Shown here one piece after another: positions 1 through 64,000 of a DNA stretch of 64,000 nucleotides. Position 1 is the stretch's first letter. Each line of letters opens with the position of its first letter. The DNA comes from Candidatus Aenigmatarchaeota archaeon. GTDB taxonomy: Archaea; Aenigmatarchaeota; Aenigmatarchaeia; QMZP01; QMZT01. The stretch is from contig JAFGDH010000031.1 of assembly GCA_016932215.1 (NCBI GenBank), positions 1 through 64,000 of the forward strand, given 5' to 3'. The position numbers were made by a program, and so were the translations under genes. The notes beneath the pieces are model-generated. The model saw only the letters and a list, made by a program, of their open reading frames with translations. It did no database searches and was not told the origin of the DNA.

Positions 1-25
1 ATATATAAAGGTTTTTCCTTTGCTG

Positions 26-45
26 GACGCAGGTTTGCCTACGTC
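26..45 (-). repeat. Dispersed hairpin repeat, copy 1 (compact form)
   Basis: Inverted repeat with 8-base arms (GACGCAGG and CCTACGTC, one C-A mismatch) around a 4-base loop. Read on the minus strand the stem begins GACGTAGG and is preceded by TTCGAAT, as in other copies of the family. It lies just past the 3' end of the first minus-strand gene. The GACGTAGG arm is identical to that of the copy at 9647-9667. Confidence 0.6.
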
Positions 46-65
46 ATTCGAAACTAAGTAGTTTT

Positions 66-572
66 TTAGTAAGATTGTACCCTTTTTTGGTCACGCCTGT
101 AATGCGATGGCCACACGGCTTCGTATTTGTTTAATCTTTTCACTAATTGGAATGCGTTATCTGAATTAATAAAATCAGTTATTGCGTTTCCCATCAGGAA
201 TATTTGATCCTGCTGTCTCCCCATTGAAGTATCCTTTTTGCTTTCTGCGACGACAATGTTACCTTCCCCTTTCAATAAATAATCCGGAAGCTGGGTGAAC
301 ATCTCCAGAACAAGAAACGTGTCTACTCCGCTGGTTTTTCTTATGCCTATGTGAGAGTAAGCCGCCTCTGGTTGAATATCATTCATGTCTTTGAAATCGG
401 CACCCGCTACCCCGTCAAAAACAAGATTAAAATCCCCTTCCGTTATCATATCGCCTTTACCGAGTCTTTCCAGAACCTGTCTCTGTCTTCTGATGCTCAT
501 CATTTGGTTATAATCGTTTTCCGGGATTCTAAAACCCCTGATATTTATTACTCTCTCTTTCTTTTTTAGCAT
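66..572 (-). CDS. Hypothetical protein, 168 aa
   Basis: I do not recognise this protein. It starts MLKKKERVINIRG and is soluble, with no signal peptide or membrane segment and a charged C-terminal region. The middle (about residues 60-110) looks like an alpha/beta domain, with stretches such as DTFLVLEMF and NIVVAESKK. It is divergent from the small Cys protein at 651 and the two share an AT-rich promoter region. No paralogue is visible in the window. The open frame over 168 codons, the plausible start and the absence of a competing frame support a real gene; the function is unknown. Confidence 0.7.
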   Translation of the reverse strand: MLKKKERVINIRGFRIPENDYNQMMSIRRQRQVLERLGKGDMITEGDFNLVFDGVAGADFKDMNDIQPEAAYSHIGIRKTSGVDTFLVLEMFTQLPDYLLKGEGNIVVAESKKDTSMGRQQDQIFLMGNAITDFINSDNAFQLVKRLNKYEAVWPSHYRRDQKRVQSY

Positions 573-620
573 ATCATCAAATTGGTAATTAGTTTTTTAT
601 TTGAAATCTTTTCCAACAAG

Positions 621-650
621 GTTTATATTTCTCCCCGTTCCTTTCTTAAT
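621..650 (+). promoter_or_regulatory. TATA-type promoter for the gene at 651
   Basis: The AT-rich box GTTTATATTT (621-630) lies about 25 bp before the ATG at 651. This is the spacing expected for a leaderless archaeal transcript and is the main reason to start the gene at 651 rather than at the upstream in-frame codon at 582. Confidence 0.55.
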
Positions 651-860
651 ATGCCGATCGAAGGGTACGTGGAATACCAGAGAAGGGAGTTCTGCAGGGA
701 CGTGAAATGCCCGATACAGATGGAGCTAATGAAGCAGGAAGAGGGCTCTGAAAGGTACGAAGAGATCAGGCAGGAATGCAAGGAAAAATGCCTGTTCACG
801 ACCTGGCAGTTCCACCACTGGCTGATCGACAGGGGTTATTTGATAGTTAGAAAGGAGTGA
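651..860 (+). CDS. Small Cys-motif protein, 69 aa
   Basis: The short soluble protein starts MPIEGYVEYQ. It carries two cysteine pairs, CRDVKC and CKEKC, separated by about 25 residues, then an aromatic and His-rich stretch (TTWQFHHWL). The spaced pairs could bind a metal or form two disulfides in a helical hairpin; I do not know the family. The frame is open further upstream to 582, but that part is low complexity and hydrophobic and contains the TATA box, so I chose 651. Its stop lies 56 bp before the aldolase start, and an open frame connects the two, so they are probably cotranscribed. Confidence 0.65.
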   Translation: MPIEGYVEYQRREFCRDVKCPIQMELMKQEEGSERYEEIRQECKEKCLFTTWQFHHWLIDRGYLIVRKE

Positions 861-916
861 TTGATCGCTTGCATTTTCGAACAAAGCGATCCTTCGCTGG
901 CCAGGAGGTTGTTGAT

Positions 917-1753
917 ATGGACTGGGGAATGAAAAACAGGTTATACAAGATAATAAGGCCGAAGACAGGGAGATCGCTCATGCTGGCGGTCGATCACGGT
1001 TATTTTTTGGGCCCCACTACGGGGCTGGAGGACTGGAAGAAGGCGGTGGACCCGCTTATTCCTTACTGCGATACGCTTTTCGCGACCAGGGGGATGGTAA
1101 GGGCGTGCGTGGACCCGAGGAAGAACGTTCCCATAATGCTGAGGGCTTCGGGGGGCACGAGCATAGTCGGTCCGGAACTGCTTCACGAGGGTATCACCAT
1201 CTCCGTCGAGGACGTCTTGAGGCTGAACGCCGTTGGAATAGGATACTCGATACTGGTAGGGGCACCCTGGGAGAGGGACACGATGCTCGATTTCTCGAAG
1301 TGGGTGGACGACTGCGAACGATACGGACTGATCGCGATGGCCGTAACCGCGGTAGGGAAGGACATGGCCAAGGACGCCAGGTACCTTTCCCTCGCCTGCA
1401 GGATGGCGGCCGAGCACGGCGCCCACATAGTCAAGACGTATTACTGCGACGGGTTCGAGAAGGTCGTTGAGTCATGTCCCGTCCCGATAGTGATGGCAGG
1501 AGGGAAGAAGATCCCGGAGCTGGAAGCCCTCACGATGGCCCACAACGCGATCAGCGCAGGCGCCGTGGGGGTCGACATGGGTCGTAATATTTTTCAGGCC
1601 GACGACCCGGTAGCGATGATCCAGGCCGTACGCGGGCTGATACACAAGAAGATGACCCCGAAGGAGGCTTTGCAGTTCTACAACGAGCACAAGAAGGCCT
1701 CCGGCCCTGCGAAGAAGTCAGGAATAGCGGCCGACGATACGAAGAAAGTGTGA
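917..1753 (+). CDS. LsrF-like class I aldolase (DhnA family), 278 aa
   Basis: This is a TIM-barrel class I (Schiff-base) aldolase of the DhnA/LsrF family. It closely resembles bacterial LsrF, the thiolase acting on 3-hydroxy-5-phosphonooxypentane-2,4-dione. Shared stretches include DWGM..RL at the start, LAVDHGYFLGPTTGLE (about 25-41), AVTAVGKDM (about 140), VKTYY with the presumed Schiff-base lysine near residue 173, CPVPIVMAGGKK (about 189) and GVDMGRNIFQ (about 222). The start at ATG 917 has a ribosome site AGGAGGT at 903-909; the frame is open back to GTG 857, but that start lacks such a site. Archaeal relatives also serve as fructose-bisphosphate aldolase or in aromatic synthesis, so the substrate is uncertain. 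A zinc dehydrogenase follows 10 bp later, with no other lsr genes nearby. Confidence 0.9.
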   Translation: MDWGMKNRLYKIIRPKTGRSLMLAVDHGYFLGPTTGLEDWKKAVDPLIPYCDTLFATRGMVRACVDPRKNVPIMLRASGGTSIVGPELLHEGITISVEDVLRLNAVGIGYSILVGAPWERDTMLDFSKWVDDCERYGLIAMAVTAVGKDMAKDARYLSLACRMAAEHGAHIVKTYYCDGFEKVVESCPVPIVMAGGKKIPELEALTMAHNAISAGAVGVDMGRNIFQADDPVAMIQAVRGLIHKKMTPKEALQFYNEHKKASGPAKKSGIAADDTKKV

Positions 1754-1763
1754 TTCTGATATT

Positions 1764-2747
1764 ATGAAAGTCGCGGTCTATTACAATAACAGCGACATCC
1801 GTGTCGAGGAGAGGGAAAAGCCCGTTCCTAAAGATAACGAGCTACTTGTAAAGGTTCATTCCTGCGGCATATGCGGATCGGATCTCGTCGAATGGTACCG
1901 GCTTCCCAGAGCCCCATTGATTCCCGGTCACGAACTCGGGGGGGAGATAGCGGAAACAGGGGAGATAGTCACCGATTTTAAAGCGGGCGACAGGGTATTC
2001 GTCGCTCCAAAGATAGGATGCGGGGAGTGCAGATACTGCAGAAAAGGGCATCAGTCAGTCTGTCCGAACGTGAAGAAAAGACTGGACGGCGCCTTCGCGG
2101 AGTTCGTGCTCGTACCTGAAGAGATGGTGAAAAAGGCGGTTTTCAGGCTGTCCGAAAGCGTATCGTATGACGAGGCCACGTTCATCGAACCATTGGCCTG
2201 CGTTTACCGTGCGCAAAAGTTCGCCGGCGTCAAAAAAGGTGACAAAGTTCTGATCATCGGGAGCGGGATGTCAGGCATACTCCACATAAAACTCGCCATC
2301 GAAAAAGGAGCGAATGTCACCGCAACCGACATCAATCAATACCGTTTGGATTTCGCGAAGAGATGCGGGGCAACTGCCGTCGCTGGTGGTGAGATCGAAG
2401 GGAAATTCGATGTCGTTATATTATGTGCGGCCGCACTTCCAGCGTTTGAGACCGCGTGGAAGAGCGTGGATACCGGGGGAACCATAATATTGTTCACCGT
2501 GCCGTCCCCGGACAAGCAGGTTGTCGTGCCGGTTAACGATTTCTGGCGGAAAGAAGTGAAGATAATCACTTCATATTACTGCGGTCCTGACGATCTGGAG
2601 GAATCAATGAAATTGATCAGTTCGAAGAAGATCGGAGTTGAGGACATGATCACCCACCGTCTACCTCTCGAAAGGATACAGGAAGGATACCGCCTCGTTG
2701 CAGAGGCTAAAGATTCCCTGAAGGTCATAATCAGGCCGAATGAGTAA
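1764..2747 (+). CDS. Zinc-dependent MDR alcohol/polyol dehydrogenase, 327 aa
   Basis: Medium-chain dehydrogenase/reductase related to sorbitol and threonine dehydrogenases. The catalytic zinc ligands are visible as CGICGSD (about 34-40) and PGHE (about 54), followed by a structural-zinc lobe with four Cys in CGECRYCRKGHQSVC (about 88-102). The Rossmann fold follows with IIGSGMSG (about 170) and the acidic TATD that ends beta-2, which favours NAD over NADP. Length is typical for the family. It starts 10 bp after the LsrF-like aldolase and is almost certainly in the same operon, so the pair probably handles a phosphorylated or free sugar or ketose. The exact substrate cannot be read from the sequence. 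Confidence 0.9.
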   Translation: MKVAVYYNNSDIRVEEREKPVPKDNELLVKVHSCGICGSDLVEWYRLPRAPLIPGHELGGEIAETGEIVTDFKAGDRVFVAPKIGCGECRYCRKGHQSVCPNVKKRLDGAFAEFVLVPEEMVKKAVFRLSESVSYDEATFIEPLACVYRAQKFAGVKKGDKVLIIGSGMSGILHIKLAIEKGANVTATDINQYRLDFAKRCGATAVAGGEIEGKFDVVILCAAALPAFETAWKSVDTGGTIILFTVPSPDKQVVVPVNDFWRKEVKIITSYYCGPDDLEESMKLISSKKIGVEDMITHRLPLERIQEGYRLVAEAKDSLKVIIRPNE

Positions 2748-2774
2748 GAAAAAAAAGAATAAGTTTACGAATTG

Positions 2775-2814
2775 TGAACAAAAAGTTTATAAATCATGAA
2801 CACTAATTATAAGC
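2775..2814 (+). promoter_or_regulatory. Promoter of the MNT-HEPN pair with repeated TGAACA
   Basis: A TATA-like TTTATAAAT lies about 25 bp before ATG 2815. It is bracketed by two similar hexamers, GTGAACA upstream and ATGAACA downstream, a plausible operator for the winged-helix domain of the first protein (autoregulation is inferred only). Confidence 0.4.
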
Positions 2815-3357
2815 ATGAATTTACATAATTTGCTCTCGACCAGGGAGAGAGTGAAAATATTGAAATCGGTCTTGTTTAAAAAAGATGAGATGGGCGTAAA
2901 TAGTGTAGCGAAAGAACTGAAACTGAGCAAGGGGTTGGTTTCAAAATATTTTGACATCCTTTCCAAAGAAAAGGTTATAAGAAAAAGGAATGGGAAATAC
3001 TCCGTTCAAGAGAATTTGAATACAGTTTCGCTTAAAATTCTTATTAATCTTGAGAATTTCGACCCCATGATATTCAGAAAGTTCGGATTTGTCGAATCCG
3101 CCGGCCTTTTCGGGAGCATCGTGAAGGGAAAGAACACGGAGGAATCCGACATCGATTTGTGGGTTCTGGTTGAAAAGACGGGCGAGGAGAATATGGCAAA
3201 ACTCACAGCAGAACTGAAGAAAAAATACTTTAAAATAAATCCGGTTTATCTGACAATTGACAAATTAAAGGTCCTGAAAAGGGAGGATCCAGTTTTCCAC
3301 CACTCGTTGTTTTTCGGTTCAATAACGGTTTATGGTGATGGTATTGAAAAGGTTTGA
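2815..3357 (+). CDS. Winged-helix/MNT nucleotidyltransferase fusion, 180 aa
   Basis: The N-terminal winged helix (about residues 8-65: VNSVAKELKLSKGLVSKYFDIL is the recognition region) is joined to a minimal nucleotidyltransferase. The MNT core is visible as GLFGSIVKGKN..ESDIDLWVLV (about 98-122), the G-S-x(n)-D-x-D signature of the polymerase-beta fold. In the MntA/HepT class of toxin-antitoxin systems the MNT enzyme AMPylates and silences a HEPN ribonuclease. The gene overlaps the HEPN gene by 26 bp, the usual tight coupling of this pair. The fused winged helix suggests that this subunit also represses its own promoter. Biochemical activity here is inferred. Confidence 0.85.
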   Translation: MNLHNLLSTRERVKILKSVLFKKDEMGVNSVAKELKLSKGLVSKYFDILSKEKVIRKRNGKYSVQENLNTVSLKILINLENFDPMIFRKFGFVESAGLFGSIVKGKNTEESDIDLWVLVEKTGEENMAKLTAELKKKYFKINPVYLTIDKLKVLKREDPVFHHSLFFGSITVYGDGIEKV

Positions 3358-3793
3358 TTATGACGAATGCGTGAAGGAAGGTCTGGTTAGAAATGTCCCT
3401 CCTTCCGCGGAGAAAGCGGAAGGGAGCATAAACACTGCAAGGAAATGGATCGAGGAAGCGGAAAAGAATTTTAACACGGAGGCTTTCAAATCATCTGTAA
3501 TGGCTTCCTATCTCGCGATGTTCCATTCCGCGAGGTCAATCATGTATTATGATGGTTTAAGAGAGAAAAGCCATTACTGTATAGCAAGATATCTTGAAGA
3601 TATATATGTCAGGCAGGGATCACTGGAAAGGAAATGGGTGGAACTTCTTGACCACTACAGGGAACTTAGACACGAAGACCAGTACAGCATAAATTTTGTC
3701 GTGACGATGGATGAGGCGGAAACCGCCCTTGGAAAGGCGAAACAATTCGTTGATATAATGGAGAAACTGCTCAACAAGATATCCGGAAATTAA
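3332..3793 (+). CDS. HEPN-domain protein (UPF0332-like), putative toxin partner, 153 aa
   Basis: All-helical HEPN protein of the COG1895/UPF0332 type. It shows the conserved helix SSVMASYLAMFHSARSIMYY (about 50-70) and the R-x-L-R-(x)n-Y motif in YRELRHEDQYS (about 110), which resembles the catalytic Rx(4-6)H region of HEPN RNases, although spacing differs from classic HepT. It overlaps the winged-helix/MNT gene and is translationally coupled. The start could be ATG 3332, ATG 3338 or TTG 3344; GGTGAT at 3334-3339 could serve the last. It is the likely toxin or RNase half of the pair; its role in immunity or stress is unproven. Confidence 0.85.
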   Translation: MVMVLKRFDYDECVKEGLVRNVPPSAEKAEGSINTARKWIEEAEKNFNTEAFKSSVMASYLAMFHSARSIMYYDGLREKSHYCIARYLEDIYVRQGSLERKWVELLDHYRELRHEDQYSINFVVTMDEAETALGKAKQFVDIMEKLLNKISGN

Positions 3794-3804
3794 TGCAAAA
3801 CCTT

Positions 3805-4056
3805 TCATTCCCATTCCAACTGGTAGTGGCTCGAAACGCTCCGGTGGTCGGGTATAACCTTTACAGTTTCGGGCTCTCCGGGAACCAGCTTCAGTTTATT
3901 CTTCCTGCCATCGCCCATGCCATTCAGTTCTTCCGGATAAAGTTTGAAAGTCTTCTTCTCGATCAGCCAGTAATAACTTCCCTCTGGAACGCTTTCTGTC
4001 ACTGTTTCCAGCACAGGGAACGACTTAAGGCAGACTTTCCCGTTCTTATAGCTCAT
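3805..4056 (-). CDS. Hypothetical protein, 83 aa
   Basis: A small acidic-basic soluble protein starting MSYKNGKVCLKSFPVL. I recognise no family; predicted mostly beta (alternating hydrophobic stretches GSYYWLIEK, KLKLVPG, TVKVIPD). The start is well supported by a strong ribosome site GAGGAGGT about 5 bases upstream of the ATG on the minus strand. It is convergent with the HEPN gene. Directly upstream lie two copies of the dispersed hairpin family, the first with a TATA-like sequence in its loop, so the hairpins may be within the promoter or leader of this gene. Confidence 0.75.
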   Translation of the reverse strand: MSYKNGKVCLKSFPVLETVTESVPEGSYYWLIEKKTFKLYPEELNGMGDGRKNKLKLVPGEPETVKVIPDHRSVSSHYQLEWE

Positions 4057-4079
4057 AATTAACCTCCTCTGTTTCGAAT

Positions 4080-4109
4080 GACAGCTTTATGCAACCAATA
4101 TAAGCTGTC
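4080..4109 (+). repeat. Dispersed hairpin repeat, copy 2a
   Basis: Perfect 8-base arms GACAGCTT / AAGCTGTC separated by a 14-base loop. It is preceded by TTCGAAT and followed by GTACGCTTCG, then 18 bp on by copy 2b in the same orientation. The arm GACAGCTT recurs at 47038. Confidence 0.8.
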
Positions 4110-4127
4110 GTACGCTTCGTTTCGAAA

Positions 4128-4157
4128 GACGACTTGATAAAATCAATACAAGTCGTC
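4128..4157 (+). repeat. Dispersed hairpin repeat, copy 2b
   Basis: Perfect 8-base arms GACGACTT / AAGTCGTC with a 14-base loop, preceded by TTCGAAA and followed by ATGCGCTTGC. Its loop resembles the loop of the copy at 10173-10202 read on the opposite strand. Relative to copy 2a the arm bases change in a compensatory way, which preserves pairing. Confidence 0.8.
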
Positions 4158-4373
4158 ATGCGCTTGCTTGCTCCGTTAGAGAAGCAGAATATACTCTCAC
4201 CAGAAGAAAAAGGACCTTTCATCAGAATCACTCAGAAGATGAAGGCCCTCAAAGGAGCACGACCACTACGAGCAGGACGACTACTTGCAAAGAAACTGCC
4301 AGATTCGAAACCTGTCGGAAGTGGTTCATCTTATACACAATTAATTTTTGTCCGGGAACATATTTATGGCTGA
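4158..4373 (+). other. Doubtful open frame, 71 codons, in the 4057-4390 gap
   Basis: The 334-bp gap between the minus-strand genes holds the two hairpins and then an open frame beginning at ATG 4158 (MRLLAPLEKQNIL) and ending at 4373. It uses CGA for arginine repeatedly, unlike the AGG/CGG-rich neighbours, and lacks a ribosome site or TATA box. It may be chance, a decayed gene or part of a transferred fragment. I see no RNA gene in the gap. Confidence 0.25.
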
Positions 4374-4390
4374 TGTGCAGGTTTTTCTGG

Positions 4391-5065
4391 TCATTTCCTC
4401 GCCGTTATCGAGTAGCAGAGCCCGAAATATGGGTTGGGATGCTCCCTGACGAAGCGGAAGCCGATCCTCTCGAGTATCTCCTTCATCTCTTTGAACGTGT
4501 GCGGGTGGAGGATGCTGCCGCTCACCCCTTTCATGATCCCCTCGCCGAATATCTCGATGTCCTTCCTGTGCTCGGGAAGAAGTCCTTTTTTCCGGATGTC
4601 CTCGTAATATGAGTTCAGGACGAGGTTGCTGTTTCCCGGCGTTATTCTCCCGGTTATGGCGAACGTCCCTCCCGGGCGCATGACGCGGAAATGCTCTCTT
4701 AATGCCCCCTCGAACCTCACCACGAAGTGCATCGCGAACATGGAGGTAACTCCATCGAATATCCCGTCGCCGAATGGGAGGATCTCCATGCTGGCGTTTC
4801 TTATAAAAAGATTTTTTTTATACTGTGAACATTTCTTTTTTAGCATCTCCATCGCCTTCCGGCTGGTGTCGAGGGCGTAAACCTTCTGGTCCCTCTTCAG
4901 CAGCTCCAGCGTCACGTTCCCCGTCCCGCAACCGCTGTCCAGCACCGTCCCGAGCCCGCTCATGGCCTTGACATGAAAACCCTTCACCTGACTGTAAATG
5001 GATGAATGCTCAAGGATCCTGTCGTAGGCGTCGAGATACCTGCCTTCCCAGAGAGCGGTGTCCAT
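4391..5065 (-). CDS. Class I SAM-dependent methyltransferase, 224 aa
   Basis: Rossmann-fold methyltransferase of the Methyltransf_11 kind. Motif I is VLDSGCGTGNVTLELL (about 42-57), motif II ends in YALDTSRKAMEML (about 63-75), and the motif IV/post-I region contains DGIFDGVTSMFAMHFV (about 98-113). MRPGGTFAITGR (about 130) is the usual strand-5 turn. There is no membrane segment, so it is cytoplasmic. The substrate is unknown: the family spans quinone, lipid and small-molecule methylation. It is divergent from the phosphoesterase at 5139. Confidence 0.9.
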   Translation of the reverse strand: MDTALWEGRYLDAYDRILEHSSIYSQVKGFHVKAMSGLGTVLDSGCGTGNVTLELLKRDQKVYALDTSRKAMEMLKKKCSQYKKNLFIRNASMEILPFGDGIFDGVTSMFAMHFVVRFEGALREHFRVMRPGGTFAITGRITPGNSNLVLNSYYEDIRKKGLLPEHRKDIEIFGEGIMKGVSGSILHPHTFKEMKEILERIGFRFVREHPNPYFGLCYSITARK

Positions 5066-5138
5066 ATTAAGAAATGGGTTTTGCTGTTAAAAAACTATTT
5101 TTATAAATATAAAAAATTATTTATCAATAAGTGGTAAT
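5066..5138. promoter_or_regulatory. Divergent AT-rich promoter
   Basis: The 73-bp gap between the methyltransferase (minus) and the phosphoesterase (plus) contains TTTTTATAAATATAAA around 5098-5112, about 30 bp before ATG 5139. On the minus strand an A/T-rich box lies a similar distance from 5065. Confidence 0.45.
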
Positions 5139-6005
5139 ATGAGATATGGGTTCATAAGTGACCTTCACGATCACCCGGAGGCACTGGAAGGTATACCCTG
5201 GGACAAGATCGATGAGGTGTACTGCCTCGGAGACCTCGTGGAAAAGGATGTGAACAAAGCCAGGCTTATTATTGATACATTAGACACAAAAGGCGTTAAA
5301 TGTGTTTTGGGCCAGCATGACCGTGCGCTCTTCAGCGAGAGGGATCTCTGGGATTATTATGATCGGATGAAGATGGAAAGTCAGCCTAAAAGGAGTATGG
5401 TAAACTTTCAAAGTGCAAATCACTTGAGGGAAAATATAGGAAAAAGATATATTGACTGGCTCAGGCAATGGGAAGAACGGATAATGGACATTTCACTTGA
5501 GGGTAAGGATTTTGCCATTAAAGCGAAAATAGTCCATGACTGTCTGACCCCCCTTACCGTACATGAATCAATACAAATTGGGTTTGAGGGCAAACAAAAA
5601 TCAAGAATTATTACCCCTTATCACGCAATTAAAAATTTTCTGGCTGACAGAGATTATGATTTGCTGATCCACGGGCACATACACCAACCATCATTTTATT
5701 ATAAAAGGCAGGGAAGGAGCAGGTATATTACGCACAATGATGTAACTGAAGGAACGAAACCGATAAAAATATTGCCCGGGCGCAGGTATATTATTTGTCC
5801 GGGATCCATGTCAGGGGACTCGGGGATTAAGGAAATTCTCAATTCTGGTAATGATTTTGACGATCATGTTAACCAATATTCATTTTTAATAATAGACACG
5901 AGCAGAAGAGGAAGGTACCTTTCAGATACTAATGGAACAATGAAATTCGAATTCCGCTTTGGTTTGAGAAAAGAATCTTATTTGACTGAAAGATTAAGAA
6001 AATGA
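5139..6005 (+). CDS. Calcineurin-like metallophosphoesterase, 288 aa
   Basis: Binuclear metallophosphoesterase. The metal-binding motifs occur in order: DLHDH (8-12), GDLVE (about 31), GQHD in place of the usual GNHD (about 57), a His in KIVHDC (about 131) and GHIHQ (about 178). The Asn-to-Gln substitution in the third motif is notable because that Asn normally contacts metal and phosphate. The inserted region about 65-115 is long and basic. No signal peptide or membrane segment, so cytoplasmic. Relatives act on cyclic nucleotides, Ap4A or phosphoproteins; the substrate here is unknown. Confidence 0.88.
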   Translation: MRYGFISDLHDHPEALEGIPWDKIDEVYCLGDLVEKDVNKARLIIDTLDTKGVKCVLGQHDRALFSERDLWDYYDRMKMESQPKRSMVNFQSANHLRENIGKRYIDWLRQWEERIMDISLEGKDFAIKAKIVHDCLTPLTVHESIQIGFEGKQKSRIITPYHAIKNFLADRDYDLLIHGHIHQPSFYYKRQGRSRYITHNDVTEGTKPIKILPGRRYIICPGSMSGDSGIKEILNSGNDFDDHVNQYSFLIIDTSRRGRYLSDTNGTMKFEFRFGLRKESYLTERLRK

Positions 6006-6035
6006 AATATTATTGATTTTTTAGAACGAATTATC

Positions 6036-6521
6036 TTATTCCCTGCAGTCTTCGCAGACCCACCCGTCTTCCCCTTCCTGCTCCAGGTTCTCGCAGAACT
6101 CCCCGCACTTGTCGCAGAAGCCTTCCGGAGTCGTCTGGTTTTCCAGCTCCGTGACCGCTTCGGTGAACTTCATGTTTATCATTGTGTTCGGGAAATCGTG
6201 CCTGTGCCTGAATGGCGGGAGAAATCTCAGCAGCCGTTTGGCCACTATCTGGTCTACCCCCTTCATCCAGTTGCCTGCCTCGTTCAGGTAGCAGTAAGGG
6301 CAGACTGAAACGGGGTTCGGCTTTCCGCAGTGTATGCAGTCCGTCCCGTGGTTCCTGTTGTAGAAATACCTCTTGAAGCTGTGATGGAACCTCGAGAAGG
6401 AACGAACGAGATGGGTGGGAAGGACTCCCTTGATATCGCTGGCTAAGCAATCAATGCATAGGAAATTCCATATTGGCTCTTTGCAGAGCTTGCATAATAT
6501 AATGTCGTCCATCTTCACCAT
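6036..6521 (-). CDS. Multi-zinc-ribbon protein, 161 aa
   Basis: A cysteine-rich protein with at least four Cx2C knuckles: CKLC (about 10), CIDC (about 23), CIHCG..CPYCY (about 62-77) and CDKCGEFC..CEDC near the C-terminus (about 136-160). A basic, His-rich linker (FSRFHHSFKRYFYNRNH) sits between ribbons. This architecture suggests several structural zinc sites and possible nucleic-acid or protein binding; I know no named family. The upstream intergenic region (6549-6604) has direct repeats and a 12-bp palindrome that may control it. Confidence 0.75.
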   Translation of the reverse strand: MVKMDDIILCKLCKEPIWNFLCIDCLASDIKGVLPTHLVRSFSRFHHSFKRYFYNRNHGTDCIHCGKPNPVSVCPYCYLNEAGNWMKGVDQIVAKRLLRFLPPFRHRHDFPNTMINMKFTEAVTELENQTTPEGFCDKCGEFCENLEQEGEDGWVCEDCRE

Positions 6522-6548
6522 CTTTCGGAGATATATTCGTTTCTGCCA

Positions 6549-6604
6549 TCTGATTTATAGAATGGAATTCTGATTTATAAGGCCCACCTAAAACCAAATT
6601 TGGT
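6549..6604. promoter_or_regulatory. Direct repeat CTGATTTATA and 12-bp palindrome
   Basis: The sequence CTGATTTATA occurs twice, 22 bp apart (about two helical turns), starting near 6550 and 6570. It is followed by the perfect palindrome ACCAAATTTGGT at 6593-6604. On the minus strand this lies 30-85 bp upstream of the zinc-ribbon gene. It looks like a transcription-factor binding region; the factor is unknown. Confidence 0.45.
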
Positions 6605-6696
6605 CTTTACAAAATCTTTTTTATAATTATTTTTTTAGAATAGAAAACCGATAATCATAGGATTTGTCTTAATTCCGGATGCCCGTTGAATTCAAA

Positions 6697-6800
6697 TAAA
6701 TTTATAAGTTTTACAAAAAAAATTGTAAAAGCTTTTAAAACTTACTACTAACATTTTAAGCATCAACCCATCGGCGAAATGGGTTAAAAATCACGTGATT
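6697..6800 (+). promoter_or_regulatory. TATA box followed by three nested palindromes
   Basis: TATA-like AAATTTATAAG (6697-6707) is followed by TTTTACAA-N6-TTGTAAAA (6709-6730), AACCCAT-N7-ATGGGTT (6765-6785) and AATCACGTGATT (6789-6800), immediately before ATG 6803. The first lies where a repressor would block initiation. The second would form a hairpin in the leader. The third includes GTGAT, a partial ribosome site, and could mask it when paired. Autoregulation by the downstream winged-helix protein is inferred. Confidence 0.55.
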
Positions 6801-6802
6801 TT

Positions 6803-7735
6803 ATGGGATTCTCTCTGATAGAGCACAATAACGGGACAAAGGTGGCCTACGACTCACTCGTGGTCCACCCGAAGAAGCTCAATATCTTCAATTCTGACCT
6901 TTCTCTCAGGATTGTCAATGAACTGGTAAGGCAGCCCGGGTGTGCGATGGACCTTGCCAGGAAGCTGGAAGAGCACGAGCAGAAGATATATTACCATCTG
7001 AGGAAGATGGAGAATGTGGGCATAATCAAGATAACGAGCGTCGAGAAGAGGTACGGGATGAACGCGAACATTTACAGCCTGGTCTCGCCGGTTATCGCTG
7101 CCAAACTATATGAAGACGGGAAGGAGATTCATGTCAGCAATGGCACAGATAACACGGAACATGCCGCTTTCTTTCATCCGTTCATCGAAAATGGCTCGCT
7201 TAATGCTAAAATAGTTGTGGGTGATCCAAATGAGCACGGAAGGTTCGATACAAAATCGAAGGAAGGTACATATGTTACAGATATCGGTATTCTTCTCGGT
7301 AGCTTCGTAAACAATTTTAACTTCCCCTACTTCACGCCCGATACGGAAATCAGGGAATCCGACCTTGAAAAAAATCTGATACTTATAGGGAACGTGAGAA
7401 CAAACGTCATAATAGATAAGATAAAGGATCATCTCCCGATAGAATTCGAGGAAAAGGGACATTCCTTCCTGTCCAAGAAAACCAAAACAGTCCACAAAGA
7501 CCCGAGGACAGGATATATCATTAAAATGAAAAACCCCATGAACCCAAAGAAACAGATTATGGTAATCGGCGGATTAAGGACGAGAGGCACGAGAGCGGCT
7601 GTTGTCGCTTTGACACAAAACCTTAAAAAATTATTTGATAAGAATGATGTAAACAACGGAGAATTCATAAGGATAGTCAAAGGACTTGACAAAGAGGGCA
7701 GAGGAATAATAGATGCCTTTGAGATTAAAGAGTGA
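6803..7735 (+). CDS. Winged-helix regulator with S-layer-like C-terminal domain, 310 aa
   Basis: The N-terminal third is an ArsR-like winged helix: LSLRIVNELVRQPGCAMDLARKL..HEQKIYYHLRKMENVGIIKI (about 33-77). The C-terminal half resembles the domain found in methanogen S-layer proteins and in cytoplasmic regulators that carry it: LILIGNVRTNVIIDKI (about 192) and GYIIKMKNPMNPKKQIMVIGGLRTRGTRAA (about 236-266). No signal peptide or membrane span, so cytoplasmic. It is followed by the HxGH-like gene with its stop overlapping the next possible start, so the two are one operon. The palindromic leader suggests self-repression. The ligand is unknown. Confidence 0.8.
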   Translation: MGFSLIEHNNGTKVAYDSLVVHPKKLNIFNSDLSLRIVNELVRQPGCAMDLARKLEEHEQKIYYHLRKMENVGIIKITSVEKRYGMNANIYSLVSPVIAAKLYEDGKEIHVSNGTDNTEHAAFFHPFIENGSLNAKIVVGDPNEHGRFDTKSKEGTYVTDIGILLGSFVNNFNFPYFTPDTEIRESDLEKNLILIGNVRTNVIIDKIKDHLPIEFEEKGHSFLSKKTKTVHKDPRTGYIIKMKNPMNPKKQIMVIGGLRTRGTRAAVVALTQNLKKLFDKNDVNNGEFIRIVKGLDKEGRGIIDAFEIKE

Positions 7736-7740
7736 TTGAA

Positions 7741-8973
7741 ATGGTTATGATGATGTACAATGATCCAGTATCGGGCAGCAAGGCAGACCTGACAGTTTTA
7801 TATACAGGTAATTTCAGCCCTTTTAATATTGGCCATGCTTCAGACATTTCCCGTGTTAAATACGAAGTTGCGGTTAACGGAAATCATGGAATTTCGATAG
7901 GAATTGGTTTACCGGTACCTCATAGACATTTCCCGAGAAAATCAGAAGTCAGGAAATGGTTAACCAAGGTAAATATAGATGTTCCTGGTTTTGAAGAAAA
8001 TTTTGACTATTTGAAGGGAGCGATGGATTCCATTCCAAAGAATGGCGGTTTCGATACGCTTTTCGAGAGATATATTACAATGGGGAAGATTCTCAGTGGC
8101 GAGGTTCCTTTTGATGGCGAGGCCGCTGAACTTATGTCTGACGATTTTTTCAAACACCTTCATAATGCTGTTGAGGTAAGCGTTTATCCCAAATTCGCTC
8201 ATAACGTGTGGCCATGGCGTTTTGATTATTTGGTTTTTGAAGACAAACAGGGATATGATGAACCCCCAAGGAGCGAGGTCGATAAGCAATACATGTTTGT
8301 TGGTGATGCCGGTCATCTCCAGCGTGCTCACGAGAAAGGACCGGAAGGAAGGAACATAAGCCTGAACCTGATACAGTGTCAGGATCTGCCTGCGGCAACT
8401 TTAAGCAAAAGAAACACCCCGGTGTTATCACGAGAAACCGTTGATGAAATAAAAGATGCGATAAACAGAAGAAACTATGTTTTCTGCGTTGTCCCCCCAA
8501 GCCAGCAGAAAAGACTGAACAACAGGCAAAGAAATCTCATCGAGAAAACATATGACACCGCAGTGTCTGAAGGAACTGATCTGGTCGTTGGTATACCGAT
8601 AAAACCAGTTCCGGTTGATCACGGCGACAATAAATGCTTTTGGATGGGAAGGCATAACAACCCTTTGCCGTATCAGATACTGGAGGAAGTGAAGGGATAT
8701 ACAGGAGCATATGCCAGAGGCAACGGGAGACTGCCGACTGAAAGAATTCATTTTTCATATGTTGAGGTTGACAGGAGGGGTAAAATAATAGATAATAGCG
8801 CCTTCAACAGTTCGGCGCTCCCTCCCAGAAGGATTGAAATTGAACCTGAAGCGGAAAGCGAGAGATTTTCGATTGTAGTCAATAACCCGTTTGCTGCTTT
8901 AGGTGAAGCTGGAAGAAAAATACTGGATAAAGCTAATTCACATTTAACTGGCAACAATGGTCTTATTATATAA
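7741..8973 (+). CDS. Divergent HxGH-like nucleotidyltransferase-fold protein, about 411 aa
   Basis: The N-terminus LTVLYTGNFSPFNIGHASDI (about 18-37) resembles the G-x-F-x-P-x-H-x-G-H signature of nucleotidylyl transferases such as NMN adenylyltransferase, with N-I-G-H replacing H-x-G-H. The remaining 370 residues are unfamiliar, including a His-rich segment (VPHRHFPRK) and GDAGHLQRAHEK. The protein is about twice as long as a bare nucleotidyltransferase. The start may be GTG 7732, which overlaps the previous stop, or ATG 7741; GTGAT just upstream favours the latter. It is translationally coupled to the winged-helix regulator. Activity is speculative. Confidence 0.7.
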   Translation: MVMMMYNDPVSGSKADLTVLYTGNFSPFNIGHASDISRVKYEVAVNGNHGISIGIGLPVPHRHFPRKSEVRKWLTKVNIDVPGFEENFDYLKGAMDSIPKNGGFDTLFERYITMGKILSGEVPFDGEAAELMSDDFFKHLHNAVEVSVYPKFAHNVWPWRFDYLVFEDKQGYDEPPRSEVDKQYMFVGDAGHLQRAHEKGPEGRNISLNLIQCQDLPAATLSKRNTPVLSRETVDEIKDAINRRNYVFCVVPPSQQKRLNNRQRNLIEKTYDTAVSEGTDLVVGIPIKPVPVDHGDNKCFWMGRHNNPLPYQILEEVKGYTGAYARGNGRLPTERIHFSYVEVDRRGKIIDNSAFNSSALPPRRIEIEPEAESERFSIVVNNPFAALGEAGRKILDKANSHLTGNNGLII

Positions 8974-8996
8974 ATAATCAGGATTCATTTATTTCT

Positions 8997-9653
8997 ATGA
9001 ATAAGCTGTTCCCAGGCATCTGGAAGAAAGACGAAAAGATCATTACCCAAAATCTGGTACCCGGGGACAAGACCTATACAAAAAATATTTTTAACTTCAG
9101 AGGCCGGGAGTACAGGGAGTGGAACCCTTTCAAATCGAAGGCCTGCGCCGCGATCGCCTGCGGGCTGAGGGAATTTCCACTCAAATCCGGGTTGAAGGTC
9201 CTCTACCTTGGAATATCGTTCGGGCAGACCGCCACATTCTTTTCCGACATAATCGGGAAGGACGGTATAATATACGGCGTCGAGTTATCGGAAAGATGCC
9301 TGACCGACCTTAATTCGGTCGCTGAAAAAAGGGGGAATATCGTCCCGATCCTCGGCGATGCCAGGAAGCCGGACGAGTACGGCTGGATAGAGCCCGTGGA
9401 CCTGATTTACGAGGACGTGGCTTCCGACGACCAGGCGGAGATCATGATCCGGAACTCTTCGCATTTTTTGAAGCCGGGCGGCTTCGCCATGATAGCGATA
9501 AAGGCGAGATCCATCGATGTCGTGAAGGAGCCGAGGATAGTTTTTAAAGAACAACTGGAGATATTAAAAAAACATTTTGAAGTGGTCGAGACGAGAGACA
9601 TCGAAAAATTCGAGAAGGATCACCTTTTTGTTGTGCTCAAACGAAAGACGTAG
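8997..9653 (+). CDS. flpA: Fibrillarin-like rRNA/tRNA 2'-O-methyltransferase, 218 aa
   Basis: The catalytic subunit of the archaeal box C/D RNP, which methylates the 2'-OH of rRNA and tRNA at positions chosen by guide RNAs. The N-terminal beta-sheet domain (to about 60) ends in the family-typical YREWNPFKSKACAAI (about 40-54). The SAM-binding motif is VLYLGISFGQTATFFSDII (about 69-87), with EDVASDDQAEI (about 139) and LKPGGFAMIAIKARSID (about 158-174, with catalytic Lys). Length is close to the usual 225-230 aa. In most archaea it lies directly beside nop5; here nop5 is on the opposite strand 560 bp away with a small membrane protein between. A compact hairpin repeat overlaps its stop codon. 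Confidence 0.95.
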   Translation: MNKLFPGIWKKDEKIITQNLVPGDKTYTKNIFNFRGREYREWNPFKSKACAAIACGLREFPLKSGLKVLYLGISFGQTATFFSDIIGKDGIIYGVELSERCLTDLNSVAEKRGNIVPILGDARKPDEYGWIEPVDLIYEDVASDDQAEIMIRNSSHFLKPGGFAMIAIKARSIDVVKEPRIVFKEQLEILKKHFEVVETRDIEKFEKDHLFVVLKRKT

Positions 9654-9667
9654 GCTTCGCCCACGTC
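9647..9667 (+). repeat. Dispersed hairpin repeat, copy 3 (compact form)
   Basis: 9-base arms GACGTAGGC / GCCCACGTC around a 3-base loop (one pair is G-T when read on the minus strand). It is preceded by ACGAAA and followed by ATGC. It begins inside the penultimate codon of flpA, so it may end or stabilise that transcript. Confidence 0.6.
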
Positions 9668-9731
9668 ATGCAATCCGGCTTTAAATTATATTAAAAAATT
9701 ATTTTATAATACCCAAAATGATATTCTAATC

Positions 9732-10160
9732 ATGGCTTCGAAATTCAGGCTCAAGACCTCCCACTTAGTCAACGTCCTGAGGGCCGCGATAATCATCATA
9801 GTCGGGATCATAATCCTCGTCATAGCCGGGATAGCCGGCCAGTTCTTTTACACCCCGCAGGAAATCCCCGGGATCGATATAACATTCTCCGAGCCGTTCC
9901 TCATGGAGGAGAATCAGGAGGCATACATGGAAAGCGAGAACATGACTCTCCTTTTGAAAGAGATCATCTACAAGCCCCTGGTCGAGGGTGTGAGGGGGGT
10001 GTGGAGCGGGAAGGGAGCGAGCATAATGATCACCAAGGACGGCAGCATAACGACAACGTCCCTTTCCATCGAGAGGAATACGTTCGAAGTGCAGGGCATG
10101 GAGATCGTTCTGGGGAACGTGACCACGGAATTCGTCGAGTTCACCGTGAATAAGAAATGA
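9732..10160 (+). CDS. Single-pass membrane protein, 142 aa
   Basis: A short basic N-terminus (MASKFRLKTSHLVNVLRA) is followed by one strongly hydrophobic helix (AAIIIIVGIIILVIAGIAGQFF, about 18-39). About 100 residues then presumably face outside, with a regular beta character and sequons such as NMT and NVT. No family is recognised. It sits between flpA and the convergent nop5, but a role in RNA modification is unlikely given the topology. The gene has its own AT-rich promoter (around 9690-9715). Confidence 0.75.
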   Translation: MASKFRLKTSHLVNVLRAAIIIIVGIIILVIAGIAGQFFYTPQEIPGIDITFSEPFLMEENQEAYMESENMTLLLKEIIYKPLVEGVRGVWSGKGASIMITKDGSITTTSLSIERNTFEVQGMEIVLGNVTTEFVEFTVNKK

Positions 10161-10172
10161 AAAATTAGATAT

Positions 10173-10202
10173 GATGACTTATAATTATTTTATCAAGTCA
10201 TC
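10173..10202 (-). repeat. Dispersed hairpin repeat, copy 4
   Basis: Perfect 8-base arms GATGACTT / AAGTCATC with a 14-base loop, lying between two convergent gene ends. On the minus strand it reads TTTCGAAA then GATGACTT then a GATAAAAT-type loop, closely matching copy 2b at 4128. This shows that family members occur in both orientations. Confidence 0.8.
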
Positions 10203-10211
10203 TTTCGAAAC

Positions 10212-11219
10212 TTATTCACCGGTTATATTCTTCAGCTTCCTCTCCAGTTCCTTCTTCATTGCCGCGCTCTGGTCTTTCTTCGAATAGAAATCGATCTTGG
10301 AGGCCATGGAGATCCTGCTCGCGATGAGGCGGGCGACCTTTCCCTTGAGATGCTTTTCCGCCTGCTGGACGTCTGCGTTCGAGAAGAGGATCCCGTATTT
10401 CGGGGCCTTCCCCTGTCCCTTCAGGTGGCGGAACAAAGCCTTCTCCGCGCCGAGGAGCTGAACCTTGCTCGACGGCATCTTGGCCAACCTTTCCAGCCCC
10501 CCTGCCAGCGCAACCAGTCTGGCCGCGAGAAGCGGGCCGGCAACCGCCGAAGTGTTAGGCATCTCTTCCTTCGAGAGCCTTTCAACGTAACTGGAAAGCT
10601 TGTCCCTGGTCTTGCTCATGTCAAGGAGGGATTTGGAGAAACCCTTAACCTGTTCCAGGTCTTCGTCGCCGAACTTCATCCCTCCTGAAGACGAAACCTT
10701 TATGTCCTCCTTGTTCGCGGACTTCGAAAGGATCGACAGGAACTTCTCCTGGTCCTTTACCGTTTTGCTGAGTTCCGGGAAATGGAGGCCGTACCACTCC
10801 CTCAGGTGTTCGGTCATGTTGTTCATGTCCGTGTCCGCCTCGTCGACAAGACGGATGGTCTGGATGATCAGCTTGTCCCTGCCCTGCTTCTCCAGGGACC
10901 TGGATGACAAAAGTATGTTGACCCTGGAGATGATCATGTTAAGTTCCTGATCAGAACCGTAAGCCTCCCTCAGGGCGACGGACCTGAACTCCTGCCTCAG
11001 CTTGGAATAAAGCGGGTCTGAAAAGTCGTTAACGTATTCGCATTCGCATCTCAGCCTCTTTTCCAGCCTCTTTTCCTCTTCTAGTTCGCCCTTCCCGGAA
11101 TTCCTGATCTTGTCCGCAACGGTCTCCGGGTCCTTCGGGAAGAACTCGCAGCCAACCAGTTTCCCGTTTTCGTTGTAGGCGAAACTTCCTATCAGGTACG
11201 TCAGTATCCGTACTTTCAT
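10212..11219 (-). CDS. nop5: Nop5/Nop56-Nop58 box C/D RNP scaffold protein, 335 aa
   Basis: The core protein that bridges L7Ae, fibrillarin and guide RNA in box C/D RNPs. The Nop domain is diagnostic: NTSAVAGPLLAARLVALAGG-LERLAKMPSSKVQLLGAEKALFRHLKG (about 220-266), then PKYGILF..VQQAEKHLKGKVARLIASRISMASKIDF. The central coiled coil is present (about 90-215), with an N-terminal fibrillarin-binding part. I chose ATG 11219 (MKVRILTYL) over the frame start at 11252 because a TATAAAA box lies at about 11243-11250. The C-terminus is short, without the long KKE tail of eukaryotes. It is convergent with the membrane protein gene rather than in an operon with flpA. Confidence 0.93.
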   Translation of the reverse strand: MKVRILTYLIGSFAYNENGKLVGCEFFPKDPETVADKIRNSGKGELEEEKRLEKRLRCECEYVNDFSDPLYSKLRQEFRSVALREAYGSDQELNMIISRVNILLSSRSLEKQGRDKLIIQTIRLVDEADTDMNNMTEHLREWYGLHFPELSKTVKDQEKFLSILSKSANKEDIKVSSSGGMKFGDEDLEQVKGFSKSLLDMSKTRDKLSSYVERLSKEEMPNTSAVAGPLLAARLVALAGGLERLAKMPSSKVQLLGAEKALFRHLKGQGKAPKYGILFSNADVQQAEKHLKGKVARLIASRISMASKIDFYSKKDQSAAMKKELERKLKNITGE

Positions 11220-11267
11220 ACCATTATAATTGTTTGTTTTTTTATAAAACATTCAGAAAGTATTAAT

Positions 11268-12095
11268 ATGAACTACAAAAACGTCGTTCTTATTCTCGTC
11301 ATACTTTTCATGTTCGGTCTTCTGGCCTACCAGCTGATGAGCATAGAAGAATCGTTCAGGGACTCCGTCCTGACCGAATTCGAAAAATGCGACAGGAGAT
11401 GTTCCGCCGAGAGCAGGGTCTCTTATCTCGTCGAGGGTGTATGCTACTGCAAGGACATGATCAGCTTCGACAAGAACTACAGATGCCTTTCCAACGTTAC
11501 GTTCGAAAACGCGGAGAAATATTCCACCAGGTTCAACACGAGTTTTGTCAGGAATGTGGCTGTATCCTCCGCGATACAGTACGAGAATCCCAATTCAATC
11601 CCCACGCGCCTGTTCTCGATTTACCAGGCCATAGGCGAACGCGTCCATTACATATCCGATCCCAGGGACGACGAGTACATAGCGACCCCGGCTGAGACAT
11701 GGAACATACAGGGAGGGGACTGTGACGACATCTCGATACTCATGGCATCGATGTTCGAATCCATAGGCCTGGACGCCTCGATGGTGGAGGCATATAACGA
11801 ATCCTACGGTCACGTATTCGTTATAGTGAGGATAGATGAGGACCTGGACAGGTTCCTGCAGGACTACAAGCCCCTGATAGAAAAATACACGCCTTATTTC
11901 GGTATGAAGCCCTTCAATTTCCTGATATTCCGGGAGACGGAATCGGAGTGCGAGTATTCTCTTCATAACCTGTACATGGGAGAGAGCGTGAAGCCGTTCT
12001 ACGTCATAGCCGAGAGCACCGCCCAGGGATACCCTGGCAAGAACAATCCCTTCGAAGGCTTCAACAACACGAGGTTCATCAACATAGGGCAATGA
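11268..12095 (+). CDS. Membrane-anchored transglutaminase-like protein, 275 aa
   Basis: An N-terminal signal anchor (VVLILVILFMFGLLAYQLM, about 6-24) is followed by an extracytoplasmic domain. This contains the transglutaminase-like core: catalytic Cys in GGDCDDISILMASMFESIGLDASMV (about 148-172), His in YGHVFVIV (about 180) and a likely Asp further on. Two Cys pairs near the N-terminus (CDRRC, CYC) may form disulfides. Such proteins are peptidases or crosslinkers at the archaeal surface. It lies 48 bp upstream of the glycine-zipper giant protein in the same direction, which suggests that the enzyme acts on or with that product. Confidence 0.82.
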   Translation: MNYKNVVLILVILFMFGLLAYQLMSIEESFRDSVLTEFEKCDRRCSAESRVSYLVEGVCYCKDMISFDKNYRCLSNVTFENAEKYSTRFNTSFVRNVAVSSAIQYENPNSIPTRLFSIYQAIGERVHYISDPRDDEYIATPAETWNIQGGDCDDISILMASMFESIGLDASMVEAYNESYGHVFVIVRIDEDLDRFLQDYKPLIEKYTPYFGMKPFNFLIFRETESECEYSLHNLYMGESVKPFYVIAESTAQGYPGKNNPFEGFNNTRFINIGQ

Positions 12096-12142
12096 ATTCT
12101 GCGGTTTAACAATTTTTATTCAGGGAGAGTCAATAATATATC

Positions 12143-14356
12143 ATGGGTGTCCGGAAGAAGGGTTCGTTTATGCAGCCTTCCGAGATAATAGTAACTATAA
12201 TAATCGCCCTTCTCGCCGGTTCCATTTTCATTATCGGCGGAACGAATTACGCCTCCGGCCCGCTCGCCACCGCAAGGGACCAGATTTGCAAGTACGTACC
12301 CTTCCTCTGCGGCTCCCAGGCCAGCGAGGGCGATTACGAGATATCGCTGAAGTCTTATGAATGCCTCGCCTGCGCGATAAGCGTGGTCTCCGGGTCAGGG
12401 AACGAATGCGCAAAGAATGACTGCCAGATGCAGCAGGCCCTTCCATCCGGTGAAGGTCTTCCGTTCTCTGCCCAGCAGGTCGGTGACCCGGATGAAGGGG
12501 AGAAAAGCGATACCGACATTTATGCCTTCTACAAGGCACCTGTCCTGAAATGCGAGGAGGATAAAGGGATATGTTTCGTAGAGAATTTCCAGCTCCCTCA
12601 GGATGTGACTGGTTTTGAAAAATGGATAAAGGGGAACGGGGACCCGCAGTTCCTTGTTTACTGGGAAGTTTTCCCTGATGGTGTAGAAAGCGCATGGTCA
12701 GGATTTGCTTTGTGGACAGAAAACGTCTTTGACCTCATGCTCGGTTCATGGGTGGTCGGGAAGGGGCTTGCCATAGGGAAGAGCGCAATAACAACCACCA
12801 CCAGTAGGGTGGGGACTGGTTTGGCTACGAAAATGGGCCTTAAGGCGGGAAGCGCTGTGACCGCAGAGACATCCGGCCTCACATTCGACATGATTGACGA
12901 TGTCTCGAAACCGTTGCTTAAAGAAATAAGCAGCAATGTAGGTTCGGTAAGTATGAAGAAGCTGGCCGCAAGAGGCATAAAGTCTGAGAGCGTTGCGCTT
13001 CTGGGTGCTGCTCTTGACAGCCTGATGAAAAAGTATGACTTGCATGATCACTCATTGCTTATAAAATCCCCTTACGATGATCCTGTTCCAATTCAGGTGG
13101 AGAAAGGCGGTCCGGTTTTCCTCGAAAGAACAAAAGATCCGCTCTATCTTGTATCCCCATGCATCGCTAATTTGGTGGTCAAGAAAACAAACATAAAATG
13201 TGGTTCTTACAGCTACTCAGAGGATCTAAAGTATTACAAATGCACAGGCGAGAAAGACATCAAGGTTAAGGACAGCGATGTAGAAAAAATCGGGCTTTGT
13301 ACAACTGATGTTTCAGATAATTTCAAAAAACCTGAAACTAAGAAATATGCCGAAATGATCGAGAAGATCGATACCACACAGGAGGCGGAGATATTCGAAT
13401 GGACCGATGATGTTTTCATGGTAAGGGATCCGATAAAGAACATAAAATACTACTTCAAAGACAAGGACTCTAAGAAAAAGGTTATTGAAAAAATAGTCTA
13501 CACTGACAGCAATGGGGAAGTTCATGAATTCAATATAAACGGAATGGAAACATTTACCGAAAACGGTTTCGAGATAAAGTTAGAGCATGGTGGGGAGTGC
13601 GAACCGAAAAAGGAAAATAACTTCAAATGCAAGAACTTCGGAATCGAGATAAAGCAGTTCCCGCAGGATTGCGATTATTGTCAGGAGCTTTCGGAATATT
13701 ACGGCGACCTGGATGATTTCAGAATGTCTTATGATAAGCAGGAGATGGAAGTCGAGGATCCGGTAACAGGAATAAAGAGCAAGGTGTATTATTATTATTC
13801 CCATGTCCAGATGTACTTTGAAAGCGGTGAGACCGCTATAGTGTTCACTAACATGAACGATGACACGATAGCAGACACCATTACAATAGACGATGATGCG
13901 AGCTTTTTCAGGGACATCTGGGAAACATTCGGTCTGGCGTCAAAATGGGCCAGGCAACCGAAGGTCACTTTAACGGATACTAACTTCCCTAAAAACAACG
14001 GAATTTTCGACATCATAATAGTCAGGGATTGTGTTGTTCCGGGCCAGTTGGTTGAAGTGACTAAAATAGATGACGATAATTACGACAGAAACTTCTGCCA
14101 TTCCTATGAAACAATAGCCACAAAGGCGTTTGGTAATGCGGTTTGGATCGGTGGCGGGGTCGGTTGCGTTGTTGGCGGTGTTGCCGGCGCTATCGGCGGG
14201 GCTGCAGGTGGAGGTGGTGTTGGTGGGGTACCGGGAGCCATTGGCGGATGCAAGGCAGGCGGTGCCCTTGGTTTCAAGATAGGTGCCGTTGTTCAGACGG
14301 GTTATGCGATCTATGAAAGAGCGCACGGCGTCCCGGACATATGGCCGGGCAATTAG
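12143..14356 (+). CDS. Large surface or secreted protein with glycine-zipper C-terminus, 737 aa
   Basis: The N-terminus MGVRKKGSFMQPSEIIVTIIIALLAGSIFIIGG is short and basic followed by a hydrophobic helix, like an archaellin/pilin-type signal or simple anchor. Another hydrophobic patch lies around residues 195-220. The middle is a long, acidic, Cys-containing region of unknown fold. Near the C-terminus (about 665-715) is an extreme glycine-rich hydrophobic stretch with GxxxG repeats (GGGVGCVVGG, GAIGGAAGGGG), resembling glycine zippers that insert into or cross membranes. No named family. Cys pairs such as CEDDKGIC-like and CDYC suggest oxidised extracellular folding. Paired with the transglutaminase-like gene upstream. 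Confidence 0.8.
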   Translation: MGVRKKGSFMQPSEIIVTIIIALLAGSIFIIGGTNYASGPLATARDQICKYVPFLCGSQASEGDYEISLKSYECLACAISVVSGSGNECAKNDCQMQQALPSGEGLPFSAQQVGDPDEGEKSDTDIYAFYKAPVLKCEEDKGICFVENFQLPQDVTGFEKWIKGNGDPQFLVYWEVFPDGVESAWSGFALWTENVFDLMLGSWVVGKGLAIGKSAITTTTSRVGTGLATKMGLKAGSAVTAETSGLTFDMIDDVSKPLLKEISSNVGSVSMKKLAARGIKSESVALLGAALDSLMKKYDLHDHSLLIKSPYDDPVPIQVEKGGPVFLERTKDPLYLVSPCIANLVVKKTNIKCGSYSYSEDLKYYKCTGEKDIKVKDSDVEKIGLCTTDVSDNFKKPETKKYAEMIEKIDTTQEAEIFEWTDDVFMVRDPIKNIKYYFKDKDSKKKVIEKIVYTDSNGEVHEFNINGMETFTENGFEIKLEHGGECEPKKENNFKCKNFGIEIKQFPQDCDYCQELSEYYGDLDDFRMSYDKQEMEVEDPVTGIKSKVYYYYSHVQMYFESGETAIVFTNMNDDTIADTITIDDDASFFRDIWETFGLASKWARQPKVTLTDTNFPKNNGIFDIIIVRDCVVPGQLVEVTKIDDDNYDRNFCHSYETIATKAFGNAVWIGGGVGCVVGGVAGAIGGAAGGGGVGGVPGAIGGCKAGGALGFKIGAVVQTGYAIYERAHGVPDIWPGN

Positions 14357-14359
14357 AAT

Positions 14360-15421
14360 TTATTTCTTAACGTATTCAAGGACCCTGCTCTTGAACTTGT
14401 CCCAGTCCTTCACCAGGGCTCCCGCGGACTTTGGATGGCCGCCGCCTGATCCTATGCCCTTCGAGCAGTCCTTTGCCAGGTCGCCGACGTTGACCCATCC
14501 CTTCTGGCAGCGAAGGGAAATCTTCCATCCCTGATCCGAATGCTTCCGGACTATGATCGCGTAGTCCTCGTATCTCTCGGTGAAGACGGTCGCCATGATT
14601 GACGTGATGTTCAGCTTGCTGCTGATCTGGTAGAATATGACCTTTTCCTTCCCGAAGATTTCCTTGTTAACCTCGAAGTCCTTCGTGATCCTTTCTATCT
14701 CCCTCTGGACGATCTCCCTGTACCTGCGGAAGGTCCTGGAGTGGTAGAAGTCCTCGATCTTTTCGCTCTTCACGAGCGCCTCCAGACCCAGCTTCGCCCC
14801 TTCCCCTCCCTTGAGGGTGATTGCGGCCGAGATCATCTCCGCCGCCGTGGCCAGCCCGTTCTTCTTTATGTCCTTCCCGTGGTTGAACTCCGGATACCTC
14901 TTTACGCATTCCTGAAGGACGTCCCCGCAGTCCTCGAACCCGTAATCGCCTATTATCCCGATGACGGATATCCATATGAACGGCTCCACGTCCAGCCCCA
15001 TCTTTTTGAAAAGCTTGTATATGCAGTAGCTGGCCGGGCAGTAGATGTCCGGAGCATCGAATCTGGGATTTATGTGGAGCATCCCGAGTTTGTTGAGGTC
15101 CTTTTCCATCAGGTGATGATCCAGAACCATTATCTTTATCCCGGGAACGGAGTCCCTGATCTTTTTCACCTTCTTCCATTCCTGGTCTATCGGTATGTCG
15201 AGGAACAGGAGCATGCCCGGATTCATCCCGGTTATCTCTTTCATGAACTTGCTGTCGATTATCGGGCCTTCCCTGGGGATGGCCTCGAAGTCCGGAAAGA
15301 ACTTGAGAAGCAGGGACGCGGAACACACGCCGTCGGCGTCTCTGTGGTAAACGAGAATCCTTTTCCCTTCGGTGTTAAGATAATCCTTAACCTTCCCAAT
15401 GTCCAGATTATCACAAATCAT
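14360..15421 (-). CDS. DHH/DHHA1-family phosphoesterase (RecJ/GAN-like), 353 aa
   Basis: A DHH-superfamily phosphoesterase or nuclease. Motif I is YHRDADGVCSAS (about 25-36), then FLDIPID (about 73), then the name motif VLDHH (about 98-102). ISVIGIIGDYG (about 151) is the usual fourth metal motif. The C-terminal DHHA1 domain ends in GIGSGGGHPKSAGA (about 325-338), which binds the nucleic-acid or nucleotide substrate. Archaeal homologues include the GINS-associated nuclease GAN and oligonucleotide phosphoesterases. The length of 353 aa is short for GAN, so a nanoRNase-like or RecJ-like role is equally possible. Confidence 0.88.
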   Translation of the reverse strand: MICDNLDIGKVKDYLNTEGKRILVYHRDADGVCSASLLLKFFPDFEAIPREGPIIDSKFMKEITGMNPGMLLFLDIPIDQEWKKVKKIRDSVPGIKIMVLDHHLMEKDLNKLGMLHINPRFDAPDIYCPASYCIYKLFKKMGLDVEPFIWISVIGIIGDYGFEDCGDVLQECVKRYPEFNHGKDIKKNGLATAAEMISAAITLKGGEGAKLGLEALVKSEKIEDFYHSRTFRRYREIVQREIERITKDFEVNKEIFGKEKVIFYQISSKLNITSIMATVFTERYEDYAIIVRKHSDQGWKISLRCQKGWVNVGDLAKDCSKGIGSGGGHPKSAGALVKDWDKFKSRVLEYVKK

Positions 15422-15483
15422 GGGAATAATTTAGGCACTAGTTTTAAATACTTTTATAAAAATTTTTGTAAAATCGGCGTATT

Positions 15484-15741
15484 CTAGGGATTCAGCCACG
15501 GAATCATTGGATAAAGTATGAACAGTATTATGAAAAGTATTATCCCGAGAATGATCAGTTTTATCCCGAACCATTCCTTCTCCCTGCCGGTTCCCATGAA
15601 AAGGAACCCTTCGGCTATCCCCACCACGATGAATATCCCGCCCAGCAGCCCGAGAAGATCAGCCCTTATGAGACCTGATAATGTAAGAAGGAAAGTAATG
15701 AGTGATACCAGAATAATGAAGGCCATTTTTGTCATTGGCAT
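15484..15741 (-). CDS. Small membrane protein with three predicted helices, 85 aa
   Basis: Strong hydrophobic segments at about 6-24 (MAFIILVSLITFLLTLSGLI), 30-50 (LLGGIFIVVGIAEGFLFMG) and 60-80 (IKLIILGIILFIILFILYP) are separated by a short charged loop (GREKEW). Family unknown. It lies between the DHH phosphoesterase and ileS on the same strand with small gaps, but a functional link is not evident. Confidence 0.65.
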   Translation of the reverse strand: MPMTKMAFIILVSLITFLLTLSGLIRADLLGLLGGIFIVVGIAEGFLFMGTGREKEWFGIKLIILGIILFIILFILYPMIPWLNP

Positions 15742-15776
15742 GATAATAATTGTCGAGAGAATTTAATATAGTTTAT

Positions 15777-18752
15777 TCATTTCATTTTCTCGAAGCAGAA
15801 AGAGACCTTCCTGCCGTCGAATTCCATCTTCCCTTTGTCCTCTTTTTTCAGCTTTCCGAATCTCACGCTTCCGGCCCCCACGCCGGCCATTATTTCCTTT
15901 TCCTTCCCTTTCAGCACGCATTCAGTCCCCTTGTCGGATGAAAGCCACAGCTCTATCTTCTCGTCCACTTTCAGCTTCTCGGTCTTCCTCGTCACCTGGA
16001 TGCTCCTGATCAGCTCCCGCAGAAGGGATTCGTCTTTAAGGACTTCCCCCAGGCATATTTCCCCGTGCTCAAATATCTTCTTTTCCCTTTTCGGGAGGTT
16101 TTCGACGACCACGATCTTCTCCACGTTCCCTATGTTCCTGATTATCTCGTCCAGTTCCTTCACGGTCTTTTTGAACTTCTTGTCCTCCGTCCTGACGTAA
16201 AGCTTGGAGACCGGCCAGCGGATCTTGATTCTTATTGTCTGCCTGAGCGAGTTGATGGCCTCTGTCATAAGCTTGACCTTCTCCATCTCCTTCTCCGCAT
16301 CCTCGTTTATCATCACCTTCTCGGCCTTCGGCCATGTTGCCAGGTGTATGGACTCCGGTCCCTTTCCCGGAAAGATGGTCTGGTATATCTTCTCGGTTAT
16401 GTACGGTGTGATCGGCGCCATCATCCTTATGACGTTCTCCAGCACGTAGAGAAGCGTGAACTGGGCGGATTCCTTGTCCTTCCCCTTATACCATGGTGAC
16501 AGCCGGTTTCTTACGATTTTTATGTACCACCTGGAGAAGTCGTTCAGTATGAAGTCTCCCAGATTCCTTCCGGCGTAATGCAGCCGGAAATTCTCCAGGT
16601 CGCTCGTCGTGCTCTTCACGACCGAGTTCACCCTCGATATGATCCACCTGTCCTCCGGGAGCATGTCCTTCGATTCTATCTTTTTGTCCAGGAGTTTCAT
16701 GTCTGAATAGCTCATTGCGAACATCGCCGAGTTCCAGAGGACGCTCAGCACCCTTTTCAGCTCCCTCGCTATGGAGAGGTTGAAGTTCTGCGTCTCCCAC
16801 GGAGCGATGTTCCAGCAGTAGTAAAGCCTGACAGTGTCCGCGTCCAGCTCCTTCAGAGCGTCCTCGCCGTAAACCACGTTCCCGAGGGACTTGCTCATCT
16901 TGTCCCCCTTCTCGTCCAGCACCCATCCGGTCATGCTGCACGACTTGAAGGATGACATGTCGAAGGTGCACGTGCTCATGAAAAGGAGGGCGTAGAACCA
17001 TCCGCGTATGTGGTCCTGTCCCTCGCATACCATGTCGCATGGCCATAATGATTCGAAAACGTCCTTGTTCATGTTCGGGTAACCCGTCGAAGCCCAGGGG
17101 GCGATTCCGGAATCGAACCATACGTCCATTATGTCCGGGACCCTCGTCATCTTCGAGCCGCAGTCGCATTTAAGGTGTATCTTGTCGACGGTGTTCTTGT
17201 GCAGGTCCATCCCTTCCGGTATCTTTTCGAGAGCGTTCGCTTTCAGCTCCTTCACGGAACCGATGACCTTCCTGCTGTCGCATTTGTCACACACCCATAC
17301 AGGCGTCGGTATACCCCAGAACCTCTGCCTGGTGATCGCCCAGTCCGGGGCGTCTATGAGCATGTTGTGCATCCTCTCCTTCGCGAATGGGGGGAGCCAT
17401 TTTATGACCTTGTTCTCGTTTATCATCTTGTCTTTGATCATGTCAACCTTCAGGAACCACTGCTTGCTCATCCTGTATATTATCGGCGTTTTGCACCTCC
17501 AGCATAACGGATACGAATGAATGATCTTCTCGGCCTTGAACAGCAGGTTCTTCTCCTTCAGGTAATCTATTATCTTCTGGTCGGCGTCCTTGACGTATAT
17601 CCCGCTGAACTGGCCCGCTTCCCCGGTAAGCTTCCCCTCCTCGTCCACCGGGGAAAGCTCTGGTATGCCGTAATGCTTGCCTATCTTGTTGTCCACGTCC
17701 CCGTGCCCCGGGGCTATGTGAACGAGGCCGGAGCCCATGTCCATCGTAACTATGTGGCCAAATTCATCTTCCGCCGTCGTCCCGCTCTTGATCGCGGCCT
17801 TCGATGAGACGCGCTGCTTCATTATTGGAATGGAAACGATAACCTTCCTCGCGTTCGGGTCATTGTCCAGGGATTTCTGTATCGGTAAATCGAGTACGGG
17901 TTCGTACGATATCCCTTCGAGGTCCTTTCCCTTTGTCTTCCCTTTTATGGTGTATCCCATCTCCATTTGCTGCAAGATTTCGAGCCTCTTCTCCGCCAGT
18001 ATAAGCGTTTCCCCCTCAACCACGGCCTTCACGTACGTCTCGTCCGGGTGGACCGCTATGGAAGCGTTGGCGGGGAGGGTCCAAGGGGTAGTGGTCCATA
18101 CCAGGAAGTATTCGTTCTTCCTCCCACTGATCGGGAACTTGACGTATATGGACGTGTCTTCCAGGTCAGCATAAGAGTCGGTTACTTCGTAACCCGTCAG
18201 CACGGTTTCGCAGTGCGAGCACCAGTATCCGGGCCTGTGGCCCTCGATGAACAATCCCTTTTCAAACATCTTCTTGATGGTCCACCACCCGGATTCGAGA
18301 TAATAGTTCTTGTAGGTCATGTAAGGCTCGACCCATCCCCTCCAGGCGCCGAGCTTCTTGTATATGTTAAGCCATATTTCCGTATTCCCTTCCGCCATCT
18401 TCTTGCATTCATCGATGAACTTGTCCAGCCCAACGAATTTCTCGATGTCCTTCTTGGACTTTATCTTTAGCTTCTTCTCCACGGCGTTCTCGATAGGAAG
18501 GCCACCGCAATCGAAACCTGGCTGCCACCAGGACTGGTATCCCTGCATGGTCTTGAATTTGGACCAGACGTCCTTCATGGTGGTCGTTCTGACATGGCCG
18601 ACGTGGGGGACGCCGTTGACGTAAGGCGGCCCGTCTAAAAGATAAAACTTCTTCTTTCCGGGCTTGAAATCCACGATCCTGTCCGGGATCTTTTTCTTTA
18701 TCCAGAATTTGAGTATCTCTTCCTGCAGCTTCATGGGCTCGTAAGGAATCAT
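15777..18752 (-). CDS. ileS: Isoleucyl-tRNA synthetase, 991 aa
   Basis: Class Ia synthetase charging tRNA-Ile. The N-terminus has the HIGH-box variant PPYVNGVPHVGHVRTTTMKD (about 41-60). The WWQPGFDCGGLPIE stretch (about 75-88) and the CP1 editing domain (about 190-400, TTTPWTLPANASIAVHP) are present. HSYPLCWRCKTPIIYRMSKQWF (about 413-434) and KMSKSLGNVV (about 625) complete the catalytic core, followed by the anticodon-binding helices. The C-terminus ends without a clear zinc ribbon and, at 991 aa, is slightly shorter than typical archaeal enzymes (about 1040). Highly conserved, single copy in the window. Confidence 0.97.
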   Translation of the reverse strand: MIPYEPMKLQEEILKFWIKKKIPDRIVDFKPGKKKFYLLDGPPYVNGVPHVGHVRTTTMKDVWSKFKTMQGYQSWWQPGFDCGGLPIENAVEKKLKIKSKKDIEKFVGLDKFIDECKKMAEGNTEIWLNIYKKLGAWRGWVEPYMTYKNYYLESGWWTIKKMFEKGLFIEGHRPGYWCSHCETVLTGYEVTDSYADLEDTSIYVKFPISGRKNEYFLVWTTTPWTLPANASIAVHPDETYVKAVVEGETLILAEKRLEILQQMEMGYTIKGKTKGKDLEGISYEPVLDLPIQKSLDNDPNARKVIVSIPIMKQRVSSKAAIKSGTTAEDEFGHIVTMDMGSGLVHIAPGHGDVDNKIGKHYGIPELSPVDEEGKLTGEAGQFSGIYVKDADQKIIDYLKEKNLLFKAEKIIHSYPLCWRCKTPIIYRMSKQWFLKVDMIKDKMINENKVIKWLPPFAKERMHNMLIDAPDWAITRQRFWGIPTPVWVCDKCDSRKVIGSVKELKANALEKIPEGMDLHKNTVDKIHLKCDCGSKMTRVPDIMDVWFDSGIAPWASTGYPNMNKDVFESLWPCDMVCEGQDHIRGWFYALLFMSTCTFDMSSFKSCSMTGWVLDEKGDKMSKSLGNVVYGEDALKELDADTVRLYYCWNIAPWETQNFNLSIARELKRVLSVLWNSAMFAMSYSDMKLLDKKIESKDMLPEDRWIISRVNSVVKSTTSDLENFRLHYAGRNLGDFILNDFSRWYIKIVRNRLSPWYKGKDKESAQFTLLYVLENVIRMMAPITPYITEKIYQTIFPGKGPESIHLATWPKAEKVMINEDAEKEMEKVKLMTEAINSLRQTIRIKIRWPVSKLYVRTEDKKFKKTVKELDEIIRNIGNVEKIVVVENLPKREKKIFEHGEICLGEVLKDESLLRELIRSIQVTRKTEKLKVDEKIELWLSSDKGTECVLKGKEKEIMAGVGAGSVRFGKLKKEDKGKMEFDGRKVSFCFEKMK

Positions 18753-18932
18753 GATATCCGCTCCTGTCCTACGGTAACAATATTAGTTAATTTGTGGAAA
18801 CGGGAATTTAAATGGTTACTAAAAATAAATCTTTCTGAAACTGATAACCAGAGGCTTCTTTTACCCGAGGATCCGGCATTCACCCATGTTCTCCATCGTC
18901 ATAATTGGAATGAAAATATATAAAAGTAAAAA

Positions 18933-21704
18933 CTATGCCGCCATCGGAATTTCAGCTTCCTGTTCGGCATTTTCCATGTACCTAATCATCTGCCAGTTTC
19001 TTTTCCTTACACTTGGCTTCACACTCATTCCGGCCCTCTCGGCGGATACGATTATGTCGTAGACGTCCTTCGTTTCGGTGACGCTGCCCCATTCCGAGTT
19101 CTTCGCTATCTTCCACGGGGTTATCCCGCTCTCGTATTTCTGCAGGACGTCGGCCACCAGATCATTCGCATACTCCTTTCCAATCCAGTTCCTTCCTTCC
19201 TCGCTCATCCGGTCAGTTTCCATGAACCTGGAGATTGCGTAATCGTTAATCATCCTGCTCCCGGAGAACCTCAGCCCGAAATCCGAATCATCCGTGTCGA
19301 GCCCGTATTTCTTAAGGATATCCTTCGGTTTCCCGTTTCCTTCCCCGTCAGGTCCCCTGATCCCTGTCCCGTTTATTATCGGCTGCGGGATCGGCCTGGG
19401 ATCTGCTCCCCTTATCTGTAAAAATGAACTGTCGGCAGGGACTCCCTGCACATCTTCGATTCCTTTGCCGTCCGTGCCGGCGTTTTCTTCCGGTGTCTGG
19501 TCCGAACTCCCGTCTATGTATCCCCTTGTTGAACCGTAAACCGCCAGCCCGCCGTTCTCCGCCCTGAAGACGGCCATCTGGTATTCGCCGCTTCCGTCGA
19601 AGTCTATCGCTTCGCCCGGCCTGGCGTACTTCCATCTTCCGTTACCGACCTTGATCCCCACTACGTCCGCTCCGCTGCAGTTCCCGATCATGACGGAATT
19701 TCCTTCGAACTCCGCTCCGAAGACTATCTCTTCTTCCCTGCCGGCCCATCTGACCCACTTCTTCGGGCCTGAAATGTCGGTCTCGTCATTAGAATCCGCG
19801 ACAGGCGTTTTCTCTTGTTCAACGGGTTCGTTCAGCACTGGCATCTCCAATTCCATATCCAGTGATGCGCTCATGTAAGGCTTTTTTTCGTTTGGAACCA
19901 CGATATTTTTGTCCATCTTTGAAAGCATGATTCCTGTCGCAACGACCGCTGCGCCCGTTCCTAAAACCAAAGCAGGTTTGACATATTTCTTAAGATTAAG
20001 ATTCTTTCTTGCTTTTTCCGGTCCCATATCCGCGCCGGGATGGTATTTCGGGGAGATTCTTTCGGTCATGATCACTTCCGTCCCCTTGTCGTCAGGAACA
20101 TAATCGCCGGTCCTCACGAGCCCTGATGAAGGTGCTGCCACGACCGGAAGGTCATCGCTGGTTTTTGCCTTCTTTTCCCCCTTTGCCTTCTTGACCCTTT
20201 TGAACGAAGGCATGATCACGGGGTTGTCCGGTATCTCGTTGTCCTTCGTCCCGTAAGCGTCCACGGCCTGGCCGTCGACGCAATAAGCATTATCCACATT
20301 CATGGCGTTCTCAATCGCCGCCCCGGCATTTTCTTTCAGTTTTCTGAAGTACTTTCCAATATCAGGCAGCCTGATCTTTTTCCTTTCCTTTTTCTTGGTT
20401 TCAGTTGATTCCGTTTCTCTTTCTATCTGCTGGATTTCCGTTATCTCAAGGGATTCCACCGGTTCCGGCCATTCGTCACTTTCGAGATCCTCTTTTGTCA
20501 CATAGTCCGGAAGCCTCATGAGGCTATCCCTTATCGGGATGTCTGAAACGCTGCCGTAAAACTTCAGCTTAAGTTGTCCGTTCTTTTCCTTCTTTTTGAG
20601 ATACTTTCTTAAGAAATCCCTGACAGGTTTCCTTCCCTTCCCTTCCGCTTCCCTGATCTTTGCCTCTTCTTTGGAATTACTGTATTCGATCCAGTCATCC
20701 ACTGTGGGATTGACCTCATCAGCTTTGACATCATACTTCCTGCCGAACAGGTCCCTCTGCATGAGGACCTTCTCCCTTTTTGCTTTTGGTGTGCTTACTT
20801 TCTTCTTCGGTTTTTCCTTTTTGAGAACAGATACCTTTCCTATGGTAGTCATGGTTCTCCAGTCATTCCCGACCACTTTACTGTTATCCGGCCATGCCCC
20901 GAGCAAAACATAATTGATTTTTTCGGCTTCCGTCCTCTCCCCGTTGGTGCTCATCGCCTCCCTGTATTTTTCAGCGACCTCGCCGATGGAATGGTTTTTG
21001 ATAGCAAAAAGCCACCTGTTCGAGCTGAAATTTTCCCCGTAGAAAGTTTTCATCATTTTCAGGAATTCCGTGGCATCCGCCACGTCCTGTTCATTCCCGT
21101 TGTATTCGAAGTTGATCAGAGGAAGATTTACTATAGCTGAAGATTCATCTGACGTGGCCATGTCCGAGCAGTAATCATTAACGATTTCTGGTTCCTCTCC
21201 GGTCGTTCTCAGTACCCTGAGCACGTTTCCGGAATCTCCCAGTCTCTGGAAGCTTTTGCCGTTGATAACCCTTTTGGATATCTTTCTCAGAGAAATCATG
21301 TCGAGCCCGTTCCCGTTAAGAACGAAAGCGTTATAGTCACCATTACCGGCCCACCCTTCCGTGTGCTGGACGTATACGGTTCTCCTGCTCGGCCTCGTGC
21401 CGCCGTTTTTCATGAAAAGTGTGCTTTCCTCGAACCCGCTGCCCGGTTTTCTTCTGAAAAGGCATTCGAACTCGTGTTCCGTGTACGCGTTCATTACGTT
21501 TCTCATCTGGGCGGAATCGGGTTCTGCGATATTCTGCTTCCTCATGTATTTTCCGTAGTCGGCCATGAGGTTTTCCCCTATATGCGTCCAGCTGTAACCC
21601 CTGAGAAACTGGCCGAGAATGTAGCTACCCATTTCTATGTATCTGTTGCCAAGTGCGGTGGTTTCGAACGCCTTGGGCTCTGTCTTGATATGTGAATTGA
21701 ACAT
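18933..21704 (-). CDS. Orphan 923-aa protein with one central membrane segment
   Basis: No recognisable family. The N-terminal about 280 residues look globular (LGNRYIEMGSYILGQFLRGYSW, LPLINFEYNGN). A basic, Lys-rich linker (about 290-360) follows, then a highly charged region (about 440-560). One hydrophobic helix PALVLGTGAAVVATGIMLSK occurs near residue 585. The last about 320 residues include a beta-rich part (about 650-730) and a helical C-terminal domain (NWIGKEYANDLVADVLQKYESG, about 835). A short segment before the membrane helix is rich in KKAKGEKKAK. The start at 21704 is supported by GGGGAAAAG just upstream. It may be a cell-envelope or secretion component specific to this lineage; this is a guess. 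Confidence 0.75.
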   Translation of the reverse strand: MFNSHIKTEPKAFETTALGNRYIEMGSYILGQFLRGYSWTHIGENLMADYGKYMRKQNIAEPDSAQMRNVMNAYTEHEFECLFRRKPGSGFEESTLFMKNGGTRPSRRTVYVQHTEGWAGNGDYNAFVLNGNGLDMISLRKISKRVINGKSFQRLGDSGNVLRVLRTTGEEPEIVNDYCSDMATSDESSAIVNLPLINFEYNGNEQDVADATEFLKMMKTFYGENFSSNRWLFAIKNHSIGEVAEKYREAMSTNGERTEAEKINYVLLGAWPDNSKVVGNDWRTMTTIGKVSVLKKEKPKKKVSTPKAKREKVLMQRDLFGRKYDVKADEVNPTVDDWIEYSNSKEEAKIREAEGKGRKPVRDFLRKYLKKKEKNGQLKLKFYGSVSDIPIRDSLMRLPDYVTKEDLESDEWPEPVESLEITEIQQIERETESTETKKKERKKIRLPDIGKYFRKLKENAGAAIENAMNVDNAYCVDGQAVDAYGTKDNEIPDNPVIMPSFKRVKKAKGEKKAKTSDDLPVVAAPSSGLVRTGDYVPDDKGTEVIMTERISPKYHPGADMGPEKARKNLNLKKYVKPALVLGTGAAVVATGIMLSKMDKNIVVPNEKKPYMSASLDMELEMPVLNEPVEQEKTPVADSNDETDISGPKKWVRWAGREEEIVFGAEFEGNSVMIGNCSGADVVGIKVGNGRWKYARPGEAIDFDGSGEYQMAVFRAENGGLAVYGSTRGYIDGSSDQTPEENAGTDGKGIEDVQGVPADSSFLQIRGADPRPIPQPIINGTGIRGPDGEGNGKPKDILKKYGLDTDDSDFGLRFSGSRMINDYAISRFMETDRMSEEGRNWIGKEYANDLVADVLQKYESGITPWKIAKNSEWGSVTETKDVYDIIVSAERAGMSVKPSVRKRNWQMIRYMENAEQEAEIPMAA

Positions 21705-21785
21705 CTTTTCCCCAATCCCATAATATTTATTTACTATTTAGTGATAAAATATATGATTTAAGTGTATTTAAAGGTTTCGCTGGGT

Positions 21786-21804
21786 GTTTTTTCGAGGAAA
21801 AAAC
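21786..21804. terminator. Perfect hairpin GTTTTTTC-GAG-GAAAAAAC
   Basis: An 8-base perfect stem with a 3-base loop, about 40 bp before the zinc-ribbon start. It lies 5' of both flanking genes (the 923-aa gene reads leftward from 21704, the zinc ribbon rightward from 21843), so it cannot terminate either transcript as annotated. It may be an operator or leader structure; the type label is tentative. Confidence 0.3.
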
Positions 21805-21842
21805 GTTAAAAACCACGAATCCAATTCTAAAGAGGTGATACC

Positions 21843-21998
21843 ATGGAAGTTTTCGACTTCAAGTGCATGGACTGCGGAAAGAATTTCGAGGTCCTCATCG
21901 AGGGAAAAAGCCATGAATTCGACTGCCCGGACTGCAAGCAGACTTGGAAGATAGAGCTTGGCAGATGGTTCACGAAATTCTATAAAAAAATCGGATAG
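21843..21998 (+). CDS. FmdB-like zinc-ribbon protein, 51 aa
   Basis: This short gene is supported by a full ribosome site GAGGTGAT 5 bases before ATG 21843. The protein MEVFDFKCMDCGKNFEVLI has one Cx2C pair (CMDC) at 8-11 and a second (CPDC) at about 28-31, forming a single zinc ribbon, followed by a basic-aromatic tail (WFTKFYKKIG). Such mini-ribbons are common in archaea, with unknown partners. Confidence 0.8.
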   Translation: MEVFDFKCMDCGKNFEVLIEGKSHEFDCPDCKQTWKIELGRWFTKFYKKIG

Positions 21999-22046
21999 GC
22001 CCTGAAAAAACGAAGGATTCATAAGACTTAGCCCTCAATTTCTAGT

Positions 22047-22259
22047 ATGGAAAGCGAGATTCCCGACCCGGTGGAAACGATACTGATTCTGGCCAGGAAC
22101 GGCCATTACAAAGATAATCCTGAAAAGGTCCAGAAAGACATACATTTGGCCCAGTATATGAACAGGAGCAGGTACCGGTTCGGTTCCGGGAATGCCTGGT
22201 ATTACCCTGACGGGCTGTTCGAAAAGGCGATGGAAATCTGGATATCCCGGCAGGTTTAA
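22047..22259 (+). CDS. Small hypothetical protein, 70 aa
   Basis: Starts MESEIPDPVETILILARNG and continues with a mixed helical sequence rich in Tyr, Arg and Asn (YMNRSRYRFGSGNAWYYPDGL). No known domain. The codon use (AGG/GAA-rich) resembles neighbours, and an AT-rich element with TTCATAAGACTTAG lies about 25 bp upstream. It ends just before the malate dehydrogenase promoter. Confidence 0.55.
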   Translation: MESEIPDPVETILILARNGHYKDNPEKVQKDIHLAQYMNRSRYRFGSGNAWYYPDGLFEKAMEIWISRQV

Positions 22260-22289
22260 AAATCCCGTTTCCAATTTATACAAATAAAC

Positions 22290-22318
22290 GATGACTTATA
22301 CCGGTCGATTGGGTCATC
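22290..22318. repeat. Dispersed hairpin repeat, copy 5, in the mdh leader
   Basis: Arms GATGACTT / GGGTCATC (six Watson-Crick and two G-T pairs) around a 13-base loop containing ACCGG, which recurs in copy 8 at 45454. It lies between a TATA-like AATTTATAC (22274-22282) and the mdh ATG at 22333, so it should be transcribed in the 5' leader. Confidence 0.65.
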
Positions 22319-22332
22319 TTTCATTGATTTAT

Positions 22333-23286
22333 ATGAAGCACAAGGTTTCTGTTATAGGCGGGGCGGGGAATGTCGGTTCTTCCGCCGTTCTCGAGATCGC
22401 GAGAAGGGACATCGCGGACGTCGTGATGCTCGACCTGGAGGTTGTCAGGGAAAAGACCATGGGCAAGGCCAACGACACCAGCCAGGCAGGCTCCATTCTC
22501 GGATACAGCTCAGTGGTAACCGGGACCTCGGATTACGAGGACGTAAAGGATTCGGACGTTGTTATAATAACGGCCGGACTCCCGAGGAAGCCCGGCATGA
22601 GCAGGGACGACCTGCTCGAGATCAATGAGAAGATAATAACCGAGATATCCGAAAACATCAGGAAATACGCCCCTGATTCCAAGATAATAATAGTCACGAA
22701 CCCGATAGACGCGATGAACTACGTGGTCCACAAGGTTACAGGATTCCCAAACGAAAGGGTGATAGGCATGGCGGGGGAGCTGGACACCGCACGATTCCGT
22801 GACTTCCTCTCGAAGAAGATAAATGTCTCAAGGAAGGACATAGACGTAACCATACTCGGTACCCATGGCGATCAGATGGTTCCGGTGCTGGAAGCCTCAT
22901 CCGTCCGCGGCATAGGGATAAGCAATCTTCTCTCCGATGAGGAGATGGAGGAATGCGTCCAAAAGACGGTCAGCGCAGGCGGTGACCTCACGAAGATGAT
23001 CGGCACCAGCGCATGGATCGCTCCCGGGGTCGCTATTTCGGAGATGGTCGCTTCCATACTCCTAGACCAGAAGCGTGTCTTTTCCGCCTCCGTCCTCATG
23101 ACCGGAAACGAGGAAGGATACGGCGGTGTGAGGGACGTATGCATAGGGGTTCCTGTGGTTCTTGGCAAGAACGGATTAGAGCGCGTGCTCCCGATAAGGA
23201 TGAATCCCGGCACCATGGAGAAGTTCAAGGCATCCGTGGCGAAGGAGATCGAGAAAAGGGACAAGCTGAAGGTTTTCAAAGGATAA
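22333..23286 (+). CDS. mdh: Malate dehydrogenase (LDH-like family), 317 aa
   Basis: NAD(P)-dependent oxidation of malate to oxaloacetate. The dinucleotide motif is VIGGAGNVGSSA (about 6-17), followed by VVMLDLEVVREKTMGKANDTSQ. AGLPRKPGMSRDDLLEIN (about 80-97) carries the Arg pair that selects dicarboxylic substrates over lactate. TNPIDAMNYVV (about 119) and the catalytic His in LGTHGDQMVPV (about 174-184) complete the site. I chose ATG 22333 (MKHKVSVIGG). The frame is open to 22291, but that extension runs through the leader hairpin and has no homology to the family. Confidence 0.96.
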   Translation: MKHKVSVIGGAGNVGSSAVLEIARRDIADVVMLDLEVVREKTMGKANDTSQAGSILGYSSVVTGTSDYEDVKDSDVVIITAGLPRKPGMSRDDLLEINEKIITEISENIRKYAPDSKIIIVTNPIDAMNYVVHKVTGFPNERVIGMAGELDTARFRDFLSKKINVSRKDIDVTILGTHGDQMVPVLEASSVRGIGISNLLSDEEMEECVQKTVSAGGDLTKMIGTSAWIAPGVAISEMVASILLDQKRVFSASVLMTGNEEGYGGVRDVCIGVPVVLGKNGLERVLPIRMNPGTMEKFKASVAKEIEKRDKLKVFKG

Positions 23287-23309
23287 AAGGTTTTTCATTA
23301 ATTATTTTT

Positions 23310-23536
23310 ATGTTAAAATACAGCGTGAGAAAAGGATATGTTCCAGACCAAGAACTTCTAAGTGAAGATAGTTTGTCGGGTGAATTGTACGCCCTGAAAG
23401 TTTTTTTTTTCAAAATCCAATACTTACTTTCATAACATGGCTGGATGGTAATCCAAAACATAGTTTTGAGAATAATTTCATGCAGAATGTTCATACTCTC
23501 AGAAAAATGAAAGGTTACGAGACCGGGACAGTTTAA
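23310..23536 (+). pseudogene. Small gene interrupted or switched at a T10 tract
   Basis: ATG 23310 opens MLKYSVRKGYVPDQELLSED and runs into ten consecutive T residues at 23401-23410, after which this frame stops within 12 codons. Adding one T joins it to a continuous frame (QNPILTFITWLDGN..FMQNVHTLRKMKGYETGTV) that ends at TAA 23534-23536, giving 75 aa. No family is recognised. Either the gene is phase-variable or uses slippage, or it is a decayed gene, or the tract length is an assembly error. It fills the otherwise empty 250-bp gap between mdh and nnrD. Confidence 0.45.
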
Positions 23537-23538
23537 AA

Positions 23539-24378
23539 TCATGCGACGGCTTCCGGTATCTTCTCTATTACGTCTGTCGCCAGCAATCCCTGTTTCTTCT
23601 CGACCGCTGCCAGATCGCCTGCTCTCCCGGTTATGAAGGCGGCGGCGCATGCGGAATCGAAGGGCTTGTTTCCCTGCGCGAGAAGGGAACCGCATATGCC
23701 CGTGAGAACGTCGCCCGTCCCTCCGGTGGTCATGTACGGGTTTCCCGTCCTGTTGATCGCGGTCTGTTTGCCATCAGAAATGATGTCTATGACACCCTTC
23801 AGAAGGATGGTGGACCTGATCTTCTTGGAGACCTTCTCCACTATCTTTATCCTGGAGGTCATGTCCATTTTCGGCTTCTCTCCCGTCAGATCGTAGAATT
23901 CATACGAATGCGGAGTCAGGACAAAATTGTTTCCAAGCTCCTTGTTTTTCAGCGCCTTTATCGCGTCGGCGTCCACCACGCAGGGCTTCTTTATGCTGTC
24001 CAGGAGCTTGTTGACGAACTTCGAAGTTTCCTTTTCCGTCCCCAGCCCGGAACCGATGCATACAGCGTCGAACTTCTTGATCATGTCCAGAACGGGTTTA
24101 ACGTGCTTCGGTGTGAAATACTTTCCATCAATTGGTTCCGTTATAAGATTGGGTGAGAAGGAAGCGACAATGTTCGCCGCCCTTTTCGGGGCGACCACCA
24201 TAACTATATCGACGCCTGATCGAAGGGAAGCGATCGCGGCGTATGCCGCCAGGGCGGGCGCCCCGCTGTATCTCTGGTTGCCTCCAATAATGAGAAGCTT
24301 TCCGAAGTCTCCTTTCTTGCTGTATTTGGACCTGGGCCTGTAGACCTTCTTGAGAATGGAAGAGGAAACCTCGATCAT
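23539..24378 (-). CDS. nnrD: ADP/ATP-dependent NAD(P)H-hydrate dehydratase, 279 aa
   Basis: Repairs hydrated NADH/NADPH (S-form) using nucleotide-driven dehydration. Ribokinase-like fold: GKLLIIGGNQRYSGAPALAAYAA (about 26-48), VCIGSGLGTEKET (about 105), VVDADAIKAL (about 128-137), LTPHSYEFYDLTG (about 148-160), ILLKGVIDIISDG (about 185) and the nucleotide motif GNPYMTTGGTGDVLTGICGSLLAQG (about 206-230). It is a stand-alone dehydratase without the N-terminal epimerase domain. The start ATG 24378 matches the family N-terminus. Confidence 0.93.
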   Translation of the reverse strand: MIEVSSSILKKVYRPRSKYSKKGDFGKLLIIGGNQRYSGAPALAAYAAIASLRSGVDIVMVVAPKRAANIVASFSPNLITEPIDGKYFTPKHVKPVLDMIKKFDAVCIGSGLGTEKETSKFVNKLLDSIKKPCVVDADAIKALKNKELGNNFVLTPHSYEFYDLTGEKPKMDMTSRIKIVEKVSKKIRSTILLKGVIDIISDGKQTAINRTGNPYMTTGGTGDVLTGICGSLLAQGNKPFDSACAAAFITGRAGDLAAVEKKQGLLATDVIEKIPEAVA

Positions 24379-24436
24379 GATAAATTTTTGTTTACGGAAT
24401 TAAAAAGGATTTAATGTTTTCATAAAAATCATAATC

Positions 24437-25564
24437 ATGGACTTCGGTAATAGTGCAGGATTCAGCGACTTCTCCGCTGAGCTGGAGGATTTTGCCATAA
24501 AAAAGACGAGGGATTTCGACCGTCAGTGGAGGATTGGCTCGGGTGGATCGATACTCCATTCGGAAATGAAGGACGGGGTAGCTTATTTTGGTGACTGCAA
24601 CGGATATTTTCATGCGCTCGACCTTGAAACGGGCGAGGCTCTTTGGAGGTTCAGGGCGAACGACAGGATAATGGGAACCCCTGCGATAGACGGTGAAAGG
24701 ATTTATTTCGGATCATTCGACGGCAACCTTTACTGCCTTTCTTCGGAAGGGAAGGAAATCTGGAGATTCGAGTCCGGTGGTGGCATATGCAGGCCCGTTC
24801 TCTGCTATGAAGGAATGGTCTATTTCGGCTCCAGGGACTGCTGCCTTTACTGCCTTGATGGGGAAACTGGAAAGGAGATGTGGAGGTTCCGCACCGGAGG
24901 GGACATAGGATCAGGCGCATGCGTTTCCGGCGGAAGGGTTTATTTCGGTTCTTATGACGGCAATTTTTACTGCCTCTCTGCCGAAGGGAAGGAAATCTGG
25001 AGAATAAAGACAGGGGACCATATCCAGCTTTTTGGTTCCCCTCTGATCCACGGAGAAAGGGTTTATTTCGGGTCATTCGACAATTATTTTTATGCCGCCG
25101 ACGCCATGACAGGCAACGTTTCGTGGAAATTTAAATTCGGGGTTTACGGGAGCGGCGGGAGATACATAGAATACAGAGGCGTGCTTTATTTCCCTAGCAG
25201 GGACGGGATACTTTATGCGCTTACACCCGAGGGGAAGGAAATCTGGAGGTTCCGGACGGGGATGGAGATTTTCGATTTTCCCAAAATACGAAAAGGTAAG
25301 CTTTTTTTCGGCTGCTGGGATTGCCATTATTACTGCATCGATATCAAGACCCGCGAGCTTTTGTGGAGGTTCGACACATCCTCGCTTTCTCCGGCGTATC
25401 TTCCTCCCACCAACGACATTTTCCAGCTGGAGATAAACACACATAAGCCGGATGATGATGTAGAAGAGGAAAAATACTCGGTGAACATATCGAACAACGT
25501 GATGGATTCAGGAAGCGAGTACTCCGTCAAGAGCGAATACGTTACGAAAAACGAATACGCCTGA
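24437..25564 (+). CDS. PQQ-type beta-propeller protein A, 375 aa
   Basis: Seven PQQ-like repeats with the strand motif (L/I/M)WRFxTG at intervals of about 38-45 residues (LWRFRAND, IWRFESGG, MWRFRTGG, IWRIKTGD, SWKFKFGV, IWRFRTGM, LWRFDTSS), each preceded by VYFGSxDGxxYCL-type strands. There is no signal peptide, so the propeller is cytoplasmic, unlike the exported quinoprotein dehydrogenases, and no quinone-binding residues are evident. An acidic linker leads to a tail with three SEY/NEY units at the very C-terminus. It is followed 31 bp later by a longer paralogue. Probably a scaffold or binding protein. Confidence 0.88.
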   Translation: MDFGNSAGFSDFSAELEDFAIKKTRDFDRQWRIGSGGSILHSEMKDGVAYFGDCNGYFHALDLETGEALWRFRANDRIMGTPAIDGERIYFGSFDGNLYCLSSEGKEIWRFESGGGICRPVLCYEGMVYFGSRDCCLYCLDGETGKEMWRFRTGGDIGSGACVSGGRVYFGSYDGNFYCLSAEGKEIWRIKTGDHIQLFGSPLIHGERVYFGSFDNYFYAADAMTGNVSWKFKFGVYGSGGRYIEYRGVLYFPSRDGILYALTPEGKEIWRFRTGMEIFDFPKIRKGKLFFGCWDCHYYCIDIKTRELLWRFDTSSLSPAYLPPTNDIFQLEINTHKPDDDVEEEKYSVNISNNVMDSGSEYSVKSEYVTKNEYA

Positions 25565-25595
25565 AAGAATATTAATTTTCTTCCTAAATCTGAAT

Positions 25596-26858
25596 ATGGA
25601 TTTCGTTTCCGGTTCCGGTTTCGCGGACTTCTCGACAGAGCTGGAGGATTTCGGCGTGAAAAAGGTTAAGAAATACGACAGGCAGTGGTCTGTCGGCCAG
25701 GGCGGGAGCATATGCAGCGACCCGGCGATAGCGGACGGTAAGATATTCTTCGGTTCATGCGACCACAACGTTTATGCGGTCGACGCAAAAACCGGGAATG
25801 AGGTCTGGAGGTTCAGGGCCGACGGGATAATAGAGTGCTCTTCCCCGCTCGTCATGGGCGGTATCCTTTACATAGGTTCGCATGCCGGTGATTTTCATGC
25901 GATCGATGTCCGGAACGGAAAGGGGATATGGAAATATATCACCGGAGGGGACATAGCCAGTTCCCCCTCCGGGAACGGAAAGTACGTTTACATCGGATCG
26001 AGGGACGGCTACTTTTATGCACTGGACGCGAAGACCGGAACGCTCGTCTGGAGGTTCAGGACCGGTGATTCGGTTTCATCCGCTTCCGTCGTCCATGCGA
26101 ATATGGTCTTCTTCGGTTCTTACGATTCCAACTTTTACTGTCTTGACACGGAAAACGGAAAGGAACTGTGGAGATACAAGACCGGCGGGGAATTGTTCTT
26201 GGTCCACAAACCGTTGGTCGATGGAGACAGTGTGTATTTCGGGTGCTTTGACAATTATCTTTATGCCCTGAACATAAGGAACGGCAGCCTGGTCTGGAAA
26301 TTCAAGACAGGGGAATACGGCAACTCTTCCGGGCCGGCCATACACGGTAACGTTCTATATCATGGCGCAAGGGACGGAGTCCTTTTCGCGATTGACTCGA
26401 AGACAGGCAGGGAGATATGGAGGTTCTCCGGGGGAAGGGATTCGATGAGCATCGTTCCTCTTGTCTATGAAAACAGGATATATTTCGGTTCCGGCGATAC
26501 TAATTTCTACTGCCTCGACATGAACGGGAAGGAGCTCTGGAGGTTCAAGACGGACGGCCACGCATGGTGCAACCCGGTCGAATTCAGCGGTTCCGTGATA
26601 TTCTGCTCGTGGGACTGCCATGCATACTCACTGGACTGTGTGACAGGGAAACTTAACTGGAAATTCGCGACCTCTAACATGTCCATGAGCTCCCTTCCTC
26701 CTCCTTACGACGCTTATGAAGTGGAGGTAAAGAAATTCATCACGAATGATGACAGCAAAGACGACGAGAAGTACGACGTGAATGTTTCGGAAGATATTTC
26801 GAATGAAAGCGAATACTCCGTCAAGAGCGAATACGTCTTCAAGAGCGAGTACGCCTGA
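25596..26858 (+). CDS. PQQ-type beta-propeller protein B, 420 aa
   Basis: Tandem paralogue of the preceding gene, with an equivalent N-terminus (MDF..SGFADFSTELEDF..KK...DRQW). It has eight repeats (VWRFRADG, IWKYITGG, VWRFRTGD, LWRYKTGG, VWKFKTGE, IWRFSGGR, LWRFKTDG, NWKFATSN), the number expected for a closed eight-bladed propeller. No signal peptide. The C-terminal tail repeats SEYSVK-SEYVFK-SEYA, nearly identical to propeller A although the propellers themselves have diverged. This implies selection on the tail, perhaps as a docking or modification signal. Confidence 0.88.
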   Translation: MDFVSGSGFADFSTELEDFGVKKVKKYDRQWSVGQGGSICSDPAIADGKIFFGSCDHNVYAVDAKTGNEVWRFRADGIIECSSPLVMGGILYIGSHAGDFHAIDVRNGKGIWKYITGGDIASSPSGNGKYVYIGSRDGYFYALDAKTGTLVWRFRTGDSVSSASVVHANMVFFGSYDSNFYCLDTENGKELWRYKTGGELFLVHKPLVDGDSVYFGCFDNYLYALNIRNGSLVWKFKTGEYGNSSGPAIHGNVLYHGARDGVLFAIDSKTGREIWRFSGGRDSMSIVPLVYENRIYFGSGDTNFYCLDMNGKELWRFKTDGHAWCNPVEFSGSVIFCSWDCHAYSLDCVTGKLNWKFATSNMSMSSLPPPYDAYEVEVKKFITNDDSKDDEKYDVNVSEDISNESEYSVKSEYVFKSEYA

Positions 26859-26895
26859 CCGAAGAGTATTTAACATTTTGTTTTTTATTGATAAA

Positions 26896-27501
26896 ATGGC
26901 AAGGAATACTTCATCCGTTTACGAGAAAGCGATGAGAAATTACGCCGGGTGCTTTGAAGGCAGAATCAGAAGAGCTTCGAACTATTTCACCAACATAGTT
27001 TTTGATAACCAGTTCGATAGTTCTCTTTATTCTGATCCGGCTGTTGATATTGCGAACGCCAAACGGATTTTGCTGGACGCCCTTAGCAGATACACCGAAT
27101 ACACCTCCGGGCTGATCAGGGAAAAGACGAAAATCATGAAGAAAAAGAGCGATAAAAGTATTTCCTTCAGGAATTTTTTTCTGAACATGAAAATAGGAGA
27201 CATCGAAAACGAAGAAGAGTGCGCATCTGAATTGTTCTCCCGGCTTTTTTCCAAAGCGGCGGAAACGGCATCGAGTTTCAAGGTTAAAATCGACCACCTT
27301 TATGACCAGCACCTGATTACTAAAAAATCATACATGTCCACGTCTAATTTGCTGGAAAGCTTGGAAAGTTTTATCGGAACACATTCTCCCCGTTCCGATG
27401 GTCCGGTGGATGTTCTGATTCATGAAATGGATAGTGATCAGATGGACAAAGAAATACAAAAAGTAATGCCGAAAAAATGGGGACTTGGCGATAATAAATA
27501 G
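26896..27501 (+). CDS. Helical hypothetical protein downstream of the propellers, 201 aa
   Basis: Starts MARNTSSVYEKAMRNYAG (ATG 26896). The frame is open upstream to 26782, but that region overlaps the end of propeller B and is low complexity. Predicted to be mostly alpha-helical, with amphipathic stretches (AKRILLDALSRYTEY, ASELFSRLFSKAAETASSFKVKIDHLYDQ). No known domain or membrane segment. The 37-bp gap to propeller B suggests cotranscription, so it may bind the propellers. Confidence 0.7.
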   Translation: MARNTSSVYEKAMRNYAGCFEGRIRRASNYFTNIVFDNQFDSSLYSDPAVDIANAKRILLDALSRYTEYTSGLIREKTKIMKKKSDKSISFRNFFLNMKIGDIENEEECASELFSRLFSKAAETASSFKVKIDHLYDQHLITKKSYMSTSNLLESLESFIGTHSPRSDGPVDVLIHEMDSDQMDKEIQKVMPKKWGLGDNK

Positions 27502-27522
27502 TAAAAGAAACAATTAATTCTT

Positions 27523-28239
27523 ATGACGGTAAAGGATTTCATGCTGAAGCTCGTCAGGGTGACGAAGGAGTCGGAGGACGTCAAGACGTTCCGATTCGAG
27601 CCGGACAAACCCGTGGAATTTCATACAGGCCAGTACATCATGCTTTCAGGGGAGATAAACGGGGAGAAGGTCACCAGATGTTATTCCGTATCTTCCTCCC
27701 CCTCGCATCAGGATTACGTCGAGATCACCTTCAAGGTCTATCCGGACGGTAAGTTCTCCCCGTTTCTGTGGAATATGAAGGAAGGAGATACCATCCAGGG
27801 GAAGGGCCCCATGGGATTTTTCTGCTTCGACAAGTGCGATGTGAAGGATATGGTATTCATCGCCGGCGGGACGGGGATAGCCGCGTTCACCGGCATGGTG
27901 AGGTATGCGACGGAAAAGGGGCTGGACGTGAAGATGATGCTGATATATTCCGCCAGGAACCCGGAGGAGATCGTGTTCCGCGACGAGCTTTTCGGGATAG
28001 AGAAGAAAAATCCCAAATTCAGGTTTGTGGTGACGATAACCAGGCCGTGGACGTCCAAGACCAAATGGGAAGGGCGGACCGGAAGGATAGATGCGGAGTT
28101 CCTGAAGGAAACGATCAGTGATCCGGAGAATAAGACGTTCTATCTCTGCGGCCCCCCGAAGATGGTCGAGTCCACCAAGGAGATGCTGAAGGAGATCGGC
28201 GTGAAAGAGGACAAAGTGAAGGCGGAGAGATGGGGTTAA
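27523..28239 (+). CDS. Ferredoxin-NADP+ reductase-like flavoprotein, 238 aa
   Basis: FAD/NAD(P)-binding oxidoreductase. The FAD-domain motif is TRCYSVSSSPSHQDYVEITFKV (about 49-70), with GQYIML (about 34), KGPMGFF (about 93), nucleotide-binding IAGGTGIAAFTGMVRYA (about 108-124) and the C-terminal YLCGPPKMVESTKEML (about 206-221). No C-terminal [2Fe-2S] domain is present, so it resembles single-unit FNR or flavodoxin reductases. Likely moves electrons between NAD(P)H and a ferredoxin or other carrier. The redox partner is not in the window. Confidence 0.9.
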   Translation: MTVKDFMLKLVRVTKESEDVKTFRFEPDKPVEFHTGQYIMLSGEINGEKVTRCYSVSSSPSHQDYVEITFKVYPDGKFSPFLWNMKEGDTIQGKGPMGFFCFDKCDVKDMVFIAGGTGIAAFTGMVRYATEKGLDVKMMLIYSARNPEEIVFRDELFGIEKKNPKFRFVVTITRPWTSKTKWEGRTGRIDAEFLKETISDPENKTFYLCGPPKMVESTKEMLKEIGVKEDKVKAERWG

Positions 28240-28268
28240 AATAAAAAACTTCCTGCCAGAATAATTCT

Positions 28269-28580
28269 ATGAGCGAGGTTTATGGCGGTTATTTTTCTCC
28301 GGTACGTCCGCCTTCATGGATGTTGGCTTTTTTTGGCAGATACTTCGAGATATATAAAGTTATGCCGAAAGGTACAGACGCACAGGATGCTTTCCCTGAT
28401 ACAGAATACAACAGGAAATGGCTTGCTGCGGGGAACTCGGCAGAATTCAACGGTTTCGTTGCCGCTGGTCTTGGATCTTCTGAATCTGAAATGAAAAAGA
28501 TTCCTGGTTTAATAGGTTACCGTACGAGAAGTGGGGCTGAACTCTGGAAAAAGAGTAAACAGATTCTTGCCACAGATTGA
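28269..28580 (+). CDS. Small hypothetical protein, 103 aa
   Basis: Starts MSEVYGGYFSPVRPPSWMLAFFGRYF. There is a mildly hydrophobic N-terminal stretch (WMLAFFGRYFEIYKV), then a soluble C-terminal half with SSESEMKKIPGLIGYRTRSGAEL. No family recognised. It is 30 bp downstream of the flavoprotein and convergent with the aldehyde dehydrogenase, with stops 1-2 bp apart. Confidence 0.6.
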   Translation: MSEVYGGYFSPVRPPSWMLAFFGRYFEIYKVMPKGTDAQDAFPDTEYNRKWLAAGNSAEFNGFVAAGLGSSESEMKKIPGLIGYRTRSGAELWKKSKQILATD

Positions 28581-28581
28581 C

Positions 28582-30072
28582 TTACTTTTTCCCGATATCT
28601 ATCTGAGCCCTTTGCAGCCCGCCGGAATAGTCGACGAATATGCTCTTCAACTCGGTGAACTCCTTGATCGCTTCAGAGCCTGCTTCCCGCTTCCCGTTGC
28701 CCGTGTTCTTTATGCCGCCGAAAGGCATGTGCGCTTCCGCTCCTATGGTCGGGGCGTTCACGTAAACTATTCCCGACTCGAGCATCCTCATCGCACGGAA
28801 AGCCTTCGTGACGTCGTTCGTGTATATCGACGCTGAGAGTCCGTATTCCGTGGAATTCGCCACTTCTATCGCTTCCTCGAAGTCACTGACTGGCATGATC
28901 GAGACGACGGGTCCGAATATCTCCTCCTGCGCGATGGTCATCGTCTTCTTGACATTGGTGAAAACGGTCGGCTCTATGAAATTCCCTTTTCCGTACTTCC
29001 CTTCTTCAAGGGCATTCCCGCCAGTCAGGAGCTTCGCGCCTTCTTCCTTTCCGATCTTTATGTATGCGAGGATCTTGTCTTTTTGCTTCCCGTTTATTAT
29101 CGGTCCTGTAAGTACGCCTTTGTCCAGGCCGTTACCGACCTTTATGTTCCTGACCCTCTGCACGAACTTCTGGGTGAATTTGTCCAGTACAGCCTTTTCA
29201 ATTATTAGTCTTGAAGTGGCGGTGCATCTCTGGCCCGCTGTCCCGAATCCTCCCCATATGGCCCCGTCGACCGCCAGGTCAAGATCGGCGTCCTTCAGGA
29301 CTATTTGCGGGTTCTTCCCGCCCATCTCCAGCCCGACCCCGGCAAGCCTGGCGGCTCCCGCGGCGTATATGTCCTTTCCCGTCGATGTTGATCCGGTGAA
29401 TGAAAGCCCGTCTATCTTAGGGTTGTTCGCTATCTCCTTCCCGACAACACCGCCTGATCCCGTTACCATGTTCAGTACTCCCGGAGGAAGCCCTGCCTCT
29501 TCCAGGATCTCGACCAGCCTGGCTCCGAGCCACGGGGCGTCGGAAGATGGCTTGAAAACTATGCAGTTGCCGGCTACCAGTGCCGGCGGGATTTTCCACG
29601 CGGGAATCGCGAAGGGGAAGTTCCACGGGGTGATCATCCCGATTATACCGACGGGTTCCCTTATGGTCATGCAGAACTTGTTACTCAGTTCTGACGGCGT
29701 GGTTTCGCCGAAGAGCCGCCTGCCCTCGCCGGCGACGTAAAGGGTTATGTCTATACCTTCCTGTATCTCTCCCCTGGATTCGTCCATGTTCTTGCCGTTC
29801 TCCTGCGTGAGCATCTTTGCCAGCTCTTCCTTCCGTTCTTCCATTATCCTGGCAGCCTTGTAGAGAATCTCCCCTCTCTTGGGGGCTGGCGTATTTTTCC
29901 ATGGAGCAAACGCTTTCTCGGCCGCCGTCACAGCCTTCAGCACGTCCTTCTGCGTGCTCGCCTGAAACCTGCAGAGCATTTCCCCTGTCGCCGGGTTTAT
30001 GTTGTCGAATGTCTTCCCGGACTCTGATTTAACCCATTTACCGTCAATATAATTCGAATAAGTCTTAGCCAT
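28582..30072 (-). CDS. NAD(P)-dependent aldehyde dehydrogenase, 496 aa
   Basis: ALDH superfamily enzyme oxidising an aldehyde to the acid. ITPWNFPFAIPAWKIPPALVAGNCIVFKPS (about 142-171) is the cofactor groove. GLSFTGSTSTGK (about 223) follows, the general-base Glu is in GLEMGGKNP (about 248), and catalytic Cys is in GTAGQRCTATSR (about 277-288). EEIFGPVVSIMP (about 385) and MPFGGIKNTGNGKREAG (about 449) resemble semialdehyde dehydrogenases of the ALDH7/KGSADH kind. Cytoplasmic and full length. The substrate, perhaps a semialdehyde or lactaldehyde, cannot be assigned. Confidence 0.95.
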   Translation of the reverse strand: MAKTYSNYIDGKWVKSESGKTFDNINPATGEMLCRFQASTQKDVLKAVTAAEKAFAPWKNTPAPKRGEILYKAARIMEERKEELAKMLTQENGKNMDESRGEIQEGIDITLYVAGEGRRLFGETTPSELSNKFCMTIREPVGIIGMITPWNFPFAIPAWKIPPALVAGNCIVFKPSSDAPWLGARLVEILEEAGLPPGVLNMVTGSGGVVGKEIANNPKIDGLSFTGSTSTGKDIYAAGAARLAGVGLEMGGKNPQIVLKDADLDLAVDGAIWGGFGTAGQRCTATSRLIIEKAVLDKFTQKFVQRVRNIKVGNGLDKGVLTGPIINGKQKDKILAYIKIGKEEGAKLLTGGNALEEGKYGKGNFIEPTVFTNVKKTMTIAQEEIFGPVVSIMPVSDFEEAIEVANSTEYGLSASIYTNDVTKAFRAMRMLESGIVYVNAPTIGAEAHMPFGGIKNTGNGKREAGSEAIKEFTELKSIFVDYSGGLQRAQIDIGKK

Positions 30073-30145
30073 ACTACATCACCCCGAAAAATTCACTTAT
30101 TAAAATTGGTATCCGTGTTTAAAATTGTTATCTGATGCGTTGTCT

Positions 30146-31081
30146 TCATAACTGTGTCCTGTTTTTTATCTCGTTTTTTATGGATGCGATTTCGTCCACC
30201 CTCTCTCTTACGCTTTCAGGGATGTTCGTGAGGTTGTAATAATTGCATATTTTTTCCACCGATGAGATAACCGATTTTATGCTTTGGACGTTTTTCGCAT
30301 TTTTCCAGAATTGGCCGGATGCGTTGAGATGGCTCAGCATCTCGGTCATCTTGGCAAGCGACAGACTTATGCTGTTGAACACCAGCTCAAGCTGGAAGTT
30401 GTCGGCCTTTTTAAGGAAATCCTTCTTCGAGTCTTTGGCCGGGCACATTGTTATACCTATTTCGGCGAGCGTTTCGTTGAAGTTGTTAACGGTATTCCAG
30501 AAATGCTCGATCGATCCCCTGCTCCGCCTCCCCTCATGGAGTTCTTCCGCTATCTTTCCCATGTCGGACCTGGAAAGGAACAACGCCGACCTGAGTCTGT
30601 TTATCTTCTCGTCGAAAGATATGTTGTATATCTCGTTCAGTATCATCTCCTGCTTGAACGAAACAAGCTTTGATATGACTATCCCGAAAATTATCATGCT
30701 GCAAACTATCTCTACAACTGACAGCGTTTTGGACGCGCCTAAAGGGGTTATGTCCCCGAAACCCGTGGAGGTGGCCGTTATGAAACTGAAATATATGGAG
30801 TTCATCAAAGGATTCCCCTGTTCGGATTCTTCATTGACGGCAAGCCCGTTTCCCGGGGACACGGCGTCTATCGTGAAATAGACGAAACCGAAAAATATGA
30901 TAAAAGACAGCCACGTTATCGATATCTTCTTGAAGCTCATGAAATCCATGAACCGTCTTCCTAAAGGAACCGGGACCTTCCCGGATTTTGCCCTTTTCAG
31001 GACAATTTGTCCTCTCTGCCTGGCTTTTTCAAGGGAATTAATTATTTTTCCGGTTTTGCTTCTCATGCCGCAACCCCTCAC
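30146..31081 (-). CDS. Two-TM potassium channel with helical cytoplasmic domain, 311 aa
   Basis: A basic N-terminus (about 1-50), TM1 (ITWLSFIIFFGFVYFTIDA, about 54-73), a pore helix with selectivity filter TSTGFGDITP (about 104-113) and TM2 (VVEIVCSMIIFGIVISKLV, about 121-140) form a KcsA-like pore module. The filter is T-G-F-G rather than T-V-G-Y-G, as in some prokaryotic channels. Instead of an RCK (Rossmann) domain, the C-terminus (about 145-311) is a helical region of unknown class, so gating is probably not by NAD or Ca2+ through RCK. The start may be ATG 31066 (MRSKTGK) rather than 31081. Confidence 0.88.
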   Translation of the reverse strand: MRGCGMRSKTGKIINSLEKARQRGQIVLKRAKSGKVPVPLGRRFMDFMSFKKISITWLSFIIFFGFVYFTIDAVSPGNGLAVNEESEQGNPLMNSIYFSFITATSTGFGDITPLGASKTLSVVEIVCSMIIFGIVISKLVSFKQEMILNEIYNISFDEKINRLRSALFLSRSDMGKIAEELHEGRRSRGSIEHFWNTVNNFNETLAEIGITMCPAKDSKKDFLKKADNFQLELVFNSISLSLAKMTEMLSHLNASGQFWKNAKNVQSIKSVISSVEKICNYYNLTNIPESVRERVDEIASIKNEIKNRTQL

Positions 31082-31174
31082 CCTGGTCGGTTTTTAAGAT
31101 TTGTAACATTCAACGATTTTATATAATGTGCAGAACTCGTTAATATCGGTTCCTGTTGCCTGTTAGAATAATAC

Positions 31175-31209
31175 TTATTTAAAAACAAAAGTATTCATCA
31201 TATATACAC
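31175..31209 (+). promoter_or_regulatory. TATA box of the tRNA-Ala gene
   Basis: ACTTATTTAAAAAC at about 31173-31186 lies about 25 bp upstream of the first base of the mature tRNA at 31210, the usual archaeal spacing. Confidence 0.5.
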
Positions 31210-31382
31210 GGGCCGGTAGATCAGTGGTAATTTGAAACATGCACCATGCACCGCACGTTTCTTTCGCTGAAGATCGCCACCTTGGCATGGTGGAGGCCTC
31301 GGGTTCAAATCGCACAAGTCAAATCTGAAATGTTGTTTTGACGGGCTTGTCCCGTCTGTGCGTGAGTCTCCCGACCGGTCCA
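31210..31382 (+). tRNA. tRNA-Ala(GGC) interrupted by two introns
   Basis: The exons read GGGCCGG (acceptor, 31210-31216), TA, GATC-AGTGGTA (D arm, 31219-31229), then GATC (31272-31275), G, CCACC-TTGGCAT-GGTGG (anticodon arm, 31277-31293, anticodon GGC at 31284-31286), AGGCC, TCGGG-TTCAAAT (T arm, 31299-31310), CCCGA (31370-31374) and CCGGTCC (31375-31381), A. All four stems pair, with one G-T in the acceptor. The inserts are about 42 nt in the D loop (about 31230-31271) and about 59 nt after the T loop (about 31311-31369); junctions may shift by a base or so. The second insert folds into GTCAAA/TTTGAC and GACGGG/CCCGTC hairpins. There is no insert at the canonical position 37/38. No CCA is encoded. 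Confidence 0.88.
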
Positions 31383-31394
31383 TAGATTACGAAC

Positions 31395-31424
31395 GACATC
31401 TTGAAACAATATGTATAAGATGTC
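31395..31424 (+). repeat. Dispersed hairpin repeat, copy 6a
   Basis: Perfect 8-base arms GACATCTT / AAGATGTC around a 14-base loop, preceded by ACGAAC and followed by ATGTTC, 13 bp after the tRNA-Ala gene. Part of a pair with copy 6b. Confidence 0.8.
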
Positions 31425-31441
31425 ATGTTCTGACGACTAAA

Positions 31442-31462
31442 GACGCAGATCGGATCTGCGTC
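31442..31462 (+). repeat. Dispersed hairpin repeat, copy 6b (compact), terminator-like
   Basis: 10-base arms GACGCAGATC / GATCTGCGTC around a single base, followed by ATTTAATTTTTTTT. The stem plus T-run would act as an intrinsic-type terminator for the tRNA transcript. The GACG...CGTC ends match the compact copies at 26 and 9647. Confidence 0.6.
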
Positions 31463-31518
31463 ATTTAATTTTTTTTGGAATAAACGCCGGATAAAAAATT
31501 CATTCTCTGTTATTCTTT

Positions 31519-31875
31519 ATGAAAAAAGCTTATGTCTGCATTGGCACGACCAGAATGGAAGGAAAAACGTATTCCAATTTCTGGATAATTTACACCCGGC
31601 AGGACATGATCTTCACCTCGCTTACGGAGGGCGATGTTCCGCAACTAACGGACCAGGACAAACAGGCATATTTAGGTATTATCAACACAGTCAAAAAATT
31701 CCCTTTCGAGTTCAAGATAGATTTTCTCGTGGACGGTTTCGTTTATGAAAGACCTCCCTTCGTTAAGGATGTGGTTACTGGTGAAGGTTCGACGAAATAC
31801 AGGGACCCGGACATAGACGAGACGATCGAGATAAAAAAATTGCTGTGCGGCGATGATTTCGTCCTACCCGAATAG
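31519..31875 (+). CDS. Hypothetical protein, 118 aa
   Basis: Starts MKKAYVCIGTTRMEGKTYSNFWIIYTRQDMIFTSL. Soluble, mixed alpha/beta, with an acidic C-terminus (DPDIDETIEIKKLLCGDDF). Not a recognised family. It overlaps the 3' end of the convergent transglutaminase-like gene by 12 bp. Two hairpin repeats separate it from the tRNA. Confidence 0.65.
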   Translation: MKKAYVCIGTTRMEGKTYSNFWIIYTRQDMIFTSLTEGDVPQLTDQDKQAYLGIINTVKKFPFEFKIDFLVDGFVYERPPFVKDVVTGEGSTKYRDPDIDETIEIKKLLCGDDFVLPE

Positions 31876-33954
31876 ACCCATTATGGCTTCTATCAGGTCG
31901 TTTATCATCCTGTTGAGCATGGCGAAGAAGTCCTCTTCCGCGAACTCGATCTCCTCCGATGCTTTGTAGGGGTTCCCTGCCACGTCCCTGTAGGTGATCT
32001 CGAGGACGTACTTCCCTTTTTCGATCGGCGCGGAGATTTCGTACTTCCCTTTTTTGATCTGGTCGTATTCGAATTCCTGGTTGCCTATCTTTACGGTCAC
32101 GTTCTTCAGTTCCGAATTCTTCACGTTGAGGACAATCTTCCCGGTGCCTTCTGAGTAAAGGACGTCATACGATATCTCCGGCTCGATGAACACGTTGACC
32201 ACAGCGCTCTGGGTGATGTCGATGTCGCTGGATTTCAGGTTTATCGTTATCTCCTTCACGCCCCCGGACGCGAAGGAAAAGTCCCTGGAAATCGTGTGCT
32301 TTTTGTCGACCAGTATGTTTTCGGATGACTGCTGGCCGTCGACCCCGATGGTCATTTTGAGGCTTTTAGGGACGGGTCCGGCGTTGATCACGTCACCGGT
32401 AAGTTTTCCGGTCTCTCCCGTCTTGAGATAACCCGGAGCCTTGATGTTTTCCATGTAAATATAAACGTCAGATTTCACGCTGTAGTCCAGAGTTTCTACC
32501 TGGCCGTCAGATGAAAAAACGATGACATTCTGGTCCCCCAGCGATTTCGGGGTGAACTGGTACCTCAACTCTTCGCTGCCGATAGAATTCCACCTCCTGT
32601 AGTCCTCCGGTGTTATGACCCCTATGGTTCCCTGGTAGTTGTCCGGATAGACGTAAACGATCTGGGTCTGCCCGAACTTTATCATCGAGGAGCGCAGGTT
32701 CGCGGAGAACTGGTTCCTGTCGGACCTTGTTTTTGTCGTGTCGACCTCGAGGTCTATCGAGCTGATCGCGAACGATTTTGAGTTAAGGGTCAGAGGGCAC
32801 GTTAGCAGAAAGTTTCTCGGGAGGGTGTCGCTTATCGAGAACCTCCAGTAAACCGTTTCTTCTTCCCCGGGCCTGAGTATGACCTTCTTGTTCTTCTCCT
32901 CGACCGTCGCTATGACGAATTCCCCGGTGCACGGCTCAAGGTCCAGCGTGGCCACCCTGTAGTCCTTTGGAGTGAATTTCAGCATCACAACGCCGTCGTC
33001 ACCGGCCATCAGATTTTCGCCGGATTTAACAAGCTCGTAATCGTCCTGCTTTTCCCTGGAGGAATAATCCTTTATTTCGAGCGACGTTTCGTCCGTGTCC
33101 CATCTTATGTTGTTTATGTTGTATCCGCGGAAGTTGACGGAGTTCTTCACCTTGTTGTCGAGATAGTATCCGAAGCGGATGTGGGTCGCGTCGAGATAGC
33201 CTATCTCCATCCAGAGGACATCGACGGGGACCCACTTTCCCAGGTAGACCTCGGCGTAGGCGTGCCTCTCCCATCCGTACTTCCCGTAAGCCCACGCGGA
33301 AACGAACCGGGTCGGGTATCCGAGGGACCTTGCGAAAGCCGTGAAAAGAGTCGTGTATTCCGCACACACCCCCCTCTTGACGTCTAGAACAGTTATGGCA
33401 TCATAATTTTTACTCGAATATGAGAGATCGTACTCCAGCTGATCGTTGACCCATGTCGCCAGCTTCGCTATCTTCTCGAAATCGTCGTTCGCGTCCTTGA
33501 CTATGAATTCCGCGGTCTCCTTTATCCTGGGGTTTTCGCTCTGTATGTTCTCCGTCGCCTGGGTGTAAACCATCACGTCATCCGGTATGGTGTAAGAGGA
33601 GGGTATGGAGGTTATGTAAGTGGCTCGGGAAGTGACCGTTCCGGAAAACGAATAGGAAAAAGAGCTTCCGGGATTTTCCTTTTCAATGTAGCCGAATTCC
33701 GTCCCGCTCGCATCCTTTATCCTCTGCATGTCCATCGACACGTCCTGGTGCTCGTCATCCTGCGGGATGGTCAGGTTTATGCCTATCCATGTGGGATTTC
33801 CGTCAGCGGTTATCGTACCGTATATTTCCATGTCAACGGTCAGCTCTTTAACGCTGGCCGGGTCTTTCAGTACCATCTCCTCCATGCTGCTTGCCGCGTA
33901 AGCATTAGGAATGATAATCAGAAATGCGGCGAATAAAACGAATACTAATCTCAT
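31864..33954 (-). CDS. Exported transglutaminase-like protein with Ig-like domains, 696 aa
   Basis: A Sec signal peptide (MRLVFVLFAAFLIIIPNAYAA) and an N-terminal beta domain are followed by a transglutaminase-like core (about 165-260): catalytic Cys in RGVCAEYTTLFTAFARSLGYPTRFV, His in ERHAYAEVYLGKWVPVD with its Asp. Several beta-sandwich, CARDB-like segments follow (about 330-660; GDVINAGPVPKSLKMTIGVDGQ is typical). The C-terminus ends in a short amphipathic helix (FFAMLNRMINDLIEAIMGLFG) that could anchor it. Likely a surface peptidase or crosslinker. Its start overlaps the scpA stop by 4 bp, so the two are translationally coupled. Confidence 0.88.
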   Translation of the reverse strand: MRLVFVLFAAFLIIIPNAYAASSMEEMVLKDPASVKELTVDMEIYGTITADGNPTWIGINLTIPQDDEHQDVSMDMQRIKDASGTEFGYIEKENPGSSFSYSFSGTVTSRATYITSIPSSYTIPDDVMVYTQATENIQSENPRIKETAEFIVKDANDDFEKIAKLATWVNDQLEYDLSYSSKNYDAITVLDVKRGVCAEYTTLFTAFARSLGYPTRFVSAWAYGKYGWERHAYAEVYLGKWVPVDVLWMEIGYLDATHIRFGYYLDNKVKNSVNFRGYNINNIRWDTDETSLEIKDYSSREKQDDYELVKSGENLMAGDDGVVMLKFTPKDYRVATLDLEPCTGEFVIATVEEKNKKVILRPGEEETVYWRFSISDTLPRNFLLTCPLTLNSKSFAISSIDLEVDTTKTRSDRNQFSANLRSSMIKFGQTQIVYVYPDNYQGTIGVITPEDYRRWNSIGSEELRYQFTPKSLGDQNVIVFSSDGQVETLDYSVKSDVYIYMENIKAPGYLKTGETGKLTGDVINAGPVPKSLKMTIGVDGQQSSENILVDKKHTISRDFSFASGGVKEITINLKSSDIDITQSAVVNVFIEPEISYDVLYSEGTGKIVLNVKNSELKNVTVKIGNQEFEYDQIKKGKYEISAPIEKGKYVLEITYRDVAGNPYKASEEIEFAEEDFFAMLNRMINDLIEAIMGLFG

Positions 33955-34643
33955 TTTTTACCCCTGCTGACATATATCTCCTCGAAAACCTTTTCCTGGC
34001 GTGCGCTCACCTTTCCCTGGTTGTCCAGGTGGATCAGCGGGACGAAGTTGTTCAGTATGTCTTCCTTTTCCCACTTGTCCACAAGATGGCTGAATTCTAT
34101 CTCCTTGTTTCTGATCCTTCCCAGGATTGTGTTTATCTTGGAATACAGTGTTTTAATCCTTTCGTTTATGTTGTCAGCAGAAATGACTATCTTATCTCTC
34201 CTTTCCTTTTCCCTTGTCGTTCTCCTGTCTTCCGCCTTCAGGACCTTCCTGAGCGCGTTAACGAGCTCGGAAATCACGATCCTCCTGGTCGGCTGCCTCC
34301 TCGGGGGGATGTTCAGCGGATCTATCTGGAAGTTTCCGCTTTCCTCTTCCAGATCTTTCAGCTCTTCCTGTATCTCCTGTTCCTCCTGGCCCGTTATCTG
34401 TTCCTTGAAAGACTGTAGATAGTCGCTCTTCATCTTGAGCAGCATCGCGGCTACTATTATGTATTTTGCAGGAACGCGAAAATCGAGAGTGTCCATGCTC
34501 CTCACGTATTCCACAAAATAGTCAGCCAGTTTCGAGATGTCGAGATCCCACGGGTTCATACCGTCCCATGCCACGATCTCGTATATTATCTGCTCCCAGC
34601 TGTATTCAGAAGTCAGGAAACCCATTATCTTTTTTTCGTCCAT
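33951..34643 (-). CDS. scpA: Segregation and condensation protein ScpA, 230 aa
   Basis: The kleisin subunit that closes the SMC ring in chromosome organisation. The N-terminal helical region shows NPWDLDISKLADYFVEYV (about 30-47) and LDFRVPAKYIIVAAMLLKMKSDYL (about 53-76), both diagnostic. The acidic linker (about 80-105) and the C-terminal winged-helix part (about 150-230) follow. No scpB or smc lies in the window. Its unusual partner is the coupled exported transglutaminase-like gene downstream. Confidence 0.9.
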   Translation of the reverse strand: MDEKKIMGFLTSEYSWEQIIYEIVAWDGMNPWDLDISKLADYFVEYVRSMDTLDFRVPAKYIIVAAMLLKMKSDYLQSFKEQITGQEEQEIQEELKDLEEESGNFQIDPLNIPPRRQPTRRIVISELVNALRKVLKAEDRRTTREKERRDKIVISADNINERIKTLYSKINTILGRIRNKEIEFSHLVDKWEKEDILNNFVPLIHLDNQGKVSARQEKVFEEIYVSRGKK

Positions 34644-34706
34644 TTTGCTCTGTTTATTATTATTGTTGCAACAATCTTATTAAGGTTGGCGATTTCCAGA
34701 AAAAGA

Positions 34707-35963
34707 TCATTTCCTTATCTTTCCCCTTCTCTTGATAACCTTTATCCTCTTTATCTTGGATGGGTCGGAGTCGTCCAGTGACATCACCGTTAAAGTAAAG
34801 TTTTTCATCTTGATCTTGCTTCCTTTGCTGGGACGTCCGTCGAACCTCGCAGATACCATCTCCGAGAGCGTGAGGCCGTTCGAACGGAGCGGGACGCCTA
34901 TCTTCCCCTTGAGCTCCTCCACCAGCGTGTCGCCGTTCACTATAGCCGTCTTCCTGTCGATGAACCTCATCTGGTGCCTCTTGACGTCCGGCTCGTCGTA
35001 TATCTCCCCCACGATCTCTTCCAGCAGGTCTTCAAGGGTCACGATACCTTTCACCTTCCTGTTCCTGTCGATGACTATTGCCATATGCGTTCCCGATTCC
35101 CTGAAATCGTCCATGAGAAGGTCTATGTTCTTTTTCTCGTACACGAATAACACCCTTGAAACTATCCCCTCTATCCTCATGTCGAAGTTCTTCCTCTTGA
35201 TGTATTTGAGTATCTGCCTGATGTTGAGCATTCCGATGACGTTGTCGAAGCTCTTCTTGTACACGGGGATGCGGGAATACTTGACCTCGAGCATCTTGCC
35301 GATCGCGTCCCCGAGCGTCATGTCTGACGGAAGGGCGACTACTCGTTTTCGGGGGGTCATGACCTCTCCTACCGTTGTGTCCCCGAACTCGAATATGTTG
35401 TGGATCATCTCCTCCTCGTCCCTCTCGATCACGCCGGCCTTCGCCCCCAGGGAAAGCGCGGCGTGGAGCTCCTCCTCCGTCATCGAGTCCTTGTTCTTTC
35501 CTACCCCGAGTGTGCGGAGAACGAGATTGCTTATCAGTTCTATCAAAACGATCACTGGGTAAATGACGATGCTGAGGTAAAGGACAGGCCTCGCCACCCG
35601 GAGGGACATCTTCTCTGCGTTCCGGTGGAAGTACGTCTTCGGGGTGATCTCGCCGAAAATCAGTATGATGAAAGTAAGAATGCCGGTCGCTATCCCTATC
35701 CCGTTGGAGCCGAAAATATCCGTGAAAAGGATCGTGGCGATGGATGCTGCGAGTATGTTCACCAGGTTGTTCCCGATCAGTATGGTCACCAGAAGCCTGT
35801 GCGGGTCGGACTTCAGCCTGAGAAGCGCTTTCGCCCTTCTCCCCTTTCTTTTGGATATCTTCTTGACCTTTATGTCGCTCAGCGAGAACAGCGCTATTTC
35901 AGCCCCTGAAAAGAAGGCGGACAGCGCTATCAGCAAAACGAGCACGAGCACGAGCCATATCAT
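34707..35963 (-). CDS. CNNM/CorC-type membrane protein with CBS domains, 418 aa
   Basis: N-terminal DUF21/CNNM transmembrane domain with about four helices (IWLVLVLVLLIALSAFFSGAEIALFSLS, LLVTILIGNNLVNILAASIATILF, ILTFIILIFGEITPKTYFHRNA). Two CBS domains (GDAIGKMLEVKYSRIPVYKKSFDNVIGMLNI; HMAIVIDRNRKVKGIVTLEDLLEEIVGEI) and a CorC_HlyC domain at the C-terminus follow. Family members are Mg2+/Na+ transporters or exporters regulated by nucleotides at CBS. The start at ATG 35963 (MIWLVLVL) is preferred; the longer frame to 36089 adds 42 non-homologous residues and would overlap the divergent gene. Confidence 0.9.
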   Translation of the reverse strand: MIWLVLVLVLLIALSAFFSGAEIALFSLSDIKVKKISKRKGRRAKALLRLKSDPHRLLVTILIGNNLVNILAASIATILFTDIFGSNGIGIATGILTFIILIFGEITPKTYFHRNAEKMSLRVARPVLYLSIVIYPVIVLIELISNLVLRTLGVGKNKDSMTEEELHAALSLGAKAGVIERDEEEMIHNIFEFGDTTVGEVMTPRKRVVALPSDMTLGDAIGKMLEVKYSRIPVYKKSFDNVIGMLNIRQILKYIKRKNFDMRIEGIVSRVLFVYEKKNIDLLMDDFRESGTHMAIVIDRNRKVKGIVTLEDLLEEIVGEIYDEPDVKRHQMRFIDRKTAIVNGDTLVEELKGKIGVPLRSNGLTLSEMVSARFDGRPSKGSKIKMKNFTLTVMSLDDSDPSKIKRIKVIKRRGKIRK

Positions 35964-36023
35964 CCTTGGACACCTTAAGAATAATTGGATTACTCTTTTA
36001 AAAAACAGAGGATTATTATTCTC

Positions 36024-36386
36024 ATGGGAAACGAAATGCGGCTGGTTTACACCGCGATGACCAAGAAGTTGGCATTTTTTAAGACGCATATCAGCCGTTT
36101 CGTTCTCGAGCAGGGGAAGGTCCCTCTCAACCCGTTCATGCTGTTCGACTACTTCCTCCTTGACACCGTTGACCGGAGGAAATTCTACGAGGCCAACGCC
36201 AGCATGATAAAACGATCAGACGAGGTCTGGGTGTTCGGGCCGGTCAGCGACGGCGTGGCCGAGGAAATCTCCCTCGCGAAGAAAGAGGGAAAACCGGTCA
36301 GGTTCTTTGAAGTGACTGATTCGAAAGAAATAAGGGAAATCGATGAAAAAAACGTCAGGTACGAGGAAGACACGGATAAAATTTAA
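36024..36386 (+). CDS. Nucleoside 2-deoxyribosyltransferase-fold protein, 120 aa
   Basis: Starts MGNEMRLVYTAMTKKLAFFKTHISRFVLEQGKVPLNPFMLFDYFLLD. The pattern of an N-terminal strand, a helix over 'PLNPFM' and then SDEVWVFGPVSDGVAEEISLAKKEGKPVRFFEV (about 70-101) matches the nucleoside deoxyribosyltransferase/DUF4406-like Rossmann-type fold that recognises nucleotides. The catalytic Glu of true deoxyribosyltransferases is not obvious. It is divergent from the CNNM gene. Function otherwise unknown. Confidence 0.75.
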   Translation: MGNEMRLVYTAMTKKLAFFKTHISRFVLEQGKVPLNPFMLFDYFLLDTVDRRKFYEANASMIKRSDEVWVFGPVSDGVAEEISLAKKEGKPVRFFEVTDSKEIREIDEKNVRYEEDTDKI

Positions 36387-36440
36387 ATATTTTATAACTA
36401 TTTTTTACAACATAAAAGTGATTATATTTCACGTGATAAA

Positions 36441-36992
36441 ATGAAGCATTTCGATCACAGAAATAACGGGACTATACCGGTTTTCCCATATTACCTAATG
36501 GAGGAATCAAAAAATATGAGAACAGTGAATTCGCTTCACCCCGGGGACGGCCAGCTAGGGATCTTAACTAATATTCTGGGAAAGGTGTCTTACAATGGTA
36601 TGAATTTTATTAATTTTTACCAGCCGGATCCCATATTTGTCGGTTTCATGATGTCGATGTACGCGAACAGGTATGGGCTTCTTAAGCACTATCCTCAGGG
36701 GGAGCTTGCCGTCGACGTCAGCAGCCGCGTTAAATCTGATCTGTATGTAGCAGTACATACCGAATTCGGGGAAAAGGTGCTTAAAGACCGTTTCAATCCG
36801 GTTCTTCCTTTATGGGACTACAATTACGTTGTGGAAAAGGTGGGCTCTGTATCCAGGATGTTCCCCTTTCCCGGTGTGATTGTTTGTTCCGAAAACGATG
36901 ACATCGCAGGTATTTTTAACGACTTTGTCGATGATCTTGTGGCACCGAATCAGCAAGACGAAATTAGAATAGAACTGGACATGTTTTTATAA
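36441..36992 (+). CDS. Hypothetical protein, 183 aa
   Basis: Starts MKHFDHRNNGTIPVFPYYLMEE; the upstream CACGTGAT gives a partial ribosome site 4 bases from ATG 36441, and AATTTAAATATTTTATAAC supplies a TATA box. Soluble, mixed composition, with aromatic-rich middle (NFINFYQPDPIFVGFMMSMYANRYG). No domain recognised. Located just upstream of the MIP18-family gene. Confidence 0.65.
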   Translation: MKHFDHRNNGTIPVFPYYLMEESKNMRTVNSLHPGDGQLGILTNILGKVSYNGMNFINFYQPDPIFVGFMMSMYANRYGLLKHYPQGELAVDVSSRVKSDLYVAVHTEFGEKVLKDRFNPVLPLWDYNYVVEKVGSVSRMFPFPGVIVCSENDDIAGIFNDFVDDLVAPNQQDEIRIELDMFL

Positions 36993-37024
36993 GGGCGTTC
37001 TCCTAATTCTAACCAGTGAAATCT

Positions 37025-37321
37025 ATGGTAACCAAGGAAGACATCCTGAAGGTTCTTAAGCAGATAACCGATCCGGAGATCGGGATCAACATAGTGGACA
37101 TGGGCTTCATATACGACTTGAAGATCACCGAGAAGGCAATCACCGTTAAAATGACCCTGACCACTCCGGGATGCCCGATGCACTCGATGTTCACTGCTGA
37201 GGTGGAGGGGATCCTGAAGAAAATGTTCGGAAAGAAAGTGATAGTGGAACTGGTTTTCGATCCTCCGTGGACCCCGGAAAAGATGAGCGCGGAAGCGAGG
37301 AAGAAGCTGGGTTTCGGATAA
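37025..37321 (+). CDS. MIP18/DUF59 family Fe-S assembly protein (SufT-like), 98 aa
   Basis: Carries the DUF59 signature ITDPEIGINIVDMGFIYDLKI (about 14-34) and the reactive Cys in TTPGCPMHSM (about 46-55), closing with DPPWTPEKMSAEARKKLG. Homologues (SufT, PaaD, MIP18) help to mature iron-sulfur proteins. ATG 37025 is preferred over GTG 37016, since GTGA at 37016 is more likely part of the ribosome site. No other suf genes nearby. Confidence 0.93.
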   Translation: MVTKEDILKVLKQITDPEIGINIVDMGFIYDLKITEKAITVKMTLTTPGCPMHSMFTAEVEGILKKMFGKKVIVELVFDPPWTPEKMSAEARKKLGFG

Positions 37322-37367
37322 AAAACACCCCCGGCGCCCGGGTTTGACTTACCTGTTTTCTGGTAAC

Positions 37368-37440
37368 GGGAAGCTTTTTAAATGCCGGTATGTAATAATA
37401 TTACGAAGTATTACTTCATATTACTTTTATTCGAACAGGT
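37368..37440 (+). promoter_or_regulatory. pgk promoter with TATTAC repeats phased at 10 bp
   Basis: TATA-like CTTTTTAAATG at about 37371-37382 is followed by three direct TATTAC copies at 37399, 37409 and 37419, exactly 10 bp apart, plus an inverted copy GTAATA at 37392 that forms the 13-bp palindrome GTAATAATATTAC (37392-37404). One-turn phasing at the start site suggests cooperative binding of a repressor on one face. The ribosome site GGTGGGTG follows. Confidence 0.6.
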
Positions 37441-37446
37441 GGGTGC

Positions 37447-38655
37447 ATGGAAAACGGGTTCAACGACCTTGAGAATCTGAATGTCGAGGGAAAGAAGGTT
37501 CTGCTGAGGGTAGGGATGGACGTCTCGGTCGACAAGGACGGGAACATACTGGACGACTCCAGGATAGTTTCATGCATACCGACGCTCCAGCACCTGATCG
37601 ACAGGAAGGCCAAGCTGATCCTGATGATGCACATAGGGAGGCCCGGGGGACAGGTCGTGGAAAACCTGAAGACCGACAGGGTGGCTGAACGCCTTTCGAG
37701 ATTCATGTTCAGGAAGATCGACAAGATGGACGGCCTGACGGGCGATACAGTGAGGGAAAGGATAGAAAGGATGGAACCAGGGGAAATGGTGTTTCTCGAT
37801 AATCTCAGGTTTGATCCCGGGGAGGAAAGTAACGACGACAATTTCACCGAAGCGATGGCATCTCTTGGAGACGCATACGTGAACGAGTGCTTCTCAGTGT
37901 CCCACAGGAACCATTCCTCCATGGTGGGTCTTCCCGCCCGTCTGCCGAGCGCCGCCGGGTTCTGCCTCCGCAAGGAGGTGGAGGAGATAGGACGGGTGGT
38001 CGAGAACCCGGAGAGGCCTTTCGTGGCCGTTCTGGGCGGCGTCAAGGCTGACAAGCTGAACGCCCTGAAGACGCTCTGCAAAAAGGCCGACAAGATACTT
38101 ATCGGAGGGGGACTATCCTTCGCTTTCCTGAGACTGATGGGTATAGGCACCGGTAAATCGAAGATAGACTCCAAGTGGCTGGATGCCGGGGCGGAGGAAT
38201 TCATGAAAAGCACGCTCTCGAACGAGAAAATAGTCCTTCCGTCAGATTTCGTGGTTGCTGACGAATTCGATGCTGAATCGGGCAGGGTGGTCGGACGGGA
38301 TTCGATTCCCGAGGATGGTTTCGCCCTTGACATAGGGCCTGAAACGGTCAGCAGGTTCAAGGATATCCTAGGGACCGCGAAGACCATAGTATGGGCAGGG
38401 CCCATGGGCGTTTTCGAGAGAAAGGGGTTCGAGAACGGGACAAGGGAACTGGCCGGGTTCATGGCAAACTCCGGTGCGGTGAGCATCGTCGGCGGAGGTG
38501 AATCGGCTTCGGCTGCTGAGAAGTTCAATCTGGCCGACCGTTTCACCCATGTTTCGACCGGCGGGGGGGCTTTCCTGGACTTCCTCGCGAACGGTTCGCT
38601 CCCGGCCATAGACGCGCTGAGGGAGTCGGCTCTGAAATTCGGGAAGGTGATTTAA
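37447..38655 (+). CDS. pgk: Phosphoglycerate kinase, 402 aa
   Basis: Reversible transfer of phosphate between 1,3-bisphosphoglycerate and ADP. KKVLLRVGMDVSVDKDGNILDDSRI (about 16-40) is the substrate loop, with HIGRPGGQVVENLKTDRVAERLS (about 62-84), DNLRFDPGEE (about 118), VLGGVKADKLNALKTL (about 196-211), AGPMGVFE (about 318) and GGGESASAAEKF..STGGGAFLDFLANGSLPAI (about 352-385). The usual substrate-loop D-x-N reads D-V-S here. It overlaps gap by one base (TAATG), so the two glycolytic/gluconeogenic enzymes are translated together. Confidence 0.97.
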   Translation: MENGFNDLENLNVEGKKVLLRVGMDVSVDKDGNILDDSRIVSCIPTLQHLIDRKAKLILMMHIGRPGGQVVENLKTDRVAERLSRFMFRKIDKMDGLTGDTVRERIERMEPGEMVFLDNLRFDPGEESNDDNFTEAMASLGDAYVNECFSVSHRNHSSMVGLPARLPSAAGFCLRKEVEEIGRVVENPERPFVAVLGGVKADKLNALKTLCKKADKILIGGGLSFAFLRLMGIGTGKSKIDSKWLDAGAEEFMKSTLSNEKIVLPSDFVVADEFDAESGRVVGRDSIPEDGFALDIGPETVSRFKDILGTAKTIVWAGPMGVFERKGFENGTRELAGFMANSGAVSIVGGGESASAAEKFNLADRFTHVSTGGGAFLDFLANGSLPAIDALRESALKFGKVI

Positions 38656-39683
38656 TGATAAGGGTAGGAATCAACGGCTACGGGACCGTTGGGAAAAGGG
38701 TCGCCGATGCAGTATCCGCGCAGAAGGACATGGAGGTCGCTGGTGTCGTCAAGACGCGCCCGACCTTCGAGGCCGTGATGGCGGTCAATAATAAATTCCC
38801 GCTTTTCTCGAACAATAAGGAGAACCTTCAGGTGTTCGCCGACGCCGGTCTGAAGGTGGAGGGAACGATTCACGATCTGATACAGGACTGCGACATAGTC
38901 GTGGACTGCACCCCGAACAAGACAGGAGCGGATAACAAGGAGAGGATATATGTTCCAAACAAGATCAAGGCCATTTTTCAGGGCGGTGAGAAGCACCATT
39001 TGACAGGGACGTCCTTCAGCGCCCTTGCGAACTACAACGAAGCGTTAGGGAAGGATTACGTTCGCGTGGTTTCCTGCAACACCACGGGTCTCGCGCGCAC
39101 GCTCAGCACGATAAACAGAGGCGTGGGAATACGAAACGTGCGTGCGGTCATGATACGAAGGGGACCGGATCCGTGGGACGACAAGAACGGACCTGTGAAC
39201 TCGATAGTTCCTGATCCTCCCACCATCCCGTCGCACCACGGGCCTGACGTCCAGACCGTGCTGAAGGGGATTGACATAGTCACGACTGCTGTGAAGGTGC
39301 CGACCACGATCATGCATCTCCATGCGGTCAATGTGAATCTTTCGAAGGAATCCTCGTCCGAAGAGATTTCCGGCCTTCTCGCGAAGGCCCCGAGAATACT
39401 CATGGTCTCTGGCATCGACGGAGTAACATCCACGGCCAGGGTAATGGAATACGCGAGGGACATAGGAAGGAAGAGGAGCGACCTTAACGAGATAGCTGTC
39501 TGGAAGGAGAGCGTCAACGTGATCAACGGCAACGAACTTTTCTACTTCCAGGCGATACACCAGGAAAGCGATATAGTCCCGGAGAACGTGGACTGCATCC
39601 GGGCAATGATGGGCGTCACCCCGGATGCGATGAAGAGCATAAGGATGACCGACGAAGCTCTTGGACTCAAGAAATGGTGGTAA
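38655..39683 (+). CDS. gap: Archaeal phosphorylating glyceraldehyde-3-phosphate dehydrogenase (type II), 342 aa
   Basis: NAD(P)+-dependent formation of 1,3-bisphosphoglycerate. The archaeal class is recognisable: IRVGINGYGTVGKRVADAV (2-20), VVKTRPTFEA (about 32), DCTPNKTGADNK (about 90-101), catalytic Cys in VVSCNTTGLARTL (about 138-150), RRGPDPWDDKNGPVNSIVPDPPTIPSHHGPDV (about 169-200) and WKESVNVINGNELFYFQAIHQESDIVPEN (about 280-308). Together with pgk it forms a two-gene operon controlled by the phased TATTAC promoter. Confidence 0.97.
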   Translation: MIRVGINGYGTVGKRVADAVSAQKDMEVAGVVKTRPTFEAVMAVNNKFPLFSNNKENLQVFADAGLKVEGTIHDLIQDCDIVVDCTPNKTGADNKERIYVPNKIKAIFQGGEKHHLTGTSFSALANYNEALGKDYVRVVSCNTTGLARTLSTINRGVGIRNVRAVMIRRGPDPWDDKNGPVNSIVPDPPTIPSHHGPDVQTVLKGIDIVTTAVKVPTTIMHLHAVNVNLSKESSSEEISGLLAKAPRILMVSGIDGVTSTARVMEYARDIGRKRSDLNEIAVWKESVNVINGNELFYFQAIHQESDIVPENVDCIRAMMGVTPDAMKSIRMTDEALGLKKWW

Positions 39684-39693
39684 ATAAGGGAAT

Positions 39694-39714
39694 GAAGCAT
39701 GCCTTGCATGCTTC
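39694..39714. repeat. Dispersed hairpin repeat, copy 7 (compact form)
   Basis: Perfect 9-base arms GAAGCATGC / GCATGCTTC with a 3-base loop, followed by ATGCGAAACC, which is close to the family flank. It starts 11 bp after the gap stop, so it may be the 3' end structure of the pgk-gap mRNA. The rest of the 200-bp gap (39715-39884) shows no convincing gene. Confidence 0.55.
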
Positions 39715-39884
39715 ATGCGAAACCATAGGAAAGAAGCAGTTATAAACTGTTCACGTGCGAAGCGGAGGAAAAAGCTGCGGGGGAATCGGTTTTGCCGTTT
39801 CATCCGTTTCGGTTCAACAGGATGCTTATCCCTGAACCTCCTGAAAGGATTCTCCCGGCGGGGTTTCCAAATCCGCTTCGCGTC

Positions 39885-40364
39885 TCAGTAGTCTTTCCTG
39901 TTCCCGATAATCGACAGGAAAAGCGAGTCCCTCATTTCCTCGTATCTTTCCGGGGTTCCGCCCTTCTCCATCCGTTCACGGAGCTTCTTGAAACCGGGCC
40001 TGAACTTCTTGTACGCGAATATTGCCGACGCCAGCGACGCCTTCTCGTGGGAATTCAGCCTGACTTTATCTTCCGTGAAATCCTTTATCATTATCCTCTT
40101 CTTCTTGTTGGTCATGTTCCTGGAAGGAAGGACAAGCTTGGCGGATATGGACGATGCGATCTTCTTCACGCCGGACGGTGGCTTGGCCCTGTCGGTCGCT
40201 ATCACCGCGACGTTGCCCTTTTCTGTTATTATTTTCAGGATATCGGAACCGTGGCCGGAATACATCGTTGAGAGCGACACCATGTTGCCGTCGAGATCAA
40301 GAAGGGCCAGCGACGTGTGGAGGCCGACATCGATGCCCCCGATAAGAAGTCGTCTTTCCGTCAT
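39885..40364 (-). CDS. DUF460 RuvC/RNase H-like protein, 159 aa
   Basis: RNase H-fold protein related to archaeal COG2433. The first strand is GGIDVGLHTSLALLDLDG (about 9-26), with the acidic residue expected for the active site. VAVIATDRAKPPSGVKKIASSI (about 53-74) carries the second conserved Asp and the substrate-specific PP. The C-terminal part (NSHEKASLASAIFAYKKF) has the SHE and D/E helix of the fold. Only the nuclease core is present; longer homologues have an added coiled coil. Predicted nucleic-acid processing, exact role unknown. Confidence 0.82.
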   Translation of the reverse strand: MTERRLLIGGIDVGLHTSLALLDLDGNMVSLSTMYSGHGSDILKIITEKGNVAVIATDRAKPPSGVKKIASSISAKLVLPSRNMTNKKKRIMIKDFTEDKVRLNSHEKASLASAIFAYKKFRPGFKKLRERMEKGGTPERYEEMRDSLFLSIIGNRKDY

Positions 40365-40393
40365 TCAATTAAAAATTGGATGTAAAAAATAAA

Positions 40394-41047
40394 TTACTGC
40401 TCTTCCGGCGGGGTCTCTTCGCTTTCAGTTGTCCCTTCCTCCGGTCCCTTTTTTTCCAGCTCTTTTTTCTGATCATCCAGCAACTCTTCCGGAGTCTTGT
40501 CCGCGTCGCTTTTCCTGATCTTTTTCTTTATCTTTTTCCCGACCTTCCTGACCTTCGAAATAAGAGACTTGTCCTCGGTCACCACGGGAGCCGGCTCCAC
40601 TGGTTCCGGTTTGGGTGATAATTCCCTTATCGCTTTTCCCGCGAAATACTTCACCGAGTCCTTCATGGGCGTGGATTCCAGCTCCTCGGGCGTGAACCAT
40701 TTCACCTCCCTGTTCCCCTTCGGGTTCGGGGTTTTCGGGTCGTCCTCTATCTCCGCGAAATATATGAACGCTATGTGCTGGTGGTTCTCTTCGACGTCAT
40801 GCACTTCGACATGATCGGCGGGCGGTAGGACGTGGGCGGACTGAAACTTCCTTTTCTGCCCCCTGAGGGCTATCTTGTATCCGGTCTCCTCCCTGACCTC
40901 CCTGACAGCTGCCTGTGTCGGGAGCTCGTCCATTTCTATGTGACCCCCGGGCGGCAGCCAGTGTCCCGTCTTGCCTTTGATCAGGAGAACCTTCCCGTCC
41001 TTTACCGGATACACCCTCGAAATAAAATGCCTGGTTGTTTCGGCCAT
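40394..41047 (-). CDS. Nudix hydrolase with charged C-terminal extension, 217 aa
   Basis: The Nudix box GGHIEMDELPTQAAVREVREETGY (about 34-57) fits the GX5EX7REUXEEXGU consensus, and the domain spans about residues 5-140. Then comes a C-terminal tail of about 70 residues, first Lys-rich (KVRKVGKKIKKKIRKSD) and then strongly acidic (EELLDDQKKELEKKGPEEG..ESEETPPEEQ). The tail is absent from ordinary MutT-like enzymes and may bind nucleic acid or a partner. Nucleoside diphosphate-linked substrates are hydrolysed by the family; the specific one is unknown. Confidence 0.92.
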   Translation of the reverse strand: MAETTRHFISRVYPVKDGKVLLIKGKTGHWLPPGGHIEMDELPTQAAVREVREETGYKIALRGQKRKFQSAHVLPPADHVEVHDVEENHQHIAFIYFAEIEDDPKTPNPKGNREVKWFTPEELESTPMKDSVKYFAGKAIRELSPKPEPVEPAPVVTEDKSLISKVRKVGKKIKKKIRKSDADKTPEELLDDQKKELEKKGPEEGTTESEETPPEEQ

Positions 41048-41087
41048 GAATATAATTTGTCGGAAGACTATAATTAAAATTTCCCGT

Positions 41088-41606
41088 TTAATTCATTGAT
41101 CTTTTTTCATTTTTCAGTAATTGGGTGAAAATATCCTCGTTCACCATGTTCGAAGCGACGTACCTTTCCGCGTCGTGCCCGGTCAGCCTTAATGCGTGCG
41201 CTATCGCCTTCTCTACATGTATTGCAGGTATTGCGCTGAGCCTCTTGGCGTTGCTGCCGATCCTGTATCCGGTTATCCTGGTCTGCTTCACCGTCTCGAA
41301 GAAGGAACGGCCGTGCTCCCCGAAAATTTCAGTGAAAGTCTCCAGAAAAAGGTCTTCATAACACCCGAATGATCTGGTGAACTTGGAAGGCGTGGAAGAA
41401 TTGTGTATTATCTCGGGGGATTGTGAATTCTCTGCCTGTGCCAGAATGCCGTATGCTGCATGATTATGGAGAAATCCAATGGTCTGGTTCATTGCCCTCA
41501 CCTTATAATGCGATCCCATCAAACCACATCCATCGAACAGCGGGGCTATCTCTATCTCAGCCACTTTTACATGATCAAATCCGTTGCTGTAAGGCATGTT
41601 AACCAC
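41088..41606 (-). CDS. Hypothetical protein, 172 aa
   Basis: Starts MVNMPYSNGFDHVKVAEIEIAPLF. Soluble, with a His-rich patch (IGFLHNHAAYGIL) and a C-terminal helical part (HVEKAIAHALRLTGHDAERYVASNMVNEDIFTQLL). I see no known motif. It is followed (leftward) by the Nudix gene with a small gap and preceded by another unknown gene on the same strand, so the three may form an operon. Confidence 0.65.
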   Translation of the reverse strand: MVNMPYSNGFDHVKVAEIEIAPLFDGCGLMGSHYKVRAMNQTIGFLHNHAAYGILAQAENSQSPEIIHNSSTPSKFTRSFGCYEDLFLETFTEIFGEHGRSFFETVKQTRITGYRIGSNAKRLSAIPAIHVEKAIAHALRLTGHDAERYVASNMVNEDIFTQLLKNEKRSMN

Positions 41607-41645
41607 GAAGATAGGATAATTGGAAGAAAATGATATAAATCTATT

Positions 41646-42089
41646 TCAGTTTTCGCTGCCTTCTTCAAAAGCGATTTCTGTCGATATCAGAGGTTTCGTT
41701 CTGTTGCTTGCCCTGTATTTTGCGACATCCCCTCCGCCGGAAATCACAACCGCTTCGAGAAGTTTCTCGAATTGCAGTGCCCATGTTGTCGGTTTTTCCT
41801 TTACCCCGACTCCGAATTCGAAACCGACATCAGCGGCCTTTTCCATCAGCTCAATGACATCCTCTTCGCAATAATCGAAAACCTGTTTGAGCCCTTTGCA
41901 GATAATACCCGGCCTTTTTTCCCCTTCCGGCGATCTTAAGCCAAAAAGGCCGTATTTTGCAAGCACATCTGTCATTACATTAAGCGCAGTTATCTTGTAT
42001 TCCCCGAGGGATGATGCCCTTTCAATCAATGGCATTACTCTTTCTTTTATGTATATTTCAGGATCAAACTTTCCTTCGTTGTATTTCAT
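41646..42089 (-). CDS. Hypothetical protein, 147 aa
   Basis: I chose ATG 42089 (MKYNEGKFDPEIYIKERVMPLIERA); the longer frame to 42125 adds an unlikely stretch. Helical N-terminal half, then GFEFGVGVKEKPTTWALQFEKLLEAVVISGGGDVAKYRASN. The glycine motif VISGGGD is suggestive of a nucleotide or sugar loop but is too weak for a family call. Divergent from the HAD gene at 42190. Confidence 0.65.
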   Translation of the reverse strand: MKYNEGKFDPEIYIKERVMPLIERASSLGEYKITALNVMTDVLAKYGLFGLRSPEGEKRPGIICKGLKQVFDYCEEDVIELMEKAADVGFEFGVGVKEKPTTWALQFEKLLEAVVISGGGDVAKYRASNRTKPLISTEIAFEEGSEN

Positions 42090-42125
42090 ACAATCTACTT
42101 GTGTTATTTTTCGGTGATAAAACAT

Positions 42126-42189
42126 AAAAAAACATATAAAAACCGGCCCGCGTAACCTTTAAATACCCATACGTTACATACTAGTTCTT
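42126..42189. promoter_or_regulatory. Divergent promoter region
   Basis: Two AT-rich boxes, AACATATAAAAAC (42127-42139) and CCTTTAAATACC (42157-42168), lie in the gap. The second is about 25 bp upstream of ATG 42190 and fits the HAD gene. The first, or its complement, may serve the minus-strand gene. Confidence 0.4.
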
Positions 42190-42831
42190 ATGGCGAAGTC
42201 GGTTATACTTGATTTCGACGGAGTCCTTGTGGATTCGTTCGCTTCCGTCTACAAAATCTACAAGGTGATAGGAAAGAAACTCAAGGTGAGTATCCCTCCC
42301 TCCAAGAAGGCTCTTGGGGATTCTTTCGCGGGGGATTACCGGGAACTTTTCATGAAGATCGGCATCCGCACACGCAAACAGGCGGAAAGGGCCGTGGATA
42401 TTTTCAGGAAGTACAGCAGTAAATACCCCGGGATGAAGAGGCTTTTCCCGGGAGTCAGGACGCTTCTTAAGACGCTCAGGAGAATGGGCTACAGGATAGG
42501 AATCGTTTCTAATAATTATCAGGATCACATAGAAAGGACGCTCAAAGAGATAGGCATACGCAAACACATAGACGTGGTGGTAGGGGTGAACGGGCTGAAG
42601 AGAATGAAACCCGATCCTGCGCAGATATTCAGGTGCATGAAAAAGCTGGGATCCACGCCGGAAGAGACGGTTTACGTCGGCGACATGGAGGTCGACGTCC
42701 TAGCGGCGAAGGCCGCCGGGGTCAGGATGGTCGCAGCCACATACGGGGTCCATTCTGAAGAAAGGCTTTCCAGGTTCAACCCGGATTTCATGGTAGGCAG
42801 CCCGAGAGAGATACTGAACGTGGTTAACTGA
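42190..42831 (+). CDS. HAD-family hydrolase (phosphoglycolate phosphatase-like), 213 aa
   Basis: The four HAD motifs are in order: I VILDFDGVLVDSFAS (5-19), II RIGIVSNN (about 102-109), III Lys in GLKRMKPDPAQIF (about 138-150), IV VYVGDMEVDVLAAKAAGVRMVAATYG (about 162-187). A helical cap lies between I and II, as in the Gph/PGMB subgroup. The likely reaction is dephosphorylation of a small metabolite such as 2-phosphoglycolate. TATA-type promoter and ATG 42190 agree. Confidence 0.93.
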   Translation: MAKSVILDFDGVLVDSFASVYKIYKVIGKKLKVSIPPSKKALGDSFAGDYRELFMKIGIRTRKQAERAVDIFRKYSSKYPGMKRLFPGVRTLLKTLRRMGYRIGIVSNNYQDHIERTLKEIGIRKHIDVVVGVNGLKRMKPDPAQIFRCMKKLGSTPEETVYVGDMEVDVLAAKAAGVRMVAATYGVHSEERLSRFNPDFMVGSPREILNVVN

Positions 42832-42833
42832 TT

Positions 42834-43016
42834 TCATAACGTGTAGTCTTTTCCTAGGATTTTTTTCGCGATTATCTCGTGATCGCCCCTTAGAAACCCC
42901 TTCAGCCTGTAATTTATCCTGCAAGAAAGGTAATTCCCCAGATCTGCCTTCTGGCCGGGATCCTTCATCGTCAGGTATTCCCAGCCGAGCGAGAAAATGT
43001 TGTCTCTGACGGGCAT
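42834..43016 (-). CDS. Small hypothetical protein, 60 aa
   Basis: Starts MPVRDNIFSLGWEYLTMKDPGQKADLGNYLSCRINYRLKGFLRG. Soluble, basic C-terminal half. No known family. It is convergent with the HAD gene (2 bp between stops), and AT-rich sequence with TTATTATCC lies upstream on the minus strand. Plausible but not proven. Confidence 0.5.
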   Translation of the reverse strand: MPVRDNIFSLGWEYLTMKDPGQKADLGNYLSCRINYRLKGFLRGDHEIIAKKILGKDYTL

Positions 43017-43057
43017 TGTTAGTAGTGGATAATAAGATTTTTATTGTGAGTATGTAA

Positions 43058-43258
43058 CTAAAGTTCCCTCCATTTCCTGCTTCCTATGACGTCTTCCGGC
43101 TTCCTGGGATTTTTTCCGTTCGTGTCGGTCAGGAGACCGTCTTCCGTGATTAAAAATTTATACCATTGCGAGAAACAAACTTCAATATGACTGCTCCTGA
43201 TCTGCCCAGTGTTGTAATGATGCTGGAATGCTTTGTATCCGAAAAGCTCTCTGCCCAT
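43058..43258 (-). CDS. Doubtful small gene, 66 aa
   Basis: An open frame ending KFLITEDGLLTDTNGKNPRKPEDVIGSRKWREL. The C-terminal half looks protein-like, but the N-terminal part overlaps the promoter region of the divergent 411-aa gene and has no ribosome site. It may be a remnant or chance. The rest of the 339-bp gap (43017-43355) holds only promoter-like elements. Confidence 0.3.
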   Translation of the reverse strand: MGRELFGYKAFQHHYNTGQIRSSHIEVCFSQWYKFLITEDGLLTDTNGKNPRKPEDVIGSRKWREL

Positions 43259-43261
43259 AGC

Positions 43262-43318
43262 GTATTTATATGGGTAATTTTTTTAAGCCTTGGCGTTTCC
43301 AGCATGCAAGGGCTGGAA
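43262..43318 (+). promoter_or_regulatory. TATA box and TTCCAGC-N8-GCTGGAA operator-like repeat
   Basis: GTATTTATATG (43262-43272) is followed by perfect 7-base arms TTCCAGC (43297-43303) and GCTGGAA (43312-43318), about 38 bp before ATG 43356. A further GCTGGAA occurs near 43215. This is a candidate operator for the downstream gene, whose C-terminus may contain a helix-turn-helix. Confidence 0.45.
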
Positions 43319-43355
43319 CATGTCCTGAATAAAATACTTTTTTCCAACTTTCATT

Positions 43356-44591
43356 ATGGGTAAACCGATGGAAGATCCGGAAAAATTTGACAGCTACCAA
43401 TACAGGGATACCGTTTTTGTGACAGGTAATCTTAACCTTTACCTGAATGATCTGGAATATTATTTCAGGAACAGCGCACAAGAGTTGGAAGATAGCGAAA
43501 GACATTGTTTAAAACATCTTCGTCATCTCAGAAGGGATATAGAAATGCAAAAGAAAGGATATGGGTTTTTTCCTGGTATTAAGGATAATTACGGGTGCCC
43601 CTTCCCCATAGATGAGAATAATTATAATGACGGGTTTGAATGGCTTGAAAAAATGCTCCGGTTCAGAAAAAACCAGTACAGATCACAAAGGATAAATCAG
43701 GGAAAAATACTGAGAGTTACTGAAGACGGTGATCAAATAAATTCCCTGGAAGTCACTAATTTCGGTCACAGGAATCTGATCGTCAGGATGGCTTTTGATC
43801 CTGAATATTCCGGTGGCAGCATAAGGATGAGGGTTTTTGAGAATACCGGGAATTACGGCTATATGTGCGGATCCGAATCCTTTGCAGAGCATGCTTCCTT
43901 TTTGGATGGCTTGAACGGAATCGTTGAGACTGAGAAAATTGAAGGAACATGCTTAATTCCCGGTTTGAGTGATTATCTGGCAAACAACAGGATCAGGAGG
44001 AGCAGGCTGAGGCTGAAAAGACCTGCTTTCGAAACTATAGATATCGGTGATAGTATTGCGTATTCAATCCATTTCCAGGATGCCCATTCGGAAATGGTTA
44101 AGATATGCGGCGATGCATCCCGGAAACCGGTCTGGCTGAAATACGACAGCAAGACATGGTCACCCGGGCAGGGGGAGGTTATGATCAGGGATCTGCTGGG
44201 GGTTTTAGGTGTTGGGATAGACACCGGCATAGGTTACAGGGATTGCTATTCGTGGGTTTGGGTTTCACCGAAAAATGAGGAATCAATACCAGAAATGGTT
44301 GAAAAAAACGTGTTCCGGAAATGCATCAGAAAGGATGGCCTCCCGGTTCTTGCGGCAATTTTTGAAAGAACAAATGAGCTCAGAGACTTATATGGTAAGA
44401 ATTTTTATCCCAGATTCACTGTGAGGGAGGCCTCAAAAAGGAGCGGGGTGCCAATGAACCACACAAAGAGGCTTATGGATGATTTAACGGGAGTTTTGGC
44501 ATTCGCGATTGATCACAGGCAGCACAAATGGTTTATACCCAGGACAATGCTGGGATTATCTGAAGAAATTCTGGAAAGATACTATTATTAG
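43356..44591 (+). CDS. Orphan 411-aa protein with possible C-terminal winged helix
   Basis: Starts MGKPMEDPEKFDSYQYRDTVFVTGNLNLYLNDL. The N-terminal about 100 residues are helical and charged (EDSERHCLKHLRHLRRDIEMQ). The middle is beta-rich (SLEVTNFGHRNLIVRMAFDPEYSG). Near the C-terminus, FTVREASKRSGVPMNHTKRLMDDLTGVLAF (about 358-387) resembles a helix-turn-helix followed by a wing. No enzyme motif is visible. An inverted repeat in its promoter would fit self-regulation. The stop overlaps the convergent GGGP synthase by 4 bp. Confidence 0.72.
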   Translation: MGKPMEDPEKFDSYQYRDTVFVTGNLNLYLNDLEYYFRNSAQELEDSERHCLKHLRHLRRDIEMQKKGYGFFPGIKDNYGCPFPIDENNYNDGFEWLEKMLRFRKNQYRSQRINQGKILRVTEDGDQINSLEVTNFGHRNLIVRMAFDPEYSGGSIRMRVFENTGNYGYMCGSESFAEHASFLDGLNGIVETEKIEGTCLIPGLSDYLANNRIRRSRLRLKRPAFETIDIGDSIAYSIHFQDAHSEMVKICGDASRKPVWLKYDSKTWSPGQGEVMIRDLLGVLGVGIDTGIGYRDCYSWVWVSPKNEESIPEMVEKNVFRKCIRKDGLPVLAAIFERTNELRDLYGKNFYPRFTVREASKRSGVPMNHTKRLMDDLTGVLAFAIDHRQHKWFIPRTMLGLSEEILERYYY

Positions 44592-45361
44592 ACCAGCTTC
44601 TTCCCTTCCGCCTTCATGGCGTCAGAGAACTGTTTCACCCTGGATTTCATGTCCTTCAGGTGCTCGAAGGCCGTTCCCACGTGGACCCCGTTGGCGCCTG
44701 CCTTGACCAGGCCGGCAGCTTGTTGCGGCGTGCGGACGCCGCCAGCGTAGTGGTAAAGGGTTTCAGGGGAAATCGCCTTCCTCACGGCCGCTATGAACGA
44801 GGGATCGGGCGGAGAAGGAGCTCCAGAACCGGAATCGGTGATTATTATCCTCATCCCGAGCATCTCCGAGGCCAGCGCGTACTGCGCGGCTATGTACGGC
44901 TTGTTCCTGGGCAGGAGATTGGCGTCGCCTATGTATCCGACGGCCTGCCCGGGCTCGACCACCAGATATGCTGTCGGGATGGCTTCGATTCCCATCTTCC
45001 TGACTATTACCGAACCCAGAACCTGAGCCTGGGAAATCCAGTACGGGTTCCTCGAGTTCATCATGCTCATGAAGTAGATCGCGTCCGCGTGCTTCGAGGT
45101 CGTGCCTATGTTCCCCGGGAACAGCAGGACAGGAAGCGAGCAGCTCTCCTTTATCCTCATTATCGTCTGGTCGAGTATGTCCCCCTGCGCCGAAGCGGAA
45201 CCGCCGACGAGAATTATGTCGGATCCCCCCTCCTGCGCCTCCCTGGCCATCTTGCCAGCCTCTTCAGGCGTCTGGTCGGGAGGGTCTATGAGGGACATGA
45301 GATAGCATCCCTGTTCGTTCCTTTTCTCGATGAGATACTTCTCAACCTTTCCGATTTTCAT
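44588..45361 (-). CDS. Geranylgeranylglyceryl phosphate synthase, 257 aa
   Basis: Makes the first ether bond of archaeal lipids between sn-glycerol-1-phosphate and geranylgeranyl diphosphate. TIM barrel with LIDPPDQTPEEAG (about 23-35), GGSDIILVGGSASAQGDILD (about 43-62), LFPGNIGTTSKHADAIYFMSMMNSRNPYW (about 78-106), PTAYLVVEPGQAVGYIGDANLLPRNKP (about 126-152), DSGSGAPSP (about 174) and YAGGVRTPQQAAGLVKAGANGVHVGTAFE (about 198-226). ATG 45361 (MKIGKVEKYL) fits homologues better than 45400. Confidence 0.95.
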   Translation of the reverse strand: MKIGKVEKYLIEKRNEQGCYLMSLIDPPDQTPEEAGKMAREAQEGGSDIILVGGSASAQGDILDQTIMRIKESCSLPVLLFPGNIGTTSKHADAIYFMSMMNSRNPYWISQAQVLGSVIVRKMGIEAIPTAYLVVEPGQAVGYIGDANLLPRNKPYIAAQYALASEMLGMRIIITDSGSGAPSPPDPSFIAAVRKAISPETLYHYAGGVRTPQQAAGLVKAGANGVHVGTAFEHLKDMKSRVKQFSDAMKAEGKKLV

Positions 45362-45453
45362 AACTTTAGTATGTTGGCCGGATTTATATAAATTGTTCAC
45401 CGTCGTTGGTCGTTTTTGGGGTCGGGTAAATTTATCGATTGTCTAACTGCAGA

Positions 45454-45483
45454 GACGACTTACACCGGCCTGTTCAAGTCTTC
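45454..45483. repeat. Dispersed hairpin repeat, copy 8
   Basis: 8-base arms GACGACTT / AAGTCTTC (one mismatch) with a 14-base loop containing ACACCGG, like the loop of copy 5 at 22290. It is in the promoter or leader region of the epimerase, between the divergently transcribed GGGP synthase and epimerase genes. Confidence 0.65.
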
Positions 45484-45528
45484 ATTGGAAATTTAACAAT
45501 TTATATCCTCCGGAACAAATGAAATTAT

Positions 45529-46419
45529 ATGATACTGATAACGGGTGCTACGGGTTTCCTCGGGGGTCACATCGTCAAGAATATAGCCGAAAAAAGGAAC
45601 GACATTCGAATTCTGGCGGTGGATTACGAGAATGCGAAGATGATGTATCCCAATTTCGAGGTCGTGAGGGGGGACATAGTAACGAAGGATGGGCTGGAGG
45701 AGGCCTGCAAAGACGTGGACACGGTGGTTCATCTCGCAGGCATGGTTTCCTATTCAGCCAGCAAGAAGCTTATCAGCATGATAAACTACGAGGGAACGAA
45801 GAACCTGCTCGAGGCATGCGTGAGAGCAGGCAGGTTCATATTCTCTTCCTCAGTGTCCGTTTACGGCGAAATAAAGCCGGGTGACATCGCTGACGAGGAG
45901 TACCAGAGGAATCCCATGAACCCGTACGGCCTTTCGAAGCTGGAGGCCGAGGAGGAGATAATCAATTCAGGCATACCATACGTCATTTTTCGCATAGCCC
46001 CTGTATATGGCAGGGGTTCTCCCCAGTGGATGAAAAACCTAGGAATGCTGGAAAAAGGCTTTCCCATACCGAAGACGGAGAACATGACCCACATAGTCCA
46101 CGTTTCCAACCTTGCTCACGCATTCGGGCAGTCTCTTCGGGGGGATACCGGCATATTCAACATAGCCGATCCAAAACCGGTAAAATTCGTAGACCTTGCC
46201 GAAAGCCTGGTCACGCTGCTCGGGAAGAAGCCAAGGAGGCTTCCCGTATGGATGGTCAAAGCCTTCGCGTTCGCCCTCAGAAAGGAAAAGTACATTGACG
46301 TTCTCACGATGAACAGGAACTACGACATAACCAGGGCGATGAAGAAGCTCGACTACATGCCCGATGACAATATGTCCCAGTGGCTGAAGGAAATGGTGGA
46401 GTGGTACAGAACGAGATAG
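45529..46419 (+). CDS. NAD-dependent epimerase/dehydratase (extended SDR), 296 aa
   Basis: Extended SDR with the nucleotide motif MILITGATGFLGGHIVKNI (1-19), DTVVHLAGMVSYSAS (about 64), SSSVSVYGEIKP (about 106-117) and catalytic Tyr-x3-Lys in NPYGLSKLEAEE (about 130-141). Substrates of the class are nucleotide sugars or sterol-like ketones; GFPIPKTENMTHIVHVSNLAHAF (about 183) is the substrate side. Divergent from the lipid gene; a role in envelope glycan or lipid modification is plausible but unproven. Confidence 0.92.
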   Translation: MILITGATGFLGGHIVKNIAEKRNDIRILAVDYENAKMMYPNFEVVRGDIVTKDGLEEACKDVDTVVHLAGMVSYSASKKLISMINYEGTKNLLEACVRAGRFIFSSSVSVYGEIKPGDIADEEYQRNPMNPYGLSKLEAEEEIINSGIPYVIFRIAPVYGRGSPQWMKNLGMLEKGFPIPKTENMTHIVHVSNLAHAFGQSLRGDTGIFNIADPKPVKFVDLAESLVTLLGKKPRRLPVWMVKAFAFALRKEKYIDVLTMNRNYDITRAMKKLDYMPDDNMSQWLKEMVEWYRTR

Positions 46420-46477
46420 AAATAACGAAAGCATTCGAAAATAAAAGAAAAAGAAAAAAAGAATAAAGAATGGCGTT

Positions 46478-46618
46478 TTATCCGCCAATCTTGAACATTT
46501 TCGTTCCACATTCTGGACATACACCCTTTGTTGCCTTCTTTCCGTTCTTGAGTGTCACGCCCTGCGGATCCTTCATTTCTCTTTTTGCACGGCATTTAAC
46601 ACAATATGCTTCTGTCAT
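46478..46618 (-). CDS. DUF5679 zinc-ribbon protein, 46 aa
   Basis: A very short gene with a strong ribosome site GGAGGGACC upstream of the ATG (minus strand, 46618). The protein MTEAYCVKCRAKREMKDPQG continues VTLKNGKKATKGVCPECGTKMFKIGG. The pairs CVKC and CPEC make one zinc ribbon, and the sequence matches the archaeal DUF5679 pattern. TATA-like GGTTTATAAA lies about 50 bp upstream. Confidence 0.85.
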   Translation of the reverse strand: MTEAYCVKCRAKREMKDPQGVTLKNGKKATKGVCPECGTKMFKIGG

Positions 46619-46816
46619 TTTTGGTCCCTCCTTTGGAGATTTTTGCTTATTTTATGCTTTTTTGGTTTATAAATGTCTTTTTCGTGAAAAAACGGGAAAT
46701 ATCGACGTTATACTGACTGAGGGGGGGTATAAACGATAGGTTTTTAAGTTATTCATCCAATAGAAATAGAGAAGCTAATGCTCTGTTTTTAATTGCGGCA
46801 TCAGGCTATGTTTTGA

Positions 46817-47029
46817 GTGGTGAATCGTGTGGCAGGAGAATCTCGTGAATACGGTCACTGGCCGGGGATAGTGCAGATGAGAACCGGAATCCCTAGCTGG
46901 AAGTGCTCGAGGTGCAACTTCGTTTTCAAGGGTGATGATGCCCCTAAAACGTGTCCGCTTTGTCACAAGGACGCGGAGTTCGAGATGATAAAGGACTACA
47001 GGGACTTCTCTGACATAGACATGGACTAA
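46817..47029 (+). CDS. Rubredoxin-like zinc/iron ribbon protein, up to 70 aa
   Basis: The core WKCSRCNFVFKGDDAPKTCPLCHKDAEFEMI has the Cx2C...CPLC pattern of rubredoxin-type domains, which bind iron or zinc. The start is ambiguous: GTG 46817, GTG 46829 or ATG 46877 are in frame. GGTGAAT at 46819 best serves 46829. Not coupled to neighbours. Confidence 0.75.
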   Translation: MVNRVAGESREYGHWPGIVQMRTGIPSWKCSRCNFVFKGDDAPKTCPLCHKDAEFEMIKDYRDFSDIDMD

Positions 47030-47037
47030 AAGGGAAT

Positions 47038-47067
47038 GACAGCTTGAACCAATTAATGTTAGCTGTC
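47038..47067 (+). repeat. Dispersed hairpin repeat, copy 9
   Basis: 8-base arms GACAGCTT / TAGCTGTC (the loop-proximal pair mismatched) around a 14-base loop containing CCAAT, as in copy 2a. It starts 9 bp after the rubredoxin-like stop. Flanks are GGGAAT before, and TCGTACTTTTGGTTCGAA after, echoing GTACGCTTCGTTTCGAA after copy 2a. Confidence 0.75.
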
Positions 47068-47167
47068 TCGTACTTTTGGTTCGAATAACAAACTTTCTGA
47101 GGTTTATACAGAAATTCAAATCTTATTATAGGATGAAAATTAATTAATTGTATCGGGGTCCGTCTTA

Positions 47168-50035
47168 GTGGCTGTGCGGGGTGTCCTTCTGAGCAAAAAA
47201 ATCGGGAAACGGGAAAACATCGTGGAGAAAATCGACAAGAATTCCATACTTGACGGTATGTCAGAACTGGTCGCTTTGCAGGATACCAATCACACTATTT
47301 TTTGGGTGAACAAAGCCGCTGCAGATTCACTCAAATCGAAGCGAAAGGATTTGATAGGCAAACATTGTTACGAGTTATTGGCACGGAAGAAAGCACCGTG
47401 TGATAACTGCCCGATTGAAATATCTAAAAAGACACGGAAACCCCATAAATCCGAGATTAAAACATATGACGGGAGGATGTGGTCGATTTCCTCATATCCC
47501 ATCAAGGATTCGAACGGAAGATTGATCGGTTTTACTGAGGTCAGTTATGACATAACCGAGAAAAAAACTATGGGAAATGAATTAAAAGAGAGCGAGATAA
47601 AATTCAGGCGGGTATTCGAGAATCTCCCTTTCATATCCTTCATTCTTGACACCAAAGGAAATCTCATCAGCGGAAACAAATACGCTGAGAATCTCATCGG
47701 ACTCAAAACCAGGGATTTCAGCGGGAAACCCTTCTCTTCTTTCGGGCTGCTCGATAAGAAGGGGCTGTTGAAGGCATTCTTTGAGTTCAGGAAGAACCTG
47801 AAGGGAAAAATTACAGACAAAACTGTTTATGATATCAAAACAAAAGACGGGAGAAAACTGACGGTTGAGCTCATGGGAATACCGATCAACGAGGATGGTA
47901 AGGTTGTTAGTGTTCTTGATGTGGGAAGTGACATCACGGAAAGCAGAAAAACACATGATAAAATTATCGAGAGTGAGAAAAAATATAAGTTCCTCGTTGA
48001 CAGCACGATGGAGCTTATTGTCATAATCAGCAGGACCGGAAAAATACTTTTCGCCAACAAGGCCATGCTGGACAGCTTCGGCTACAAAGAGGAAGAGGTT
48101 GTCGGGAAGTCCATGATCAGGTTCATGACGAGGGAATCCATCAAGGACGCGCTTTACCTCATTGCCCAGGAATTCATGGGAAAGAAACAGAAGGAATCAG
48201 AGCTTCACCTGAAGGCGAAGAACGGGGAGATAAGGACGGTTCTGTTCGCGGAGGGATCGACTCCCGTTTACGAGAACGGGAAGATGACAGGGCTGCTGGT
48301 GAACGGGAGGGACGTCACTGAAATAAAGAAGGCCGAGCAGGAGCTCAGGGATTCCGAGGAAAGGTTCAGGATGATATTCGAAAACGCGAACGATGCCATC
48401 ATACTTCTCGACAGGAAGGGGAATGTAATAGAGGCGAACTCAAGAATATATGACGTCCTTGGTTACAGGGCGAAAGACATCATGGGCAAGAGTTTCGCCC
48501 ATTCCGGGGTCATAAGAATCCAGGACCTTCCCAGGATTATGAAGGTTTTTGCCAACAGCACCAAAAAAGGCGTTCTGGAAGGAGGAGGTGAAACAAACAC
48601 GATGCAGTTCCAGCTGAAGCACGGGAAAGGGAATAAAGTGTTCGTCGAGGTTAGCACCACATTCATAAAAAAGGAAGGGAAGACAGAATCCATACTCACC
48701 ATGATGAGGGACGTCACCGACCGGGTGGAATGGGAGAAACGTCTGAAGGAGAGCGAGGAAAAATACAGGAAGCAGTTCGAGGAGGCGCTCGACGCGATCT
48801 TCGTGGCGGACGCGGATACGGGAATCATCACCGACTGCAACAAGGCGGCCGAGAAGCTGACCGGCAGGAAGAAATCCGAGATAATCGGCAAGCACCAGAG
48901 GATCCTCCACCCGCCTTCCAAAAAGAAGGACAAATTCACCAAGGAATTCAGGGAGCATCTAAGCGAAAAGAAGGGGGGCATAATCGAGAGCAGGGTAATC
49001 ACGGGGGACGGGAAGCTCAGGGACGTCTCCATAAAGGCCAACATCATAGAGATGGGAGGGAAGAAATTTCTCCAGGGGATTTTCAGGGACATAACCGAGC
49101 GAAAGAAGTCCGAGGAAATGATCAGGAAAAATGAGGAAAGGTTCCACATGCTTTTCAAGAGGATGCCGGACTCCTCCATAGTGCTGGACAGGAAGGGGAA
49201 GTTCCTGGAGGCCAGCGAAGAAGCGGAAAGAATGAGCGGTTACAAGGTTTCGGAAGTCGTCGGCAGGAACCTGTTCGAAATGCCGATACTCGACATCAAG
49301 ACGAAGGCGATCGTCGCGAAGAAAATTATATCGGTTTTCACCGAGGGGAAGGTTTCCGATTTCGAGATTGTCATAAACTCGAAGAGGGGGAAGAAAATCC
49401 CCATCGAGATCAGCGCGCGCATGATAGAATACATGGACGGTAAAGCTGTGCTTGTCATCATGAGGGATATATCCGACCGGATAAAGAGGGACAAGGAACT
49501 GAGGGAATCGGAAGAGAGGTTCAGGAACATATTCGAGAGCTCGAACGACGCGATTTTCGTCCATGACCTCAGGACCGGGGAGATATTCGACGTTAACCAG
49601 AAGGCATGCGAGCTCTTCGGTTACACCAAGGATAAGCTGAAAAAGATGAACGTGGGGGATATAAGCTCCGGCAGGGATCCTTACACCCAGAGGAACGCAG
49701 TAAAGAAGATAAGAACCGTTTCCGAGGAGGGACCGGTCGTGTTCGAATGGGTTTCAAGGGACAGCCGCGGAAGGGTCTTCGGCACCGAGATTAACCTGAA
49801 GATAGTCGTGCTTTCCGGGAAGCGCAGGATACTCGCGATCATCAGGGACATTGAAAACAGGAAAAGATGGGAAAAACAGCTCATGCAGTCCAAGAAGGAA
49901 CTGGAAGAGAAGGTGGAAGAGCTGGAGAAGTTCAGCAAGATCAGCGTGGGAAGGGAGCTGCAGATGGTGAAGCTCAAGGAAAGGATAAATGAGTTGGAGA
50001 AAAAGTTAAAAACAAAACCGGCCAATGATGTATAA
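47168..50035 (+). CDS. Seven-PAS-domain signalling protein lacking a kinase, 955 aa
   Basis: Seven consecutive PAS domains with PAC ends (SYDITEKK, GSDITESR, GRDVTEIKK, MRDVTDRV, FRDITERKK, MRDISDRIK, IRDIENRKR), beginning at about residues 30, 145, 270, 398, 530, 655 and 780. The protein ends in a coiled coil (KKELEEKVEELEKFSKISVGREL, about 895-955) of the type that often precedes a histidine kinase, but no HisKA or ATPase domain follows. No membrane segment is predicted, so it is cytoplasmic. PAS1 contains CDNC with nearby Cys (APCDNCP), possibly metal- or redox-sensing. The start is GTG 47168; ATG 47255 is an alternative. It may pass a signal to the HK-receiver operon downstream. Confidence 0.9.
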   Translation: MAVRGVLLSKKIGKRENIVEKIDKNSILDGMSELVALQDTNHTIFWVNKAAADSLKSKRKDLIGKHCYELLARKKAPCDNCPIEISKKTRKPHKSEIKTYDGRMWSISSYPIKDSNGRLIGFTEVSYDITEKKTMGNELKESEIKFRRVFENLPFISFILDTKGNLISGNKYAENLIGLKTRDFSGKPFSSFGLLDKKGLLKAFFEFRKNLKGKITDKTVYDIKTKDGRKLTVELMGIPINEDGKVVSVLDVGSDITESRKTHDKIIESEKKYKFLVDSTMELIVIISRTGKILFANKAMLDSFGYKEEEVVGKSMIRFMTRESIKDALYLIAQEFMGKKQKESELHLKAKNGEIRTVLFAEGSTPVYENGKMTGLLVNGRDVTEIKKAEQELRDSEERFRMIFENANDAIILLDRKGNVIEANSRIYDVLGYRAKDIMGKSFAHSGVIRIQDLPRIMKVFANSTKKGVLEGGGETNTMQFQLKHGKGNKVFVEVSTTFIKKEGKTESILTMMRDVTDRVEWEKRLKESEEKYRKQFEEALDAIFVADADTGIITDCNKAAEKLTGRKKSEIIGKHQRILHPPSKKKDKFTKEFREHLSEKKGGIIESRVITGDGKLRDVSIKANIIEMGGKKFLQGIFRDITERKKSEEMIRKNEERFHMLFKRMPDSSIVLDRKGKFLEASEEAERMSGYKVSEVVGRNLFEMPILDIKTKAIVAKKIISVFTEGKVSDFEIVINSKRGKKIPIEISARMIEYMDGKAVLVIMRDISDRIKRDKELRESEERFRNIFESSNDAIFVHDLRTGEIFDVNQKACELFGYTKDKLKKMNVGDISSGRDPYTQRNAVKKIRTVSEEGPVVFEWVSRDSRGRVFGTEINLKIVVLSGKRRILAIIRDIENRKRWEKQLMQSKKELEEKVEELEKFSKISVGRELQMVKLKERINELEKKLKTKPANDV

Positions 50036-50099
50036 ACGTTCTATAACAATTATTTAAGCGGGTTTCGGTTAAATCTATATGTTAGGGGGGGTGTTTTGC

Positions 50100-51155
50100 G
50101 TGAAAAAAACAGTTTTAATGTTTTCTTTGTTCGCATTGATTATTATTTCAGGGTGTACGACAACCGAAATACAGGAAGGCGCCGTTTCGGACACGGGTGA
50201 ATCGGGGCAGACCTTCAGGATTCTCCATATAATGAGTTACCATTCGCCTTGGAAGTGGACCGACGACCAGCTGTCCGGTTTCAAGGATGGTCTGGGCGAC
50301 CTGGACGCGGAGTATGAGATATACCAGATGGATACCAAGCGAAGGAGCTCTGAAGAGTGGAAAATACAGGCGGGGGAGGAGGCAATGGAACTGATCGGGA
50401 GCTGGAAGCCCGACCTTATTTACACGAATGACGACAACGCGCAGATATACGTAATGAAGTATTACGTCAACTCGTCCATACCCCACGTGTTCAGCGCCGT
50501 CAATTCTGACCCTGGCGTGTACGGGTACAGCGGCAGCACGAACGTCGCGGGAGTGATGGAGCAGGAGCATTTCGTCGAGACGGTCAACCTGCTGAAGGAA
50601 ATCGTCCCCGGCGTGAAGAAGATAGGCGTCGTGATTGACGAGGGCGCTACGTGGCCCGCGGTAGTGGACAGGATGAAGGAAAAATCTGCGGAAAGCTTCC
50701 CTGACATCGAATTCGTTGGGTGGGAAGAACCCATCGACACCTTCGAGGAATTCAGACAGAAAATGAACGATTACCAGACTACGGTGGATGCGGTCGCGCT
50801 TCTCGGGATTTTCACATTCGGCGACGAAAACGGCACGAATGTCCCTTACGAGGACGTGCTGCAATGGGTGGCCGAGAACAGCCAGTTGCCGGACTTCAGT
50901 TACTGGGAGGACAGGATTTCTTACGGAACCCTCTGCGCCGTGACAGTCTCGGGCTACGAACAGGGGCTTGCGGCGGGCAGGGTGGCAAGAGGAATCCTGG
51001 CGGAAGGGAAGAGCCCCTCCGGTTATCCCTTTGAAGCGACCGTCAGGGGGAGACCGGTAATAAGTCTTGCCAGGGCCAACAAGCTGGGAATAAGCATATC
51101 GAGCGATGTGCTTCTGACCGCCGGGGTAGTTGAACAATTCGAATGGGAGAAGTGA
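50100..51155 (+). CDS. Lipoprotein solute-binding protein (ABC_sub_bind-like), 351 aa
   Basis: Lipoprotein signal peptide MKKTVLMFSLFALIIISGC with lipobox Cys at about 19. The mature part is a periplasmic-binding-type fold (ILHIMSYHSPWKWTDDQLSGF, DLIYTNDDNAQIYVMKYYV, KKIGVVIDEGATWPAVVDRM). The start is GTG 50100, served by AGGGGGGGTG at 50083-50092; the frame opens at 50079. There is no permease or ATPase gene; instead the histidine kinase starts at the very next base after the stop, so this protein is most likely the ligand receptor of that kinase. Confidence 0.88.
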   Translation: MKKTVLMFSLFALIIISGCTTTEIQEGAVSDTGESGQTFRILHIMSYHSPWKWTDDQLSGFKDGLGDLDAEYEIYQMDTKRRSSEEWKIQAGEEAMELIGSWKPDLIYTNDDNAQIYVMKYYVNSSIPHVFSAVNSDPGVYGYSGSTNVAGVMEQEHFVETVNLLKEIVPGVKKIGVVIDEGATWPAVVDRMKEKSAESFPDIEFVGWEEPIDTFEEFRQKMNDYQTTVDAVALLGIFTFGDENGTNVPYEDVLQWVAENSQLPDFSYWEDRISYGTLCAVTVSGYEQGLAAGRVARGILAEGKSPSGYPFEATVRGRPVISLARANKLGISISSDVLLTAGVVEQFEWEK

Positions 51156-52811
51156 ATGTTACCCAGCTTAAGATCGAAGATAGTATTAATCACATCCGTA
51201 ATCCTGTTGCTAGCGATAGGAGCGAATTCGTTCTCCAACAGCCTTTTTTTCTCCTCCGAATATTCCAATGTGCTCCAGTCCAGCGTCTTTGTCGTGGGGG
51301 AAAACCTGAGGTCCCAGCTTAACAGGATTTTGAAGCTGGGGATCAGGCTGGAAGACATAACGGGTTTCGAGGAGCAATGCCAGGAAACGGTCGAATCCTA
51401 TGATTACATAGCTCATGCGATGATCGTTGACACCAGGGGAAAAATACTTTTTCACAGCGATCCCTCCGAGGAGGGCAGGACGCTGACAGACCCCAAAATC
51501 CTGGATTTATTGAAAACCGGCGAAGGAGGCATTCAAATTATTACCGAGAACGGGAATGAGTATTATGAGGTCATGATTCCGGTTTTCGGCATACATGACG
51601 AACGCATAGGCGCGGTGGGCATGGGGCTCCCTGTCGAATACGTCTCGGGGAAGGCCGATGGATTGAGAGCGCAGTCAATTTTTATAATGCTGGTTTCTTT
51701 CGGCGTTGCCACGTTCTCGCTGATATTTTTCATTTCGCTCTGGGTCACCAGGCCATTGACCAAATTAACCATGGCGATCGAGGATATGGGGAAAGAAGGA
51801 GGCCTGAACAGGAAGGTTCAAATCAGGTCAAACGACGAGATCGGGAAGCTTGCCTCTACCTTCAACCGTATGACGGATGATCTGAAGAAATCCAGGGAAA
51901 AGACGGAAAAATACAGCGATCAGATGGAAGATAAGGTTTCCACCAGAACGACCGAACTCGAGAAGAAGGTAAAGGAGATGAACGAGGCGAGGATCGCCAC
52001 GCTTAACATAATGGAGGACATAGGGGAGGCGAACAAGGAACTCGAAGATAGACAGAAGCAGATAGAAAACGCTAACAGGGAACTGAAGAAGCTGGACAAG
52101 CTGAAGAGCGAGTTCATGAACATAGGAGCGCACGAGCTCAAGACGCCGCTCATACCGATCGTGGGGTACCTTGACATGATGAGGGACGCGAAGAACCTCG
52201 ACGAGAGCCAGAAAACCCAGATAGAGACCTGCCTGAGGAACGCCAACAGGCTCCAGATGCTGGTGAACGACATACTCGACATGTCAAAGCTGGAGGCAGG
52301 GTCGATGAAATTCGAGATGAAAAAGACCGACGTCCTGGCCATGATAAAGAATTCCGTGGTGGACATCGAGACCGAGGCAAAGAAGCAGGGAATAAAGGTG
52401 ATCAGCAAGCTACCGGAAAGCTTGCCCAAGCTGGTGATAGACGAGTACCGCATAACGGAGGTCCTCGCGAACCTGCTCAACAACGCCATAAAATACAACA
52501 AGCCGAACGGCACCATAACGGTTTCCGCCGGGCACAAGGAGAAGAAGGTCATTGTCCGGGTCCAGGATACCGGCATAGGGATATCGAAGAGCGACATGAA
52601 GAAGATGTTCACGAAGTTCTTCCAGGCGGACACCTCAGCCAAGAGGAAGTACGGGGGGACCGGTCTGGGGCTTGCCATATGCAAGAGCATAATAAAGCAT
52701 CACGGCGGGGATATATGGATAGAAAGCGAGCTCGGCAAGGGGAGCGCATTTATATTCACGCTGCCAATAAAGAAACAGGAGGGGGGGAATGACGAGGATA
52801 CTTGTGGTTGA
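51156..52811 (+). CDS. Membrane sensor histidine kinase, 551 aa
   Basis: TM1 (about 8-30) and TM2 (about 172-195) enclose an extracellular sensor of the single-Cache type (about 31-170). A HAMP domain (about 196-250) and a long coiled coil lead to HisKA with the phospho-acceptor in GAHELKTPLIPIVGYLDMM (His about 326). The HATPase domain follows: N box NLLNNAIKYNKPNG (about 440), DTGIGIS (about 472) and GTGLGLAICKSI (about 500). It directly follows the solute-binding lipoprotein without a gap, and its stop overlaps the receiver gene by 23 bp. Confidence 0.96.
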   Translation: MLPSLRSKIVLITSVILLLAIGANSFSNSLFFSSEYSNVLQSSVFVVGENLRSQLNRILKLGIRLEDITGFEEQCQETVESYDYIAHAMIVDTRGKILFHSDPSEEGRTLTDPKILDLLKTGEGGIQIITENGNEYYEVMIPVFGIHDERIGAVGMGLPVEYVSGKADGLRAQSIFIMLVSFGVATFSLIFFISLWVTRPLTKLTMAIEDMGKEGGLNRKVQIRSNDEIGKLASTFNRMTDDLKKSREKTEKYSDQMEDKVSTRTTELEKKVKEMNEARIATLNIMEDIGEANKELEDRQKQIENANRELKKLDKLKSEFMNIGAHELKTPLIPIVGYLDMMRDAKNLDESQKTQIETCLRNANRLQMLVNDILDMSKLEAGSMKFEMKKTDVLAMIKNSVVDIETEAKKQGIKVISKLPESLPKLVIDEYRITEVLANLLNNAIKYNKPNGTITVSAGHKEKKVIVRVQDTGIGISKSDMKKMFTKFFQADTSAKRKYGGTGLGLAICKSIIKHHGGDIWIESELGKGSAFIFTLPIKKQEGGNDEDTCG

Positions 52812-53145
52812 CGACGAGCCGGATACGGTTGATCTGGTTAAATCCATAATGGAAGGCGCCGGGTATAAGGTGGAAACCGCATACAACGGTAAAGAGTGCC
52901 TGGCAAAGGTAAAGAAGGAAAAGGTTGACATAGTCCTTCTTGACATAATGATGCCCGACATGTCGGGATGGGACGTTTTCGGGAAGATAATGAAATCCAA
53001 AAAGAAAATGAAAGTGGCCTTCATAAGCATAATCGAGGTTTCCCCCGAGAGAAAGGACGCCCTGATGAAACAGGGGCTGAAAGACTACATAATGAAACCT
53101 TTCACGAAGGACGAACTCCTGAAAAGGATAAAAAAAATGATTTAG
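52789..53145 (+). CDS. Single-domain response regulator (receiver), 118 aa
   Basis: CheY-like receiver with ILVVDDEPDT (4-13), phospho-acceptor Asp at about 52 in VLLDIMMPDMSGWDVF, Ser in FISIIE and Lys in DYIMKPFTKDEL (about 100-111). No output domain, so it acts by protein contact, possibly with the KaiC-type ATPase downstream. It overlaps the kinase gene by 23 bp. A close paralogue lies at 59335. Confidence 0.96.
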   Translation: MTRILVVDDEPDTVDLVKSIMEGAGYKVETAYNGKECLAKVKKEKVDIVLLDIMMPDMSGWDVFGKIMKSKKKMKVAFISIIEVSPERKDALMKQGLKDYIMKPFTKDELLKRIKKMI

Positions 53146-53162
53146 TTACGTTTTTTCGTTTT

Positions 53163-53190
53163 GTTTAAACGTTTAAACATATGTTTAAAT
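53163..53190 (+). promoter_or_regulatory. Triple GTTTAAAC-type box
   Basis: GTTTAAAC at 53163-53170 and 53171-53178 in tandem, then GTTTAAAT at 53183-53190. The last overlaps the likely TATA box 23-30 bp before ATG 53213. The sites lie immediately upstream of the TATA element, the usual position for an archaeal activator or for BRE variation. Confidence 0.6.
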
Positions 53191-53212
53191 AACATCACAG
53201 AAAATATAAACC

Positions 53213-53548
53213 ATGGCCAGTGTTCACTTCATTGACGTAAAAGATGGTGAAATATACGTTAATCTTAAGCTCTCCAAAAAGGAATACAAGATACTTGGCC
53301 AGGAAACGGATAATCTGATAGTTTTGCCCACAAGCAACAGGGTTCTTGACCATGAGCTGACCACCGGAAAACTCGGGAACAGCAACAGGTTAATGCTCCC
53401 CAAAAAGATGCTGATCAAGGAAAGGGTCATGGTTCTTGAGAAGAGGGTCAGGGGCAACCTTTTCGATATTAACAATGACGTTTTTCTTCTGGTCAAGATA
53501 AAGGAGTCCATGGTTGGTATTCCAAGATTCATTGAGGTGAAAAAATGA
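53213..53548 (+). CDS. Small protein, possibly AbrB-like, 111 aa
   Basis: Starts MASVHFIDVKDGEIYVNLKLSKKEY. The central part TTGKLGNSNRLMLPKKMLIKERVMVLEKR (about 50-78) resembles a swapped-hairpin AbrB/SpoVT strand pattern (x-SNRLxLPKK-x), but the match is too weak for certainty. Beta-rich, soluble. Its stop overlaps the KaiC-like start by 4 bp, so they are translationally coupled and probably interact. Confidence 0.75.
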   Translation: MASVHFIDVKDGEIYVNLKLSKKEYKILGQETDNLIVLPTSNRVLDHELTTGKLGNSNRLMLPKKMLIKERVMVLEKRVRGNLFDINNDVFLLVKIKESMVGIPRFIEVKK

Positions 53549-54216
53549 ACAGGATAAAGACAGGAATCAGCGGGATGGACCGGCTGATCGGAGGGGGATT
53601 TCCTTCAGAGACGATAATCCTTCTTTCGGGCGGACCGGGTACAGGCAAGACTTTATTCGGCCTGAAGTTCCTTCTGGAAGGCGCAGCGAAGGGCGAGAAA
53701 TGCTGCTACGTGTCGCTAAACGAGAAGAAAGACGAGCTGCTGAGGGCGTGTAACATGATTTCTTCCCTCGGCACGGTGAAGAAGTACATAGATAAAAATT
53801 TTGTCATAGAACACGTTCAGCTGGATGAGCACATAACAATGAAAAAATTCGTCAACATAATATCATCCTATCCCAACATCGACAGGCTGGTTATAGATAA
53901 TGTCAACAAGCTCCTGATGTTTTCGGACAGCGGCAAGAACTACAGGTCCCATTTCTCCGAGCTTGTGAATTACCTCAAGAAAATGGGCTGCTCACTGCTG
54001 GTCTGCGAGACAGACGGGGAACATATCGATACAGGACACAGCGAAGCCTTCGAGTGTGACGGTGTCGTTAACCTCTCTTTCCTGGAACTGGAAGAGAAAC
54101 CCATGAGGACGCTCGATATCCACAAGATGAGATACACGCCCTTCGATCCAAAAATGCCGCACGAATTCGTGATAAACAGCATGGATGTCAGGCTGGGGAC
54201 CACCAAGGTGATATGA
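53545..54216 (+). CDS. KaiC/RAD55-family ATPase, 223 aa
   Basis: Single RecA-like domain starting RIKTGISGMDRLIGGGFPSETIILLSGGPGTGKTLFGLKFL. Walker A GGPGTGKT is at about 29-36 and Walker B in DRLVIDNVNKLLMF (about 112). The tandem Glu after Walker B typical of autokinase KaiC is absent, so it is more like signalling RAD55/FlaH relatives. It lies in the kinase-receiver block and is coupled to the small AbrB-like protein. Likely a nucleotide-switched effector. Confidence 0.92.
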   Translation: MNRIKTGISGMDRLIGGGFPSETIILLSGGPGTGKTLFGLKFLLEGAAKGEKCCYVSLNEKKDELLRACNMISSLGTVKKYIDKNFVIEHVQLDEHITMKKFVNIISSYPNIDRLVIDNVNKLLMFSDSGKNYRSHFSELVNYLKKMGCSLLVCETDGEHIDTGHSEAFECDGVVNLSFLELEEKPMRTLDIHKMRYTPFDPKMPHEFVINSMDVRLGTTKVI

Positions 54217-54222
54217 ACCCTC

Positions 54223-55338
54223 CTACTGCCCGAATAACCTTTCCATTCTTCTTATCCCCTCTTCTATCCGGTCCTTTTCGCACACGTATGAGAATCTCAC
54301 GTGTTTCGAATGTGACGAACTGAATATGGACCCGGGCATAGTCAAAACGCCCGCTTCCTTGAGCCTTCCGTGCACTTCCTCATCATTCCCGAAAGCGGAT
54401 ATGTTCGGGAAGGCATAGAAAGCCCCCTTCGGTTCAACACACGGTATACCAATTTTTCTGAAGCCGGAAAGAAGGGCATTTCTCCTTTCCTCGAATTCCT
54501 TCCTTATACTTCCCGGGAATTCCCTGTCCTGCAAAGCTGCCATGGCAGCTTTCTGCGACGGGGCAGGACAGCAGTTGGTGACGTAAAGTTTTAGCTTGAG
54601 GATATGCCTGATCAGTTCCTTCTGAGCATGAAGATAACCTACCCTGAAGCCGCACATGCAGTAAGTCTTGGAGAAAGAGTTTATCGTAATTATTCTTTCA
54701 GGATTTTCTGCGAATGATGCGATGGATTCGTGTTTTTCACCGTATATGATCCTTTCATATACCTCGTCGGTTATGATGCTCCCCTTGAATATTTCCGACA
54801 CAGCCTTCAGTCTATTCTTATCGAATACGGTTCCTGTGGGGTTGTGCGGGGAATTGATCACCACCAGCTTCGTTCTCTCGCTTATGGAGTTCTTGAGTTC
54901 CTCCGTGTCTATCTGGAAGTTGTTTTCTTCCCTCAGCGGGATGACCACGGGCCTCCCCCCGCAATACCTGACCATCGGGGCAACTATCGGGTAATTGGGC
55001 TCGAATAACACGACCTCGTCCCCCCCGCCTACCAGGGACATTATCGAAAAGGCGATCGCCTCCGTCGCCCCGTTGGTGACCGCAATCCTGTCCGGATCAG
55101 AATCGATCCCGTTTTCATCCCTCAGCTTTACGGAAAGCATCTCCCGCAGTTCCGGGTAACCCTGTATGGGGGCATAACCGCTGGATCTGGCAGCATCCCT
55201 GTAAACTGATATCACCGAATCCGGCGGGGAGAAAACCGGTTCTCCTATGGAAAAATTAATAGAGTCCTTCGGCGCATTGCCGAAGTATTTCCCGGCGTCA
55301 CATCCCGGAGTATCCAGAACGGCCCTGCTGAAATGCGT
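54223..55338 (-). CDS. Class I aminotransferase (PLP), about 371 aa, no ATG/GTG/TTG start for the conserved N-terminus
   Basis: Fold-type I aminotransferase close to archaeal aspartate-type enzymes: INFSIGEPVFSPPD, GYAPIQGYPELREML, VTNGATEAI, NSPHNPTGTVFD, DEVYERI, the PLP Lys in SFSKTYCMCGFRVGYLHA, and HVRFSY near the end. ATG/GTG-initiated reading begins only at GTG 55215, which cuts off the conserved IGEP segment. The frame is open upstream to a TAA just before ACG 55338, giving THFSRAVLD where homologues have M-x-x-SR. Non-canonical initiation, or a start-codon mutation, is implied. Convergent with the KaiC-like gene. Confidence 0.85.
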   Translation of the reverse strand, partial: THFSRAVLDTPGCDAGKYFGNAPKDSINFSIGEPVFSPPDSVISVYRDAARSSGYAPIQGYPELREMLSVKLRDENGIDSDPDRIAVTNGATEAIAFSIMSLVGGGDEVVLFEPNYPIVAPMVRYCGGRPVVIPLREENNFQIDTEELKNSISERTKLVVINSPHNPTGTVFDKNRLKAVSEIFKGSIITDEVYERIIYGEKHESIASFAENPERIITINSFSKTYCMCGFRVGYLHAQKELIRHILKLKLYVTNCCPAPSQKAAMAALQDREFPGSIRKEFEERRNALLSGFRKIGIPCVEPKGAFYAFPNISAFGNDEEVHGRLKEAGVLTMPGSIFSSSHSKHVRFSYVCEKDRIEEGIRRMERLFGQ

Positions 55339-55344
55339 TTAAAC
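55337..55344. promoter_or_regulatory. GTTTAAAC site between aminotransferase and V4R gene
   Basis: One exact GTTTAAAC at 55337-55344, in the 5' region of both divergent genes. On the plus strand a TATA-like TAATATATATT (55370-55380) follows before ATG 55394. Confidence 0.4.
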
Positions 55345-55393
55345 ACCCCCAATTAATTTTATTATGTTGTAATATATATTTTTAAGTGTCTAT

Positions 55394-56422
55394 ATGCGAT
55401 TGTCCGATTCCCTGAAAAGAGGAATAATGAAGTCCGGTGTTGGCGGGATTCTGAACAAGTTCAAGATAAGGAGCAGAAGGAGCACGCTTTTTTTTGAGGA
55501 TATCTTCTCGGAATACGTGATGCACTGTGAAAACAACGGGAAAAAAAAGGAAATGTTCAATTTGGCGAAGAAATGGGCATCCGTGTCAACGCAGCAGCTC
55601 ATTCCGGGGTGGCTGAAAAATGTGTCAGATATCTCGGTTTTCAATCTTGCCGCAAATAACGTCTGGACCAATGTCGGGCTTGTTGAATATTTCGATGGTA
55701 AAAAAGACGATGACATAGTGTACGTGACGACAAAAAGGGAATTCCTCACAAGAATAACAGGCGAGAACGAGTTCATGAAGGGATTTTTCGTCGGGTGTGT
55801 CAACGGTTTTTTCAGGAAGGAATGCGATATCGTTTCTTCCGTTCAGTCCAGAACCGAATGCATGTACAAGATCATTCTCAGGAAAGAAGAATTTAAGATC
55901 GGCGCAAAGGATAAAAAGAAATATGATACCCTCAATTATCTTCCGGCCGCGATTGGATTCTCACTTCAGGACGCTCTTAAGAAGAACATATTCCAGCTAA
56001 AGGAAAAAAACAGGATATATTTCAGAAAAAGACCGATATCCCCCACGGAAAACACGATATTCCACATCATCAGCAACGAGGGACCTTTCCTAGAAACCGT
56101 TCCGGAAATATCTTTTAACTATTTCAAAGACATTCTCCTGAAGGGTGAGGAAAAGAGGATGCTGTCCATGCTCAAGACACTCCTCCAGTGCATGGGATGG
56201 GGCGTCGTGAAAATACTCGAAGATGTCAGCAAAATAAAAATCATAATAAAGAGCCCCCCGTGCGGCCTGCAGACCGAAAAAGAGAATCTCGTGTTCATAA
56301 TTAACGTGATTCTCGGTTTTTTGTGGACAATCGACAGGCGAATTGTTCTGGGGGAATGGATGGAATCGGAAAAACTTATTGATGCGGAGTTTATCCTTCA
56401 TGCCAAAAAGGCAAGTAGATAG
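55394..56422 (+). CDS. Two-domain V4R-like protein, 342 aa
   Basis: Two similar halves. The first (about 20-170) contains FMKGFFVGCVNGFFRKECDIV and the second (about 215-335) MGWGVVKILEDVSKIKIIIKSPP..IINVILGFLWTIDRRIV, both like the V4R (4-vinyl reductase) fold, which binds small ligands in bacteriochlorophyll enzymes and in regulators. Conserved Cys and Trp of the pocket are only partly kept. No signal peptide. It is in the signalling block and next to the prenyltransferase operon (3' overlap of about 25 bp), so a ligand-sensing role is plausible. Confidence 0.72.
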   Translation: MRLSDSLKRGIMKSGVGGILNKFKIRSRRSTLFFEDIFSEYVMHCENNGKKKEMFNLAKKWASVSTQQLIPGWLKNVSDISVFNLAANNVWTNVGLVEYFDGKKDDDIVYVTTKREFLTRITGENEFMKGFFVGCVNGFFRKECDIVSSVQSRTECMYKIILRKEEFKIGAKDKKKYDTLNYLPAAIGFSLQDALKKNIFQLKEKNRIYFRKRPISPTENTIFHIISNEGPFLETVPEISFNYFKDILLKGEEKRMLSMLKTLLQCMGWGVVKILEDVSKIKIIIKSPPCGLQTEKENLVFIINVILGFLWTIDRRIVLGEWMESEKLIDAEFILHAKKASR

Positions 56423-57273
56423 ATTATTGCAAGGAATATCACGTTTAACCTGTATGGCATAACCCCCGGGCCGTGGGCCTTTTTTCTTAGTCTGTTCATG
56501 TCGTTTTCCCTTAGTATGGAAACTGCCGGTTTAACGGAAACCAGGAAAGATACCGTGAATGGAATAAAGGACCACCACATTCCCAGCAGGAACATCGATA
56601 CGTAAATGCCGAAAAAGCTGGAAACGGCGATAAAAATAGTGTAAAGGAATGACAGCTGCCTTTTGCTGAATTTCATTGCAGGTGTAACGATTTTGGTTTT
56701 TTTGTCGAATTTCCTGTCGGAAATATGACTCAGGGACCATACGGAAAGACTTCCGAACCAGAGGACAAGAACGGATAATAATATGATCATACGGTCCGCT
56801 CCGCCGAATGCAAGAACGGATATGATGAAAATGACTGAAGTGGATAATGTATAGCTTACGATTCCTCCCCACCAGAACCTCTTGAGCCTGAACGGAGGAG
56901 ACGAATAAGAAAAGCCGCAGTGTATTGCAATTATTGTCAGCAAAAGGAAAATCAGATCGTTTTTAATGAACGCCATGGATAGGCCGCTGATAATCGTTAG
57001 TATCAGGAAAAGGGATGAAAGCCGGCTGATCTTTCTGAATTCAATTTTACCCGTTATGTGCCCGTATCTCTTCATTGGGGGGTTCTTTGAGTCTGAATCG
57101 TAATCATTAGCGAAATTGACCATAACCCCGTAAAACAGTGCGCTGTATGAGAATATTGAGACTAAAAGGAAGGGAATAATGGAAAACTGCCGGGCGAGAA
57201 ACATGGCGCAGAATATCACGACCAGGTAGTTTATCCTGAACCGGAGGATTTTCGCGTATTCCAGAACCTTCAT
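56398..57273 (-). CDS. UbiA-family prenyltransferase 1, 291 aa
   Basis: Membrane-embedded aromatic or lipid prenyltransferase. The first Asp motif is FANDYDSDSKN (about 54-64) and the second SHISDRKFDKK (about 178-188), within about eight hydrophobic helices. ATG 57273 overlaps the stop of the second UbiA gene in ATGA. The second motif is less typical (missing the usual D-x-E-G pattern), so substrate may differ from gene 2. Confidence 0.9.
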   Translation of the reverse strand: MKVLEYAKILRFRINYLVVIFCAMFLARQFSIIPFLLVSIFSYSALFYGVMVNFANDYDSDSKNPPMKRYGHITGKIEFRKISRLSSLFLILTIISGLSMAFIKNDLIFLLLTIIAIHCGFSYSSPPFRLKRFWWGGIVSYTLSTSVIFIISVLAFGGADRMIILLSVLVLWFGSLSVWSLSHISDRKFDKKTKIVTPAMKFSKRQLSFLYTIFIAVSSFFGIYVSMFLLGMWWSFIPFTVSFLVSVKPAVSILRENDMNRLRKKAHGPGVMPYRLNVIFLAIIYLLAFLA

Positions 57274-58031
57274 ATAATCAACCACATCGGCATGATTATG
57301 AATCCCATGGACCCAAACAGATGCGCTGTTTTATATTTGTCTCTGGATAAATAAACAGCGGTCAGTGTCCCCAGCGGTAAAAATATGATCAGGTCCCTGA
57401 CCCAGAAAACCGTTACCAGAGAAAGCATGCCGAATATCAGAAAGTATATGAAGATTTTGGAAAATCTTTTCGAGGTTACCACCGGAATGGTTTTGAATCC
57501 AGTGTCCATGTCCCCCTCGTAATCCCTCAGGTCGGAAATCAGGCTCCCGACGAGAATCATCGTGAAAAAGAATCCGGAATAGACTATCATCATCCAGTCA
57601 AAGCCTGTCCGCATCGTTCCGAGAAAGAATATCTGAACTATTAGAAGTGCTGTGTATAGGTTCTTTATCGCGCAGTATTTCTTTATCCTGAACCTGGAAT
57701 AGGCAAAACCGGTGAGGAGGAAAGTCAGGGATATCACAAAGGAACTCAGTGAAAGGAATGATGAAAAAATTAATCCCAGTCCGCCGAGCATCACTGATAT
57801 ATCCAGCCCTCCTCCGGTGACGTATCTGTTTATTCTTTTCCTGTTCCTGAGATCCTCCTCCTTGTCGGTTATGTTATTATATGAATAGACGGAAGCACAC
57901 AGGAGAAATGATTCCAGCATCACAAAAACAGCGATGATCCCGGTCTGATTGAAAAGCATGTAACCAGTAAGGGCGAGAAATGACGTAAAAATGCATATTC
58001 CGAATCTGATGAAACTCAGGAATTCTTTCAT
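57270..58031 (-). CDS. UbiA-family prenyltransferase 2, 253 aa
   Basis: Motif 1 is NNITDKEEDLRNRKR (about 52-66) and motif 2 DLRDYEGDMDTGFKTIPV (about 176-193), the latter typical of the DGGGP synthase/chlorophyll synthase/UbiA group. About seven to eight transmembrane helices. It starts 12 bp after the homocitrate synthase-like gene and overlaps UbiA 1 by 4 bp, so the three are one operon. Confidence 0.9.
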   Translation of the reverse strand: MKEFLSFIRFGICIFTSFLALTGYMLFNQTGIIAVFVMLESFLLCASVYSYNNITDKEEDLRNRKRINRYVTGGGLDISVMLGGLGLIFSSFLSLSSFVISLTFLLTGFAYSRFRIKKYCAIKNLYTALLIVQIFFLGTMRTGFDWMMIVYSGFFFTMILVGSLISDLRDYEGDMDTGFKTIPVVTSKRFSKIFIYFLIFGMLSLVTVFWVRDLIIFLPLGTLTAVYLSRDKYKTAHLFGSMGFIIMPMWLII

Positions 58032-58043
58032 GTCCGCACGCTT

Positions 58044-59147
58044 CTACATCTTCACCTTTCCTCCTGCCAGCGAAAGATTTTCAAAATCATCCTCGGAGAA
58101 AGAAACCTTTTTCACTTCAGAGATCGCTTTGATCTTTCTGAGCGTTTGCTCGATAACATCCTTTGACACATCTTCACCCATTATTTTCCTCAGGAGCTTT
58201 TTCCCCGAGTGTTTCCCGAGCATAAAACTTCTTTTCTGGCCAATGATCGATGGATCGAAATTCTCGTACGTCCTCGGATCCTTCAGAATACCGTCTACGT
58301 GTATTCCGGATTCATGGCAGAACGAGTTCTTCCCGATTATTGGTTTGTGCGCCTGGAGAGAAACGCCGGAGAACATTTCCACGTCATCGCATATATCTTT
58401 AAGCATCCCGTATTTGACGTTTATTTCCGCGTTTCCCGTGAACTTTAATGCCAGGCATACTTCTTCTATCGGGGCATTGCCGGATCTTTCCCCTATTCCG
58501 GTGAATGTCCCTGAAAATATGTCTGCGCCTGCCATTATGGCTTCCAGCGTGTTCGCAGTTGCCATTCCAAAATCATTGTGCGCATGAATCCCTATCCTGC
58601 ATGAACATGTATTTTTCAGAAGTGATATGATCTGATATGTGATATGCGGTGTAAGACAGCCGAGTGTGTCGGCAACGAAGAAGGTCTCCACGTGTTTTTC
58701 CACTGAATTTATGAAATGGAGAAGGTATGATATGTCTGCCCTCGTCGAATCCTCCCCAGCGAAATCCACCTTCAGGCCATGGGATTTTGCATAATCTATC
58801 ATCCCAATGGAATTCTCGATGTTTTTCTCCCTGGTGGTTCCCAGCTTGTTCTTTATGTGTATATCTGACACCGGCGCGAAAAGCGTTATTCTCTCAGCCC
58901 CGCAGCTTATTGCTGTGTCTACATCGGATTTCTTTGCCCTGCATGTGGCGGTTATCTTTTCACCGAAAAGACCCGTTAATATCTTTGTTATCCTGGCTTC
59001 TGTCTCTGAGACGCATGGCATTATATCGATGAGGTCAATACCGAAGTCGGATACCTTTTTCGCGAGGATTATCTTTTCGTTCGGGGAAAAAACAACCCCA
59101 GGCATCTGTTCCCCGTCTCTCAGAGTTGTGTCGTGAATCCCCAACAT
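58044..59147 (-). CDS. Homocitrate synthase/2-isopropylmalate synthase-like enzyme, 367 aa
   Basis: HMGL/LeuA-family acyltransferase condensing acetyl-CoA with a 2-oxoacid. IHDTTLRDGEQMPGVVFSPNEK (4-24) gives the catalytic Arg and metal Asp. HAHNDFGMATAN (188-199), TFTGIGERSGNAPIEE (214-229) and NSFCHESGIHVDGI are also present. It is truncated compared with LeuA (no C-terminal leucine-binding regulatory domain) and resembles NifV-type homocitrate synthases. First gene of the operon with two UbiA prenyltransferases. A TATA-like box lies 29 bp upstream (59176-59185, minus strand) with GTTTAAAC just behind it. Confidence 0.92.
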   Translation of the reverse strand: MLGIHDTTLRDGEQMPGVVFSPNEKIILAKKVSDFGIDLIDIMPCVSETEARITKILTGLFGEKITATCRAKKSDVDTAISCGAERITLFAPVSDIHIKNKLGTTREKNIENSIGMIDYAKSHGLKVDFAGEDSTRADISYLLHFINSVEKHVETFFVADTLGCLTPHITYQIISLLKNTCSCRIGIHAHNDFGMATANTLEAIMAGADIFSGTFTGIGERSGNAPIEEVCLALKFTGNAEINVKYGMLKDICDDVEMFSGVSLQAHKPIIGKNSFCHESGIHVDGILKDPRTYENFDPSIIGQKRSFMLGKHSGKKLLRKIMGEDVSKDVIEQTLRKIKAISEVKKVSFSEDDFENLSLAGGKVKM

Positions 59148-59171
59148 GTTTACCCATTTATGAAAATAATT

Positions 59172-59258
59172 AGAAGTTTTATAAGTTTTGTTTAAACATA
59201 TTAATTATCGGTTTAAGATAATTGACAGTTTTCATAATCATTTTATTGACATTTAAAC
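59172..59258. promoter_or_regulatory. Divergent control region with GTTTAAAC boxes
   Basis: GTTTAAAC at 59190-59197 is 5 bp upstream of the minus-strand TATA (59176-59185) of the homocitrate synthase-like operon. Relatives GGTTTAAG (59210) and ATTTAAAC (59251-59258) lie toward the receiver gene at 59335, which has its own TATA GTTATATAAG (59291-59300). It could coordinate both directions. Confidence 0.55.
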
Positions 59259-59334
59259 ATTTTTGCCGTTGGTTTATCCAACCGGAGGCAGTTATATAAG
59301 GGAACCTCACCAAAAGCTTCTATTAGGTGTTGGG

Positions 59335-59700
59335 ATGAGCCAGATTCTTATAGTAGATGACGAACCGGATACGGTGGATATGATCAAGTCAATTCTTGAG
59401 ATGTACGGATTCAGCGTTAATACCGCACACAACGGGAAGGAATGCCTGAAAAAGGTGAATAAAAACAACACGGAGCTTGTGCTTCTGGATATCATGATGC
59501 CGGACATGTCGGGGTGGGAGGTCTTCAACAAGATTAGAAAGACCAAGAAGAACCTCAAGGTGATATTCATAAGCGTCGTTGAGATAAGTCCGGAAAGAAA
59601 GCAGTCGCTCATAAAGGACGGACTTTTCGACTACATAAACAAGCCGTTCACGAAGGACGATCTGGTTGGCAGGGTTAAGAACGCAATCGAGACCGTATAA
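59335..59700 (+). CDS. Single-domain response regulator 2, 121 aa
   Basis: Paralogue of the receiver at 52789: ILIVDDEPDTVDMIKSIL, Asp at about 52 in VLLDIMMPDMSGWEVF, IFISVVEISPERK and DYINKPFTKDDL. I place the start at ATG 59335 with GGTGTTGGG upstream, not 59263. It has no adjacent kinase, so it is presumably phosphorylated by the kinase at 51156 or by others. Confidence 0.95.
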   Translation: MSQILIVDDEPDTVDMIKSILEMYGFSVNTAHNGKECLKKVNKNNTELVLLDIMMPDMSGWEVFNKIRKTKKNLKVIFISVVEISPERKQSLIKDGLFDYINKPFTKDDLVGRVKNAIETV

Positions 59701-59701
59701 A

Positions 59702-60232
59702 TCAGATTCTTATCACTTTATCGAAGAACAATGCGACCTTGTTTATCAGTTCACCCCCCCTCGGTTCCGGGGTTAGTATTATCATCTTAGCCTCGTATTT
59801 TCTCGCCTCGTCTATCAGGGCCTTTACGAACATTATGACTAGGTTTTCCTTGTTGTATATCAGGAGGGTGGTCAATGAATCCAGGACAATGTATTTTTCG
59901 CCCTCGATTTTTTCCATGAACTGGTTTAAGGCTATGTTCATGCTTGTTATGTCGCTAGGGTTTTGTATGTGCGCGACCCGTTCACCCGGAGAATCCTCTG
60001 CTATTGTCCTGATACAGTCTATGAAATGAATGCCGCCAGTATTTATCTTCATTCCCTGGAGAACCTTTTCTATCGAATCGTGGGGCTTGTTCAGCGCGAT
60101 ATAGACTCCTTTGTTGCTCTTCTTTGCGAAGGATTTGATTATCCTGTTGGAGATGTCCTGCATTTTTTCAACCGGGGTAATGACAAGTGCAGAATACTGG
60201 CCGTTCAAACTTTCCAGTTCTTTAATGGTCAT
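59702..60232 (-). CDS. KaiC/RAD55-like protein without Walker A, 176 aa
   Basis: The fold pattern of a RecA-like signalling protein with the Walker-B-like strand KYIVLDSLTTLLIYN (about 112-126) and a terminal MIILTPEPRGGELINKVALFFDKVIRI. The P-loop is absent: the N-terminal strand reads SALVITPVEKMQDIS. It therefore cannot bind ATP in the usual way and may be a pseudo-ATPase partner. It faces the receiver tail to tail, with their stops 1 bp apart. Confidence 0.85.
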   Translation of the reverse strand: MTIKELESLNGQYSALVITPVEKMQDISNRIIKSFAKKSNKGVYIALNKPHDSIEKVLQGMKINTGGIHFIDCIRTIAEDSPGERVAHIQNPSDITSMNIALNQFMEKIEGEKYIVLDSLTTLLIYNKENLVIMFVKALIDEARKYEAKMIILTPEPRGGELINKVALFFDKVIRI

Positions 60233-60299
60233 AATAAATCATTGAATTTAATATATAATATTATAATGGGGTATCCTTTTTAAATGATTAATTTCACCG

Positions 60300-60369
60300 G
60301 TTTCAGCCGGTGGCTGGCGGGCTGGCCAAGTAATCGGTTTAAAATATTATTTAATTCCGGTTTAAACCG
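60300..60369 (+). promoter_or_regulatory. CGGTTTAAACCG palindrome and related boxes
   Basis: The perfect 12-bp palindrome CGGTTTAAACCG (60358-60369) contains GTTTAAAC. Upstream there is a related CGGTTTAAAATA (60336-60347) and an inverted repeat around CACCGGTTTCAGCCGGTG (about 60296-60313). They lie 65-140 bp before the surface-protein start at 60435. Confidence 0.5.
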
Positions 60370-60434
60370 TCATTGTTACTTTATTTATGCGGCAATAAAA
60401 TAATTAATATAGGATCAGGGATGAAGGGGTGCAA

Positions 60435-63400
60435 ATGGTAGTCTTGGATATAAAGATAATGGTAATTGTATTTCTGCTTTTCTCAGTGATCTTTTTTCTA
60501 TCCGTAAGCGCAATCCCTGATCCTATAATATCGGTCCAGGCCCCGGAAAACAGGTCTTACAACGATTCAGCACTATGGGTGAATTTCTCTATTTCCGGGG
60601 ACCTGGACTGGTGCGCTTATGACCTTAATTCCGGGGGGAACACGACCGGAATCTGCGGCAAGGGGAACCTGTTCAACGATTCGTTCCCCGGGAGCAACGT
60701 TTCCATCCCCCAGCCGGGCAACTGGTCAGGATACCTTAAACTCGCCAGGAACTGGACCATCGTTTCCGCGCGCATGAACGCATCGGGGCTTCCGTACGAC
60801 GGATGGAAGACCGCAAATTCAAATACGTCAAATAACATCTGGGACATTGATTTTTACAACGAAACGCTAGGTTTCGCTGTCGGTTCTTCAGGCACGATAC
60901 TCAGATGGAACGGAACTGGATGGAGCATCATGTCTTCCCCCGTGTCATCCACACTGAACGATGTTTCCGTCTACAACTCGACGCTCGCTTTTGCAGTCAT
61001 GGGGAACGGTTCCGGGGGTTATGTTATTAAATGGGACGGGAACCAGTGGAGCATTGACGGCCTTATAAGCAATTCAATTCTGATGAGCGTCGACTTCGCG
61101 GACGGCAGTCTCGCCTTCGCAGGTGACCAGAACAGCAACCTTTACAAGTGGAACGGGAGCTGGTATAACCAGTCCGATCCTTTCTCCACCGGATCTGTAA
61201 GGGGCATTTCAATGCTGAACAGCACGTTCGGTTTCGCCGCCGCGCTTTCTAAAATCGGCAAATGGAACGGGACCCACTGGATAAATTACCAGGAAATCGG
61301 CGACACCAATTTCAGGAAGATGAAGATAATCAATTCCACTTACGGGTTTGTGGCCGGCGTGGCGACCTGGAACAACGAGATAGTTAAATGGAACGGAAGC
61401 GGGTGGTACGGAGTCCCTACCCCAGGAACCGACGATATGTGGGGTGTTGGTGTTTTTGGTGGAAGGGCCTTCATGGTGGGGGAAAACGGGAGAATAGTGA
61501 GATGTAACGGATTCGATTGTTCCGAAGCGTATTCTCCGACATCTTCTGATCTTTATTGTGCTGATCTCACGGGAGGCATTGGGTATTCCGGCGGACAGGG
61601 CGGCGTTTTGCTGGGCAATCCCAGTTACCCTGTAAACGTTACGCTGGATGTTGACGGTTCAGGCGTTCCATATGAATGGAACATGACGGGAGAGTTCAGT
61701 TCATCCTCCACCGCGGAAATAGACCTTAACGCTTCGTTGGTCAACAATTTCCTTTCTTCCTGCTCTCCTTCCGGCGGTTACTGCGTCATGGAAATGAATT
61801 TCAGCTCGGACACCCCCGGAAAGATCGGGATGACTGATTTGTCCGTCGTTTATACAGTCAACAGTACGATAAACGGTACAGAGGGAAACAATACGCTGGT
61901 TATTTACGCCAACGATTCGTCCGGAACGGTTAACATGAGTACCGTTTATTTCACCATAGACCTTACATACCCTGTCATCAGTTCCACCCTCATCAGCCCT
62001 TCGGTCGTCGTGAACGGGAGCAACGTTTCCATTTCCATCAATTCTACCGACATCCTGTCCGGCGTCGGGAGCACGTGGGCCTCGATAGAACTTCCTGATA
62101 CATCTTCGGTGGTTCTTGCGCTCAACAACACCGGTTCCAAGAACTTCACGACTAACCTTACAGGGAGATATAACGTTACATATTTCACGAACGACACCTC
62201 CGGCAATACCGCCAACTCAACCGGGCATCATTTCCTCGCAAAGCCCGCGTATAATCTGAATCTCAACATAAGCGACTCGGATGCTTCGAAAGTGAACGGG
62301 ACGGTCAGGATTTATTATCCGAATACCACCGAACTGATCAAATCCTTCGGTTTTTCCGGGAATTTCAGCGAAATCGTGCCGGATTACATATACGATATCG
62401 AGTTTTCCGCGTTTAACGAAACAATCAAAATACTGTTCAGGGGATTCAACATTTCCGGTTTCACCGGCAAGGGCTTCAGGATGGATAAATCCCCCGTGCC
62501 CGCTGCCGGGTACCTTAACACGTATGGGCTGAACGCCACGTTCACTTTCACCAGTGCGACAGTAACGACAGGATACGGTTCAACCGGGTTCACGAACGAA
62601 AGCCACCTCGGGTTTTACGTCTGCAGCGACTGGAATTTCACAGGCAGGTCATGCAACGGCAACTGGACCAACATGACCGGCAATTCCATGCTGGACAAAG
62701 CAGCGAACACGTTTATCATTAATGTTTCCGGGTTCTCCGGTTTCGCGGTCAGGCAGGAATCATACTGCGGGGATAACATCATGGACGCGAATGAAACATG
62801 TGACGGAACCGCCTTCGGAGGACTGACGTGTTCAGATTACGGCCATAGCAGCGGTTTGCTTTCGTGCAACGCCAACTGCTCTGTAATATCATCTTCGGGG
62901 TGCTACACACCGTCCAATCCCCCTTCCGGGCCTTCGGGATCCCCGGGAGCCGGGCCGTCAGGAGCGCCTGCACCCGCCCAGGATGAGACTGAAAACGTGA
63001 CAGAGACCTGTTTCGATGACTGGATATGTGGCAACTGGAGCGAGTGCTTCCCCAACGGGACCCAGACGATGCATTGCGATTACACCGGAAACTGTTCCGG
63101 TGCGGACCCGAGAGTTAAGACGCAGAACTGCACACCCGCTTCCCTGAATGGTAGTGTGTGCGGCAACCAGATATGCGAGGAAGGTGAGGACTGCGAAACC
63201 TGCCGGGAGGATTGCGGCGAATGCGAATTACACCCCTCTTTGGAGGATTTCATTCTGAACTACTTGTGGATAATGGTAATCATTGCGGTTGTCATTATTC
63301 CGGTTCTGGTTTACTTCATGAAATCCGGAACAAAAGAAAAGGCCAAACCGGAGGAATCCCTCGATACGGAGAAGGAGCACCTCAAGAAGCTGATCAAACT

Positions 63401-63860
63401 CGCGCAGGAAAACTATTACAAGAAGGCACTGATATCAAGGGAGACGTACGATTCGATGATAGATTCCTACAGGCAGAGGATGGAGGAGATATCCAGGGAG
63501 GATCTGGCCGAAAAGGAACTGCGTGAGATGGAGAAAGAGAAGCAGGAAAGGATAAAGAGAGAGGAAGAGGATCTGAAGAAAAAGAAAAACGCGGTTGAAG
63601 AAGAAAAGAAAAAAATAGAAGAGGAGAAAAAGAAACTTTCCGAGGAGACCGAAGAAATCGAGAAGGAGAAAAAGGAAGAGGTGAAGGTGGAAGAAAGAAC
63701 CGATAATTCCATGGAAAGGGAGAAGGAAGTTATGCTGAAACTGATAAAGAGCGCGCAGAAGCAGTACTACGAGAAGGGCGGCATAAGCAAGGAGTCATAC
63801 GAAATGAAGGTAAGTGCGGCTAGGAAGAGGATCGCTGAAATAGAAGAACAGATGGTCTAA
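60435..63860 (+). CDS. Large glycosylated surface protein with cytoplasmic helical tail, about 1141 aa
   Basis: Signal peptide (VFLLFSVIFFLSVSA), then a large extracellular region rich in N-x-S/T sequons. This has a propeller-like repeat series (about 100-390; LYKWNGSW, IGKWNGTHW, IVKWNGSGW), Ig-like segments, a thrombospondin-1-like motif with WICGNWSECFPNG (about 860), a Cys-knot-like CGNQICEEGEDCETC (about 910) and a Pro/Gly/Ser linker. One TM helix follows (about 940-962). The cytoplasmic tail is a charged coiled coil with two copies of a SHOCT-like motif (LIKLAQENYYKKALISRETYD; LIKSAQKQYYEKGGISKESYE). GTG 60429 is an alternative start. It sits next to the signalling genes. Confidence 0.88.
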   Translation: MVVLDIKIMVIVFLLFSVIFFLSVSAIPDPIISVQAPENRSYNDSALWVNFSISGDLDWCAYDLNSGGNTTGICGKGNLFNDSFPGSNVSIPQPGNWSGYLKLARNWTIVSARMNASGLPYDGWKTANSNTSNNIWDIDFYNETLGFAVGSSGTILRWNGTGWSIMSSPVSSTLNDVSVYNSTLAFAVMGNGSGGYVIKWDGNQWSIDGLISNSILMSVDFADGSLAFAGDQNSNLYKWNGSWYNQSDPFSTGSVRGISMLNSTFGFAAALSKIGKWNGTHWINYQEIGDTNFRKMKIINSTYGFVAGVATWNNEIVKWNGSGWYGVPTPGTDDMWGVGVFGGRAFMVGENGRIVRCNGFDCSEAYSPTSSDLYCADLTGGIGYSGGQGGVLLGNPSYPVNVTLDVDGSGVPYEWNMTGEFSSSSTAEIDLNASLVNNFLSSCSPSGGYCVMEMNFSSDTPGKIGMTDLSVVYTVNSTINGTEGNNTLVIYANDSSGTVNMSTVYFTIDLTYPVISSTLISPSVVVNGSNVSISINSTDILSGVGSTWASIELPDTSSVVLALNNTGSKNFTTNLTGRYNVTYFTNDTSGNTANSTGHHFLAKPAYNLNLNISDSDASKVNGTVRIYYPNTTELIKSFGFSGNFSEIVPDYIYDIEFSAFNETIKILFRGFNISGFTGKGFRMDKSPVPAAGYLNTYGLNATFTFTSATVTTGYGSTGFTNESHLGFYVCSDWNFTGRSCNGNWTNMTGNSMLDKAANTFIINVSGFSGFAVRQESYCGDNIMDANETCDGTAFGGLTCSDYGHSSGLLSCNANCSVISSSGCYTPSNPPSGPSGSPGAGPSGAPAPAQDETENVTETCFDDWICGNWSECFPNGTQTMHCDYTGNCSGADPRVKTQNCTPASLNGSVCGNQICEEGEDCETCREDCGECELHPSLEDFILNYLWIMVIIAVVIIPVLVYFMKSGTKEKAKPEESLDTEKEHLKKLIKLAQENYYKKALISRETYDSMIDSYRQRMEEISREDLAEKELREMEKEKQERIKREEEDLKKKKNAVEEEKKKIEEEKKKLSEETEEIEKEKKEEVKVEERTDNSMEREKEVMLKLIKSAQKQYYEKGGISKESYEMKVSAARKRIAEIEEQMV

Positions 63861-64000
63861 GTCTCGAGGGCCTCGAAAACTTCCTGTTTCGGGTATATGA
63901 CTATGCCCTTTTCCGTTATCTGCATCGGGACGATTCTTTTCTGGTGTTTCACTCCCCTCATTTTCAGTATCTCCAGCGCACTGATGCGAATGTCTGTCTT
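63857..64000 (-). CDS. C-terminus of a third KaiC/RAD55-like ATPase (partial)
   Basis: The window cuts this gene; 47 C-terminal residues are visible. ISALEILKMRGVKHQKRIVPMQITEKGIVIYPKQEVFEALET matches the end of KaiC/RAD55-family proteins, where LKMRGxxH...P..I..GI.I is conserved. Its stop overlaps that of the surface-protein gene (63858-63860). The ATPase core lies outside the window. Confidence 0.82.
   Translation of the reverse strand, partial: KTDIRISALEILKMRGVKHQKRIVPMQITEKGIVIYPKQEVFEALET

Follow-up and report, generated by a model that had tools for sequence, protein, structure and literature searches.

Two bulge-helix-bulge introns in an Aenigmatarchaeota tRNA-Ala(GGC) gene, and a dispersed hairpin element as the probable source of several tRNA and rRNA introns

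The stretch of DNA analysed here (64 kb, hereafter called the window) belongs to an Aenigmatarchaeota (DPANN) MAG of 1.14 Mb, in 43 contigs and 89% complete, designated G000 below. When the unspliced 64-kb window was submitted to ARAGORN and to Rfam, no tRNA was detected by either. A custom-written, intron-aware parser, in which introns were allowed at positions 20/21, 37/38 and 59/60, returned one tRNA locus in the 64 kb, a tRNA-Ala(GGC) gene at 31210-31382 with a score of 44.9. In 300 dinucleotide-preserving shuffles of the window, 297 gave no parse and the best of the three that did scored 37.9 (0/300 at or above 44.9). The locus reads as GGGCCGGTAGATCAGTGGT, 42 nt, AGATCGCCACCTTGGCATGGTGGAGGCCTCGGGTTCAAA, 59 nt and TCCCGACCGGTCCA. 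Removal of the 42 and 59 nt leaves a perfect 72-nt tRNA-Ala(GGC) with a G3:U70 pair, and ARAGORN, when given this spliced sequence, called tRNA-Ala(ggc) with four complete stems and G3:U70, which bears out the identity, the four stems and the two insert lengths proposed earlier by a sequence-only reading. The G3:U70 pair is the alanine identity element. The CCA end is not encoded. The parser placed no intron at 37/38, again as had been read. The coordinates of these features and of the hairpin elements of the window are collected in Table 1.

Table 1. Parts of the tRNA-Ala(GGC) gene and hairpin elements in the window
Feature	Position	Strand	Evidence
Head-to-tail pair of type B elements (4071-4118, 4119-4166)	4071..4166	+	R3 members
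Type A element, end of protein gene	9638..9676	-	R1/R2 member
Type B element, between convergent open frames	10164..10211	-	R3 member
A+T-rich TATA-like box, ~30 nt upstream of tRNA-Ala(GGC); putative promoter of that gene	31168..31184	+	read from sequence
Exon 1, tRNA positions 1-20: acceptor 5' strand, D stem 5' strand, D loop	31210..31228	+	ARAGORN on spliced sequence; parser
Intron 1, 42 nt, 20/21, D loop	31229..31270	+	BHB; weak end-to-end R1 match
Exon 2: A21, D stem 3' strand, anticodon arm CCACC-TTGGCAT-GGTGG (GGC), variable loop, T stem 5' strand, T loop to A59	31271..31309	+	ARAGORN; parser
Intron 2, 59 nt, 59/60, T loop	31310..31368	+	BHB
Exon 3: T60, T stem 3' strand, acceptor 3' strand, discriminator A73	31369..31382	+	sequence; ARAGORN
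Type B element, 4 nt past tRNA-Ala(GGC)	31386..31433	+	R3 46.8 bits, E 2.8e-11 in window
Type A element, tandem with the type B copy at 31386..31433	31433..31471	-	R1 member; R2, trained without this copy, E 3.2e-6
Type A element, between protein genes	39685..39723	+	R1/R2 member
Type B element	45445..45492	-	R3 member
Type B element, outside training set	47029..47076	+	R3 36.0 bits, E 4.9e-8

Bulge-helix-bulge (BHB) motifs, which the sequence-only reading had proposed to look for, are present at both junctions of the Ala-GGC gene, with 4/4 pairs in the outer helix and 4/4 in the central helix of each (parser). At the D-loop junction, GATC (31219-31222) pairs with GATC (31272-31275) in the outer helix and AGTG (31223-31226) with CGCT (31265-31268) in the central helix, with one G-U pair, and the bulges are GT/A on the 5' side and GA/A on the 3' side (slash at the junction); the inner helix is weak (1/4 pairs) and is followed by a GAAAC:GTTTC stem. 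The T-loop junction is a textbook BHB, in which the outer helix is formed by TCGGG (31299-31303) and CCCGA (31370-31374), the central helix by TTCA (31304-31307) and TGAG (31363-31366), and the inner helix by CGCACA (31311-31316) and TGTGCG (31357-31362), with inner pairs 4/4 and bulges AA/T (5') and TC/T (3'). Since the BHB motifs set the junctions at 20/21 and 59/60, the second insert lies inside the T loop and not after it, where it had been placed before. The minimum-energy fold of the unspliced precursor includes the intron hairpins (z -2.3). As the tRNA is restored, a BHB is present at each junction and neither site is 37/38, both inserts have the make-up of noncanonical archaeal BHB introns.

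The two inserts, and the fact that standard tRNA finders miss the gene, could also be read as the signs of a pseudo-tRNA that was disrupted by insertions and is left unspliced. This is hardly credible, however: the exon stems and the conserved loop positions are all intact, both junctions carry a BHB, and the same architecture is found in Ala-TGC, Thr-GGT and other genes of G000 as well as in the Ala-GGC gene of a relative (G005). A second intact Ala-GGC gene, which in the earlier reading would have favoured a pseudo-tRNA, was not found by pattern search of the assembly. On the intact exons, the two BHBs and the lack of a second copy in that search, the pseudogene reading was rejected.

The middle exon of Ala-GGC was found in 15 genomes, G000 included, and the inserts were read by eye. 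Three orthologues, in G004 (same family), G016 and G034, have no introns, and their exons are alike save for a few substitutions; both junctions are thereby confirmed. The D-loop insert alone is present in G003, G008, G012, G025 and G054, the T-arm insert alone in G018, G021 and G036, and both inserts in G005. The presence of the introns among relatives, in the D loop, in the T loop, in both or in neither, is thus mosaic. The T intron of G021 occupies the same site and has a similar GCACAAG inner stem.

The subunit type of the splicing endonuclease, another point to be looked up in the genome, could be read from the one PF01974 protein that G000 encodes (396 aa). Its best PDB match is 4fz2, the epsilon2 enzyme of ARMAN-2 (E 4e-103, residues 10-396 aligned). 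The protein is a single alphaN-alpha-betaC chain of the size of epsilon2 enzymes (about 390 aa) and contains the ARMAN-specific loop with Y160 and K161, numbered as in ARMAN-2; in an alignment of 17 proteins, Y160 is invariant and K161 is conserved in at least 90%. In ARMAN-2 epsilon2, both residues are required for cutting BHB and relaxed substrates, and the change of either Y160 or K161 to alanine leaves no detectable cleavage (PMC12397907). The named relatives of the G000 enzyme at 66-70% identity come from Candidatus Aenigmatarchaeota MAGs. Judged by its sequence, the enzyme is of the epsilon2 type; epsilon2 is a broad-specificity class, and such a class had been predicted from the two introns. 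An RtcB ligase is also encoded (E 1e-157). In several relatives (G012, G014, G016, G018, G019, G034 and others), the epsilon2-type protein (~400 aa) is accompanied by a short PF01974 protein (~185-240 aa); G000 has the epsilon2 type only, with no short second PF01974 protein. An archaeal epsilon2 gene was also seen in record MFMA01000035.1 (L160), under the title Candidatus Kaiserbacteria, which is probably a binning or labelling error.

From these data, a processing route can be proposed. The precursor, apparently transcribed from the sole Ala-GGC gene, would fold into the BHBs at 20/21 and 59/60; the epsilon2 endonuclease, a homodimer in ARMAN-2, would cut each 3-nt bulge behind its second nucleotide, and the exons would be joined by RtcB to give a standard tRNA-Ala. 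The same endonuclease would clear the introns from the tRNA set as a whole, where interrupted genes are the majority.

Indeed, 21 of the 25 tRNA genes parsed in G000 (24 plus Ala-GGC) carry introns, in a catalogue that was drawn from selected stretches of the genome and is incomplete; the intronless four are Thr-TGT, Val-CAC, Val-GAC and Gln-CTG. The parser found two introns each in Ala-TGC, Thr-GGT, Lys-CTT, Pro-TGG, Arg-TCG, Val-TAC and Leu-TAA, and three each (20/21, 37/38 and 59/60) in Glu-TTC (L234) and Met-CAT (L235). Two introns in one tRNA had been considered unusual; in this genome, nine genes besides Ala-GGC parse with two or three. The 59/60 intron is common to all three Ala isoacceptors. 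Furthermore, an identical T-arm intron is shared by Ala-CGC (C27:31132-31177) and Gly-TCC (C31:8264-8309), which lie on different contigs, and a near copy of it is present in Asp-GTC (C40:1995). The parser made errors: Gly-TCC was assigned as Thr-CGT, and several genes whose introns lie at other sites, among them Gly-GCC, Ile-GAT and Gln-TTG, were missed and were read by eye. In this way, two introns appeared to lie around the anticodon loop of Ile-GAT, and one within the anticodon stem of Gly-GCC and of Gly-TCC (L244, which is C1:14700-15100, L236 and L009). Two other observations were made on the search patterns. Repeated GGTTCAAGACC-like matches at C16:15516-23589 lie in what appears to be the coding sequence of beta-propeller (PQQ-like) repeats and not in tRNA, and in G057, of another family, eleven matches resemble T-arm introns (GGTTCAAA...TGAAAYTCC), with A+T-rich inserts unlike those of G000.

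A recurrent intergenic stem-loop surfaced in a hairpin listing of the G000 sequence. Dispersed stem-loop elements of 39-48 nt are present in this genome in a number of the order of 100, and two types were distinguished: type A, with a stem like GAAGCAGAT and a loop of 3-5 nt, and type B, with a GAYNNCTT stem and a loop of ~14 nt. Both are flanked by TTTCGAA on one side and ATGCGCTT on the other. The type B pattern gave 53 matches in G000 against 3 in the reversed control, and 25 in G015 and 26 in G019 against 2 in each control; in most other relatives, it was at about control level. The stems of the elements differ from one another by paired changes. Tandem copies follow each other head to tail 47-48 nt apart, a spacing which suggests the unit length of the element.

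Short hairpins dispersed between genes, in head-to-tail units ~47-48 nt apart, recall REP-like elements that a RAYT/IS200 Y1 transposase mobilises, in which case the tRNA introns would be accidental landings. No Y1_Tnp domain (PF01797), however, was found in any of the three element-rich genomes (G000, G015 and G019). This mobilisation was therefore rejected, and we regard it as very unlikely.

In order to compare the elements with the introns, three models were used. R1 was trained on 11 copies, two of which, the D-loop intron of a Lys tRNA and the 16S insert, are in RNA genes. Because these two copies proved to be in RNA genes, R2 was built from nine type A copies at protein-intergenic sites, most of them drawn from the R1 match list. 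R3 was trained on twelve type B copies of G000 outside RNA genes. In a search of 157 kb, R2 recognised the T-arm introns of Ser-CGA (E 6.4e-9) and Glu-TTC (E 1.1e-7) and an insert near the 3' end of the 16S rRNA (E 6e-8), and, at lower significance, the introns of Arg-TCG in the D loop (E 1.2e-4) and at 37/38 (E 3e-4), an intron of Met-CAT (E 3.8e-4), the D-loop intron of Lys-TTT (E 0.0024) and the T intron of Lys-CTT (E 0.011). In G019, which belongs to another family, the top match of R3 (C21:7128-7175, E 2.9e-11) sits within a T-arm intron of a tRNA-Gly-like gene (C21:7123-7178) that was found independently by a different pattern. R3 matched further T-arm introns at C21:59337 in G019 and C11:1484 in G015, and inserts in the 16S and 23S rRNA.

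Several short, element-matching inserts were noticed in the 16S and 23S genes of G000 (L306, C26:33800-40800), at positions 859-903, ~1289-1346, ~2180-2345, 3956-4003, 4113-4161 and 4352-4399 of that locus. The conserved 690 loop holds one of them, and AAGTCGTAA and ACAAGGTAGCC are separated by an insert of ~170 nt. If the 16S insert at 859-903 were spliced at a strict BHB, CAGGCTAAAA would be joined to TCCTGAC. For the 690-loop insert, a BHB with a central GTAA:TTAC helix, read by eye, would restore GTAGGGGTAAAATCCTATAATCC; the scan offers other solutions.

For Ala-GGC itself, the two introns give different results. The first has a core hairpin, GAAACATGC/GCACGTTTC with TTTCG after it, that is similar to the dispersed type A element, and R1 aligned end to end with the intron, with a weak score (12.9 bits, E 0.38 in 64 kb); these data are at most suggestive of an element copy. 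The second intron matched neither R1 nor R3.

The introns might be ordinary noncanonical introns, inherited vertically with no mobile element involved, and the intergenic hairpins terminators or processing hairpins of similar shape. The second Ala-GGC intron, with no resemblance to the elements and a counterpart at the same site in G021, fits this explanation, as do the positions 20/21 and 59/60, which were already known to harbour introns (PMC4090602). It accounts poorly, however, for the mosaic distribution among orthologues and for the identical T introns of Ala-CGC and Gly-TCC. Nor do the models judge by shape alone: stem sequence, loop and flanks all enter the score, and introns are matched down to E 6e-9 and 3e-11. 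As an account of the introns as a whole, vertical inheritance is unlikely.

The contexts of the copies were then compared. Where a copy lies in the T arm of a tRNA or in 16S, it occupies a BHB context. For intergenic copies, a BHB exon context was no more frequent than by chance (18/35 against 18.4 expected when the flanks were re-dealt among copies), and the idea that these copies are spliceable mRNA introns was rejected on this result. The same test is powerless for the tRNA and 16S sets, as the flanks are alike within each class (nulls of 4.3/6 and 2/2). The TCGAA end of the element is complementary to the conserved TTCGA of the T loop, and where a tRNA has TTCAA, its intron carries CTGAA instead. 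Because of this complementarity, the T loop suits the element. Since models trained on intergenic copies recognise introns, and since the copies in RNA genes are in BHB contexts and the intergenic ones are not, several tRNA and rRNA introns are probably inserted copies of a spreading hairpin.

The direction of the spread could also be the opposite one, from tRNA genes to intergenic DNA, the intergenic copies then being the debris of excised introns, linear or circularised, that were reinserted. The intergenic copies keep the TCGAA end, of which the evident pairing role is in the T arm only, and their BHB context is at chance level, both in favour of this direction. On the other hand, copies in tRNA genes are far less numerous than intergenic ones, and the type B copies of G000 lie mostly between genes. 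We consider this origin doubtful, and favour RNA genes as the target of the spread, not as its starting point.

Taken together, the explanation which we retain, with a probability of about 85%, is that the Ala-GGC gene carries two spliced BHB introns and that part of the tRNA introns of this genome are copies of a small stem-loop element dispersed between genes. A copy landing in the TTCGA of a T loop would be spliceable at once through its complementary end; the element would spread, and its insertions in tRNA and rRNA would be kept wherever the splicing endonuclease is able to excise them. In a broader form, for which we would claim only a slight preference, the Aenigmatarchaeota may harbour a self-standing family of short hairpins, with copies of the order of 100 here, that inserts into intergenic DNA as well as into tRNA and rRNA genes and survives in stable RNA where the TCGAA end forms a BHB, above all in the T-loop TTCRA, the endonuclease removing it. 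If this is true, the family would be a concrete and ongoing source of new archaeal BHB introns. How archaeal tRNA introns arise is an open question, and here a likely donor sequence is visible outside tRNA genes, in G000 and in relatives, with insertions that can be compared with intronless orthologues. Epsilon2 enzymes and heavy loads of noncanonical introns extend to the Aenigmatarchaeota, and since standard tools miss interrupted genes, the tRNA genes of such MAGs are undercounted.

Both tRNAs with several introns and epsilon2 enzymes were already known. A search of the open-access literature turned up no paper that deals with the tRNA introns of Aenigmatarchaeota and none that describes copies of BHB introns between genes. 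The present endonuclease has the same three-unit chain (~395 aa) and Y160/K161 loop as the epsilon2 enzyme of ARMAN-2 (Micrarchaeum acidiphilum; PDB 4FZ2, 9W2K); its host is an aenigmatarchaeon, and it is known here from sequence. Multiple noncanonical BHB introns have been described in Thermoproteales, for instance at 25/26, 56/57 and 37/38 of a Pyrobaculum tRNA-Pro (PMC4090602, PMC8450103), and Pyrobaculum calidifontis, with 71 introns in 46 genes, is the richest genome assessed (PMC8450103). The sequence-only reading had drawn the comparison with Thermoproteota, and the parallel is one of function alone; in both cases the BHB introns are short, occur at 20/21 and 59/60 among other sites, number up to three per tRNA and are nearly identical in different tRNAs. 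The lineage and the enzyme differ, the present host being a DPANN archaeon with an epsilon2 enzyme instead of (alpha beta)2, and no description of intergenic hairpins related to introns was found for Thermoproteales. In the large-scale intron transposition of Fujishima 2010, as summarised in a review (PMC4090602), the same or nearly the same intron occurs in unrelated tRNAs, as in Ala-CGC, Gly-TCC and Asp-GTC here; unlike in that summary, a candidate source lies outside the tRNA genes of G000. The gain of an intron from a mobile element was proposed by Sugahara 2012 for one Caldiarchaeum tRNA, by an integrase-type route that differs from the hairpin element (PMC3293823). The 16S inserts are flanked by BHB-forming exons like the 16S rRNA introns of Thermoproteales (PMC4496867), but two of those in G000 are only ~45-50 nt long and are copies of the dispersed hairpin. 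Finally, the elements share with bacterial REP/BIME sequences the form of short palindromes dispersed between genes, often in tandem; they differ from them in that no Y1/RAYT transposase accompanies them and in that copies in G000 serve as predicted BHB introns.
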